Notes under the pieces: model-generated | Told to the model about the DNA's origin: nothing | The model's database searches: none | What the model saw: only the letters and a program-made list of their open reading frames with translations | Part shown: piece after piece, positions 1-64,000 of the stretch | How the letters are laid out: every line of letters begins with the position of its first letter | Position numbering within the stretch: the stretch's first letter is position 1 | NCBI GenBank assembly: GCA_033065855.1 | Contig: JAVXUO010001368.1 | Span: forward strand, 186,001 to 250,000 | Reading direction: 5' to 3' | Length of the DNA: 64,000 nucleotides | Source of the DNA: Escallonia rubra | Lineage: Eukaryota > Streptophyta > Magnoliopsida > Escalloniales > Escalloniaceae | Made by a program: the position numbers and the translations under genes

Positions 1-802
1 AACCCCATTTTGCAATCAAAGATAGATTAAGGATATGATTTAGAACAAAGAAGAAAACTTCGGTCGAGAGTTCAGATCCCAGAAATCCCAATTCTGAATA
101 TCACTCTACCATGGTAATAAAAGGAGGCCAACACTTCAAACACATGAGCTGCGAAGAGTTCGAGCAAATCGCCGGCTCTGAGCCGGTTTATTTAAACAAT
201 CAAAGCTCAAGCCACCAAAGGCCTGAGCTCGTGGAGATAGCAATGGTTTGCTAATGGAGCCGAAGTAGTACTCGGTAATACTGCAAGTAGAAGCAAAATG
301 CCATCATATTTCATGTTTAAGATCCGACAGACAAGCACTTGAACATGAATATGTTGTTCCCGTCACATAACTGAATTCATGAAAAGATAGTCGCCTCAAC
401 AGAAAATTTAATCAACAAATTTTTTTATTTCGGATTCGAGTGGTTGGCAGGACTGAACCAGCCCCCAGCCCAGTAAATGCCAAGTTTGATCTGTTTTCAT
501 CTATTCAGCTACTGTTCAGGTAACAAGCAAAGTGAGCGACACCTCTGAACTTAACGAAAGTTATGAACATTTGGAAGAAGAATACAAACGACTACACTTT
601 TAGGTGCTAGTAAACTTACTCTACCCTTTAATTTGACTCTCATGATATGGCTACCAATCGACAAAAAGATGGAGGCCTAGTAGTATCAGACATCGCTTAT
701 TATATCACCTTCGGTCATGTCATCGTCTAGATAACCTTTATTAGCACACCACATATGGAATCATACCGTTTCCAGTTACCCAACAGCAACTACATTTCTC
801 TT
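1..802. other. 3' flank of the ACX1-like gene
   Basis: No coding region is supported here. On the minus strand an AATAAA hexamer lies at about 742-737, roughly 60 bases past the ACX1 stop codon, and is a candidate polyadenylation signal. The remainder is ordinary AT-rich flank with no repeat that I recognise. Confidence 0.5.
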
Positions 803-3800
803 TCAGAGCCTGGCAGTACGTAGTTCTTGCTTTAGCAGGGGCCGGATGTATTCATGGTATCCATCAGGCACTACTGAATCGTTTAGAGGATCCTTCCATG
901 CTGCCTCGTAGAGTTTTGGATACACATTTCCGTCATAGCATCCAAGAATTGAACCAAGGAAGTGGTCAGTGTGGTTGAATGCGTCTACAAGGGCAATTGC
1001 ATTTGGCCGGACCTAATACAATCACAAATTTTAAGGTGATACTGTGATGTCGATTTCCTTCCAACCGAAAGAAAAGGTCTCCCTTCCAACACAAAAAGTC
1101 AGTACATTTTTAGTAAATTATCAACCAACCTGCGAATACAAAGATCTGAGTTGATCATTTGCTAGTGAAGCCTGCTTTGAGGTTATACAGCCAGTAGCAA
1201 GAAAATCACCCTGATACTTGTGGAGAAGGAACAGGGCATAGATATTGCAGAGCGCCTCTAATTGTTGTTTTACCCCTTTTCCAGGAATTTCCTGTTGTAA
1301 TTTCTCAAGGAACCTGCATGAGATGCAAGTTTAAAAAGTTAAGTGCAATAGGCAAGACAGAAGCATTAGAACTCGATAGTCTTTTTCTTAGTGCTCCTAA
1401 CTGGATCTTAAATGCGTGGCAGAAAGGTCTAAAAGGCTTGGACTCCTAATAGGCGACTACCACTAACACCATAACCAACAACTTCATGTTCCATAATAAC
1501 GTGGGTAACTCCTGTCCAATTTTGAATAACAGTGTGCCAAAATGATAATTCACTTGTTCCACTGCTTTGAAGAGTCCAGCACGACTTCACAATAAAAACA
1601 TGAGATAACCAAATTTCATAAAGAGATCATCAACTCAACGGTAGCGATTTACTGAAAAATTTGCTATTGGCAGTGGGACTTTGCTGTTGTACACTCTAAG
1701 AGGTAAGCCGCACCAAAGACAATAAAAGTGAACAGATAGGATTGGGTAGAGAAGATTACTTGGTAACCACAATCAATTGGCAGTGAGCAACTGCTGCCTC
1801 AACTAGGTCAGCTGAAAGTTCCGCAAAGCCTGAATCAAAATAAGTAGAAGCACAAGCAAGTTTAAACACAAGAATCACACACTACAAAATCTTGGGAGAA
1901 ACCAACCCCTTCAATCTAAACAAGAAAGGAAAAAGGTAATGCAGGAAAAGAGGAAACCACCAAGGAATAAGAACTTAGGTCATTTAAAATCTGCAACCTT
2001 GTCGAGATGATCAAAAGATTAGGTACAAAATGTTTAAAAATGATTCACTTCTGGTGTCAGATGGATAGAAAGGCAGCTACCACATCCTCACCATGCAAAC
2101 AAACCTCCATTAAATAGCTCAATACTCAAGAAATATGTAAAAACATTTTATTTACATCAAGGCAGAAGTACCTTCTTCTGGATTCGAGAACTTGCTCAAC
2201 TTTTGAGCACAAGCAACAGACATTCTAGTAGCCCTTGCCTCAAATGCCTCCAGTATTGCACTAGGCTTCAGCCAATCCTCAGCTGCATGTCATAACGGAG
2301 ACAAAAATACAGAATTAAATTTTTTGAGGTGCACGTCGCAGTGAGACTATGTTATGAAAGTGATTTCTTCGGCAGTTTACTAGAATTGACATTCTGCAAT
2401 TATAGTAAAGACTGAGCCCACCAGGAAAGAAGGGAAAGGAAACAGATGATCTCCAACACAGACTGCGTCTTTCTGGATACTGTAGTTTCAACCGTCAATA
2501 GTTCTCTAAACTTAGGAAGCATTTCCAAAAGGAAAACATACCTCTTTGAGTATCAGATCGGCATTGCATCAGATGTTCAACACGCCCCATATAAGATGTT
2601 GTCCCCACTGGCTTTTTTTCAGAACCCAGCTGAGAGACAGTCTTAATGAGAAACCTTGCGACCTAATAATAGAATGAGATGTCAGCCAATATTTCAGTTC
2701 GAAGCACATGACAGTGGGATAATCCGGGCCAATAAAACAACAGAAAGGACTTCCATCGTTTGGCAAAAATCTTCTAAGCAAATTGGACTTCAATAACGTA
2801 ACAGCCAGAAACACCATGAGTCCACAAACTCTGCATGCAAGTACAAATGGAAAATCACATTGTGGTAATATATGTCTCATACCTGCAGAAGCAGCACAGT
2901 GTTGTCTCCTTCATATGTACAGGCAGGGACATAAACGGCAAATAATTCAGGAAGCCCACTGCTGCAAAGGTAGCCATGGCCTCCACATAGTTTCCTGCAT
3001 TCTTCAATACCATCCTGTAGCGAAAGGAGAAACCCTTTCAATTGAAGAGAAGATAAAAGGAAATCTGAATCTTTGCTATATTTAACTTAAAGATGCATTA
3101 ACAGCATTATACCACAATAATAAGTGAATGCAATTCAAAGCCATCTGCTTTACAGAACATACCTATAAACAAGTGCACAATTGACTTTCTGCAATACACT
3201 TATTTACCACATTCTATTCCAAGCTATGTACTTAAAAACAGTCTGCAAGTTTTTACAATAAGGAGTGAAGGCCTCCAGCTCTAATTTTCCTTAACCATGC
3301 CTCTCTTCTTTATGTAATGATTATGGAATTTCTCTCGTTTAAGCGAAAAATCAAATGTTAAATATCTTCTTGTGTCTTGGAATTTAGTCTAACGCTTCCC
3401 TTTATTTTAAAGGCGAAATATCCATTCTAAATATGTTTTTGGATCCTGGCAGATCGATTTCAGACAATTTTAATGACGCAAACCTGGAAATTAATATTGG
3501 AAGTTCAACCCAACAAACATGGACCTAGAGACCACTTAAAATATCTCATATATATGGAAATGTTCTCTTATTAAAGCTACAGGAGGTGGACGCAAAAGGT
3601 TTAAGGTAGGCATACAGTTAGTAGTATATACAAACTCCATATCTTAGATTCATAAATTCTTTGTCAAGCATTTGAAGTAGATAAGATCCCCATCTACCAT
3701 TTAAGATATGTCGATCATCTATACATGGTGTCTACACAAATCCAAGTAATACCCAAAAAACATTCGAACAATAAGTCCAACTGATATATGTAACCGAGGT

Positions 3801-6800
3801 TACATTATGTTTGATCAAGCAGCCAAATTGAACGATTATAAAAATCTGAATCACTGAGATCTCGGAGTCCCAAGAGTAACCCAATTTTAACACCAAATAA
3901 CAATAAGTTGCCAAAACGATGGAGATAATATCCCATTACTGACAAGTACCATATGATCAAAACTATGGATACCAATTTCCAATCCCGGCGTGAGGCTGAA
4001 AGTAGCTTAGTAAATGGTAACATCCTAATTTGAGTTGCCCTTAGCAGTAAAAAGTACAAGGTCATAGAAAAGTGAAAGTTATAGAAACTGTAGACTCTAG
4101 ATTGAATGCTCAGCAACTACTCGTTGATCACACAGGTGTCACACACGTATAGTCATTATCTAGAGAGAGCTTGAAACAATACAAGTTTGGTAGAAGAGAT
4201 CAGGTAAAATCACTTACAGCAGTGGCAGTAGTAGTCAAGGACTTCAACCCGGCAGTACATGCATGAGCCTCAGGCAAAGTTGAGAAGTCATTCGCTTGCA
4301 ATCTTTGTGTAACATCCGTGTACAACCAATTTAACCACTCGCCCACAAACCTGAAGGCATAAGCTGAAGCCAGCAAAGGGAAGAGCCTATTCTGTTGAGT
4401 TTTGTAATCAATCACCTGAAAAACAAGACAGCGGGCATTTATACATCTTCGGCGCTGGTGCAATATGATTTTTTCCAGTTCAACAGATTTTCAGACCATA
4501 TATTGTGAAGATTGTAAAGTACAAAATACGAGCACCTAAAATTACTAAGACGTGACAATTAAATTCACCAAAAACTCTGCAGCACACTTTTAGTGATATG
4601 TTCGCCTATTACAGGACTATAATACAACAGATTATTTCATAACGAGTGAAGGTCCTTGCTGCATTTTTAACTACAGAGGCCACAACCAAAAGATAGTACG
4701 CACCAAGTCCTTAGGTTTCAAGGCTGGACGTTCAGTCTACATACAAACGCGTCTATAGAATAGACACATCCCTACATCTATCCAATCCATATTGGTTCAT
4801 ACAGCTACCAGATATACGGAAAATGCCAACAGATATTTTATTTTATATTTTTCTCCACCCTACTTAATGTGACTCACGTAGCCGGCCCTCCATGTACTAA
4901 TGTACTTACTCCTTAGTGTTGCATTTCATCCCATAGTTATCCTTTAAAGTTAAGTTTATAGTGTGATTGAACTAACTCGTCCGGTAGTTATGCAAACAAT
5001 TAAGTGCTCCTGTAGCTACCCAACCCTCATGCACAACAAAGCCTTCTTTATTGATAATTAATCTCTAATTCAATCATGTTGGTGAACCATTGTGCAATCT
5101 GTATCAACTGGCCCTTCATAGAGTAATTGCTCAGCAACGCCTTCATATTTACTAGATTTCTCGTAATATCTCCAACTAATGACGGATTCAATCATCTCAG
5201 AGTAGCCTTCTCATGCATACTTTCATGTAACATGGTTCTAAGATTAAACTGCCCAGCAAGTTTCTTTCTTTCTAAATCCTATTACCTACAGTCTAAAGAC
5301 CCAAGAGAATGTTGGCACATTTGTGTATGATTAACCCAGGGGATGCTTTACAGTTTACTACGTTCCTGTCTTAATGATGAACTTTTGTAATGAGCTTAAG
5401 TTATAGTACCTAGAAGGGAGCGTCTGCTTCCACACCCTCAAATGCTTGTACACCTATGTTACATGGACTTGTACGAGTGTCAGAGTCGGATACGAGTCCA
5501 AGTGTCAGATTCATGTAATTTTCAAAACCCAAGACAAGGGGATAAGGCAAAAAAAATCCTATCCATCGTTGTTTTTTAGTTACTACTTTGTTACATGGTG
5601 TTTTGTGCGACGCATATTGTTGTACATTAAAACTTGTATCATCTCAAAGAGATCATGAAACAAAAGACACTATAAGATAGTGTTCGTAGTCGAATATCCA
5701 ATGAGATGTGTCGGACACATATCTCATACCCAAATCCTAGTGTCAAGTGTCCGACACCGGTACTTCATGCATTTTGAAGAGTCCATGTTTGTTTCTAAAA
5801 ATATTTACTTTTTAGCGACAAGTCATGGTGCGGAAAAGCATATGAGCTGTGGAAATAGACTTTCCCTAGCTAGAATCTCTATTGACCTATAAAACAACCA
5901 GATCAGCATGAAACAACCTAAGATGAAAAACTTCAGTGAGACAACGGGTAGGATGAGTTTAGCATTAGTTGGTGCTAAGAAGTCAAGCCTTCATATGGAT
6001 TTGGCGAAAGTAGCTGCTGACTTTATTCAGATGCAAATACTAGTATGTTTTACTGAAACTTTAGAGATTAACAATGGCAACTACACTTACAAGCACAAGA
6101 TATGCATACACTCACACGCACCCCAATGATAATGTTCTGCAAGCCAGTGCATGAGGCTTCGAAACCGAGGGGTCAGAGGAAGGTTGACTAGTGCAGTCTT
6201 AACCCCACTAATATAAGGAGAATAGAAAAAAGCAATAATAAAACTTACAATAGCTTATACGAAAGTTTAGACATTCCCTAAAATTTTTTAATATTTGGCC
6301 TAAAGCACATCAGTCTACCACATCTACCAAATGGAGTGGTATTCAGTTTTTCCTAAAAGCTACAAAAAGCATCTCAAAGCAGATTCAATTAACCATAGTG
6401 CAGTTACCACTAGGCTCACCACGGAGTTACCTGGGTCTCGGGTCCGCCATTCTGAGAGCCAAATTGTCTACGAACAGCACTGTATCTTGTAGCGATACAA
6501 ACTGCACGTGATAAAGCACAGGATGCATCAGCTACAATGGCTTGCCGGACATACACCATAGTACCATATACTAGCTGGCGGGGAACATCTGATTGTATAC
6601 ATTTCCCTTCCCTTGTAACCTGTAAAACCCTGACGATATTTGAACAATAACTTCAGATCCTAAAGATTCACGTAACGAGTAACTACAGAAAACACCAAAG
6701 ACGTGATGGTCCTGGAGCTTAATTCAGAACCAAAAATAGTGGTAGAGGGGTACAACTAAAACTTTGAAGTTGTAGATATGTATTGAATGCTTCACAACAC

Positions 6801-9330
6801 CACGAAATGAATGATGCTAGACTAAAGTTCTGCACCAAATGTTATATAATAGCAATCATATAAATGGGTTTTCACTAAAAAATTTATTCTCTCTCACACT
6901 CTCCTTCTAGAATGGGTTTTCACTGCTCCACTCTGATGGTTCAAAGGCAGTGTAAGCCTTCTTTCTACTCATGGATATAAACACGAGGACAGTGAAAGTT
7001 GAGTGCTTTTAAACCAAAGTAAAAAAGTCTTGGAAGTTTGAATTTAGTACTGGAACAAAATACATGCACACATAGATAGGGAGATACCTCATCAACATAT
7101 GGCTTCTAGGGATGCGCACGTGATCAAGTCTTAAGACGCCGTTGTCCATAGTGTTGTATCCCCCATTACCAAATTTCATTCCAATATCACCAATAGTTAT
7201 GCCAGGAAGAGGTAAGTGATCCTCCAAGCTCCGTAGTTGTACAATGAAACCTACAAGAAAGAGTTTTGAAGATTTCATACTGCTTTTTGCAAAGAGAACA
7301 ATTTGAACATATTGTACAAAATGATGGGACCATAAAAACTTAGTTACCATGTATCCCTTGGTCCTGATCATCTGTTATAAGACGAGCGTAAACAACAGCA
7401 TGCGTCGATGCTTTACCTAATCCACCAGGCCACCACTAACCACAACAGTAATTTAACAACATAAGGACCAGATTAAACAAAATTAAGTCAAGAAAAAGTG
7501 TGAACCAAAAACTCTCAAGACACTATAGAGTACAACAATAATAAATCACAAACTTTGGGCCATCTGGCCTTAATTAAGTTGCTTAAATCGCTTTGTGCTG
7601 TGTAACATAAACTCAAAAAGTAAACACACCCTCATAAACATTTTACTCACTTTGCTTGAAGTCAGGGTAGGACTATGCATAACAAACTCATCCGTTTGAT
7701 GATCAAATGTTGCAGTGGTTTCAAGACCTTGTACATTGGAGCCGTGGCCAAGTTCAGTTTGTGCATAGCAGCCAATAATTTTCATCTTATAGGCAAGTGG
7801 CAACCATTTCTGTTGCTGTTCCTCAGTGCCCTGTCCTTTTATAGCAGGTACAAACATCCCCTAAGAGTCCAGTAAAAACAAAGGTAGGTGAGCCACACTG
7901 ATGAAACCTTGTCATCGAAATCTTTTCAAGCCCAAACAGTAGATCTGTTAACAGCGGATACTAAATGCAGCTCCTCAAGCAAGTTAACAAAGTTCAGTCA
8001 TCTTCTTGTTAAAAGAATGTCAAATGTCATTAGCTAGGCAGACGGCACACTTGAAAGGATGAAATGGAAAATGTGAAGCAAACAAAACACAAAAAAACGA
8101 TTTTTACCCAATGAAGATCAGTGAAAGCAGTCTCGTCCACATAAAATCTCAACTTAGATGCCTCCTCTTCTGCAATGATGACAGTGAAAAGAAGATAAAA
8201 CTCAGCCTCTGATGGGATTTATGCTAATAACATTACAAACCCAAAGCAAAGACATACCAGAAAGACGAAGCTCAACAATACGCTTCCATGCATATGCTGC
8301 TTTCCTAAGAGTGTTTTTGAAAAGCTCCTTTCTGGCAAGCATAGTCCTGGTATCCTTTCGAAAGCCCTAAATTCCAAAACAATATACAACCGCTATCAAA
8401 TCACCGATAGGCTAACGAAGTTTCAATAGAGTAAGAAAAAAATTTCTTAAGAAAATAGAAGCACTCCAACTAAGAAAACATTTCTTCGTAAAATAGAAGC
8501 ACTCCAATTACTTTTCTATGTCAACTCCATCCACCGCATTGTGCCAACAGTGAAACACATTCGTCTACATATTGATCAAATGCCAAGCTTACGAGGGCTA
8601 CAGTTAATCACTTAGTGTGCCCCTCTGAATGTGTGCGCGCATGCATGTTTTGCGGAAACACCAGTTACTGCATATTGAACATAGCACATGCTAATGACAC
8701 TCATGATGCAAAATGAAAATTTCATCAAACAGTTGAAGTTCATCCCGTACACTGCAAATCCTAATAATTAGAAGTATGGTAATACTGTTGGTTAAAAAAT
8801 CTAGGATAGTTCAATGCTCGTTCTCTCCAGTGATATGCAATGTGTGAACAGTTGGCGCCCTATATGCGCCCCATTTAGGCTTTAGCCATTTGAGCTCTAT
8901 ATGCATTTTAAGCGACATTTGTATCAGCAATAATTGCAAGACCTTTAGCAATCAAACTAGATAACATACGGCTGAAATGTGAATCAATTATTAGTTCCAT
9001 TAAATAATCACCACTTTACTGCTGATTACAAACAAATTAAAAGAAGGCATCAAATTCCAAAATATAACAGGCCACATTAATGTCCTAATAAGTAATAACG
9101 ACTCAAACAAGTACAAAATGGTGCATTTATCGCGACAATCACATTAATCCTCGACAATCAATTCCAAGTAAATTTACAAGAGATTGCGAGAGAGAACTCA
9201 CTGGATCACTGGCGACGAGCTTGGCCATGCGATCGGACACTTCGAAGTTGTGGCGAGACCCGGCCCACACGATCTTCATGTCGTCCACGTCGAACTGGGC
9301 CTTCCTCCTCTCTTCACCCAACTGATCCAT
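803..9330 (-). CDS. ACX1: Peroxisomal acyl-CoA oxidase 1-like gene, 14 exons
   Basis: Acyl-CoA oxidase performs the first, FAD-dependent step of peroxisomal beta-oxidation, making trans-2-enoyl-CoA and H2O2; plant ACX1 acts on medium/long chains and in jasmonate synthesis. Exons read on the minus strand: 9330-9202, 8366-8258, 8169-8108, 7860-7651, 7435-7348, 7250-7088, 6629-6431, 4415-4218, 3014-2883, 2662-2542, 2282-2172, 1829-1760, 1313-1130, 1012-803. All joins use GT/AG and keep frame, giving 661 residues (Arabidopsis ACX1 has 664). Visible signatures: start [20 protein letters not shown], the flavin-region motif [13 protein letters not shown] near residues 131-143, WWPGGLGK opening exon 5, and CTYEGDN with the presumed catalytic Glu421. 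The C-terminus ...TARL is a PTS1-type peroxisomal signal. Intron 7 is about 2 kb and carries a MITE-like insertion. Nothing looks broken. Confidence 0.95.
5448..5798. mobile_element. MITE-like inverted-repeat element in ACX1 intron 7
   Basis: The left edge (TGTTACATGGACTTG) and the reverse complement of the right edge (AACAAACATGGACTC) resemble each other. Inside are repeated 'gtgtcgga'-type motifs in both orientations, a pattern I associate with a common plant MITE family. No target duplication was found, so the boundaries are approximate. It sits inside an intron and does not touch exons. Confidence 0.4.
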
Positions 9331-9604
9331 TTCTCAAAACTCCGACAGAGAAGCCCTAAGCCAAATCAAGCAAGCACGGATAAACAGAGGAATTCCAACA
9401 GATCAACCTTATCAGAGCCTTTCGGGGGACTTCACTGTGATAATTACGATTACGAAGAAATAAAAGGTTGAAAGTGAGTATATGCCTCCGGCCTTCCTCC
9501 TGATAAGGATCTTTAGCTCGAGAAATTGAGCTTCCCGAGGAAAGTTTGTTGTTGTTTTTGCTGCTGTGACGTGTTGAATTTATTGTTCAATGGGTGTGAC
9601 AGTG

Positions 9605-9636
<32 letters not shown>

Positions 9637-9678
9637 AACGTTCAAACAACGAAGATCATGTTTGACATGTGTGTTTTT
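9331..9678 (-). promoter_or_regulatory. Presumed ACX1 5' UTR and proximal promoter
   Basis: This stretch lies directly upstream of the ACX1 start codon and before the first recognisable repeat. It contains a (TA)n microsatellite at about 9606-9634. No convincing TATA box could be fixed separately from the TA repeat. Repeat DNA begins about 350 bases upstream of the ATG, so the unique promoter is short. Confidence 0.4.
9606..9634. repeat. (TA)n microsatellite
   Basis: An uninterrupted alternating TA run of about 28 bases lies upstream of the ACX1 start. Confidence 0.9.
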
Positions 9679-9915
9679 ACTTTCTTTTTTTGCTTTCACA
9701 CTGTGGATCATGACCGATTTGGCGCGTCCATCACCGAGCTTTCCCGGCCACCCGGCCCACCCCTTTAGGGATTAGGGGTGGATGAAACATTCAGCCCGTC
9801 CCAACTCATCTTTTTTAACCAACTCTTGGGTCGAGTTAGGGGTCAAACCCACCAAAGCTGGGCTAGCTCTATACGTGGCACAATCATGGCCGATTTGATA
9901 TATCATCCATTGTAT
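9679..9915. repeat. 240-bp direct repeat, copy R1
   Basis: It starts at tactttctttttttgctttc and runs through 'gatcatgaccgatttggcgc' to 'tatatcatccattgtat'. The same sequence recurs in the same orientation at 10908-11150 with few differences. The two copies frame a 1-kb dispersed repeat. Confidence 0.85.
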
Positions 9916-9925
9916 TTTTTTTCTT

Positions 9926-10907
9926 TTTTTGTGTGGTGCTACCTGTTTGTTGGAAGATACTTACAACCCTGTGCATAACGACTATTAATAATCGTTGAAA
10001 GTTCTTAGTAACTTTTCTGTTAACACTTTCATCGACAATTTTTAGCAGTTTTTTTTTACCATGACAAAATAACTAAAGACATTTAACGAGAATTAACTGT
10101 CAATATATTAGGGGTTATAGTTATCTTTCAACAATCCTGCTAGCAGCCAAAAAAAATTTCTCAATAAATCCTATATATTTATAGATTCTGGTCTCACTTA
10201 TTTCTTATTTTCAGGCATGCACAATATGTTAGCTGTTATTCACTCGAAACTATCAAGTATATAAATATATAATAATTATCTATATATGTAATTCGATAGA
10301 GAGAAAACAACAATAATTTTGGATCTATATAAGATCAAGTAGGGAATTATAAAGTTGCTTATATTACCAATAACATATCGGTAATATAAGTAACTTTTAG
10401 TGGCATATATGGGGCTAGACGATCGCCACCCCCATCCCCTACTTTATATAGGGTCTGCCCTCGTAGCCACCCCCTCCATCACCTTGTCCAGAGCCAAACC
10501 AGCACCGCCCCACCTTGCCCAGCCCCTAATGACAACGCCACCCCAACCACAAACCATCATCACCAATCACCATATGCTGTCACCGTTGTATAAATTTCTG
10601 TAAGTTATCAATATCCGTGTACACTTTCTCCTATATCAATTTTTTTTTCTTATTTTACTTGCTTGTAAAATAAATGATTCTAGATATTTATTTCCCTTTT
10701 TTGTAAGGTTACACAAGTATTTGCTGAGTAATATTAATGGATTTTGGAACCTTCTTCGTGTATGTGAAATGGATAAAAGGTTTTGTATATTTTTCATAAA
10801 TATTGTTTGTTGTGTGTGCTTTGTATTTTGTTGAACTGTTGTGTGTGCTTTGTATTGTGTTTTGTGTGTCTCTTTTTTTTTTCTTCCTATTTTCACTAAG
10901 TTTCTTC
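9926..10907. repeat. Dispersed 1-kb repeat, copy 1 (unclassified transposon)
   Basis: This 1-kb block matches 13936-14904 over its whole length; shorter related pieces lie at 37795-37990 and 60290-60720. It has an AT-rich body, a C-rich segment near 10420-10550, and an intron-like tail ending near 'ttttcactaagtttcttctc'. No terminal inverted repeat or transposase was seen, so the class is not assigned. Small open frames inside look incidental. Confidence 0.7.
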
Positions 10908-11150
10908 TCTACTTTCTTTTTTTGCTTTCACACTTTGGATCATGACCGATTTGGCGCGTCCATCACCGAGCTTGCCCGGCCACCTGGCCCACCCTTTAGG
11001 GATTAGGGATGGATGAAAAATTCAGCGCGTCCCGACTCATCTTTTTAAACCAACTCTTGGGTCGAGTTAAGGTCAAACCCACAAAAGCTGGGCTAGATCT
11101 ATACATGGCACAATCATGGCCGATTTGATTTGATATATCATCCATTGTAT
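10908..11150. repeat. 240-bp direct repeat, copy R2
   Basis: This is the partner of R1 (9679-9915), in the same orientation, with a handful of substitutions and small indels. It runs up to the right-hand boundary of the Helitron that follows. Confidence 0.85.
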
Positions 11151-11161
11151 GTTTATATATA

Positions 11162-13142
11162 CCAGTACTATGCACGTGCGATGCATGTGAACCTTAACAC
11201 GCGACAAATCAAGATTATAGTATAAAAAACTATAACCCTGTGTATTATGTAGATTACGACAGTCAAATTTCTATGATTCAAATATACATGTTAATTTAAT
11301 TGAAGTCAAAGTGTCAGGTTAAAATCAATATGTATATGCATGATGATTGTTCTAAAAAAAGGTTATGAATCCATCTAAAAAATGTTAATTGGCTCACAAC
11401 CACCTTTGTCGCGCTTTTATTTTATGTTAATGGTGGCCGGCCTCCATATGATGGTCTTACCCACCACTTTTTTGAAGTAGAAATAATTACAATTTTATAC
11501 CGTTGCGTAATCTAAACAAAAAGGCATTTAACAATTAATAAAATAATATTTATCTTTGTACCAGCATCTATATAATCATAATTTTTCGACTTTAGCTTTC
11601 AATCACTTTTTATATGTTTTTGACATTTATATAATTATGTAGTCCAACTTGATAAGCATAATGGTTAACATGAATGTATCACAGTTGTTCTTCGTCACCT
11701 TATTTTATAAAATAGTATTCGTATTTGATTTGAGAAATATATTCTTATAAGTTTAGTATCTAATGCATTTACTCGCTAGATGCAGTGAAATGTTAGTAAT
11801 TTTGAACCCATAAAACATAAAAATGCCTATTTATTTGCAAATACACGAATACTTTTTTAAATTAATATTGTTATTAGGATTTTCCTTATTGAATAAAAAG
11901 GAATTATGTTATGTAGACAAAACAACAACTATGCTATCAATAGCTTCCAATCTCATTAGTGTAATCTTTTGTCACCTGAAATTAATTTAATTCATTCTGT
12001 TCTCTTCCAAATAACATTAAAAGTGGTATAAAGAATTTGTTTTTATTATTTTAAGTTAAGTTCTGATTGCAAATACGTAAAACCGTACATTCATCTAGTA
12101 TCCAATTAGACATTGTCTAAACGGGTAATGATAGTATAATAAATATAAATAAGATGTGAAGTCATAATAACTTACACAGTTATAAGCAGATTGTGTTATT
12201 TGTTTGTAACAAAGACTAAATATGCTTGGCAAGTGTTCATCTACATATTGTGGAATACCTAAGTAAAGGTAATGATAGTCATCTCTATTAATCTTTATTT
12301 TTAAGATTCAGATTTTAGAGAAGCATGAGAGGTGGAGTCACCATTAGCTAGAAGGTTGTGCAATAAGTAATTTCAAGATTTTATTAGCCACAGCAAAAAA
12401 TAAATAAGAAGACGGTGAGAGTATCCATAAAAATCGAAGGAAGAGAAAGGAAGTTAAGTTGCTCAATATTTTAAAGTGTGCTTAAAAAATTACTAACGTT
12501 TGCATGACCAAACCTAAGTCATATAATTAACAGACACACACATATATATACACAAATATAATATCAGGTCTTAGAGCCAGAAATAAAAAAGCTGAAGGAA
12601 AATATTAATTCCTATTCATTTGTAATTTTTGTTTTATGTGTTCATTTTCATCATTTTCAAATCCAGTTAGGAAATATGGTTGTGTACTTATATGATTTTG
12701 ACAAATTCTTTTTTAGCTAGTTTTCTCTGACAATAGGTGAGAGGCAGCCAAAAAAGGTAGGTATTTTCACATTTTCAGGGTAATATTTTTTAACAACATA
12801 ACAAAAAATGGTAAACGTACATGATGAAAAAAATCTTTGTGGTCAAAGTTAATTGTTCTACTTATATCATGAGATGTGCATGTCATAATCTTTATAAAGC
12901 ATTAAGCTGTGAATGAGAATGAAGATACTTCATTTTATTAATCATAAGTTTTATGAAAAATGAAAGAGACAGTCGTGTACTAATTATAGCATTTATGAGT
13001 AGTTGAACAATTGGACTTGTTAAAAGAATCTAGATTATGAGTATCTTAATTGTGTGGCAAGGTAGTAATTTTTAGACATAAGAAGAGTATTGTGGTCCAA
13101 AAAATGATTTTCAAGGATTCACACTTTTATATGTAGTATAGA
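11162..13142 (-). mobile_element. Non-autonomous Helitron (about 2.0 kb)
   Basis: Helitrons move by rolling-circle replication, begin with TC, end with a hairpin plus CTRR and insert between A and T without target duplication. Read on the minus strand, the element starts TCTATACTACATATAAAAGT (13142 downward) and is preceded by A. It ends near 11162 with a GC-rich palindrome (catgcatcgcacgtgc) about ten bases before CTGG, followed by T. These are the expected A|TC...CTGG|T junctions. No Rep/helicase frame is present, so it would depend on an autonomous partner. The interior is AT-rich with no gene fragment I recognise. Confidence 0.75.
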
Positions 13143-13844
13143 TTTTTAGGGTAAGATTTTTTAAGAACATAACAAAAAACGGTAAACGTACATGATGAAA
13201 AAAATCTTTGTGGTCAAAGTTAATTGTTCTACTTATATCATGAGATGTGCATGTCATAATCTTTATAAAGCATTAAGTTGTGAATGAGAATGGAGATACT
13301 TCATTTTATTAATCATAAGTTTTATGAAAAATGAAAGAGATAGTCGTGTACTAATTGTAGCATTTATGAGTAGTTGAACAATTGGACTTGTTAAAAGAAT
13401 CTAGATTATGAGTATCTTAATTGGGTGGCAAGGTAATAATTTTTAAACATAAGAAGGGTATTGTGGTCCAAAAAATGATTTTCAGGGATTCACACTTTTA
13501 TATGTAGTATATACATAACAAAAAATTGTAAACGTACATGATGAAAAAAATCTTTGTGGTCAAAGTTAATTGTTCTACTTATATCATGAGATGTGCATGT
13601 CATAATCTTTATAAAGCATTAAGCTGTGAATGAGAATGGAGATACTTCATTTTATTAATCATAAGTTTTATGAAAAATGAAAGAGATAGCCGTGTACTAA
13701 TTGTAGCATTTATGAGTAGTTGAACAATTGAACTTGTTAAAAGAATCTAGATTATGAGTATCTTAATTGTGTGGCAATGTAGTAATTTTTAGACATAAGA
13801 AGGGTATTGTGGTCCAAAAAATGATTTTCAAGGATTCACACTTT

Positions 13845-13860
<16 letters not shown>
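12778..13860 (-). repeat. Three tandem copies of the Helitron 5' region
   Basis: A unit of about 350-370 bp is repeated three times head to tail (gtaaacgtacatgatgaaaa at about 12811, 13182 and 13528). Copies differ at only a few positions. The first is the 5' end of the Helitron ending at 13142. Units two and three extend past it and finish with the same 'cacttttatat' edge; the third runs into a TA/TG microsatellite. Confidence 0.85.

Positions 13861-13892
<32 letters not shown>
13846..13892. repeat. (TA)n(TG)n microsatellite
   Basis: A TA run passes directly into a TG run, next to the last tandem Helitron 5' copy. Confidence 0.9.
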
Positions 13893-13894
<2 letters not shown>

Positions 13895-13935
13895 TTGTGC
13901 TGGTACTACTATCAGATCTGCATGGAGGTCAATAA

Positions 13936-14904
13936 ATAATTTTTTTTTTGCCGCTACCTTATTTGTTAGAAGATACCTACAACCTTATGTATAACGACGA
14001 TTAATACTCGTTGAAAATTTTTAATAACTTTTCTGCTAACATTTTTAACAACAATTTTTAGCAGCATTTTTTTACCATGACAAAATAAAAGCAATTAAAG
14101 ATTTAATGAGAATTAATTGTCAATATATTAGGGGTTGTAGTTATCTTTCTACAATTCATGTAACAACCAAATTTTTTTCTTAATAAATCCTATATATTTA
14201 TAGATTCTAGTCTCACTTGCTTCTTATTTTTAGGCATGCACAATATGTTAGTTATTATTCACTCGAAACTATCAAGTATACATATATAATAGGTATCTAT
14301 ATATGTAATTCAATAGAGAGAAAAATCAATAATTTTGGATCTATATAAGATCAAGAAGGGAATTATAAAGTTGCTTATATTACCAATAACATATAGGTAA
14401 TAAAAGCAACTTTTTTGTGGCATTTATGGGGATAGATCATCGCCACCCCTTAACCCCGACTCTATATAGGGTCTGCCCTTATAGCCACCACCTCCATCAC
14501 CTTGTCCGAAGCCAAGGCAGCACCGCCCCACCTTGCCTAGCCCTTAACGACAGCGCCACGCCAACCACAAAGCATCATCACCAATCACCGTATGTTGTCA
14601 CCGTTGTATAAATTTCTGTAAGTTATCAATATGCGCGTACACTTTCTCCTATATTGATTTTTTCTTATTTTACTTGCTCGTAAAATAAATGATTCTAGAT
14701 ATTTATTTTTCTTTTTTGTAAGGTTACACAAGTATTCGATGGAAATATTAAGGTTTTGGAACCTTCTTCGTGTATGTGAAAATGATAAAAGGTTTTGTGT
14801 ATTTTTCATAAATATTGCTTGTTGTGTGTGCTTTGTATTTTGTTGAACTGCTATGTGTTTTGTATGTCTCTTGTTTTCCTATTTTCACTAAGTTCCTTAT
14901 CTAC
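13936..14904. repeat. Dispersed 1-kb repeat, copy 2
   Basis: This copy is colinear with 9926-10907 from 'ctacctta/tttgttagaagatac' to 'ttttcactaagttcc', with scattered substitutions. It lacks the 240-bp framing repeats of copy 1 and abuts the LTR of the retrotransposon-like element that starts near 14905. Confidence 0.75.
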
Positions 14905-17900
14905 TTGCAGTCTGATGCCAAGGAAGTGGATTCACAGTCTACGTTGAGATGCCACAAGGAATGCAGTCTGAGTCAGATGCTAAGTATGCTGATGTGGGTG
15001 GGACACATCAAGGATGAAGCAAAGGCAGACACCAAAGGGCTTCCTAGACAGAGCCTGAGGATAGCAGTGCTGCGAAGGCGATGGTTCGGGCTGAATACAC
15101 GACAACAATACTCACAGTCAGATGCTTAGGTCTAGAGTCGAGGTCTTGTATATTTCTTTCTCTAGAATTCTATATTGAGAAAGTGAATGTGAGAACGAAT
15201 TCTAAAAAATGTGAAGTCGAGTCCTCAAATGAATTCTCAAGGCCCCTATTTATAGATGTTAAGATGATGATTTCATCAATCAACATGTGGCATTCTCCGG
15301 GAGTGACACGTCACCGAAGAGTTCACAGGTGCCGGTGCTCCATGAATTGTCGGATCACATATTCATCTTCCCTGTCTTATCTGTCTGGAAAGACTGGCCT
15401 ACATAACGTCGGTGTGGCCAGAGAGTCCTCTCGATCTAGTCATTAGTCCAAAGCCCGTGCAGAGTCCTATAAGGCGTCGAGAGACGCCGAGGTCCTGATA
15501 ACCGTGGGGAAGGCCCGACGCCCAACTGCCAAGCAGACTAGGCACGATACCCTCCGGAAACCTGCTCTCATCTCAGAGTGACTCGGGAGTCACAGTCCCC
15601 AGGGGTGCCGACGAAAAGCCCTCAGTGCCGAAGCACGTAGACTAGTCACGCAAATACCTTGGTGAAGATAGTGTCTTAGAGAGCGAGCCTGTATCCCGCG
15701 GGTAAGTCCTTGTGCCAGAGTACTCAAAGTGCACCAAGGTAGTGTCCCAGAGGAGTTGCCTACCCGACTGGCCGAGGTAGTATCCCGGAAGAGCCATCTA
15801 ACTGACAGAAAGGGAGTTGAAGCTCCCTAGTGGGGATAGTGTCTTAGAGAGCGAGCCTATCCTGCGGACGAGTCCTTGTGTTGAAGCACTTAGAGCGCCA
15901 ATGTAGTGTCTTGGAGAAGTCCCTACCCGACGGGCTAAGGTAGCATCCCGGAAGAGCCGGAAGAGCATCCAGGTAGGGTGAGCACTGTTCAGTTTGGTTC
16001 GGTTTAGGGGTCAAATCCGCAAACTGAACCATTACTCCTGGGCTTAGAAAATCAAGAATTGAACCAAACCAAACACCATCGGTTTGGATGGTTCGATTTG
16101 GCTTAGTCGGTTTGGAGTGGTTTACGCCATTTAAAGATGTTGTTCCTTTGCACACTACTATTAGATCTAATAATAATTAAAAATTAAAGTAATTTATTTT
16201 CTAAATTGCATATAATCTTGTCACATTCGATATTTAAGTGCTCATTGATGTATGAGATAGAATAAGTAAATATAGAATAGTTATTGATTACGAATTTTTT
16301 TATGTTATAAGTATTTTCATTATTTTCTTTTCTTTTAACTTTCAAGATTTCTTTATTTGGATTTTTTTGGTGCCGTATATGTGAAATTATGAATGTTACT
16401 AAAATAGATTTACATATCATAGGTCGGTTCGATTCGGTTTGGAATCGGTTTAAAAAATGTGAACCGTGAACCAAACCGAACCAAGATTGGTTTAAGAAAT
16501 GTGAAACCGAACTATTAATATCTTTGGACAATTTAGATTGGATTGGTTCGGTTTGGTTGATTTGAACGGTTCAGATCGGTTTAAACAGTTCGGTATCGGC
16601 CCTACCTGGCGGGGTAGTGTCTTAGAGAGCGAGCCTATCTCGAGGGTGAAACCTTGTACCGGAGCACTCTGAGCGCGCCAAGGTAGTGTCCTGAAGAAGT
16701 CTTCTACTCGAAGGCTGAGGTATAGCATCCCGGAGGAGCCATCTACATGGCAGAATGGGAGTTGAAGCTCTTTGACAGGGATACTGTCTTAAAGAGCGAG
16801 TTTACCCCCGCAGGTGAGTCCTTGTGCTGGAGCACCCGAAGCACACCAAGGTAGTGTTATGGAAGAGTCGCTTACCTGAGTATTCCAGAAGATTCGTCTA
16901 CCTGACGGAAAGGGAGTCTTCATGCCGGAGCACTTGGAGCTCCCTAGCGGAGATAATGTCCCGGGGGAGTCTTCTATTCCCGCATGATGCTGCACACTCT
17001 GGGGAGTGGGTCGAAGCATGTTCCATGACCAAGGCAATGTGCACATAGTGTACGTGGTGAAAGGATGGACCAATGCGGGGGCGTGGTAGTGTGATAAAGT
17101 GCCGATGGGGAAGACTGTGTAAGTGGCACTAGGCACGACGGAGTGTGTACGGCGCCGGGGGCACTATAGCGTGACAGATTGCCTAGGGGCGTGACTGTAT
17201 AAGCAGCGACGTGCATGGGCACGATAGAGTGTGTGCAGTGTCGGGGCACGTGAGATGGAAATGGCGCACATGCACGACGACAACTATCACGAAAGTGGCG
17301 TCGTTCTGGGGGCACGTGATGCATGAACGACGCATTGGTGCGGTGATGGGTGTCATGGAGTCGACGCTTGAACGTGACGTCGAACGTTGCAGAGTCGGTA
17401 CGCAGGCATGGGTGACAGATGTCTAAGAGTCAATGCATTGGCGCGGGCTACGGGCATCACAAAGAAGGCGAACAGACGTTGGCAACGGGGGGTCGCAGAG
17501 TTGGCGCGCGGGCAACAGGTGTCACAGAGACGGTGCCTAGACGACGCTCTCATAACGCTTGGCCGAAGGAAAAGGAAGTGAGCAGAGGTGGGAGGCCAAG
17601 GCCGACCCCTCAAAAGGGAAAGAGGCCGACCCTCAAAGGGGAAGGCACGCTAACCCCAAGGAGGGAGATGTGTGACCGGGTGAGCAGATAGGGGCTGCAA
17701 AGGTTGAGGTACACCGGCCGCCGAGGGGGAAGATGTGCAACTAGCTGAGTAAAAAGGGGCTACGAACGTTGAGGCATGCTGACAACCGAAGGGGAAGATG
17801 TGCAACTGACTGAGCAAAAAAGGGCTGCGAAGGTTGAAGCACGCCAACTGTCGAAGGGGAAGATGTGCGACCGGACCGGCTGAGCAAAAAGGGGCTGATA

Positions 17901-18200
17901 AGGTTGAGGCACGTTAACTGCCGATGGGGAAGATGTGCGACCGATTGAACAAAAAGGGGATGCAAAGGTTGAGGCACGCCATGGTCGCCTCGCTAGCCAA
18001 AAAAAAAGTTGCACCAAGATAACTTAGCGAAGAAGAAACGTAAAAAAAGAGGCGAAGAATGCGCATGACTTGAGCGTGCGCGTTTTGACCGATTGAAAGC
18101 GTTGAAAAATTAACCGTGGCTCTATGGGATCGGCCAAGGTAGGTTAGAAACACAGTCAATGAAAACTTAAGTGTCGATACACCAGTATAAATAAGGTGGA
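14905..18200 (-). mobile_element. Fossil LTR-retrotransposon-like element A, non-coding
   Basis: The left end (about 14905-15450) is an LTR-like block; on the minus strand it has a TATA-type box (tctataaatag) and matches the LTR-like block of element B at 28430-28946. The 18000-18130 segment also matches B (25900-26060) in the opposite orientation. The interior is tandem-repeat DNA: units of about 170 bp between 15660 and 16800, irregular GC-rich repeats at 17060-17460, and units of about 62 bp at 17690-17960. No gag or pol domain is seen. It resembles a LARD-type derivative, broken and old, and carries a hAT-type MITE at 15974-16604. Confidence 0.6.
15974..16604. mobile_element. hAT-type MITE, TAGGG ends
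   Basis: The 631-bp element starts TAGGGTGAGCA and ends ...GGCCCTA, with subterminal arrays of 'ggttcggttt' and its complement around an AT-rich centre. It matches the element at 20268-20899 in design and length. No clear 8-bp target duplication could be read in this tandem-repeat context. Confidence 0.65.
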
Positions 18201-19490
18201 TCATCCAAACAAACGTCCAAATAAAAGCTCTTGGGTATGGAACTTTTTCGATGCAGATGTGTCGACTGGATCGGGTACGCTACATAGAAGTCATGTTCAC
18301 GGTATATGCTTCTAAATCCGGAAACGGAAAGTTCTATATGATTCGACATCTTAAAGTCAGACGGCCTCATTGCAGTACTATTAACTTTTCAAGATGCACG
18401 ATAACTAGTCAACTAGTATTGGGGCCCTTCACTAACTAATACTAGTTGATGAGAGGCCTTTTGAGGGATGTCAAGGGGGAGGGTTTTAGATGAATTATGG
18501 GAAACGCATACTTGCAATACAAAATGGCGAGTACGCAATGACAAAAAAAGACATCATAAGCATGTATATCGGAGATAAGGAAATTTTTTGGGCATCTTCA
18601 AATATGCTTTGTAACGGGGCTTGTTTAACTATCGACGCATGATCGGCATGTATGAGTGATCATTATTTCTTGTAAATTATGGCACAGTGTATTATAATAA
18701 TTGAAGATTTTAGAAAGGAATAATTTGATTTCTATACTTCCAATCACCCGCTTGTTCCTGATTGCCTTGACCATGCGTTGACTAAATGCATATTACGTTG
18801 GAATATGGAAGGAAGAGTTTTTAGCATTAATTTAGACAACTTGACTGCCAAATGATTGCGTGACAACCAGAATTTAAGCACGTTTGATTGCAAAAAAAGT
18901 CTCTTCTATGTAATGATACCCTTTTTCATCCTAGATGCTGTGCACACATTCTAATTTGATTAATCAAATCAGAATGTGTGCACGTCATTGGAAAAACTCC
19001 GTCTTGCGTTCAGTTTGTGAATGGGTCTCTTATCTATATCTACATGTATATAATATATAATAAACGAAACAAGAGTTTCTTTACGCGACACATCATCACA
19101 GAAATATTACTTCTTTACTTGACATATTGTTATATTATGTTTTCAATGTGAAATAGAATTATAACTATTATAAGTGTCACTAAAGGTTTAAAATATTATC
19201 TTGGATGGAGTTCTTATTTCTTAGTGAGGTACTTATTTTTTGATAAGTTAATTTTTATATTACTAAGCCTTATATAATTAAAACACTAATTCTAAACGTT
19301 CTTATAACTCATCTTAAATCAATTAAACTCATTGCAATCAACCTATTCGTGCCCTAAACACACTTTTATACAACTAATTCATTCAATTAAACACACAATC
19401 ATACCCACTAACAAATCCGAAGAACACACACATATATATACCATGTATATTCAGCCGAGTTGAACCAATATTCAATCCAATTGCCACAAT
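18201..19490. other. Intergenic DNA with no supported gene
   Basis: AT-rich sequence with only short incidental frames. It contains a 44-bp near-perfect palindrome at 18940-18983 and, from about 19030, a stretch (tctatatctacatgtatata) that resembles a Helitron 5' end, without a 3' partner that I can place. Confidence 0.5.
18940..18983. repeat. 44-bp near-perfect palindrome
   Basis: The arms are 22 bases each, begin GTGCACACATTCT and meet without a loop; a single mismatch separates them. DNA of this form can extrude as a cruciform and its RNA would fold into a perfect-looking hairpin. Confidence 0.9.
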
Positions 19491-19499
19491 TGTTTTCGC

Positions 19500-20187
19500 A
19501 ATTAAGGTTCAAAATCATACCATAATGGGTTTAGGGTTTCTCCTCATTTTTTTTCTTTCTTCGCCTCTTTTTTCTTCCTTCTTCCCTATTTTTTTCCTTC
19601 CCTTTTTCTTCCCGCTGCTTCATTGCTGTTACTGTTCACCGGTTGTTCTTCAATTTCCATTATTTCCATTTTCGGCCCCAAACTTTCCTTTTTATATTAT
19701 AAAATCTCATCAATCTTATCCCCCTTTTATTTTATTATATAATGAACTTAGTCAGCCTAGTTTAACTAGGAGGTGGCCACCATTCGGCTGACTCCTCCCC
19801 AATTTGTGACACCTTTTTGAAACTTTCAAAAGTTGCACTTTAGCCCCTCAAATTTCCAAAATTGCATCTTGGCCCCTCGACTTTGAAAAATTACAACTTG
19901 ATCTCAAATCACCCTAACCCTCCATGTACCCCCCTAACACCTCATTATCATAAAAAGAGATGCTACTTAATAAAGATGTGCATCCCGTTCATCATATTTT
20001 CTAAAATTATATTTTTGTCCCTTAACTTTTCAAAATTACATTTCAACCCCCACGGCCACACTAACCCCTTATTTAACTCATTAACACTTAATTATCACCA
20101 ACATAATGCTACTTAGTAAAATAATCTCCCATTAATTAATCAAACTTGGGATTAGATTAATTTCTGATATTTTTCGGGGTATCACAA
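19500..20187 (-). mobile_element. Fossil LTR (probable solo LTR, gypsy-like)
   Basis: Read on the minus strand the block begins TGTGATACCCCGAAAAATAT at 20187, an opening typical of plant Ty3/gypsy LTRs. It continues through short repeated 'gggg(c/t)caaaatg'-like phrases and a TATA-type segment near 19740 into a purine-rich stretch near 19540-19620. The other boundary is approximate. No internal coding region is attached, so it is a remnant. Confidence 0.45.
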
Positions 20188-20267
20188 ACCAGATGCTTTA
20201 CTGTATAATTAGGTACCAATGCATGGAAAACATCACTTAGACGCTTCTGCCAAGCTTTAGGCACACA

Positions 20268-20899
20268 TAGGGGTGAGCATCAAACCGTTCAAACCGATCC
20301 GAACCGCTCAAACCGATCAAACCGAACCAATCCAATCCGAACCGTCCAAAGATCTTAACGGTTTGGTTTCATATTTTTCAAACCGACCTTGGTTCGGTTT
20401 GGTTCACGGTTCACATCTTTGAAACCGATTCCAAACCGAACCGAACCGACCTATGATATGTTAATGTATTTTTAGTAACATTCTATTGATAATTACACAT
20501 ATAAGGTACTAAGCAACTCCAAAATAAACAAATCTTGAAAGTTAAAAGAAACAAAAATACTAACAACACTTAGAACACAAAAAATTTGTGACCAATATCT
20601 AGTTTATATTTGCTCATTCTTTCTCATTCATCAACGAGAACTTATATATCGAATGAAATAAGATTATATGCAATTTAGAAAAAATATAACTTCAATTAGT
20701 AGTGTGCAAAGTAATGACCACTTTAAGTGGGCAAACCGATCCAAACCGACTAAACGGAACCGTTTAAACCGACCAAACCGAACCGTCCAAACCGATGATG
20801 TTTGGTTTGGTTCGGTTCACAAATTTTCAAACCGAGGGGTACGGTTCGGTTTACGGTTTGACTCCCAAACCGAATCAAACCGAACCGTGCTCACCCCTA
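20268..20899. mobile_element. hAT-type MITE with target duplication
   Basis: This 632-bp element has TAGGGGTGAGCA at the left and its complement TGCTCACCCCTA at the right. It is flanked by 8-bp duplications ggcacaca and gacacaca (7 of 8 match), as expected for hAT elements. Subterminal regions are arrays of 'aaaccgaacc' type; the centre is AT-rich and non-coding. The 15974-16604 element is a relative. Confidence 0.85.
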
Positions 20900-20907
20900 G
20901 ACACACA

Positions 20908-21439
20908 CATGAAACACAACTGTAGTACACGTAGAAACCAGACATGAAAAACATCACTTTAAGGAACATGCACTTTGAAATGGCAGGACAAGGGGCCAAC
21001 TCTAGTGGACAACCTTGTGGCCGATGGCGGCCATGGCCTGGCGGCTATGGCCGTGACGCCACGGTCCATTTTCATGCCTTGGCCAATTTTTGGTGTTCTT
21101 TTTGTTGCAAGTGCAATGGATGGTGCGTTCCAATTCTGCCGGATCGACTTTGCTGATCGTTTTGGCCGTTAAATTTGGAGGCGTGTCGCGAAAAAAAAGG
21201 TCCCAAACACAGTCATGTATGCATATAGCCATAATGGACTAGCAATAAGTACATTCAAGTAGCCTTTTGCGTCTCTATAAAATATACTTGAAATTGCGTA
21301 CGAATTGCAATTTTTTTTGACAAGTTACAGATACTGCACGTGTTGCGGAGGAGTTGGGGGTTGTGTTGATTATGATGAAATTCCAAAAAAAGCAGCAGAT
21401 ACTAGAGTTACATCTAGAATTTACTCTTTTCAAAATTCA
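20908..21439. other. Intergenic stretch before UGT copy 1
   Basis: No gene is supported. A short GC-rich patch at about 20990-21170 has open frames on both strands but no recognisable domain and no sign of being a real exon. Confidence 0.4.
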
Positions 21440-21701
21440 TCACAAAGAGTATTTACTAATCAAAGTTGGCGTCTGCTTTAAGAAAGAAAACAGGACACAT
21501 TATCTGTTAGCATAAATCCAAGATATCTTTACTACGTAGGAGGATTTGGACCGTCCAAAACATGCGGGCGGCAGATTGCAAGAATAACCAGAAGTACTTA
21601 CGTGTTTTAGAATTCCACCTTAATTGGCTGAACGTAACAACTGCCAGATCCTTTCCACCTTAAAAACACATGCTGGACCTTTGCTAGAGAGAGGGAGAGA
21701 G
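21440..21701 (+). promoter_or_regulatory. Conserved upstream region of UGT copy 1
   Basis: The sequence from 'actaatcaaagttggcgtct' to the start codon recurs upstream of copies 2 (33530-33741) and, in part, 3 (38234-38440). Shared blocks include 'aaatccaagatatct', 'taggaggatttg' and an ACGT-core motif (acgtgttt here, cacgtgttc in copy 2). ACGT cores are bZIP/bHLH-type sites; their use here is inferred, not shown. Confidence 0.55.
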
Positions 21702-23558
21702 ATGGAGTTTGCCAGAAAAGCTAAGCCTCATGTTGTTTGTATACCATATCCAGCACAAAGCCACATCAAGGCAACGCTGAAACTAGCAAAGCTTCTCCAT
21801 AGCAAGGGCCTTCACATAACCTTTGTCAACACAGAGTTTAACCACAAGCGTTTCCTCAAGGCCGGGGGACCGAACTCCCTTGATGGCTTGCCGGATTTTC
21901 GCTTCGAAACTATTCCGGACGGGCTTCCTCCTTCGGACGCAGACGCCACCCAAGACATCACTGCTCTTTGTGAGTCAGTCAGGAGAACTTGCTATGCTCC
22001 ATTTCTTGACCTGTGCGCCAAGCTTGATGACCCTCCGGTGAGTAGTATCGTGTCGGATGGTTTCATGACCTTCACGTTAGATGCGGCAGAAGTACTTGGA
22101 ATCCCAATTATACTTCTCTGGACACTCTCTGCTTGTGGTTTCATGGGATTCTATCAGTGTCAAGGTCTCTTTGATAGAGGCTTGATACCACTCAAAGGTA
22201 CTCCCTCGAGCACTACTTCAGGTCTATAGAGACCACAACAAAGGGTCGCTAAACACCATGCCACGATTGCCCTGAGGAGGGATAAATCTTCCTTTTGGTA
22301 CACCGCCAGAGGAATGCTACTTGTGTTAAAAAAAATTCATACCACCTTAATTGGTTTGATCCAAATTTGGCCATCAAATCTCAATTCATGCATTTGAAAA
22401 CGTTTGTCATGTTAGATTATGTATCATTTCCTTAATTCCTATGTTTGAAGTACTTGAAGAAGTACTTGGGCTTTCGTTCCTTAATTTATCATTTTTTTTC
22501 CGAAATTTTGAACAAGAAGGTGAAAAGAGTAGTGTTTCTTGAAGAAGTTTGCTGTGCTAAAAAGAGTAATAAGTCGTGTTTTTTTTTCCTTTCTGGATCT
22601 TGCAGATGAGAGCTATCTAACAAACGGATACTTGGACACCGTCGTAGATTGGATTCCAGGTATGAAAGATATACGTCTCAAGGATCTCCCAGGCTTTATT
22701 CGAACTACCAATCAAGACGATTTTCTTTTGAACTTCTGCTCGGAAGCTGCCCAGAGGTCTTATAAAGGTTCTGCAAATATTATCCAAACTTTTGATGCCC
22801 TAGAACCGGATCTTGTAAACGCTCTATCAATAATGCTTCCTCACCTTTACACCATTGGCCCTGTTCAACTTCTTCTCAACCAAACGTCATTATCATCAGA
22901 AGAAGAGCATCTCAAGTTTATCGGATACAGTCTATGGAAAGAAGAACATGTGTGTCTCGAGTGGCTCAATTCCAAAGGACCAAACTCCGTGGTATATGTA
23001 AATTTTGGTAGCATAACCGTCGTAACACCCCAACAGTTGCTAGAGTTTGCTTTAGGTCTCGCTAATAGCAACCAATCCTTCCTGTGGATAATCAGACCTG
23101 ACCTAGTGGTGGGCGAATCTGCAATTTTACCGCCTGAATTTGTGGAGGTTACTAAGGAAAGAGGGTTCATTGCAAGTTGGTGCCCGCAAGAGCAAGTACT
23201 CAACCACCCATCAATTGGAGGGTTCTTAACACACTGTGGTTGGAACTCCACCATCGAGAGCTTGTCGTCTGGGGTACCAATGATTTGTTGGCCGTTTTTT
23301 GGCGATCAGCCGACAAATTGTAGATTCATTTGCAAAGAATGGGAGGTTGGCATTGAAATCGAGGATGCGAATGCTGAAAATTTTGAGAAGCTTGTAAGAG
23401 AGTTGATTGAAGGAGTAGAAGGAAAGAGAATGAAGAACAAGGCCATAGAGTGGAAGAAAAGGGCAGAAGAGGCTACTGCTCCAGATGGGTCATCGTCATT
23501 GAATTTGGAAAGATTGGTGAAAAATCTATGGTCCCATAGAACTAGCATTTCCTCTTAA
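21702..23558 (+). CDS. UGT85-like UDP-glycosyltransferase, copy 1 (intact)
   Basis: Family-1 glycosyltransferases move a sugar from a UDP-sugar to small acceptors in the cytosol; UGT85 members act on terpenoids, cyanohydrins and other aglycones. Exons 21702-22197 and 22606-23558 join at G|AT to restore LKDESYL, giving 482 residues, normal for the family. The second of two in-frame ATGs was chosen because it matches copy 2 and family starts. His21 (PAQSHI; the family usually has PAQGHI) and Asp119 (VSDG) fit the catalytic dyad. The 44-residue PSPG box spans about residues 357-400: it opens WCPQEQ, contains THCGWNS and ends DQ; the final Gln suggests UDP-glucose as donor. Acceptor unknown. It is the first of four tandem copies and has a 408-bp intron. 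Confidence 0.92.
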
Positions 23559-23800
23559 AATATGATTTTCGCCTTTAAGAAAAGGGCTGGTCCAGAGCAA
23601 GGCAGGAGATGGTTCAATGATGTATCCTTTCACTAGTTGCTCTAGATATTCTAGTTTCTAGCATTCTTGATATCATAGTACGTATGGCCGCAAAGCAAAT
23701 GCAGTTGTGATCCTCGTGACCTTGCTATGAAGCCGCCATACCCCACCTGAATTGCCAACCACCAGTTTATAAGATAATCCAATGACTATCTGTAGATGAT
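23559..23800 (+). other. 3' flank shared with UGT copy 2
   Basis: The region from 'aatatgattttcgcc' to 'agataatccaatgactatct' is closely repeated after copy 2 (36351-36590). The duplicated block therefore runs past the stop codon and includes the 3' UTR. Confidence 0.75.
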
Positions 23801-24336
23801 AGATTGTTGTGAAAATCAACCATAAGAACAAGGTTGCTCTAACTTTTGAGTTAAAAAGGTCTGTACAGCTTTGAATTTCACTGTTATAGGCTTGGCTTCG
23901 TCTTCAAAGTTCCACACAAGGTAATGGATAGAAGGAACCATTTCCGTATTCAAAGAATTTCTTAGGAAAAAAGATAAATTTAAATAGTATAGGATTTGGG
24001 ACAAAAAGTTGGATGGCGCTAAAAAGGTGTACTTATATGTTTTTAGACTTAATCTAGAATCCTAAATACCACTCCAAATAAATATTGTACCTAATATATC
24101 TATCATAATAATATACTTATGGATAGAGGATTGATAAAAAATTTATTCAACTTTTAATAAGTATATGAATAGTAAAAGACGACCTTTCTATTTGATTTCA
24201 TGAGTATTTTACTTCTTAAGCAATCTTTTTAGGAAAATGGAACTGATACCTACAATCAGGGGCAGAACCAGAAATTCTTTTCAGCGGGTGCAAAAATTAT
24301 AACAAATTCACCAATTTTTTTTATTAAAATAATATT
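23801..24336. other. Intergenic DNA with no supported gene
   Basis: AT-rich. Near 24257 a phrase 'caggggcagaaccagaaat' resembles the edge of a repeat family common in plants, but its other end could not be placed securely. Confidence 0.35.
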
Positions 24337-24352
24337 AAAAACAGAGTGCACT

Positions 24353-24669
24353 CAGTACAGGGATGCCTGGGGTGATTCAGCAATGGGTGAAATATAGGAC
24401 ATTTAGTTGGAAAAAGACACCTGCAACTTCAGTTAATCAAATGTTGTGTGAAGCATGGGGTATTGATAAACAAGTATTGTTAGAAGGGAGGTAGTGTCTT
24501 GATGGTGCTGGCAACATGAAGAGAGCTTGGTAGAACCTGGTAGGTTGTACATTGTAAAATTGTACATTAAGATAGTTAGTGAACTGTATAGTTGGCAAGA
24601 GAGAACAACTATGTACATATTTTGTTGAAAAGGAATGAAATAACTCATTGGGACCTTTACCAAAAAAAA
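24353..24669 (+). mobile_element. 5'-truncated retroposon with poly(A) and 16-bp target duplication
   Basis: The insert of about 317 bp ends in a run of A and is bounded by identical 16-bp copies of aaaaacagagtgcact (24337-24352 and 24670-24685). That is the signature of target-primed reverse transcription by a LINE machinery. The body has no domain I recognise, so it may be a LINE 3' end, a SINE or a retrocopied transcript. Confidence 0.8.
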
Positions 24670-24685
24670 AAAAACAGAGTGCACT

Positions 24686-25859
24686 TAAAAAGCACACAAA
24701 AAACATTATTAAGTTTTACGAGAGCCATTAAAGACTCTTTATAGGTACAACACAAAATAAAAAAGAAAATACGAATTATACTCAAAGTGTTTACAAACGA
24801 AATTATTAAAGTAATATTCGATGAGGCCCCAAAGATTGGTAGCGCTTGATAATAGCCTCGTTTTCAATAGTTTTGAGGACATTTTTCTCGGTCAAATTAG
24901 CTAACTTCTTTGATTGAGATTTACCATGTCAACGAACAATTTCTCAGTTAATCATGCATGGTCAACCTCCTACAGTTCACGAAGTATCAGTCAAATTGGC
25001 TAACTTCTTTGGTTGAGATTTCCCTTGAATGACGCTAAATAGATTTGCATTCTACGTTTAAGTTTCTCAGAAAATTTACTACAATATTGTACTGATGTTT
25101 TATTGTCTGAATAAATTTATCTTTGACTGTTAATATATACATATATATCTTATAATTCACAGCAACAATTCTCAAATAATCTCACGTAAAGTTTCACATA
25201 AATTATAACTACACGACTAAGGTAAAAGGATTTAAATATCGAGGGAATAAAACAAAAACACATGTGCCACTAACTGTTTAAGGATCAAATCACATAGTTC
25301 TGATTGTCATTCAAAAAGGCCCAGGGCGCACTTGCGTACGCTTTCTTTACAACCGAATAATATCATCTACTATACCTTTAGTTCCCATCCATTGCTTTCT
25401 TCCAACTGTGAGACCACAGTAGTAGACTAGTAGTCAAAGAGCCTCGTCGCGGCGTCTCCTGAGCGGCTGAGCCTTCCTTTAGTCATGGTCGCCGGCCGGC
25501 GTCAGATCTGGTCGGAGTTTCAGATCTGGTCGAAGTCCGTCACGGTCGTCGCCTCGTCGCGGAGTTCCAGATCTGGTCACGGTCGTCGCCTCGTTGCGGA
25601 GTTCGTCACGGTCGTCGCCGTCGTTAAGTCGTCAACGGTCACAGTTACCGGCGGTCACGGTCCTCACGGTCACGGTGAGAGAGAGAGAGGTGACTGCCGA
25701 GTGCCGACTGGTGTGGGGTCTCGAGGAACGGGGTGCAATTCCTAATTTTTTTTTTAAACTTCAGGGGGTACTTCAGCCCCCCTTGTCACCACATGGTTCC
25801 CCCCATGCCTACAATACTATAAAGTAAAGTAAAGTTATTATTTGGTGTTAACTAATTGA
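24686..25859. other. Intergenic DNA, partly GC-rich repeat
   Basis: No gene is supported. 25440-25740 is GC-rich, with repeated 'gatctggtcg' and 'cacggtcgtcgcc' phrases that open frames in several registers. The pattern is low-complexity rather than coding. Confidence 0.4.
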
Positions 25860-28800
25860 TAACTCATTGCATGCTTCACTTTTGTTCGCAACCTATTCTG
25901 GTCGTACCCAAGGGCCCAATAGGGGTCCCATTTCACGCGAACACGTCGACATTGTCAACGGTCAATTTTTCAACGCATCGAACCGGTCAAAGTGCGCGCG
26001 CCCAAGTCACGTGCATTCTTTGCTTCGCACGCCTCACGCGCGACTTAGTCACCAATTATTTTACATCAACGTCACTCACGCTAGCACGTTTGTCACACCA
26101 AAATCACCCGAGAACTTTTTCACCAAAAACATCGGCCGAGGACGCACTTGGAGCAATGGGGTCAAGAGGCAAATGGCCTTGGCCAACCCCAGGGGGTCGG
26201 CCTCGGCCTTCCCCATGCCTAGGGGGTCGGCCTCGGCCATTTTCCCTCGGTGGTTCACCCCTTCGCGCAAACCCCTTTTTGCACTTTTTTCGCTTCGTAC
26301 GTTTTGTATGTGACTCTGGCACCTTGTCCATCATATGGGTACGATTCTTGGCAGCACGCCCGTGGCAACGCAACTTCCGTATTCACCATTGCTCATCAAA
26401 ACACCTACCGACAGCGCACCCAAAGTTCGCCAAAAGGGGAAGTGGCCTTGGGGTCCAAAAATGGGAGTTGGCCATTTGAACTTGGCCAGCCCCAGGGGGT
26501 TGGCCTCGGCCTTCCCCATGCCTAGGGGGTTGGCCTCAACCATTTTCCCCCGGTGGTTCACCCCTTCGCGCACCCCTATTTTTGCACTTTTTTCGCTTCG
26601 CACGTAACTTTGGCACCTTATTCGTCACATGGGTATGATTCACCTCGACACGCTCGTCATAATGCAACTTTTGGATTTATCATTGCCCATCAAAACCCCT
26701 ACCGTCGGCGCACCCGAAGTTCACCGAAAGAGGGGAGTGGCCTTAGGCTCCTTCATGGGAGTTGGCCATTTGGCCTTGGCCACCCCTAGGGTCAGCCTCG
26801 GCCTCCCCAGGGGGTTGCCCTCGGCCTCCCCAGGGGCCTTGGCCTTGGCCTTCCCCCCATTTTTGGCTTATGGCCTTTCCCACCGTGCACACTTATTTTC
26901 TCGAGTCTTTGCACCTCCGCGATGTTTACGGACGTTCGTACATCAACCTTGCGATGTCCGTCGTCCGTCGTCCGCTCCCGCACACCGCTCCCGCGATGCT
27001 CGTTGCCCAGAGTCGCGCGCTACCGCCGAATGACCCGTCGCTGACAACCGCATACCATCACTCCCAACTTTGTCATTACTATATGTTGCATTCATTATTT
27101 TGTTATAACAGGCACACTCAACTCACATCCCGTCTTCGGGACACACGACGCGTGCCTGTGCACGGCACCAAGTATTGCTTCGCGACGTTTGTCGCCGCGC
27201 CATTCTCATGATACGTGCCCCCGGCACCAAGTATTGCTCCACGACGTTCGTCGCCGCGCCCGTACGCAATTGTCATGATGCGTGCCCCCGACACCAAGTA
27301 TTGCTCCGCGACGTTCATCGCCGCGCCCGCACACCATTGTCATGATGCGTGCCCCCGGCACCAAGTATTGCTCCGCGACATTCATCGCCGCGCCACTTTC
27401 ATAACATGTGCCCCCGGCACTAGGTATTGTCTCATGCCGTTGGCATCGCGCCCATGCGCCATAATCAAAGTCTCATGCCGTTGGCATCGAGCCCATGCAC
27501 CACAATCAATGTCTCGTACTGTAGGCACCGCGCCCATGCGCCACAATCATGTTACATATTTCCGAGGGGATCCGTTCGTAGTGTTTTGGCACGAGGACCC
27601 CTCGTAGCGGGATGAACTCACAACCTTAAAGTCATCGCCGACACGGGATGGGCTCACAACCTTAAGGCCATCGCCGTCACAATCACAGGGGGCTCCGGCA
27701 CGAGGACCCCTCGCAGCGGGATAAACTCACAACCTTAAAGTCATCGCCGCCACGGGATGGACTCACAACCTTAAAGCCATCGCCGTCACAATCACGGTGG
27801 GCTCCGGCACGAGGACCCCTCGCAGCGGGATGAACTCAAAACCTTAAAGTCATCGCCGCCACGGGATTGGCTCACAACCTTTAAGCCATCGCCATCACAA
27901 TCACGGGGGGCTCCGGCACGAGGACCCCTCGCAGCGGGATGAACTCACAACCTTAAAGTCATCGCCGCCACGGGATGCTCACTACCTCAAAGCCATCGCC
28001 GTCACAATCACGTGGGGCTCCGGCACGAGGACCCATCGTAGGGGGATGAACTCACAACCTTAAAGTCATCGTCGCCACGGGATGGGCACACTACCTCAAA
28101 GCCATCGCTGTCACAATCACGGGGGGCTTCGGCATGAGGACCCCTCGCCACGGACTCTGAGCACTGAGCTGCTGGCATGTCCACTCATGTTACCATTGAT
28201 TGTCGACACCACCAGGGCAATGATCCCCGGGTCACTCCAGGACGGGAGCATGTCCTTGAAGGGCATCGCGCCTAGTCCGCCTGGCAGTTGGCTACATGGG
28301 CAACCCTCACCACTGTCAGGTTCTCTGCGCGTCTCTTGACGCATCTTGTGGGATTCAGTAAGGGCTTGGATCGGTGGCTGGGGCAACGGGCTTACTCTGA
28401 TCATGCTGTCATGGTGTGGTCAGTCTTCTCAGACAGGTAGAGTGACGCCGTGCGAGGCAGGCAACGCGAATTTGGGAACCGACAGTCCAACGGAGAACTG
28501 GTATTTTGGGACCCCCTGGTGACGTGTCACTCCCAGGGGACGACATGTGGCACTTTATGACATAAGCACACTGTTTTCTATAAATAGTGAAATTTATGAC
28601 TCAAAAAGGAACTTCTTCTTCCTCATTCTCACAAAATCACTTTCTCACTCGAATTTGAGAGCTCTTGGATTCTAGAGAGAGAAACACAAAATTGGACATA
28701 ACTTTGGACATAACTTTGGACCGTGACTTCGGACCGTAACATTGGACCCCGACTCGGACCCTGACTTAGACTGTCGACTGCCGGCCATGTTCGTCTCAGC

Positions 28801-28946
28801 CTTGCCTTCGCAGCACTGCCACTCCTCACGGCCTGTCTGGGAAGCCTTGCTCTCTGCCCTTACTCCGCCCTCACTGTCTCTCACTTTGCATACTTGGAAG
28901 CTGACTTGGACTGCAGTCTTTGTGGCACATCCACGTAGGTACGAAC
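25860..28946 (+). mobile_element. Fossil LTR-retrotransposon-like element B, non-coding
   Basis: This is the opposite-orientation relative of element A. The right end (about 28430-28946) is LTR-like, with a TATA-type box (ctataaatagtg) near 28580 and the shared phrase 'gacgtgtcactccc'. The interior holds successive tandem arrays: about 297 bp per unit at 26130-26830, about 65 bp at 27165-27420, about 48-60 bp at 27425-27550 and about 110 bp at 27590-28145. No gag or pol domain is seen. Long open frames inside are by-products of GC-rich repeats. The element is broken and old, judging by divergence from A. Confidence 0.6.
27590..28145. repeat. About 110-bp tandem repeat, five units
   Basis: Units share 'gcacgaggacccctcgcagc', 'aactcacaaccttaaagtca' and 'ccgtcacaatcacg' in fixed order. 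The array lies inside element B. Confidence 0.85.
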
Positions 28947-31422
28947 CCACTTTTCTTGTCATCAACTTTTTAGATATTTTATTCTACACTTACGTATGTT
29001 AATTTCAAGTGCAATTCAATATTAATGTTATCAATCATTCCGAGTATAGAAATAAATTCTCTATTTATTTCTTGCCTACTGCATTCAACATATCTTAATA
29101 CAAAATCAATGACAAATTCATGAGAAATAAAATATTAGAATTTTTTGATTTTTTCCGTACATATATAAGTACGATAAACTAGAAGTGAACAAAGATTTTA
29201 AAGCCTTGAATTTTTTGTAACTCAATTACATAATATAAGAACTAATAGAAAACTTATGTTATTGTAATTTTTTGGGTTATCATTCATTAACCATCGCCTT
29301 CCAAAATTATACAAGCTGCTTCGAGTTCAATTAATTCACCTAGCAAATTACTGTTGTTTATTGATTGTTTCTATTAGATTGTCAATTCAATCCTAAGTAC
29401 AATTTATAATTGTTCTATGTTGTCTATCTTTGTAAAGGTACACAAAGAAAGACGTGTTTTGGAGAGATGTGTTTTAAGAATAATTCTCTTTAGTATTTTA
29501 GTTTACTAAATTTCATATACAACAGTAAGTCGATCAAAAAATAAGATATAAATGGCTCAGGCTTTGCTTGGTCTGATCATATTCTTTTCCTCATTTACTT
29601 TTTTTATTCATGCGACACGTCATCACATTTGTTTTGTTGTTCCATTCCGTATTCAACTCTACTTATTAAAGTCACACGTACGTGTATTTTATGACTCTAT
29701 ACTATAACTTATTGTTTTTTTCACAGGTACTATTCACATAAGTTTAGTAAACCTTATAAGAGTTAAAAATAAATTATGCGCCTTTTTAAACTCTACCTAT
29801 TCAATATACTTACATGTTAGGTCTTAATTTTGACTACTAACATTCAAAAGCACCTTAAGATAAAATAAAATCTCACAATTGTAAAAAACGAACCTTATTT
29901 ATGCAATCAAAGATAAATAATTCCCAAATTAAGAGCTTTCTTTTGTTTTTTTAAGAAAATAACATACAAACTGAATACGACTTAATTCTTAAAAATACTT
30001 TAAAATATCAACACTGCCATTTACTTAAGAAATTAATTTTAATAGAATAACCTCGAACTCTTAATTTTAGAATGACATATACCACTAAATGCAATAATAA
30101 TAAAAAAAGAATCAAATTGACAGTGACTTAATCCTTAAAAGAACTTTAATATACCAAAATAACAGTTTGATTTTTAAGATTAATAATTAGAAATAAACAT
30201 TAGCATGCATGTTTTTTTAATGTACTTAATTTATTACATAATTTGATAAATCAGAAAATTCTTTTCATTGAAAATTTTCACCCGGCCATTCATCTATACA
30301 TTTCATTCATAAGGTTACGGGACACTCATGATATACAAAGATTCATCTTTTAACCTCATTCATTTGTAAAATTTTTGTACAAGATGAAGCGTTATACATT
30401 GTGAAACTGACACATAAGATTTTTTCAACATTGTTTTCGTTCTTAATTACTCTTTTACTTAAGCGTCGCATCATCATCATTCTTTTGGTTCTTCTCCATT
30501 TTTGTTTCTACTTATTATGTTTTTACAATGGATTTTATCAAAAAATTTGAGGCTATAACTGGCGTGATTAATACTTAAAAGTATTTTTAAACCATCAAAA
30601 TAATAAGATAGTTAAAAAATTAGTTTTATTTATATAACCTCAAACGTTTACATAAATCACATTCACTTATAGATGATAAAAAAAAAAAGAGTCAAACCAT
30701 ATATGACTAAAATTTTAAAAGTACTTTAAGATATTGAAATAACATTTTACTCCACAAATTCGTTTTTAATTAAATAACCTCAAATTCTAAAGGTTCACCT
30801 CATGTACTAATTAAGTTACTAGGATTTAATTTGATTACTAGAGCTTAAATAAAGTTTAAATATAAAAAAGAAGTTCTAATAGTATGTGAAATAAAAATTA
30901 AATCTGAAAATAAATGTTATAGCTCATAAATCCAAAACTATTTTATATACTCTTAATCAATAAGTGGACTTATGATGACTAAATTATGACTTTAATAACC
31001 TAAGTATATCGTTTAATATGAACTTAATTGACAATCTATGGTCTATTTAAGGATACGAATAATCACCATTATCTAATTATTTATCTCAATCTTTTGAAAA
31101 GTTTGTATAAAACAATATGACACTTTTATGATAAATTGAAATAACAATTAACTGTAGAATATACATATTAGGCCTTAAATTTGACTATTAACCTCATAAG
31201 GACTTTAAACAACGACATAGAATATATAAATTATGAAAGTCATATGCGATATTTTATGATAAATACTTCACAAACTAAAATATTTCTTTTCTTTTTAATT
31301 GCCCAACCTCAATATTTTACAATGTTACATGGGGTAAGAACAATAATGACTTTATAACCATTTAACTTCAATCATGTGCAAAGCTTTTGAAGAACACTAT
31401 GACATTTTTTTGATAAATTAAA
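28947..31422. other. Long AT-rich intergenic stretch with diverged repeats
   Basis: No gene is supported. A loosely conserved unit (about 'cttaaaagtactttaagata' followed by 'taatagaataacctca'-like text) recurs near 29985, 30125, 30570 and 30700. Phrases like 'gcgacacgtcatcac' near 29620 echo the Helitron-like stretch at 19085. It probably consists of old transposon layers. Confidence 0.45.
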
Positions 31423-32473
31423 GGGCAAATTACATCTATATCCCTGAGGTTAGGGTATAATTACAGTCAAGGACAGTAAGTTTTAAAATGTAACATACCG
31501 TGACCAAACACTTTTAAAATGTAGCAGCCGTGTCCATCCGTCAGGGTTCCGTCCAAAAAATGTACTTTTTTAATGATGTCATCAATATGTATTTTTAAAA
31601 TGACGATACTACCCCTTGTCATGTATATACTGAATATTTTTAAAAATTTTAAATTAAGATTTCAAGCCATAATTTAAAGTCACAATGTATCACCTTGCAA
31701 ATTAGGATTTTGTTAAAACCCGAATTTGCAAATTAGGGTTTTGTTTGCACACAGTGAAGGTCTTGCGCGACAATGCCCGACCATAACTTCCTGCGCTCCC
31801 ACCCTCTCTCCCCTCCGTCGTCACCTTCAATTGCATCGAGGACACTGCCTTGGAGCAGGAATGCCTCGTCGGCGTCGAGCACGTCTTGCTTAGCCGCCTG
31901 GCAGAGGCCAGGATCGAGTCTATCGCCGCCGTCCTCCTCCACTCGCTCGCCTTTCTTCCCCGCGTCGCCCAGCGCCGCCTCCGCCCCTGGCAGCTGGTCC
32001 TCTTCCTCCGTCGGACTCACCTGCTCTCGCGCTATCTCTCTTGCCAACTGGAGAAGTAAAACTAATAGGAGAAACCGGCTGGTAAGAGTGACGCACTGAC
32101 ACTAATTTCCGGCCAGTAAAAGCAATCTGCACCCAAGGGCAAAGAAACTCCAACGACTGACACTAATTTTCGGCGTCCCCTTCGTCCTGTTCGGCGATTC
32201 CTTCGTCTTCGGCATCGACAGTTCTCAGGCTGCCCTTCACCCCATCTCCCCTCAGTGGTGCCATTGTTGTCTGTGCGTGTCTGTAACATTGAAGAGGAAG
32301 ACATGGGCAAATTAAGAATTTCAATTTTATTTAGGGGCAATTCAGTCTTTTCGTCAAAATCGTTATGTATTTTTGTATTCCATTTGGTCAACGGACATAA
32401 GTGTAATTTGTCCAAACTATTGTCCTTGCCTGTTATTATACCCTAACCTCAGGAACATATGTATAATTTGCCC
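31423..32473. mobile_element. Pack-MULE (Mutator-like) carrying a host gene fragment
   Basis: This 1051-bp element starts GGGCAAATTACATCTATATC, and its right end read in reverse starts GGGCAAATTATACATATGTT. It is flanked by perfect 9-bp duplications taaattaaa (31414-31422 and 32474-32482), diagnostic of Mutator-like elements. The ends belong to the same family as the MULE at 48188-57100. The GC-rich interior carries an ANGUSTIFOLIA-like exon fragment (31817-32030). No transposase is present. Confidence 0.88.
31817..32030 (+). pseudogene. Captured ANGUSTIFOLIA (plant CtBP-like) exon fragment
   Basis: The frame starting at about 31817 reads VVTFNCIEDTALEQECLVGV, then residues including LLSRLAEARIES, VLLHSLAFLPR and AQRRLRPWQLVL, and finally RRTHLLSR. 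From memory, plant ANGUSTIFOLIA proteins near their N-terminus have the same blocks in the same order: VVTLNCIED, ALEQ, LSR, IES, VLLHSLAYLPRAAQRRLRP, and later LLRRTHLLSR. Here about 40 residues between QLVL and RRTHLLSR are missing. The upstream ATG at 31773 is in another frame. ANGUSTIFOLIA acts in cell shape and gene regulation; this piece is only a transposon passenger. Confidence 0.75.
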
Positions 32474-32482
32474 TAAATTAAA

Positions 32483-33529
32483 ATAATTATTAGCAATACA
32501 ATGTACGCATAGTTTTAAATTGATTGTCTTAGAAAACCTTCAAAAATAAATCAGAACAGATGGGTTCACAAAAACGTCAAACATGACCTTGAAGGAAAAT
32601 AATTAAACCCAAATATTGCCACTAGACAACGTTATATTATCTCATAAAATTAATTATTTTAAAAGGGTGTTTATTTGAAAGTAAGTAAAATAGCTCCACG
32701 TGTTTCCATTTTTGCCTAAAACTCTATTTTCACGGCACATACTAGTAGGTTATTTAAGTATACATAATAATTTATTAATAAATAGTTTGTACCTTTTTTT
32801 ATGATTTTGAATGCAGATGACTGTAATTCCTATCTAATTTATTAATAATAATTAGCTATATCTAAAATATCTATAAAATAAAATGTTGATAAATTAAATG
32901 ACGTGAGCCAGAAAAGTGGCTCATTGAGCCACTTTTATGGCTCACATCATTGATCAACATTTAATTTTTTCACTTATTTACGTACCAGCAGTTGACCAAC
33001 GTATTATGCGATATTGATATAACAATGCAAACGATAGTCACTAGATTCTGATACATAACAATTAAAGAAGGATATAAAGAACTAGAAAATTATCATGTTA
33101 TTGAAAACTCAACACATTTTTACCTTGACAGTAATTTTAGACACATTGTATAAACTATTAGCATGATGATGCACAAAAACGAGATATATTTTCAGTATTT
33201 TACACAGTTATCGTCAATACTATTTTAATTGTCTTAAGTAGTGGGTTAATTTGTTCATAAAATTATATACATGAGTGATTTTGATTATTATGTATATATG
33301 CATTACTTAAGTGAAAGTCATTCTATTTGTCATTCTTTCAATTTAAAACATAATCGCCTACGCTATAATATATGATTGATGATAAAATCAAACTGTCTCT
33401 CAACCCGACCAAATTAGATGCACGGGTCCAGTAGCTCAGCTAGTCACATGAATGTCAAGGTACAGTGTCACGTCGTCGGAGTATAGAACCACAGAACCAC
33501 AGACCCACATATGTGTCTTGGACGGTGGC
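32483..33529. other. Intergenic DNA before UGT copy 2
   Basis: AT-rich without a supported gene. It contains the fold-back sequence at 32880-32970. Confidence 0.45.
32880..32970. repeat. Small fold-back element
   Basis: Outer arms begin AAATGTTGAT on both sides, and inner arms GTGAGCCA(g/t)AAAAGTGGC pair around a very short loop. The whole unit of about 85-90 bp can fold into one long imperfect hairpin. Confidence 0.7.
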
Positions 33530-33741
33530 GAGTGTGGGGGTAATCACATGCTAGCTTGAGACGGACACGTTATCAGTTAGCCAAAATCCAAGATATCTCA
33601 CTACGTAGGAGGATTTGAAGGGTAGCTAGAGGTACTTCACGTGTTCATAATTCCATCTCAATTGGCTGAAAATAGCGAGTGCTAGATATTTTCTCACTTT
33701 AAAAACACATGCATGGACCTTTGCTAGAGAGAGGGACAGAG
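33530..33741 (+). promoter_or_regulatory. Conserved upstream region of UGT copy 2
   Basis: It matches the copy 1 upstream region in blocks: 'aaatccaagatatct', 'ctacgtaggaggatttg' and 'ctttgctagagagaggga' just before the ATG. It has a full CACGTG G-box (near 33640) where copy 1 has only ACGTG. Confidence 0.55.
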
Positions 33742-36350
33742 ATGGAGTTTGCGAGAAAAGCTAAGCCTCATGTTGTTTGTATACCATTTCCAGCACAAAG
33801 CCACATAAAGGCAATGCTTAAACTAGCAAAGCTTCTCCATAACAAGGGCCTTCACATAACTTTTATCAACACAGAGTTTAACCACAAGCGTTTCGTCATT
33901 GCTGGGGGACCAAACTCCCTTGATGGCTTGCCGGATTTTCGCTTCGAAACTATACCAGACGGGCTTCCTCCGTCCGACGCAGACGCCACCCAAGACATGA
34001 TTGCTCTTTCTGAGTCAGTTAGGAGAACTTGTTATGCTCCATTTCTTTACCTGTGCAACAAGCTTGATAACCCTCCGGTGAGTAGCATCGTGTCAGATGG
34101 TTTCATGACCTTCACCTTTGATGCGGCAGAAGTACTTGGAATCCCTGTTATACTTTTCTGGACACTCTCTGCTTGTGGTTTCATGGGATTTTGTCAATGT
34201 CAAGCTCTCTTGGAGAGAGGCCTGATACCACTCAAAGGTACTCCCTCAAGCACTACTTTAGGTCTGTAGAGACCACAACACATGCCACGGTTGCCTTGAG
34301 GAGAGATCTCTCTTCCTTTTGGTACACCGCCAGAGGAATGCTACTTGTGTTTAAAAAAAGGGTTGCCCGACCCCGCGTGACCCGCATGCGCATCTCTTCC
34401 TTTAACGAAAGCCAGGATCCAATCCTAGACCATTAACCCGTTACCCGACCCATCCACCCGACCCGCACACTGCCTCTCTCTCTCAACCCTAATAACAAAA
34501 AAATATATATATATATATATCCTAATCCCTCATTTCCTTCTTCACGCCGCACACCTTGGTGCCGCCGCCGCCCCTACGGCCTCACTGCCGCGCCTCCCCA
34601 TCGCCGGCATCCCCCACGCCCGATCACCATTCTCCCTCTATTCCATCCTTCATCATCCCCGGCCCTCCCCGCCGGCAGCCCCGCACCGTCCTTCCTCTTC
34701 CCCTTATTTTCCCTTCTTCACCTCGAGCGTCGGCCACTCACCAAGGCCGAACACCCCACCTCAAGCTTCGGCCACTCACCAAGGCCGAACCCCCCACCTC
34801 AAGCTTCGGCCTCCTCTTCCCCCTCGGCCTCCATCTTCCTTCCCACATTTGGCCACTCCTCAAGACCGCCGCTGACCACCCCACCGGCCTAAACCTTTCA
34901 TCTAACCTAAAATTCCAAATTGTGTTCGTAACCCTAGTTAGGAAATACCAAATACCAAATACCAAATCCCAAAATTGCCTCTGACGGAAAGGGATATATC
35001 GTTAGGAATTTGGACGGTGGTCCTTACTTATTGCAAATTTGAAATTACAAATCTTTATGTGTAAAAAATAAATTTGGGACCCTCAAGTGAGACTTCGATA
35101 TACTTTCAAGGTACTAACGTATATTTAACATTAAAAAAATTTGCCTAACACCTTAATTAGTTTGATTCCAAAAGAATGTGACCCTCAATTCATGCCTTCG
35201 AAAACGTTTCTCATGATAGATTACGTATCATTTCCTAAATTCCTATGTTTGAAGTACTTGGGCTATCGTTCCTTAATTCATCATTTTTTTCAAAATTTTG
35301 AACAAGAAGGTGAAGGGAGTGGTGTTTCTTGAAGAAGTTTTCTGTGCTAAAAAAGTAACAAGTCTTTTTTTTTTTTCTTTTTTTCTGGAACATGCAGATG
35401 AGAGCTATCTAACAAACGGATACTTGGACACCGTCGTAGATTACATTCCGGGTATGAAAGATATACGTCTCAAGGATTTCCCAGGGGTTATTCGAACTAC
35501 CAATCAAGACGATTTTCTTTTGAACTTCGGCTTGGAAGCTACCCAGAGGTCTTATAAAGCTTCAGCAAATGTTATACAAACTTTTGATGCCCTGGAACCA
35601 GATCTTGTAAATGCTCTCTCAACAATGCTTCCTGACCTTTACACCATTGGCCCTGTTCAGCTTCTTCTAAACCAAACATCATTACCATCAGAAGAAGAGC
35701 ATCTCAAGTCTATTGGATACAGTCTATGGAAAGAAGAACATGTGTGTCTTGAGTGGCTCAATTCCAAAGGACCAAACTCTGTGGTATATGTAAATTTTGG
35801 TAGCATAACTGTTGTAACACCCCAACAGTTGGTAGAGTTTGCTTTAGGTCTCGCTAATAGCAACCAACCATTCCTGTGGATAATCAGACCTGACCTAGTG
35901 GTGGGCGAATCTCCAATTTTACCGCCTGAGTTTGTGGAGGTTACTAAGGAAAGAGGGTTCATTGCAAGTTGGTGCCCGCAAGAGCAGGTACTCAACCACC
36001 CATCAGTTGGAGGGTTCTTGACACACTGTGGTTGGAACTCCACAATCGAGAGCTTGTCGTCTGGGGTGCCAATGATTTGTTGGCCGTTTTTAGCCGATCA
36101 GCCGACAAATTGTAGATTCATTTGCAAAGAATGGGAGGTTGGCATTGAAATCGATGATGTGAATGCTGAAAAAATTGAGAAGCTTGAAAGAGAGTTGATT
36201 GAAGGAGTAGAAGGAAAGAGAATGAAGAACAAGGCCATAGAGTGGAAGAAAAGGGCAGAAGAGGCTACTGCTCCAGATGGGTCATCGTCATTGAATTTTG
36301 AAAGATTGGTGAAAAATCTTTGGTCCCATAGAACTAGCATTTCCTCTTAA
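33742..36350 (+). CDS. UGT85-like UDP-glycosyltransferase, copy 2 (intact)
   Basis: Same structure and length as copy 1: exons 33742-34237 and 35398-36350, joining G|AT, 482 residues. His21, Asp119 and the complete PSPG box ending in DQ are kept, so it should be a working glucosyltransferase if expressed. Differences from copy 1 include Phe for Leu near residue 126 (TFTF), a Tyr for Trp at the start of exon 2 (VDYIPG), and Ala for Gly just before the PSPG end (FLADQ). Its intron is about 1.16 kb against 0.41 kb in copy 1, because repeat DNA of about 780 bp lies at 34358-35142. The acceptor is unknown. Confidence 0.92.
34358..35142. mobile_element. Insertion in the intron of UGT copy 2
   Basis: Comparison with the copy 1 intron shows extra sequence between 'acttgtgttt/aaaaaa' and 'ccttaatta/ggtttgat'. 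The right part (34990-35135) matches the inverted-repeat family at 45200-46035 (ttggacg..gtccttacttattgcaa, ...gaccctcaagtga). The left and middle are C-rich low-complexity DNA. The two edges do not form a clear inverted pair, so it may be composite. Confidence 0.6.
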
Positions 36351-36590
36351 AATATGATTTTTCGCCATTAAGAAAAGGGCTGGTCCATAGCAAGGCAAGA
36401 GGTGGTTCAATGATGTATCCTTTCACTAGGTGCTCTAGATATTCTAGTTTCTAGCATTCTTGATATCATAGTACGTATGGCCGCAAAACAAATGCAATTG
36501 TGATCCTCGTAACCTTACTATGAAGCGCCATACCCCACCTGAGTTGCCAACCACCAGTTTATAAGATAATCCAAAGACTATCTGTATCTA
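36351..36590 (+). other. 3' flank shared with UGT copy 1
   Basis: Near-identical to 23559-23800; marks the downstream part of the tandem duplication. Confidence 0.75.
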
Positions 36591-36889
36591 AGACTTAAAA
36601 GCCATAGATTTGACCTACCAAAAGGATAACTACGGTGGAATGAGCACAGGGCAACAAGAACAAGGCCAGAATATAATCATTTACGTAATGGGTAGAGAGT
36701 GCACCATTTTTCATCAACTCCCCTGTGATTTTTGAATCAGCAAACGATCTAAATCTTTAGAAATACTATTAGGGCGTTAATTATTTTCTCAAGTCTAAAG
36801 CGTCTCAAAAGTGACAAATCTGCCCTAAATGTTTTGAGTGGAGATATCGGTATTACTTTTTGTTTATTTGTTTTAGTTTGAAGATTTAA

Positions 36890-37215
36890 GATTGGATGTA
36901 TATGAAAGATAAGAGAGTCATATTACATCAAAAGATAAACTACTGGCTCATACAGTAGCTAATAAAAGGCATATACACATTGCTTGGCCTGGTGAAGCAC
37001 ATAACCAAAGAGCTCCTAGTGTAGGTAACTGGTGCAGATGGCAAATACACGAGCTGATCCTCCCATGAGCTTCATAAAAGCAATGACCACTCCTAGTTGG
37101 GTTGCACTCATTAAAACAGGAGCATATAACATGTAACTGGCTTCATCTCGTTACCAAGTTCCTCAACTCTTGTCACCTATGCTGTTGTATCACACTACTT
37201 GGTCTAATCGCTTAA
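36890..37215 (-). pseudogene. Duplicated unknown gene segment, copy a
   Basis: This block recurs in the same orientation at 59022-59440, with shared phrases 'agtgtaggtaactggtgcag', 'catgagcttcataaaagc' and 'tcgttaccaagttcctcaac'. On the minus strand the 59-kb copy keeps a 69-codon frame; here the corresponding region is shorter and interrupted. I do not recognise the product. Confidence 0.4.
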
Positions 37216-38144
37216 ATTTTTGATAAAAAGGTCATATGGAAGAGACTTCTGATAATCTCTTTTAGCACTTGGGATTGTAAGGTAAGTCTTGACTTCGTTC
37301 CTTCTTGTTTTTTGAAAGGAAAATGAATCCACCTGGAGTTGTATGTAAACATCATACACGATTCAGATTTATTATACATTCGCCTGCTCTGGATCATCTT
37401 TAACTTCTTAGTTGCAATTGTAGACTGGTTGCATTATGCAGATATATAAGCTAGAATTAGAACAAAATAGAAAATAGATTAGAAGATGATGCATTCATAG
37501 AACTGCAAACCAGTGACTGCTTAATAATTTCCTGCATTCATTCGTTGACAAAATTATATTGGTCCTTGCATCCGGCTACTTGCATGCATAATCCACTGCT
37601 CTGGTACCAAGATGTTTAGCCCTTGGTTTGCTTGAAAAAGTGAATTACATGAAGAGTTGGGAGCGGAGCCGTTTCAAGCCATAAGTTGGACTATCTGAAT
37701 AAGAGTGGGTTTTGGATCAGATTTAGTTGATACTGTGGAGTTGCCATTCACTACAAGTCCCACGTTAATTAGTTACTGACCGAGCTCATAAGCGCAGTCC
37801 GTTTACAGATAGCCTATGTATTATTTTCTGTTAACACTTTTAGCGATAACTTTTAACAGCATTTTTTTAACGTCACTAAATAAAAGTCACTAGAAATATT
37901 TAACAACCATTAATTGTCGCTATATGGGGGGTAGGAGGAAGATTCTTTCGACCCAGGTAGCAGCCAAATTTTTTCCATTTTGAAATGCCATTTGAATAGC
38001 CGTCCAGGTTGAAAAGATATACTGGCCAAGTTCGACTAGTTTATGGCCATAGCAGTCCACCTGACATGTTTAGATCTAAGGGGTGAGGGCTTCAAAAGAC
38101 ATAAAACCCTCTGCCAGTTGCGGAGGGTTTTTCATAATAATTTC

Positions 38145-38183
<39 letters not shown>

Positions 38184-38233
38184 TATACACTATATTGTTT
38201 ATCTATCTACTTAGCATATCTACTTGTACACAA
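37216..38233. other. Intergenic DNA
   Basis: No gene is supported. 37795-37990 is a partial, diverged copy of the dispersed 1-kb repeat (compare 10015-10150). A (GA)n run lies at about 38148-38180. Confidence 0.5.
38148..38180. repeat. (GA)n microsatellite
   Basis: Uninterrupted GA dinucleotides over about 33 bases, immediately upstream of the copy 3 promoter remnant. Confidence 0.9.
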
Positions 38234-38440
38234 AGGTATCCACTAATCAAAGATGGCGTCTGCTTTAAGGGGAAAGAAAAAGGGAACTAGCATTTGGAAA
38301 CTGAGATGGAGACGGGGACGTTATCTGTTGGCATAAATCCAAGATGTCTCCATATCCGTGTATAGGAGTATTTGGACCGTCCGTCAAAATACGCGGACGA
38401 CAAGGATTAAAAGTACGTACGTGTTCAGAATTCCACCTCA
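38234..38440 (+). promoter_or_regulatory. Orphan promoter remnant of UGT copy 3
   Basis: The block from 'ccactaatcaaagatggcgt' to 'cagaattccacctca' matches the upstream region of copy 1 almost throughout, including 'taaatccaagatgtct' and 'tatttggaccgtcc'. After 38440 the match stops abruptly; no exon 1 follows. Confidence 0.7.
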
Positions 38441-38502
38441 GGTGGAATTTTCCCCACTCCCTGCACATTCCAGGCTAGAAACTTCATGATGGAGGTGGGA
38501 GC

Positions 38503-38666
38503 CATTTGGGGCTGGCTGCCTCCACCCTTGAACAAAGTAATTTACCTTGACTTGCTTGATTATCATCCAGCCCCGGGTCACCTTCATTTGGGGCTGGCTG
38601 CCTCCACCCTTGAACAAAGTAATTTACCTTGACTTGCTTGATTATCATCCAGCCCCGGGTCACCTT
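38503..38666. repeat. 82-bp tandem duplication
   Basis: Two adjacent, essentially identical copies beginning 'catttggggctggctgcctc' lie at about 38503 and 38585. The identity suggests a recent duplication. Confidence 0.9.
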
Positions 38667-39114
38667 CATTGGAATTTGCTCCAGTACCCATCGCTCGATT
38701 TCGCTTACCTTGACACGCTTGATCAACCAACCACTGATCATCTTCAGTGTAATTTGCTTTGCCATCCATCACCCGATTTCGTTTGCCAACCGCAAATGCA
38801 CCACTCTTTCCACTTTCTGTCAAAGCTTTAACTTCTGTCAGACCTATTGTGCTCCTCCTTGGGGTGCGTTTGACTTTTCTTTGGTGATGACTGATGAGGA
38901 GAAGGCTGAGAGAGTACAGGTGTATCAAAGAGATTTTGGTCACATAGGCTTCTGTCAAGCCCACTGTTGAAAATATTAGTGTAGCTCGTAGTGAAGGACA
39001 GTGAGGTAGAGTGGGTTTAGAGACTTCCTGCCTGTTATCACTTTGAAGCTGGAAAAAGTTGCTAGCTACCTGGGCTTGGACTTCCTTTGGTGACTGGGCC
39101 TTAATCTCTTCCAC
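38584..39114 (-). other. 176-codon open frame of unknown nature
   Basis: The frame opens with MEEIKAQSPKEVQAQVASNF and ends inside the 82-bp tandem duplication. It has no signal peptide, membrane segment or domain that I recognise. It lies in the segment that replaced the body of UGT copy 3, so it could be part of an unidentified transposon or a chance frame. Confidence 0.25.
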
Positions 39115-40330
39115 TTCATTCTCTGAGGGAATCTTTCCAATAAAAATGAGTTTTTAGCAACAAATTTTGTATTGGTATTATCTTTCTAATAAAAATGGGT
39201 TTTTCTCTTTCAATCCATCCCTTAATTTTTGGAAGTACTTCCAGCCAAATATTCCTTCCTAAATTTGAGTAGCAATTTAGATTTATGATTAAAACCCTCT
39301 TAAATCCAATAATGATATTGACTAAAATTTAAAGAAAATTTGACTAATTCCATCCGCTAAAATTTTTCACACCATTGTACCTATATGATAAATGAGTTAT
39401 ATTGTTTATTAGTTTGCAAATTAATGCAAGATTTCTTGCGGCAACCTTCACCCCAAATTGTTACAATTTGGACGTTTGATAAATCCTATCCTCAAATAAA
39501 TTCCTCTTGTTTTTTTTCATTCTAATGTCTCAAAGATTTAAGCCTCTTTCAAACCCTGCTTTTGGGTCCTCACATGTCAAGTTTACCCATGCACCATCTT
39601 ACCACACGCAGTGACACACACTCACAATTCTCTAATTTTTGTTGCTAGAAAATTAAAGCATTTAGTAATAACGTCCTTATTTATTTATTTATTGTTGTGT
39701 CTCCTTTTCCAAATCTACATTCGCTATGCAATACTGTTATTATTTGTGACTTTGTTTGTCGCTATCAAACTTTGTTAACATGTTGTGCACTTTTACCTTG
39801 TTAACATGTTGTGCACTTCTTGTCACAATTGTGTACTTCTCTAACAACAGGAGCAATCCTGCATTCGAAGGAAATTCTCCATGAGTGAGTTATACCTTTG
39901 TCACATGAGCAATATTGCAAGTGAGTTCTAAACTTTGTCACATGAACAATTTTACATCCAACAAATTTGTATGGCAGTGCATTATTTTCTTTCTCTTTCT
40001 CTCTCTCTGCCTCTATCTGACTCTATACATATCTTTGTGATACGCACGTGCCAACACACAGGCTCTTCTCCTTACTGCGATTTCACAAGTTCTAAGGCTT
40101 ATAATCATCAAGAATTATTCTTTTTATATATTAACGATTTTAAAGACTAAAAAGAAAAGAAAATATCTTATACACATAAAATTTATATACATGATTGATG
40201 TTTTATAGAAGTTGGACGTGCCGGAAATTTCACGGGATAAGTGGACCTTTGAAAATCTTTACCCATGTCCGGCTCATATTTTTTACGGGCTCGAAATTTT
40301 GTACCCACATCCACCGTGGGTACAAAGGCC
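39115..40330. other. AT-rich stretch inside the broken UGT copy 3
   Basis: No gene is supported. It contains a small duplication (ttgttaacatgttgtgcact near 39773 and 39798) and short pyrimidine runs. Confidence 0.4.
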
Positions 40331-40973
40331 ACATGTGTGTCTCGAGTGGCTCAATAACAAAGGACCAAACTCGGTGCTATATATAAATTTTGGTAGCATA
40401 ACCGTCATGACACCCCAACAGTTGGTAGAGTTTGCTTTAGGACTTGCTAATAGCAACCAACTGTTCCTATGGATAATCAGACCTGACCTAGTGGTGGGCG
40501 AATCTGCTATTTTACCGCCTGAATTTGTGGAGGTTACTAAGGAAAGAGGATTCATCGCAAGTTGGTGCCCACAAGAGCAAGTACTCGACCACCCATCAAT
40601 TGGAGGGTTCTTGACACACTGTGGTTGGAACTCCACCATTGAGAGCTTGTCGTCTGGGGTGCCAATGATTTGTTGGCCCTTTTTTGGCGATCAACCAACG
40701 AATTGTAGATTCAGCTGCAAAGAATGGGAGGTTGGCATTGAAATTGGTGACGTGAATACCCAAAAAATTGACAAGCTTGTAAGAGAGTTGATTGAAGGAG
40801 TAGAGGGAAAGAGAATGAGGAACAAGGCCATAGAGTGGAAGAAAAGGGCAGAAGAGGCTACTGCTCCAGACGGGTCATCGTCCTTGAATTTGGAAAGATT
40901 GACGAAAAATCTATGGTCTTATAAGTATCGGCACACATGTCCAAACCTATTCTGCACAAAGTTTTTCCTTTAA
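40331..40973 (+). pseudogene. UGT85-like copy 3, truncated
   Basis: Similarity to copies 1 and 2 begins in mid exon 2 at 'catgtgtgtctcgagtgg' (residues HVCLEWLN). Exon 1, the intron and about 110 codons of exon 2 are absent. The PSPG box is complete (WCPQEQ, THCGWNS, final DQ) and the frame is open. The C-terminus departs from the other copies after NLW and ends in a 16-residue unrelated tail. The open frame can be extended upstream to 40212, but that part is not UGT sequence. Without the acceptor-binding half it cannot be a normal enzyme. The orphan promoter lies 1.9 kb upstream. Confidence 0.85.
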
Positions 40974-41237
40974 CAAAATGAACAAACTCTTATGATGTTA
41001 TAAGTATCGGCAAAAATAAAAAATAAAAACTTAGTCAAATGAAATATAAGTGTCGCCAAACAAATAAAATGCCATGTTACCATTCTGTAAAGTGCATTGA
41101 CAAGACGGGGTTGTTATAGCTTGCTAAAACAGAGACTTCCGCTTTCAGGTAGAGAGGAAAGGAAAGAGAAAAGAGAATAATTTTAGAAATGGTAAAGACG
41201 TGTTGAAAAGGCTCAAAAAGGAAACAGGTACCAGGCA
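40974..41237. other. Intergenic DNA
   Basis: No gene or repeat recognised apart from a short echo of 'ttataagtatcggca' near 40920 and 40999. Confidence 0.4.
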
Positions 41238-41247
41238 TTAAAAGACT

Positions 41248-41557
41248 GAGTTTTTGCCCTTAATAATCAATTTTTAATACTTAATTACTTTTTTTCCACA
41301 TTTTGAACCTTATTTACCTATCTACCCCACTTTTGAAAATCGTGGTTCCTAACAGAGATTTCAATGGAAGAAAAGATGGTTTGAAATAGCATTTTCAAAA
41401 GAAATCTTGGTTCCTAATAAAGATTTCATACGTTGGCACATTAAAATCTCTGTTTGGAATCACGATTTTCAAAAGTGAATTATATAGGTAAATAAAGTTC
41501 AAAATGGAGTAAAAAAGTAATAAATTATTAAAAATAAATTATTAAGGCCAAAAACTC
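41248..41557. mobile_element. Mutator-type MITE with 10-bp target duplication
   Basis: The 310-bp element has ends GAGTTTTTGCCCTTAATAAT and, reversed, GAGTTTTTGGCCTTAATAAT. Inverted similarity continues for nearly the whole length, so it can fold back on itself. It is flanked by identical ttaaaagact copies (41238-41247 and 41558-41567). Duplications of 9-10 bp point to the Mutator superfamily. Confidence 0.85.
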
Positions 41558-41881
41558 TTAAAAGACTAACATGAAATTTGTGTCAGTCTCAACTGATGAC
41601 ATTTAACAGTTTTACATTCGGGCAAAAACGGTTCAACAGACCCATCATCTAAAACCCACAACGAAAAAATAAAGTTATCAAAACCAGACAAATAGAGTTC
41701 TATACTTCGCTTTTTACTGACGGCCACTGCAAAAGGGATTACCCATGAGCCTGTAGAATAGAAGTTGGTAGGCTCCCGCCTTCTCCACATCATCGATGGC
41801 CCAATGGGCACCCATCTAAGTCCACCGTTATCTTTGTCTTGCCTCACTTCTCCTCACTTGCTCTTCCCAATGCCAATCTAA

Positions 41882-42666
41882 GGCCTAGTTTGACAAAAAA
41901 AAATTCTTCTTTTTTTTCTCAGTTTTTAAAAACGGAAAAAAAAAGGAACGTTGGTAACCATTTTTTTTCAGTTTAAAAACCAGTTTTTAAACTGAAGAGT
42001 AAAAAATAGTGAAAAAAAACTCCAGAAACTGGTTTTTTTTTTCACTTTTGGTTTTTTTTTCTTAGACCACCACCACCACCCTCCCACCGCCGGCAGCCAC
42101 CTCAGGCGACCACCGCCGGAGACTGCCGGCAGCCACCTCCGGCCGCCGGCCACCACCACCACCACCGGCCACCACCTCCGGCCGCTGGCGACCACCGCCG
42201 GCGACTGCCGGCAGCCACCTCCGGCCGCCGGCGACCACCGCCGGCAGCCACCTCAGGCGACCACCGCCGGCCGCCGGCAACCACCGCCGGAGACTACCGG
42301 CAGCCACCTCCGGCCGCCGGCGACCACCGCCGGAGACTGCCGGCAGCCGCCTCCGGCCGCCGGCGACTGCCGGCAGCCGCCTCCGGCCGCCGGCCACCAC
42401 CGCCGGCGACTGCCTCCGGCCGCCGGCGACCACCGCCGGCGACTGCCGGCAGCCACCTCCGGCCGCCGGCCACCACCGCTGCACCCCACCACCGCCACCG
42501 CAAACCACCAAAAAAAAAAGTCAAAATAAAAAGGGTTACCAAACATAAAAAAAAAAGGGGTTATCAAACACCCACTTGTTTTTATAAAAAAAAAAATTAA
42601 GCTGCTCTTTAAAAAACTGCTCTTTAAAAACTGAAAACCAAAAAAAAAATTTTGTCAAACGAACCC
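41882..42666. mobile_element. PIF/Harbinger-like element with GC-rich core
   Basis: The ends are GGCCTAGTTTGACAAA and, reversed, GGGTTCGTTTGACAAA, flanked by TAA on both sides (41879-41881 and 42667-42669), as expected for Harbinger/Tourist types. The core (42064-42500) is a degenerate array of 'gccgccggcgaccacc' type. It opens long frames in several registers on the minus strand, none of them convincing proteins. A sister element lies at 44117-44738. Confidence 0.75.
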
Positions 42667-42835
42667 TAAGCATTTATGCATCAGATGGGAGTGAAGACTG
42701 CTTGTCCTTGAAGTTGGAATGACAACCGGGTGTCTGGTCTATTAAAAGCTGCCTGTCGCTCCGATGGGAGGTATGGCGATGAGTAAAGCGCCTGGTTACG
42801 TTCGTGAAGCGGGAATGACACTATACTAAAGGAAA

Positions 42836-43984
42836 GGGAAAATTGTAACAACCACCCTCGTGGTTTGGGCCAGTTGCAAAAAGACCCCTGCGGTTACAAA
42901 AGTTGCAAATGAACACCTGTGATCGCAAAAGTGTTGCAACCGTTAGAAAAAGCATCCAAACTAACGGCATGTGTTGCTCACGTTCCTGAATAGTGCGTTT
43001 CATAAATATTAATATAATAAAATGACTAAAATGCCCTCTATTTATTTCTCTCTCCCAAATCCCAAACTTTCTTCCCTAATCTAATGAAACCAAACCCTAG
43101 CCGCATATCCACCTCTATCACCCCACCCCGCCGCATATCCACCTCCATCACCCCACCCCGTCTGCCACTTGCCCTACCCACGATCGCCCTCGTCACCACC
43201 TGCCTCATCGAAACCCGTCGCCGCCACTGCCTCATCAAATCCCATCACCGTGAAACCGTCATGATATCTCGTTGTCGCCATTACCACCCAATCCCGCAAT
43301 CGTCATCACCGCCCAGTTCCGTTGCCGCCATCACCGCCCAATACTGCATCAGCCATCACCGCCTAGTCCCATCGCCGTCATCCGCATACCACCACTGCAC
43401 CACGACCGAACCACATACCCACATCAACAACAATCAAGGGTTTCAATTCGAACCCTAATCGCACATACTTAGATCTAGGGTTTCAATCGTAAGGTGCGAT
43501 TGAAACCCTAGATCTAAGTTTGTGCGATTCGGGCAAATCAGCAACATCAAAGTTTGTGAAATCCTAGATCTAAGTTTCAAAGTTCTCGTTATACTACAGG
43601 GGTGAAACTCGGCAACGATGGAGAAGAAGGCGGTGCGGCAGTGTGATCGATGTGGCGACGAAGGAGAAAGGCCGATCGATGGGTTTCGTGGGGTTGTGGT
43701 TGTGATGATAGGGAAGGGCATGGGCCTGTAGAGACGACTGGAATGCCGGAGTGGCGACGGTGTCGCTGGGGTGGTGGTGCCGCCCCTCAGCTCGAGAATT
43801 TCGATGCACAGAAACAATCTTAGGGTCTATATACAAGGGTATTTTGGACAATTTTTTTATTTCGTTACAGAAACCGTCGGTTGCAACACTTTTGCGATCA
43901 CAGGTGTTCATTTGCAACTTTTGTAACCGCATGGGTCTTTTTGCAACTGGCCCAAACCACGAGGGTGGTTTTTGCAATTTTCCC
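42836..43984. mobile_element. MULE with about 110-bp terminal inverted repeats
   Basis: This 1149-bp element is bounded by GGGAAAATTG...CAATTTTCCC. Inverted repeats of about 110 bp differ at only a few positions, and the 9-bp target duplication taaaggaaa is perfect (42827-42835, 43985-43993). The interior is C-rich on one half and has short open frames that I cannot match to a gene. It includes a 30-bp-arm hairpin at 43460-43526. Confidence 0.92.
43460..43526. repeat. Hairpin with 30-bp arms inside the MULE
   Basis: The arms (43460-43489 and 43497-43526) both contain 'cttagatctagggtttcaat' or its complement, differ at one base and enclose a 7-base loop. Confidence 0.85.
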
Positions 43985-44116
43985 TAAAGGAAAGATGTGG
44001 CACTAATTCTGTTATATTCTAAGGAATACAACATAAATTGCACTTTCAAAGAAGGAGCATAGTACCCTTCCACACACACACACACAAACAGTACAGCCCT
44101 ATACCGTCAACACTAA

Positions 44117-44738
44117 GGTTCTGTTTGACAAAAAAAAAATTCAGTTTAAAAAAAAAATAAATTAAAGAGCAATTAAATTTTTTTTTTTTTACAAAAACAA
44201 GTGGGTGTTTGATAATCCATTTTTTATTTTGAGTTTTTTTGTGTGTGGTGATTTGCGGTGGCGGTGGCAGCCGACGGTGGCCGCCGGAGGTGGCGGTGGC
44301 AGCCGACGGTGGCCGCCGGAGGTGGCGGTGGCAGCCGACGGTGGCCGCCGGAGGTGGCCGTCGGAGGTTGCCACTGGCGGTGGTTTTTATTTTGAGTTTT
44401 TTTGTGTGTGGTGATTTGCGGTGGCGGTGGCCGTCGGAGGTTGCAACCTCCGGTGGTGGTGGCTTGAGGTGGCGCCGGCCAGCGGTGGTCGGCGGAGGCT
44501 GGAGGTGGCCGTCGGAGGTGGCCACCAACCGTTGACGGTGGGCGGTGGCAATGGTGGCTGGAATTGGCCGCCGACAACCGGTGGTGGTGGTTTAAAAAAA
44601 AAACTCATTTTTGAATTTTTTTTTTTCTTTAGTTTAAAAACTGATTTTTTAAACTGAAGAAGAAAAAAAATAATTACCAAACGCAACTTTTTTTTCTAAT
44701 TTTCAAAACTGAAAAAAAAAACTGTGTCAAACAGGGCC
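44117..44738. mobile_element. PIF/Harbinger-like element, sister of 41882-42666
   Basis: The ends are GGTTCTGTTTGACA and, reversed, GGCCCTGTTTGACA, with TAA on both sides (44114-44116, 44739-44741). The 622-bp element has poly(A/T)-rich shoulders with 'cagtttaaaa' phrases in inverted orientation and a core array of 'ggtggcggtggcagccgac' type. No transposase. Confidence 0.75.
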
Positions 44739-45199
44739 TAAAAGGAGAACAACTAAAATAAAAGAGAAAATAGCTCACGAAAGAAAAGTTTCCAGAATGC
44801 CTAAGTTCTGACAAAGTTCTCAGTTGGAGTAAAGTTTTGGCACCTTACTCAATTTGAGAGGACTCCGTCCATGATTAAAGAGCAAATCTCTCTGCACGAA
44901 CCCTCAGGGTTTTACTAGAATCATCAAACACTGTTCTTCCTTTCTTGCCATATGAAATACAGCGACTGAAAGAACAAGCCTGGTTATATGCTTTTCCTAC
45001 TGACGATCAATGTTACAGTTCAGAATACTTTTAGCATAGAATTCCAGATCTTTTCAGTGTTAAGTGTTAACACTTAATATATGAGAAAGAACATTTTATT
45101 TTCGTGTAACCACAATCATCTTCAAAGAGACAAGTATATGACCTTGAACATGAAACACATAGATAGAGCGCCGAGGAAATCAAGATGTTACTTAATTCC

Positions 45200-46035
45200 A
45201 TTTAGGGTTAAATACACTTTAATATCTTGAAACTATCTTGAAATCTCACTGAATGTCTAAATACTTATTTTTTTACACAAAAGGGTCTGTAGTTTCAAAT
45301 TCGCAATAAATAAGGACTTCCGTCCAAATTCTTAAGGATCTAGCCAAAACCGTCAAGGGCAATTTTGTCAAGCCATATTTTTTTTTGGGTTAAATACACA
45401 TTAGTACCCTGAAACTACCCCCAAAATCTCATCTGAGGGTCCAAATATTTATTTTTCACACAAAAGGGTCTGTAATTTCAATTACGCAATACATAAGGAC
45501 TCTTGTCTGAATTTCTAACATTCTAGGCAAAACTGTCAGGGACAATTTCTAACGTTAACGGCCCAACACCGGTAACGCCACTTTGCCATCTAACTCCCAT
45601 CAGCAGATCTGCCGTCGAAGGCCATGATCATTGCATAACTACCATGGGTGAATAGCCCAGTCACCACCGCGACGGTTTTGAAAACAAATAAAGTTAGCTT
45701 GACAAAAATTGCCTGACAGTTTTGCCTAGAACGTTGCGGAAGTTCTTACTTATTGTGAATTCGAAACTACAAGCCCTTTTGTATAAAAAAATAAATATTT
45801 GGACCCTCAAGTGAAATTTCGGGGTGGTTTCAGGATACCAAAGTGCATTTAACATAAAAAATAAATATAGCTTGACAAAATTTTTCATGACGGTTTTGGC
45901 TAGATCGTTAGGAATTTGGACGAAAATCCTTACTTATTGCAATTTTAAAACTACAGACCTTTTGTGTAAAAAAAATAAACATTTAGACCCTCATGCGAAA
46001 TTTGTGCAAATGTGTAATACACTGTAGTACCCTGA
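45200..46035. mobile_element. Nested inverted-repeat elements (one family, two pairs)
   Basis: Rightward ends 'gggttaaatacac(t/a)tta' occur near 45206 and 45391, and leftward counterparts near 45862 and 46010. Each is followed inside by the same 150-base text (for instance 'acacaaaagggtctgta'). The simplest reading is a copy at about 45391-45862 inside an older copy. A further partial end starts near 46015. The same family contributes to the UGT copy 2 intron insertion. Confidence 0.6.
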
Positions 46036-46236
46036 AACTATCCCGAAATTTCGCATGAGGGTCTAAATCCGCACGTGATCACTTAACCTCCAAAATTGAA
46101 CGAGCGTCCAATTTTGGAGCTATTTGCAACGATTTTGTCAACCTCGAGGGACATTATTGTAAAAGTTGTAAACATGAGGGACAAAGTGTAAAAACGTGTA
46201 AATCTCAGGGGACATTTTTGTAATTAACCCAAAAAA

Positions 46237-47230
46237 AGTAATAACTCATGTTTTTTTTTTCCTCTTCTGGAACATGCAGATGAGAGCTATCTAACAAACG
46301 GATACTTGGATACCGTCGTAGATTGGATTCCAGCTATGAAAGATATACGTCTCAAGGATTTCCCAGGCATTATTCGAACTGCCAATAAATACGATTTTAT
46401 TTTGAACTTCTGCTTGGAAGCTGCCCAGAGGTCTTATAAAGCTTCAGCAAATGTTATACAAACTTTTGATGCCCTAGAACAAGATCTTGTAAATGCTCTC
46501 TCAGCAATGCTTCCTCACGTTTACACCATTGGCCCTCTTCAGCATCTTCTAAACCAAACGTCATTATCATCAGAAGAAGAGCATCTCAAGTTTATTGGGT
46601 ACAGTCTATGGAAAGAAGAACATGACTGTCTCGAGTGGCTCAATTCCAAAGGACCACACACTGTGGTATATGTAAATTTTGATAGCATAACCGTTGTTAC
46701 ACATCAAGTTGGTAGAGTTTGCTTTAGGACTTGCTAATAGCAACCAACACTTCTTGTGGATAATCAGACCTGACCTAGTGGTGGGCGAATCTGCAATTTT
46801 ACCGCCTGAATTTGTAGAGGTTACCAAGGAAAGAGGGTTCATTGCAAGTTGGTGCCCACAAGTGCAAGTACTCGACCACCCATCAATCGGAGGGTTCTTA
46901 ACACACTGTGGTTGGAATTCCACCATCGAGAGCTCGTCGTCTGGGGTGCCAATGATTTGTTGGCCGTTTTTCGCCGATCAGCCGACGAATTGTAGATTCA
47001 TTTGCAAAGAATGGGAGGTTGGCATTGAAATCGGTGATGTGAATGCTGAAAAAATCGAGAAGCTTGTAAGACAGTTGATTGAAGGAGTAGAGGGTAAGAG
47101 AATGAGGAACAAGGCCAGAGAGTGGAAGAAAGGGGCAGAAGAGGCTACTGCTCCAAATGGGTCATCGTCACTGAATTTGGAAAGATTGGTGAAAAATCTA
47201 TGGTCCCATAAAACTAGCATTTCCTCCTAA
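46237..47230 (+). pseudogene. UGT85-like copy 4, exon 2 only, frameshifted
   Basis: The end of the intron (from 'aaagtaataactcatg') and all of exon 2 (46280-47230) are present; exon 1 and promoter are not found upstream, where transposon ends lie directly against the intron remnant. Relative to copies 1-3, two bases are missing near 46705 (THQ against TPQQLVEF), so the frame breaks into DESYL...VVTHQ and LVEF...SISS. It also has FDSIT for FGSIT just before the break. The PSPG box survives (WCPQVQ, THCGWNS, final DQ) in the second piece. Confidence 0.9.
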
Positions 47231-48187
47231 ATTATGTCTAGTCCAGTGCAAGGCAAGAGACTCGCGCTATTGCAGGTCCTAGGATGGTTCAAAGCTGTAT
47301 CCTTCCATTGAGCGATGTAGATATACTAGTTTCTAGCTCTCTTAAAATCATAGCGTTAATATCAAATAAATAAAGTTAGAAAAACTGAAATTATCAAAAG
47401 TCTCACAAACTGGTTGTTCAGAGCATTTAAAGAAAAATCTCAAAGTTACACAATTAAATGTCACTTTGACATAAGACAATTACGTAATAACTCCTACATG
47501 GAGTTCCAATTTAAGTCACAATCAAATATTCCCTCTATAATAACTTTCTAAAATAATCTTCGAACTCTAAAAATTACATTGCCAGCTCTGAATCACATAG
47601 CTAGCCTTATAATCCAATCCACTTTTACTGATCACCTAAAAGGAAAACAATAAGGGAGTGAGCCAAATGCTCAGTAAGGTCACTCAACGGACCAACTAAA
47701 AGGGATACAAACACATCAGAGAAACAAAATTACGAAGGTACAAATTTCTCAGAGAACAGATTCATGACATAATTCTAAATTTGCAAAATAGGTTTCATAC
47801 GAAGACAAATACTAGAGAAGCCATTCAGAAATAAGGTCTCACATGCCATTACTGACAGGTGAAATAAGGTTCAAAAAATAAAATTGCGATCTCTAGTTCA
47901 TTCCACTGAACTAGTTCACGTTCCAATCTACATGGATAAGTCAAAATCAGAAGGGTCACATACAATGTGACATGGCTCACAAAAGTATTTACCAACATAC
48001 TCCATAATATAGACGAGTTACCAACAAGTCGCGTAGACGATGTACACTATGGGCCATATATACTCAGCGGCTCATAACTCACACTAAATATCACTCATCA
48101 GTTACAGAAAGTCATGTGACTGAATCTGCAGCAGATATTTCCAAACGGATTTACACAGAGTATCTCAAACAATTCTAAAATATTTAA
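47231..48187. other. Intergenic DNA after UGT copy 4
   Basis: No gene is supported and no repeat is recognised, apart from a residual UGT 3' flank up to about 47345. Confidence 0.45.
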
Positions 48188-48389
48188 GGGCAAATTACAC
48201 CTATGTCCCTGAGGTTTGGGGGTAATTACACGCGAGGACGCAAAGTTTCAAAATGTAACACATATGTTCATTGACAAACGGAATACAAAAATACTTAACG
48301 GTTTTGACAAAAAGACTTGATTGCCCCTGACTTTAAAATAAATTACCCACTTAATTTACTGTTTTTTCTTCCTCTCACTACAAGAAAAC

Positions 48390-48612
48390 AGGGTTTTAGT
48401 GACGGAATTTGGCTCCGTCACTAAAATTCCGTCACCTAAAAGGCTTTTAGTGACGGAATTTACTCCGTCACTAAAATTCCGTCACCTAAACTAACCAATG
48501 TTAAGAAAACAGATTTTTAGTGGCGGAATTTGGCTCCGTCACTAAAATTCCGTCACCTAAAAGACTTTTAGTGACGGAATTAGCTCCGTCACAAAAATTC
48601 CGTCACCTAAAA
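48390..48612. repeat. Left subterminal repeat array of the CACTA element
   Basis: Pairs of 'tttagtgacggaattt' and 'aaattccgtcac' recur about every 60 bases and form short palindromes. The right array is at 55690-56200. Confidence 0.9.
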
Positions 48613-48869
48613 CTAATAATTCTAATTTTAATTATTTTTTGTTTTTTTTTTAGTTTTGAAAAAATCCCCAAATGTTAAAATTAGGGCTTTTTCTTTTCGT
48701 TGAAGAAAATCCCTCCATCTCTTTGAGCTCCTCCCGCCGCCTCCTTTCTCCCCAACTTCTCACCGGCCCCCTCCCTTTCTCCCCATTCCGTCACCGCCGG
48801 CCAAGGAAGCCACATAGATGGACAACCAGCTGTAAGCCCGAAGCCACGACGAGACCGCGAGCTCGAGCC

Positions 48870-49045
48870 GCGAACGGCGAGCTGCGAACGGCGAGCTGCG
48901 AGCGGCGAACGGCGAGCTGCGAGCGGCGCACGGCGAGCTGCGAGCGGCGAACGGCGAGCTGCGAGCGGCGCACGGCGAGCTGCGAGCGGCGAACGGCGAG
49001 CTGCTAGCGGCGCACGGCGAGCTGCAACGGCGATTCAGGCGAACG
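48870..49045. repeat. 21-bp tandem repeat in the CACTA 5' leader
   Basis: Variants of 'gcgaacggcgagctgcgagc' repeat about eight times. In one frame they encode a reiterated heptad (ERRTASC). A splice donor-like AAAG|GTATGT at about 49254 and acceptors before 49720 suggest that the array lies in a leader exon rather than in a protein. Confidence 0.8.
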
Positions 49046-49719
49046 GCGAGCTGGGAGCGGCAAGCAGCTTGCGGATCTGCTGCTACGGACGGCCACCTCT
49101 GCCGACGCCGGCAGCCGCTACCGCCACACGCGGACGGAGGGCCACCTCTGCTCCATTCATCCGGTCACTCCACTCCACCGGACCACCGGCGCTAACGGCT
49201 CTGAGCTCCCAGCCGTTTTCCGTCTTCACCACCGGTGGGCGAATCGGCGACAAAGGTATGTTCCGAATTCTGAGTTCCGAATTGATTGAAGATTGATGAT
49301 TATTGAGATTATTGATTATTGATTGTGATTATTGATTATCTGAGTTTCGAATTGTGATTATTGATTGAGATTATTGAGATTATTGAGATTGTTGACGGAG
49401 GATGGGACCCAATTGGATTTAACGTGTGATTATTGAGATTGTTGACGGAGGATGTGACCAATTGGATTGAATGTGCGATTTAGTTGAATGATAGTTGAAT
49501 GGTCGGTTGAATGTGCGATTTTGTTATTGATTATCTGAGTTCCGAATTATAATTTGGTAATTAGTATCAGAGTTATATAGTGTTATTCATTGTAGGGATT
49601 GAACTAGCAGAGATATTGGAATTTTTTATCTAGGTCTATGGGTATTGTGAGCATTACTACGTTGTGGATATTATTACGAGTTATCATGTTGGTTGTAGGT
49701 TATTTCTATACAAGTAATC

Positions 49720-52700
49720 ATGTCAGTTGATAGAAGCTGGATGTCAAGAAGAATTAACGGGGGTTTACTAAGTGAGGATTTTAGACAGGGAGTGATAGAA
49801 TTCCTCAACTTTGCCTATAGCCACCTTGATTTTGTGGACAACGGTAGGATTAGATGTCCGTGTGCGAGCTGCAATCTATTGGAGTGGAAAGAGGCTGTTT
49901 ATGTTAGATTGGATCTTTACCAAAAAGGCTTTATAAATGGCTATACCTTATGGTTTCAACACGGAGAAGAAACCCCGGTGCAACAGACCGATACCTACAC
50001 TATGCAAAATGAGGGAGAGGATGAAGGCAATACGTATCGGGACATGCTAATTGATGTTGGTCAAGCTGAATTTAATCATGATGATGGATCGTCGACTGAG
50101 CCTAATGATATGGCTAAAAAATTCTATGATCTGCTCAGAGAAGCAGATGAGCCAATATGGTTTGGCTCGAAGAAGCATAGTAGGTTGTCGGCGGTAACTA
50201 GGTTATTACACTTGAAGTCTGAGAGTGGGATGAGTGAAAACGCATTTAACCTTATGGTGACTTTTATGAAGGAATTGTTGCCACAGAATGAAAAACTACC
50301 GGGTTCGTACTATGATGCAAAGAAAATGGTTATGACACTTGGTTTGGGGTATGAGAAGATACATGCGTGCAACAATGATTGTGCAATATTTTGGAACGAG
50401 TACAAGGATTTAACAAATTGTCCGGTTTGTAATCACCCAAGGTACAAACCAAACAGGGGGAAAAAGAAGAGCGTACCTTGGAAGATATTACGATACTTTC
50501 CGGTTACACCAAGACTTCAAAGGCTATATTATTCGCGGAAGACAGCCGAGCATATGAGGTATGTCGTCACTCGTCCCAAACAAAATAGTGTCATGAGTCA
50601 TCCGGCTGATGCAGAGGCATGGCAGCATTTTGATCGTATGCACCCTACTTTTGCTGAAGATGCTCGGAATGTGAGACTTGGATTGGCAACTGATGGATTC
50701 AATCCATTTGGGCACTCAAGCACGCCTTACTCTACTTGGCCAGTATTTCTTGTTCCATATAACCTTCCCCCTCACTTGTGCATGAAGCAGCCTTACATGT
50801 TTATGTCACTTCTCATTCCAGGGCCAAAAAGTCCAGGAAGGGACATAGATGTGTATTTGAGGCCGCTGATTGATGAGCTTAAGATGTTATGGGATCAGGG
50901 TGTTCCAACCTTTGATGCATCTCTCAAGGAAAACTTCCAACTGAGAGCTGCCGTGATGTGGACCATTAACGACTTTCCAGCTTTAGGGATCATGGCAGGT
51001 TGGAGCACGCATGGTAAGTTAGCTTGTCCTTGTTGCATGGACTTAAACGAGGGGTTCACCTTAAAGTACGGGGACAAGCCTTGTTTTTTCGGATGCCATA
51101 GAAAAATGTTACCCGAAGATCATCCTTTTCGAAAGCAAAAGGACAAGTTTGACAAAATAGTTGAGGGTCGTGTTATGACGGTAGACCGTTTACTTGGGGA
51201 TGAGGTGTTGGGATATGTCAATGCACTTGAGAATGTACCGCCATTTGGGAAAGGTTTTGCAGATCAGAAAATTTCAGGATTTGGGAGAACACACAATTGG
51301 AAGAAAAAAAGTATCTTTTGGGAGTTAATCTATTGGCCAACACTTCTTGTTCGACACAATTTGGATGTAATGCACGTCGAGAAGAATGTATTTGACAATA
51401 TCTTTAACACAATTATGAATGTCAAGGGAAAATCAAAGGACCACATAAAGGCAAGGAAAGATCTGCAGAGAATGGGCATACGGACCGAATTGCATCCCGT
51501 AGTGATCAATGGGAAGATTGTATTGCCAAAAGCATCTTACACATTTGATAAGGTCCAGATAGAACAAGTATGTCAATGGGTCAAAAAATTAAAGCTCCCA
51601 GATGGTTATGCAGCAAATATATCCCGTTGCTGCAATTTGTTTGATTGTAAGTTTTACGGGATGAAAAGCCATGATTGTCATGTCTTTATGGAAAGACTTC
51701 TTCCTCTTGCAATCCGTGAATTTTTGCCTAACCCAGTATGTGAAGCTTTGACCGAACTCTCCCATTTCTTTCGCGATTTGTGTTCAAAAGTCATCAAGGT
51801 AAGAGATATGAAGATACTTGAAAAAAGTATTATAGAAACAATATGCAAGCTTGAGAAGATCTTTCCACCATCATTCTTTGATTCAATGGAACACTTACCT
51901 ATTCACTTGGCGTATGAAGCTAAAGTGGGCGGACCGGTGCAGTATCGATGGATGTACCCATTTGAGAGGTACTTTTTTGTATTATTTGCTTTTGTATTAT
52001 TACCCTCTCAATTGAGTTTAATTCAGTAAAAATGTATAAAACTAGGTGTATGCTTGGATTGAAGAAAAAAGTTCGTAATAAGGCTTGCGTAGAGGGTTCA
52101 ATTGCAGAGGCCTCCATTGTTGAGGAACTTGTCAATTTTTCCTCACTTTATTTTGAATCGGACATTGAGACAAGGTTGAATCGACTGAGTCGAAATGAGG
52201 ATGGGGAACAACTCGAAGATTTAGAAGGTCAATTATCAATATTCACCCAGTCGGGTCGTCATTTTGGATCTAACTCTACTCGTTGGTTAAGTAATGAGGA
52301 GCATGATGCCGTATCATTATATGCCCTTCTTAATTGCCCGGAAGCACAAGAACTCATTGAGTAAGTAATTTTTCCTTTATGTGTATTAAGCTTATGTATA
52401 TGAGAGAGTCATAACTTATGTTATCATGTAGTGAGTTCGATAAGGAAGCAGAATTTGTCAATCCGGCAATCTCTGATAAAGAACTTGAAGAAAATCGTAA
52501 CAAGGAGTTTATTAGATGGTTCCAATTACGGGTAAGTATTGAACGTAAATTTTTTGGATGAATGATAACTTATCGCACTTAATATATGAACAATTCTTAT
52601 TTAAACTGTGTTGTAGGTTCAGCGGAATAACGAACCTGTTGATGCTCGTTTGAAAGACCTTGCTTGGGGTCCTAATAAACTCGTGTTATGTTACAAAGGT

Positions 52701-53324
52701 TTTATTGTAAATGGCTTTAGGTTTAACACAAAAGAACATGACCAAGGTAAACAAACGCAAAATAGTGGTGTTTTGGTGAAGGGGGACTGTTATAATGATG
52801 CTGCTTGTGATTTTTATGGACAACTTGACGAAATCATCGAGTTAGAGTATTCTGGCAGGGGAAATCGACTGGTTATGTTCAAATGTACATGGTTTGACAT
52901 TACGTCAAGAACCAATTTTCGTGTTAGTAGACATGGGATTGTCGACGTAAACATGAAATCAAGGCTGGCTTCAAATGACCCATTCGTCTTTGCTTTTCAA
53001 GCTTCGCAAGTGTTTTATGCAGATGCTGTTTCAAAAAGGAATATGAAATGGTCATCAGTTATTAGGACTAAGAAAGTTGAAGTTTCAGATGTACCGGATA
53101 CATACCAGGAGGATGAAGCTTCTGCTCCGTTACATGCTAGAGTAGATGAGATCGTTGACGACGTGCCTCTTCACGCAGTAGGTCAAGTTGGGGAGGAAGT
53201 AGGAGATGACGAGATCAGTGCATTGTATAATAATGATCATGAGACAAGTAGTGATGACGGAGAAGAAGATGAAGACGAAGAGGAACATGAAAATGAAGAC
53301 GAAGAAGATGAAGAGTTTGATTAA
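49720..53324 (+). CDS. CACTA transposase, TNP2 type, four exons
   Basis: This is the presumed transposase that recognises the CACTA ends and catalyses excision and insertion. Exons 49720-51968, 52046-52360, 52432-52531 and 52617-53324 use GT/AG sites and keep one frame of 1123 residues with no internal stop. Visible parts: an N-terminal transposase-associated domain (start MSVDRSWM, CPCASC near residues 46-51), a Transposase_21-type core, a DUF4218-like part spanning the exon 1/2 join (VQYRWMYPFER, then KKKVRNKACVEGSIAEA), and a DUF4216-like part in exon 4 (LAWGPNKLVLCYKGF). The tail is strongly acidic. Order and length are typical of plant En/Spm elements. Introns are short (70-86 bases). 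Confidence 0.9.
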
Positions 53325-53516
53325 ACACATTGTATTCATGATGATTGTCATGTATTTTGTGTGCACATTAGCTTGCTTTCATGTGATTCACAGTACGGTG
53401 TTTAATTTTGTATGTTAGCAACACGTTTATCGACTTGATATCTCACAGGTTTATATGCTTATATTAGTTAACTGCAGTCGAACTTTTCTTTGATGAATTG
53501 TTATGTTTTAGTCATT

Positions 53517-55348
53517 ATGCAGCGTTCCACTAGCTCTCGGGGTCGAGCACGATCTCGAGCTGTATCGACACCTATTGTTGGACCCGACCCGAGCGTCGAG
53601 CAGCCCCTTGACCCAGCTAGCCTTGGCGTGACGCAACCTGGGGAATCATCAGTTGTATCTGCAAATGCAAGTGGTATAACTATAACTTAATTACATTTCT
53701 TCCTTTGCCCTTTGTTTGTTTATCAATGTTGCATTACTTTTCTATTACATTTAACAGCTCCTCGCCGTGGCCGAGGTCCGACACGTGGTCTGTTAGGTCG
53801 ACCGGATCAACCAAAGGAAACAATAGATATTGTTGATGGAAAGTACATGCCTACTCTATAGTATTTGATATTGTTTTCTTATGATTGATTATCGAATTCT
53901 ATTGTTTTTTGGCTCCCTTACTGATATTTATGTATGTAATCATATAGCATTGAAAGTGACAAAGCAAGGACCGCAATAAGTGGTATTGTGAAATCATGCA
54001 TTAGAGGACCTTGGTCTGTGTGGTCTGATTGGAAGGATGAAGAAATTTTAAAGGAGCAGATTTGGAGTAGGTTCCTTGTAAGTTGAGTTGACGTGTTTGA
54101 TTTATAGGACTAATTATTTAATTATGTTCATGTTTCAGTCTCACTTTATAACATGCATTGTGGCAGGATTCTTTTACTTTTGTGGACTTGGCAGAGGGTA
54201 AGAGAGCTTTCTTCAAGCACGTAAAACAAAATTATCACAAGTGGTTCTGTGCAGCAAGGGCACATGCGCGTAAAAGTTCTGGGGAAGGAGCTGATTTGGA
54301 GATGTGGAAAGCCTACCCTCCTCGGTGGCTAACCCCTACTATCTGGACCTCGATGGTGGATAAATGGAAACACGAGGAGTGGGAACGCAAATCTGAGCAA
54401 GGCAAGAGTGCACGTAGCAACAGTGCATCTCATACTGGTGGTTCCGTACCACACCCTGTTCTCGAGCATAGGAAGCGTTTACAACATCCAACGATGACTA
54501 AAGCACTAGCCAAGTAGGTAGTTTACGAGGACACCCACCGTCTAAAGAATAAGCAAGGCAAGCCATATGTGACCGAAAAAGCGGAGAAAATCAGGGTAAG
54601 ATTCAAACCGTTTCACTTTATATATTAGTTAATGCGTAAGATCATTTCTGCCCTCTTCACCTGTCTAACATTCAAAGTGATATTTTTAATTGTATAATTG
54701 TCTCAACACATGTATTGCATTGTCCGTAGGATGCCTTTAAGTCTAAGGTAGAAGCTGCTCAGCCAATGAACTCGGAGAATGACGTTGAGGAATTGTGGCT
54801 CACTGTACCGGAGGTCCTTGACAAGAAAGGACGTGCAGTTGGTCTTGGAACACGCGGACCACCACCACGGGCGAGGTTGAGCAGCATAGAAGGATCATCT
54901 AGACGGGTCACAGCCACACATATTGTGACTGAGGATATGCCTGATCACTGGAAGCCACAACTGCGTATCTTCTTTGAAGAATTTATGCAAAACCATAAGG
55001 AACCAGAGGCATGTCATGTGGAGGGACATCAGGCTGAGGTACATATTCATGTATGTGTGTGTATGTGTGCGTGGAAGGGATTTTGGGTGGGTTCTATCAC
55101 CGTGGTAATGGAAATAGTGAGTTTGCTTAGATAATGACTTAAGTGTAGTCTAATTAGATTATGTGCGGGCATATATGATTCATGATTCTTCACCATATTA
55201 TTTATGATGTGAATTTTTAGTAATTGTTAGTTAAATTTATCTTTATATGATTGTGCAGCCATCCAGAAATACTGAGGAGGATGATGATGATGACAATGAT
55301 GATTTGGATGCCAATGAGGAGTATGACCTTGATGAGGATGGAAATTGA
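53517..55348 (+). pseudogene. CACTA second gene, Transposase_24 type, one in-frame stop
   Basis: The predicted exons are 53517-53673, 53758-53842, 53948-54077, 54167-54595, 54730-55038 and 55259-55348, all with GT/AG sites and matching phases. The N-terminus is Arg/Gly/Ser rich (SSRGRARSR). The middle matches the plant Ptta/En/Spm Transposase_24 pattern: a tryptophan-rich segment (GPWSVWSDWKDEE), WKHEEWERKSEQGKSARS, then SHTGG and YEDTHR. The C-terminus is acidic (EEDDDDDNDD). A TAG codon at 54515-54517 interrupts exon 4 shortly before YEDTHR. It follows the transposase gene by about 190 bases on the same strand. A TnpA-like accessory role is inferred from position. Confidence 0.75.
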
Positions 55349-55689
55349 GTGACCAACTAATCCCCTCTCTTTAATTTGAAAGGTTTAAACATCAACTTAC
55401 TTTCATGTTTAAGGATGATCGCTACTATGTGATAGTTTAGGATTTGTGTTGGACTTGGTATTTTATGTGTTTGTGAACTTGTGGAGTTTGTGTTGATGAA
55501 AATTGTGGAGGTTGATTTGGTAATGGATATTGTGTTAATGGATTTTGTGGAGATTGACGTAGTAATGGATTTTGTGAAGATTGACGTAGTAATGGATTTT
55601 GTGTGCTTGATGAGTTGATGGATTTGTTGTATACAGGTTTGAAAAAAAAATGGGATTTCAAAAAAATAGGTGGAACTATACTTCTTTTG

Positions 55690-56200
55690 TTTTATAATTT
55701 TAGCGACGATTATGATTTGTCGCTAAAAGCATAAAACATTGATAAAATACCTTTAGTGACGGAATTTTTCCGTCACCATTTATTTTAGTGACGTATTTCA
55801 TGTGACGGAATTTTTCGTCACCAATTATTTTTTGTGACGTATTTATGTGACGGAATTTTCCGTCACCAATTATTTTTAGTGACGTATTTATGTGACGGAA
55901 TTTTCCGTCACTAATTATTTTTAGTGACGTATTTATGTGACGGAATTTTCCGTCACCAATTGTTTTATACGAAATTAAAAAAAGATATTCGAAATATAAA
56001 ATACCTTTAGTGACGGAAATTTTCCGTCACTAAATGTCTCCATTCCGTCACTGAATTTAGTGACGGAATCGTTAATTCCGTCACCAGCTTTTTAGTGACG
56101 GGGGTATAGGTGACGGAAGCGTGTGACGGAATTTTCCGTCACTAAAACTTTTAGTGACGGAAATTGCGTTTTTAGTGACGGAAATTTCCGTCACTAAAAA
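55690..56200. repeat. Right subterminal repeat array of the CACTA element
   Basis: At least ten copies of 'agtgacg(g)a' and 'ttccgtcac' in both orientations, including a regular run of units of about 50 bases ('gtgacgtatttatgtgacgg') at 55790-55960. Confidence 0.9.
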
Positions 56201-57109
56201 CCTGTTTTCTTGTAGTGTCTCCCCACACCCGCACCCCCACCCCCTCCCCCCCCCCCCCCCCCCCCCCAACGCCGTCTGCCTCTTTCTCTACCCACACCCC
56301 CCGCCCCCACGCCGTCTGCCTCCCCTTTCCCCGTCACCCGCCCACCCCGTCATGCCCACAACCCCCGATCAGCGTAGTAGCAGGCCCTCCGGCGAGGCAC
56401 CGGCACCGCAAGATCGCGGTCTCACTCCCGATCTGCCTGACGCCATACTGGTCGCCACCATCACCGTCGCGACCTACCTCCATACCCCGCGCCGTCCGAG
56501 ATCACAAGCATCACCGAGCTACGTCGCGACACCGGCCTCCTCCTCCGAGATGTGCGCCACCGTGACCACCAACCAGGCAGCTCCACCACCACCATGATGG
56601 GCTTGCAATGGCCAGATCTGTCTCCTTCCCATCCAGTCTTCCTCCTTCCCTCGCCAAGGGCTTGCCGACGTGGGGGGGCAAGTCTGCCGGATGGTGGGGC
56701 GAGGGGGACTGCCGGCGACGTGGGTTTGCCAACGCGCTTGCTGGAGGCGTCTCGACAGCTTGGGTTTGCCAAGGGGCTTGCAGGCGTGGTGGGGTGGTTC
56801 TGCAAGATGGTGGGGCGAGGGGGGCTGCTGGCAGCGTGGGGCGGCGAAGGGGGGCTACCGGCGGTGACTTCAGATTTAGGGTTTAAATTGTGGAGAGAGA
56901 AAATTAGGATATCAACAGGGGTAGTATTGCCATTTTCAAAATACGTAATGACGAAAATTACACTTTTTGGACGGAATACTGACGGTTGGATAAAAGTGAT
57001 ACTTTGTTTAACGTTTTTGGTCACGTATGTTACATTTTGAAACTTTGTGTCCTCGCGTGTAATTACCCCCAAACCTCAGGGATATAGGTGTAATTAGCCC
57101 ATTATTTAA

Positions 57110-57808
57110 AGTTGGTCTTCATTGAAAGAAGAGAAAAATCAAGTTCAAAGGAAGTCAAAAAGTCTAAGTCGGAGATCGTATGGAAAATACTACCAATTAA
57201 CCAAGGGGTAGAGAACAACAGTACACGGACCAATACAAATTTAATGCATGGGAAGCACCGGAATAAATTTGTACACTAATGGGCTGAGCAAAAGAACCAA
57301 TCTCAAACATTAAAATAAGCTTGCAATACTGAATCATCTTAAGTGTAACTAGCTGGGCAACAAAGATAATGATTGGTAATGGTGATCAAGTTGTATACAA
57401 TAAGACTATGGCTATTAAGCAATGGAGCTTAATGCCTTAACTAAGTTTTAGAACCATAAAAATCATGAATCTGGTAATGAAGAAGCTTGGAATATGGACT
57501 CGGCAGATAAGGAATTAGCTGTATACAGCTGGGCAGATGGAGTTAATTGCTAGCAACAAACGGGTTCCCACTCGTACACAAACGAGAGGCCAGGGAAAAG
57601 TGATGGAATGAAACAAATCTACAGTTAACTACCGAATCACATGAATTGCGCACAAAACCTTGATTCATAACCAGAATAAGATGAGTCTAAATAACGAGAG
57701 AATAACCGATACAAATTAAATTTGAATAGATTCAATGATAGTTTGACAATTGAAGGAATTCTTTCTCAAAAGTATAGGATAGATTAGTCGAAGGCTGATT
57801 TGTATTTC
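57110..57808. other. Intergenic DNA
   Basis: AT-rich; nothing recognised. Confidence 0.45.
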
Positions 57809-57819
57809 AAAAACAGTAA

Positions 57820-57951
57820 ACCAAGGGGGTTGGTTGAGTTGGCAAGGAGGAGAATCCGTGTTCGATTCCTCCCTTACCCATATTTGCAGTTCTAGTATTT
57901 CCCTTTGGAAAATTCAAAAAAAAAAAAAAAACCATTATTAACCCAAAAAAA
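57820..57951 (+). mobile_element. tRNA-derived SINE with target duplication
   Basis: About 130 bases beginning near 'accaagggggttgg', with an A-box-like TGGTTGAGTTGG and a B-box GTTCGATTCC at pol III promoter spacing, ending in A-rich runs. The 11-bp copies aaaaacagtaa lie on both sides (57809-57819 and 57952-57962). No coding capacity; mobilised by LINE machinery. Confidence 0.75.
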
Positions 57952-57962
57952 AAAAACAGTAA

Positions 57963-59021
57963 TCTCTTACCTCTAATTGTATGATTAAATTCAAAAATTT
58001 GATCTTCTCAATCCACTTGTATCAAAAGTCCTAAAAGTTAACATAACCAAAGGTTTCGATTAGGTTCTAAAAATAAAGAAAATTCGTAAGGATCCTACTA
58101 CTAAACCTCAATTCAATGATCGAATCAAACCCTTACCTCAAAGCAATTTGTAAAATTCTAAGAAGTCTATTTCGAGGTATTTTTTGGAGGTTTTTCTGAA
58201 GTTTCTTGTGTTCCTAAAAAGTATTTATTGTACGTAAACTATGAGACTTAAAAGAAGTATGATTATATTCCTAAACAATTAAAATTACAAAATATCCATT
58301 ACGTCTCCGAAATTCTTTAGTTTAATAAATTGGTCAAACTAAAGCTTAAATTTAAATTAAGTCATCTAATCCCAAAAGTATAACCTATTTTCGTAAAGAA
58401 AATTCTAAATTACTTCTTAGGCCTGTGCAATAAGAGAAAAAATTACAAATATGCCCTTAAAGACAGAAGTAACATTTTTTTTTGTTACATATTTAAATAT
58501 TTGGTGTCTAACACAACCCGTGTCGGCCCATAATAATATGGGTACAAAATTTTGATCATGAAAAAATGTGAGTTTGGACTTACTTTATAGGAGTAGACCT
58601 CGTAAGATTGTTTCGAGACTCTTGTCTTTTTTATTTTTATATTTTGCCTAAAATGTTATTTTTATGCTTGTACTTAAATATATTTTGAGGCTTCACTGTA
58701 CTTTTCTTCATTATACTAACTAGTAGACTTATATATAATCAATATGCTTAAAAATTAAGTAAGAAAAAAGATTAAGACTAATTAGTAAACTGGGATGATA
58801 ATTTATATGCTTAAAATTAAGTAAACCAAAACCAATTTATAAGCATGGACAACTCATGGGCAGCCCTTCCCCATAAAAAATTTCATGGGTTGGACGTTGA
58901 CGGATACTATTCGGCCAGTAAATAGGTTATGTTGTGCTGGGCATGGACACAACTTTCAAAATAGTGGGTTGGGCACGGTCCGGCCCTAGGGCTTGTCCAG
59001 CCCACCCACATTACAGCCCTA
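57963..59021. other. Intergenic DNA with a hAT-like right end
   Basis: No gene is supported. Read on the minus strand from about 59016, TAGGGCTGTAATGTGGG resembles the terminus of a hAT-type family with GGGC-rich subterminal text (58930-59016). No matching left end was placed. Confidence 0.4.
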
Positions 59022-59440
59022 ATACTACTTCAAAAGATCAACTACTGCCGCATACAGTAGCTAATAAAAGGATATATACACATTGCTTAGCCTGGTGAAG
59101 TGCAATACCAAGGAGCTTCTAGTGTAATTAACTGGTGCAGGTGGCAAATAAACAGCTCTTAGTGTAGGTAACTGGTGCAGATGGCAAATAAACAAGAGCT
59201 GCTGATCCTACCATGAGCTTCATAAAAGCCACGACCACTCCTAGTTGGTGGATAAGTTTGCTAAAATTGCCTTTTGAGCAAACACTTTGGCCTCGATCAA
59301 TATGTCTTGATCCCTTGTGGCAAGCTGCACTCATCAAAATAGGAGCATATATGCATATATCACATATATAACTTGCTTCACCTCGTTACCAAGTTCCTCA
59401 ACTCCCGTCACCTATGATAAAGTTGAACTGAGATGTTTGA
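59022..59440 (-). pseudogene. Duplicated unknown gene segment, copy b
   Basis: This is the partner of 36890-37215. The minus strand has a 69-codon frame (59337-59128) containing SKLIHQLGVVVAFMKLM and VYLPSAPVTY. I do not recognise the protein. It contains an internal duplication ('gtaggtaactggtgcagatg', twice between 59125 and 59185) and an extra 75-base piece relative to copy a. Confidence 0.4.
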
Positions 59441-59700
59441 TATTATGATTATGAGCCCATAGACATGCTTGCAATATAAAAATAGCTTGAGCTAATAAAT
59501 GTATTGGAGGCTGATCGTGCTTCACTACAGTTGCCTACACGTATTTCCTTGTTATCCGTAATGACTAACCCCCCATCAGTATTGAGATTTAATTTATTCC
59601 AGCTAGCAGGATTCAAAATGAAGATGTGTAAGGTTAGGTTCTATACAATCACAAGCTGAGTTTTCAAGGTATAGTGTAATGGGCAAAGAAGAGAAGATTA
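59441..59700. other. Intergenic DNA
   Basis: Nothing recognised. Confidence 0.4.
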
Positions 59701-60120
59701 TGTTGATTACTACTGATCAGAATCTCTTGGTGTAATGAGGTTAATATTATCAGAGTGAATTGTATGGGAATTACCAAAAAATTTGTCTATCGAGTTCTGT
59801 AGGATTTGGGCTTGATGTATTGTTTGCAAGGGGAAATTTTTTTGTCGGAAGATGCACTCATTGCGGTATAACCAAATACACCATAAAAATACAAATAAAT
59901 AGGATTTGAGCAGAAATACAAATAAGGTTTGAGGTTGTTGGTTGTGTGAGCCATGCAATCAAGCACTCTTTAAAGGAAGGACTCGATATTGACGGCATGA
60001 TTCCCAGCTTAATCTCCAACCGTGCAAAAGAAATACTTCTTGCCATCACCGGCCACACACGACACTTCTAGCCTTTAAGGAAAGATCTTGGATGTCATGT
60101 CGAGGAGGCCCGAAAATAGT
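59700..60120 (-). mobile_element. LINE-derived remnant (C-terminal region)
   Basis: A minus-strand frame (59958-59710) contains FVFLWCIWLYRNECIFRQKN. The W..W..RN..F arrangement is characteristic of the region between the zinc-binding reverse-transcriptase tail and RNase H in plant LINEs and their derivatives. An overlapping frame upstream (60058-59858) covers part of the same block, suggesting at least one frameshift. No reverse-transcriptase core is nearby, so it is a fragment. Confidence 0.45.
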
Positions 60121-60289
60121 ATGTAAAAGTTAAGCTTGCTAGTGTAATAATTGATTTAATATCACCACATTTCATGCAACGAGCAAGAATTAATAAAGTT
60201 GAAGCATTTCTAGTCTTCAAAATAAATAGGATGTGCATGAAAGAATTGTATGTTTATGTGCATTGCGTCCGTCCAATAATTAACATATC

Positions 60290-60720
60290 CATATAGGTTA
60301 ATAAATTTGTAACATTTATAGATTCTAGTCTCTCTTGCTTCTTATTCTCAAACATGTACAATATGTTAAAAATAATGTCTTTAACTGATTTTTACTCATA
60401 ACTACCAAGTATACATATATGAAAAAAATGAGATTTAGGAGAGAAAATTAATAATCAAACTTTGGGTTAATACAAGATCAAGTACGAAATTCCAAAGTTG
60501 CTTGTATTACCTATAACATGCAAGTAATAAAAGCAAGGCATCATATAGGTAATAAAAGCAAGGCATATATGAGGCTATACCATTCTTCCCCCCCCCCCCC
60601 TCCTCCTCCTCCTCCTCCTCCAGCCTCCCACGCCTTATCCAGAGTTTGACCCTGTAGCCACCACCTCCATCACGTTGTCTGAGGCTAAGGCAATGTCGCC
60701 AAGGTGGTGATGGGTTTGGA
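60290..60720. repeat. Dispersed 1-kb repeat, partial copy 3
   Basis: It matches parts of 10185-10500 and 14200-14520 ('tttatagattctagtct', 'tacaagatcaagta', 'ccaccacctccatcac'), with a local 'ggtaataaaagcaaggcat' duplication near 60520-60560 and a poly-C/(CTC)n run at about 60588-60620. Confidence 0.6.
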
Positions 60721-60783
60721 ACGATCACATATGGTGATTGATTCGATGGGAGTAGTCACTGGTAATGATGGGTTTGACGTGGC

Positions 60784-61330
60784 ATTACTAGAAAATTGAC
60801 CTTCAAATACGAACATGGTTCTTCAAGCAAGGCTGCATATTCGTTGAGAAAGGCATACAACGATGAAAAACAATTGTCACTAAGTTGGTCAAGGATGCGT
60901 AGTCAAGAAAGGTGTGTTCGTCGTTAAAAACTTAATTTCTTGACGATTTTCAATTTCGTCAACAATTGTCTCTTATTTAACGACGAAGCATTTTATCGAT
61001 GTAGTTATCTTAAATTTGTCAATGCATGTCCGAGTTCATCAAGAATTGTTTAATTTGTTGAAGAACTTGAGTTCGTCACCAAATCACTGATCGTCACAAT
61101 TTTATTCTTAGCATCTTGGCTTCGTTAAGAATGGTGGAATTCTTAACGAACATAAGTTCGTCAACAAATCTTTGCTCGTGACAATTTTTTTCCTTGACAT
61201 CTTGGCTTCAACGAGAATGGTGACATTTACTGACGAAGTTCGTCAGCAAATCCTTGCTCATCACAATTTTTTTCTTGACATCTTGGCTTCATTGTTGAAA
61301 ACTACATCCAACGACGAAAAGGTTCGTCAA
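60784..61330. mobile_element. CACTA-like subterminal remnant
   Basis: It begins with 'attactagaaaattgacc', similar to a degraded CACTA end, followed by many 'ttcgtcaa' and 'gacgaa' motifs in both orientations. Three units of about 83 bp ('ttcgtcaacaaatctttgct...catcttggcttc') lie at 61072-61310. No opposite terminus was found, so the class is tentative. Confidence 0.4.
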
Positions 61331-64000
61331 TTGTTGTCTCTTTAACGACAATCCTTTTGTCATTGAGCATCACACTGTAGCAATATTTTGCTTGTATATT
61401 TAGCGAAAAATAATAGGAAAAAGTCTTCCATCATTTTAATATAAAACTAATTCTATCAATGACAAGTACTTAGTTGATTACAAAGTTAGAACATAATTAT
61501 TACATTACAAAAGGCTCAAAATATACTTAACATATATCCTAAGTACATATATTTTCACTATCTAAAATGTACTAAGTTGATAATGTAACCATCCTCGAGG
61601 TCGGTGATGCAAAAACTATCGGCCATGTGCTTCGTATCATCTTTGGAGATGATCCCTATATCACACCCGAGAATGCCACAACTAAAAGAACAATGGTTGC
61701 AAACCTGTATTGAAAATACAAAGAGGACTAGAAGTAGTCGGGTTAAGATACTGCTCAAACCTCACCATACTCCATGCCATTCCATCATCAATTACATCTT
61801 TTCTTTACCACAAATGCACAATCAAATTACTCAATCATGTTAAGCCTTTTAAGAAGCAAATATAAGATAGGTAAAGAAACTTGTCCAGTGCACACTACAA
61901 TGCGAATTTAGAAATGGAATCCTCTTCTAAAAATTAATATTCTACTAGCAAGGCAATCAATAAAATACAACCATATCCTTAGAACTAAAATGTAGGAAGC
62001 ATTCTATTTTCAATCTTATGGTAGCTTAAGAACAACTTGTGAAATTTTTGTTTTTGGACAAGTATCTAATTGATAGTGCGTTCAACCATTCTAATTTGAT
62101 GAAAGTGACGTGATTGAAACCTTTACAGTATCTTATGCTAGAGTCTTATATATCATGGCCTGGACCATGAATAGACCGGCCAAAGAAAGCGATTTTAGGG
62201 AAAAAGATTGGATATAAATTGGAAGGCAGAACCAACCCAAAGGCTAATCTGACTCTGTGATTATCCTAGGAGAGGAATGAATGTAGTTCTAGCCTGAGTC
62301 TCAAACTCTAATATGTAAGGGAGAAGTGCAATTCCTCCTGAAACTGCAGTAATGGCAGAAGACATTGGGAATGTCCCCACGTCCCGATGTAGCCTCAAGG
62401 ATTTGTGAAGGACTTTGATCCTAATGTAAACCAATAAGGGAATATCCCCATAGTTTTACAACAACATTATGGATTTAACGAGAGAACATGATAATTGATA
62501 AACTTGAGTCGATTTTATGCCTCATCCCCTTCTCTTCTTTCTATAAGGCACATTCTCTATCTCATAATTCTGTCACCACCGTCGATTTTCCTGGCGGGTA
62601 ATGACGTGGTAGAATAGATCTATGTTAGTTAGGGTTTTTCGTGTGGGATCTTGGTGGCTACGGTGAGCTAGATGGCGGTCATTGTTATTATGGATCGCAA
62701 TCGATAAAGTGTGGTTATCCACAATTTTCAGCGTAGAAGATCGGTTAGAGTTTGATGAGGACCTAAGCTATAGGGGTCCTTTAGGTGCCTCATGATTGCG
62801 TTGTGTGGCCTACAGATAAAGGTTAATTTCGTTGTCGGGGTCGTGGGTAAGATGCTAACATGGGTTGGAGAAGGATTGGTGAGCCTAGGTCAAGGTTTTT
62901 ATCTCCTAGGGTTTATTTTCCCCCCTTCACCCTTGCTTTACAAAAGTTTGCTAGCTAGTTTACCATTGAAGGTGGTGAGGTTTTTGCACTGCATGTATTT
63001 TAGGCTTGTTTGGCATATCATGAGCCGAGGAAGTTTCAGTCGATGGTTTATGCCAGTCAGCTGGGATCTTGGGCAGAGGTGATTCCAATGGTGTCTTCGT
63101 CCGATGGTGAAAGGGTCTTAGTTCAATGGTGTCTTCGTCCGATGGTGAAAGGGTCTTAGTTCAATGGCGATCTGGTTGTGAGTGACTTATGATGGTGATC
63201 TATTCGGTGATTTCAATAGGTGTAAAGGGCTTCCAATGGTGATCTACTTTGGTGTCCTCTAGGGCTAGGCAGCAGTGTGATGGACGGAGAAGGTTGTGTT
63301 TGTGGCGCCAGAATGAATGCATATGGATCGAGGCAACGTTGTAGCAACGGGGAAACGTTTCTCGGGTTTGGTTTCGCGGCTGATAGAGTGTTGGTGTATT
63401 TTGATTGGTTGTTCTACTTAGTCTTTATCCTATTTTAGTCAATATTTATCCTATTTTAGATGGTTTTTATGTTGTATTTGGCTGGTTAGTGCATCTCCAT
63501 AAGAAAATATTATATATCATGTATGTTTGAAGGTTTTTATAACTTTTATAGTTTGTTTTTTTATTTTATTTGGTCGCTTTTGATGTAATTTTTCTTTTAT
63601 TGCTATTCATGTCAGATGGGATGTCGTCTGTGAGACTCTACTTACCTATCTGAGCATGTTGTAAATCTCTTCTTATTCTTGTTTATATTTCTACTCTTCT
63701 CTAAAAAAAAACATACAGATATAGTTTCAAAGAAAGAATCACCTTTTAGTGCTTCAGAGTTTCTTGAGTTTAATGCTTTTCCCTAAGACATCAAAATAAA
63801 AAGATTTAGGGCTTTGGGTCAAAGAGATAAATCACTGAAATCCCTTGATAGCACCAGAGAACTCATTAAATTTTAGTGAAATTGTGGGATTAAAGTGATG
63901 AAAATGATCGGAGGAGGAAATATAAGCTAAACTTACCAAGATCGTTTGAATTTCCCTTTCGTTGCCCCAGAACTCTTCAATTTTGGTGAAGAATCCAGAT
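61331..64000. other. Terminal stretch with no supported gene
   Basis: AT-rich at first, then 62560-63690 with mixed composition and a 38-bp tandem duplication ('ggtgtcttcgtccgatggtg', at 63090 and 63128). The frame at 62792-63082 has no recognisable domain. An A-run at about 63702-63711 could be the tail of a retroposed sequence, but no target duplication was found. Confidence 0.4.

Follow-up and report, generated by a model that had tools for sequence, protein, structure and literature searches.

Identification of a Mutator-type element upstream of a UDP-glycosyltransferase gene

The window is the whole 64,000-nucleotide stretch of Escallonia rubra DNA that was analyzed (GCA_033065855.1, contig JAVXUO010001368.1, positions 186,001 to 250,000). 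The glycosyltransferase genes expected from the original prediction are present: PF00201 was recognized in all four C-terminal-half UDP-glycosyltransferase ORFs tested, and the N-terminal-half ORF 33703-34266 returned no Pfam match. Approximately 1.2 kb upstream of ORF 33703-34266 is a 1,051-bp Mutator-type element (MULE) with long inverted ends, located at 31423-32473. Its features, in window coordinates, are as follows.

31414-31422, no strand: left copy of the target-site duplication (TSD; TAAATTAAA), a single copy in related empty sites
31423-31478, plus strand: left terminal inverted repeat (TIR), the arm pair being 86% complementary
31479-31745, plus strand: left subterminal AT-rich MULE sequence, common to many family members
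31767-32008, plus strand: ANGUSTIFOLIA (AN) exon 1 fragment, part 1, corresponding to 4527-4778 of the parental locus L029; 86% identical
31773-32099, plus strand: frame-shifted 108-aa frame from the retained ATG (the second in-frame ATG of the gene, L029 4533), unconserved among copies
31787-32059, plus strand: open AN frame of 90 aa between two stops, lacking an ATG
32006-32032, plus strand: AN exon 1 fragment, part 2, corresponding to L029 4905-4931; 26 of 27 bases identical, joined at CTC with 129 bp (43 codons) missing
32033-32161, plus strand: stretch linking the AN fragment to the right-hand core, no source found
32162-32329, plus strand: right-hand GC-rich segment, also present in MULEs that yielded no AN; no parental gene found
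32330-32417, plus strand: right subterminal sequence
32418-32473, minus strand: right TIR
32474-32482, no strand: right copy of the TSD (TAAATTAAA)

The inverted arms (31422-31478 and 32418-32474, the outermost base of each being part of the target duplication) are 57 nt in length and 86% complementary, as in long TIRs of the Mutator type. The flanking 9-bp duplication is perfect and lies within the 8-11 bp of Pack-MULEs; the chance identity of two random 9-mers in this AT-rich flank is about 4e-5. A genome search with the left flank indicated that the target is a multi-copy repeat among the matches listed (40 of 310 candidates scored), and most of these matches stopped at query positions 521-524, the insertion point. 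Indeed, each of three paralogous flanks retrieved (L070, L071 and L072) was continuous across the insertion point and lacked the element; two contained a single copy of TAAATTAAA, and L072 a one-base variant. As these empty sites are without the element, insertion and target duplication are demonstrated beyond what could be deduced from the ends, confirming the predicted Mutator-like element and its duplication. An empty site within the window's own glycosyltransferase duplications was rejected because the duplicated flank stops short of the element, and copies of the repeat were used for this reason. The flank that received the insertion (approximately 29000-33400) is itself a repeat with many genomic copies (40 of 310 candidates scored).

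The element is transposase-free, with a longest stop-to-stop frame of 126 aa in its 1,051 bp. Pfam searches of four plus-strand frames gave a single insignificant match, DSBA at E 0.087.

The cargo derives from exon 1 of the ANGUSTIFOLIA gene

The search of the genome (566 Mb in 3,222 contigs) with the element frame led to an open exon of 211 aa on a separate contig (G000:C1007, locus L029), so that the parental gene anticipated in the same genome was found. Residues 22-203 of this exon aligned with CtBP1 structures (E 6e-12). Two parental exons were compared with PF02826, the later exon matching at E 4.5e-8 and exon 1 weakly at E 2.4e-4, with a score of 21 bits that is below the curated cut-off of 25.1 bits. 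A CtBP-like NAD-binding domain thus extends over several exons of L029, as in AN genes, which also encode a plant-specific C-terminal portion. The name ANGUSTIFOLIA is used on the assumption that the parent resembles Arabidopsis AN both in its first exon and in the C-terminal one, for which L029 gave no Pfam match. Exon 1 contains two in-frame ATGs (L029 4488 and 4533) and has a GC content of 70%, compared with approximately 41% in two later stretches. A search with L029 6516-8811, a 2.3-kb region of later exons, in which 39 of 39 candidates were scored, returned no other genomic copy: all non-parental matches fell within an intronic repeat at query positions 979-1146. On the basis of this search, AN looks single-copy.

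The element core and exon 1 were identical at 216 of 252 bases (E 5e-82) and, beyond an internal gap, at 26 of 27. The gap corresponds to an in-frame deletion of 129 bp, or 43 codons, with CTC at both edges (microhomology). These alignments bear out the predicted AN origin and internal deletion, and the absence of AN/CtBP similarity, set beforehand as the outcome that would count against that reading, did not occur, the similarity being far above chance. A fortuitous likeness of GC-rich, low-complexity sequence, with which the lack of a Pfam match for the AN-like frame itself and its insignificant best solved-structure match (E 1.5) would be consistent, is refuted by 86% DNA identity over 252 bp that resumes past the deletion, and its probability is negligible. 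The AN identity of the fragment is established because the genome's own AN gene matches it, and not by the Pfam or structure searches. The frame 31820-32059, which translates to VTFNCIEDTALEQECLVGVEHVLLSRLAEARIESIAAVLLHSLAFLPRVAQRRLRPWQLVLFLRRTHLLSRYLSCQLEK followed by a stop, was seen as originally described; that it is without a start codon of its own had gone unmentioned.

The element therefore carries a captured host-gene fragment whose parental copy, AN exon 1, is present in the genome, as in a Pack-MULE. Where "captured host exons" had been proposed, the capture stands and the plural does not: by its sequence, the cargo is a portion of a single exon, to which two relatives add 5′ flank. 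The link of the GC-rich core to AN was likewise upheld for the AN fragment, with the reservation that the right-hand segment 32162-32329 also occurs in MULEs where no AN was found. One frame of this segment reads PFVLFGDSFVFGIDSSQAALHP, and no parental source for it was found in the genome search. An FGDS motif in 32162-32312, presumed to suggest a GDSL-type sequence, led to this stretch being considered as a second cargo; the candidate was rejected on the grounds of no significant Pfam or PDB match and no genomic parent.

The MULE copies share one capture

The AN exon 1 query, with 40 of 69 candidates scored, produced at least 46 matches. These fall at a minimum of 40 places, of which one is the parent, and some of the 39 further places are duplicates of one insertion. 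Examination of 47 non-parent loci identified 34 with AN and MULE ends or subterminal sequence, nine with AN and without these, and four with no AN. Flank comparison revealed three duplicate pairs (L032/L033, L043/L045 and L053/L058), reducing the 34 MULE loci to 31 insertions. The TSDs of the 34 AN-bearing MULE loci were perfect at 9 bp with unshifted ends in 14, perfect at 9-11 bp with one end shifted by 1-2 bases in three, 9 bp with one mismatch in eight, and poorer or absent in nine. The TIR pattern, with at most one mismatch, matched the genome 2,408 times (1,207 + 1,201), and the reversed-pattern control had 0 matches; given this number of matching ends, the AN carriers are a small fraction of a large MULE family. 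MULE transposases are abundant in the genome (150 scored of 3,309 candidates), and no autonomous MULE with matching ends could be linked among the 150 scored. One 13-kb TIR pair was taken from approximately 100 listed matches, and no transposase was recognized by eye in the three long ORFs of its central 7 kb.

An alignment to the gene was used to compare the captured fragments, with column 1 at L029 4401, column counts from 27 of the 34 MULE loci, and one of the two C2600 copies outside the sample. A 1-bp loss in a run of C was present in 16 of 16 MULE copies covering and aligning there, L038 and L039 having been set aside. A T occurred at column 335 in 26 of 26 MULE rows covering it and at column 374 in 20 of 21, and the MULE copies retaining the middle of the fragment all had T at 444 and C at 474 (5/5 each). 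Because the 1-bp loss and these diagnostic columns are common to them, the MULE copies appear to go back to one capture of the AN exon. L032 and L033, which are two copies of one insertion, hold the longest captured stretch, L029 4291-4939 (649 bp); in the subgroup of the window element the middle of the fragment has been lost. In L031, L032, L033, L036, L037, L041 and others, the AN fragment has the opposite orientation with respect to the ends, which indicates a past inversion of the interior or exchange of the ends in these MULEs.

The element in the window is, with high confidence, a non-autonomous MULE (Pack-MULE) whose cargo is a decayed part of the first exon of the host AN/CtBP gene. 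The alignments are best accounted for if an ancestral MULE took up an AN stretch of up to 649 bp that began about 197 bp ahead of the first ATG and ran into exon 1, and if this cargo then spread together with the element to 31 or more sites. Deletions trimmed the cargo, here by 129 bp at the CTC microhomology, with reversal in some relatives, and the window copy inserted into an older repeat upstream of the UDP-glycosyltransferase gene. Capture may have occurred through gap repair or template switching between the MULE and the GC-rich exon. Amplification was presumably by transposase supplied in trans, the element being multi-copy with TSDs, and the cargo would be a neutral passenger encoding nothing under selection.

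As such, the element is an ordinary, typical Pack-MULE. In common with those of rice, maize and other plants, it has long TIRs, a 9-bp TSD and no transposase, and carries a GC-rich host-gene fragment that has an identifiable parent and has been amplified, with no basic difference.

A second carrier of AN exon 1

The nine loci with AN and without MULE ends (L049-L052, L054-L056, L059 and L062) carry all or part of AN 4694-4927 within an element of another kind. At L049 this element extends from 1541 to 3119 (G000:C2506) with TTA on both sides, as expected of a TTA/TAA TSD, and is inserted in a 79-bp tandem array of which an uninterrupted unit is found at 1454. It has short TIRs in the form of near-identical 12-nt ends (GAGTCTGTTTGG and GACTCTGTTTGG), seen in L049 only, and no intact copy of this end motif was found in the eight other loci. 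The ORFs L051 2918-3394 and L055 2790-3311, which are taken to be HARBI1-like, had no Pfam match at E 0.1. From the ends and TSD of this one copy, together with the presumed HARBI1 likeness, L049 is classified as a PIF/Harbinger-like insertion. Assignment of the second carrier to the CACTA elements was rejected, there being no exact CACTA ends in the nine loci of 2.5-3.7 kb. L051 and L052 are 99.4% identical over 3,679 bases and are likewise duplicates.

The tree comprised 36 of the 44 AN-bearing rows (parent, 34 MULE loci and nine second-carrier loci), with post-deletion columns masked in 16 rows; L043, L045, L046 and L052 were absent from the alignment, and L038, L039, L042 and L044 were badly aligned and left out. 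A branch with support of 95/99 separated the eight second-carrier rows and the parent from the 27 MULE rows, and the second carriers alone were grouped at 89/87. Consistent with this, the second carriers were without the MULE-diagnostic states, having C at 335 in 6/6, T at 374 in 0/8 and A at 474 in 2/2; at column 444 one of eight has the MULE-diagnostic state. Conversely, T at 441 was present in 8/8 second carriers versus 1/5 MULE copies, and columns 492-501 (10 bases) were kept in L049 and L050 and are missing from the five MULE copies reaching there. Over columns 298-491, L049 and L050 differed from the gene at 12/193 and 16/184 positions, and the MULE copies retaining this stretch at 27/176, 28/188, 21/194, 19/175 and 20/130. 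Derivation of the second carrier from the sampled MULE copies is thus disfavored by the tree and the diagnostic columns.

Other observations argue against independence. The AN range of the second carrier falls within that of the MULE, and divergence does not separate the two carriers over columns 298-378 (pooled 0.101 versus 0.092-0.126) or columns 382-450 (3-14 changes of 68-69 versus 8-13 of 59-69). Columns 390 and 481 mostly show one and the same departure from the gene in the two carriers; Arabidopsis AN presumably has valine at the residue of column 481, in which case the gene itself would have changed there later. Alternatively, the second carrier may have obtained its AN piece from a MULE copy just after the MULE's capture and before any diagnostic change. 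An independent capture of AN exon 1 by the second carrier is nevertheless the reading that is favored, as probable, and is held a little less firmly than it might be because of the overlapping divergence at columns 382-450.

Small-RNA and coding effects of the captured fragment

Apart from being passengers, the element copies could be a source of small RNAs acting on parental AN. Transcription through either orientation of a copy would yield 21-24-nt RNAs matching exon 1, and AN would be silenced or methylated. The window copy and AN have exact stretches of 38 and 30 nt in common, the longest exact match in seven other copies (four MULE and three second-carrier) is 24-47 nt, a length sufficient for siRNAs, and the AN fragment occurs in both orientations relative to the ends among copies. 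Such identity, however, is necessary and not sufficient, and the parental exon is still open over 211 aa. A passage of a 2026 review describes maize Helitrons, Pack-MULEs and Sireviruses with captured sequence as siRNA reservoirs (PMC13317346). Small-RNA action on AN is therefore judged possible, and improbable for the copies examined here.

The fragment might also code for a shortened AN/CtBP peptide with a function, or for a new protein by overprinting, since the window copy has a stop-free AN frame of 90 aa and an ATG frame of 108 aa, the latter being 108-111 aa in L004, L005 and L006. However, in the remaining 12 of 15 copies compared this frame is 18-45 aa long. The window copy keeps only the second ATG of the exon, and the 1-bp loss lies downstream of both ATGs and thus severs the AN frame from them, leaving the retained ATG out of the AN frame in 16 of 16 comparable copies. 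Singleton changes in nine close copies were also consistent with neutrality in all three frames. In the AN frame, 23 synonymous, 50 missense and 0 nonsense changes were observed, compared with 26.5, 44.3 and 2.2 expected from a CpG-aware model with the same spectrum, and the other two frames were without constraint (P 0.53 and 0.16). The zero nonsense singletons versus 2.2 expected (P = 0.10) are a weak hint against neutrality. In line with neutral decay, two of the nine copies have a stop that interrupts the AN frame. Mean pairwise dN/dS, before allowing for the C-to-T-rich spectrum, was 0.58 among the nine copies and 0.33-0.73 versus the parent. The values below 1 and the missing nonsense singletons are read here as effects of this spectrum and of small numbers. 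The regulatory or coding effect originally suggested was thus not supported by the tests made, in which the retained ATG proved to be frame-shifted and codons showed no constraint, and from the reading frames a protein function is unlikely, for the peptides named above extremely so. Relative to AN/CtBP proteins, the fragment has its origin in exon 1 of the AN gene in common with them and differs in its out-of-frame ATG, the deletion of 43 codons and the absence of most of the protein.

AN exon 1 as a probable recurrent source of transposon cargo

Of lasting interest is that a single GC-rich exon appears to have been used more than once. The comparisons lean toward AN exon 1 being a recurrent hotspot from which Mutator and PIF/Harbinger elements separately took overlapping pieces, no copies of the tested GC-poor later exons having been found. 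If true, what determines capture would be the donor sequence, with its GC-rich 5′ exon, and not the transposon's own machinery. AN would serve as a natural control, with a sharp GC boundary between an exon 1 matched at at least 39 further places and a region, L029 6516-8811, which apart from its intronic repeat is matched nowhere else. With two superfamilies as carriers, donor DNA versus the transposon as the determinant of capture becomes testable across genomes.

Pack-MULEs are reportedly mentioned in the text of a brown-alga study that surfaced in a search on independent capture. In a literature search on Pack-MULEs together with ANGUSTIFOLIA, AN exon 1 was not found in print as Pack-MULE cargo, and no AN fragments in transposons were apparent from the titles listed. 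A passage on MULE-derived genes of Oryza describes their parental sequence as mainly GC-rich (PMC4858842), and one on animal Pack-TIRs describes gap filling with microhomology of 1-36 bp, median 2 (PMC8277862). Pack-TYPE elements of the Harbinger-PIF superfamily are described from rice and maize in part of the report by Gisby and Catoni (2022, PMC8903248), and L049 and its relatives appear to be of the same kind. The clustering described there excluded independent captures of one sequence by different TEs, "that should be rare"; here, in contrast, one exon has apparently been taken by two superfamilies, which bears on that working assumption.

A second MULE in the window

A second MULE of the same family is present at 48188-57100, with ends GGGCAAATTACAC and TGTAATTAGCCC and flanks AATATTTAA and ATTATTTAA that are alike at 8 of 9 positions; its own core is GC-rich. 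It is split by a CACTA element (48376-56217) with CACTACAAGAAA ends and TCT on both sides, which encodes a tnp2 transposase (PF02992, E 4e-87).
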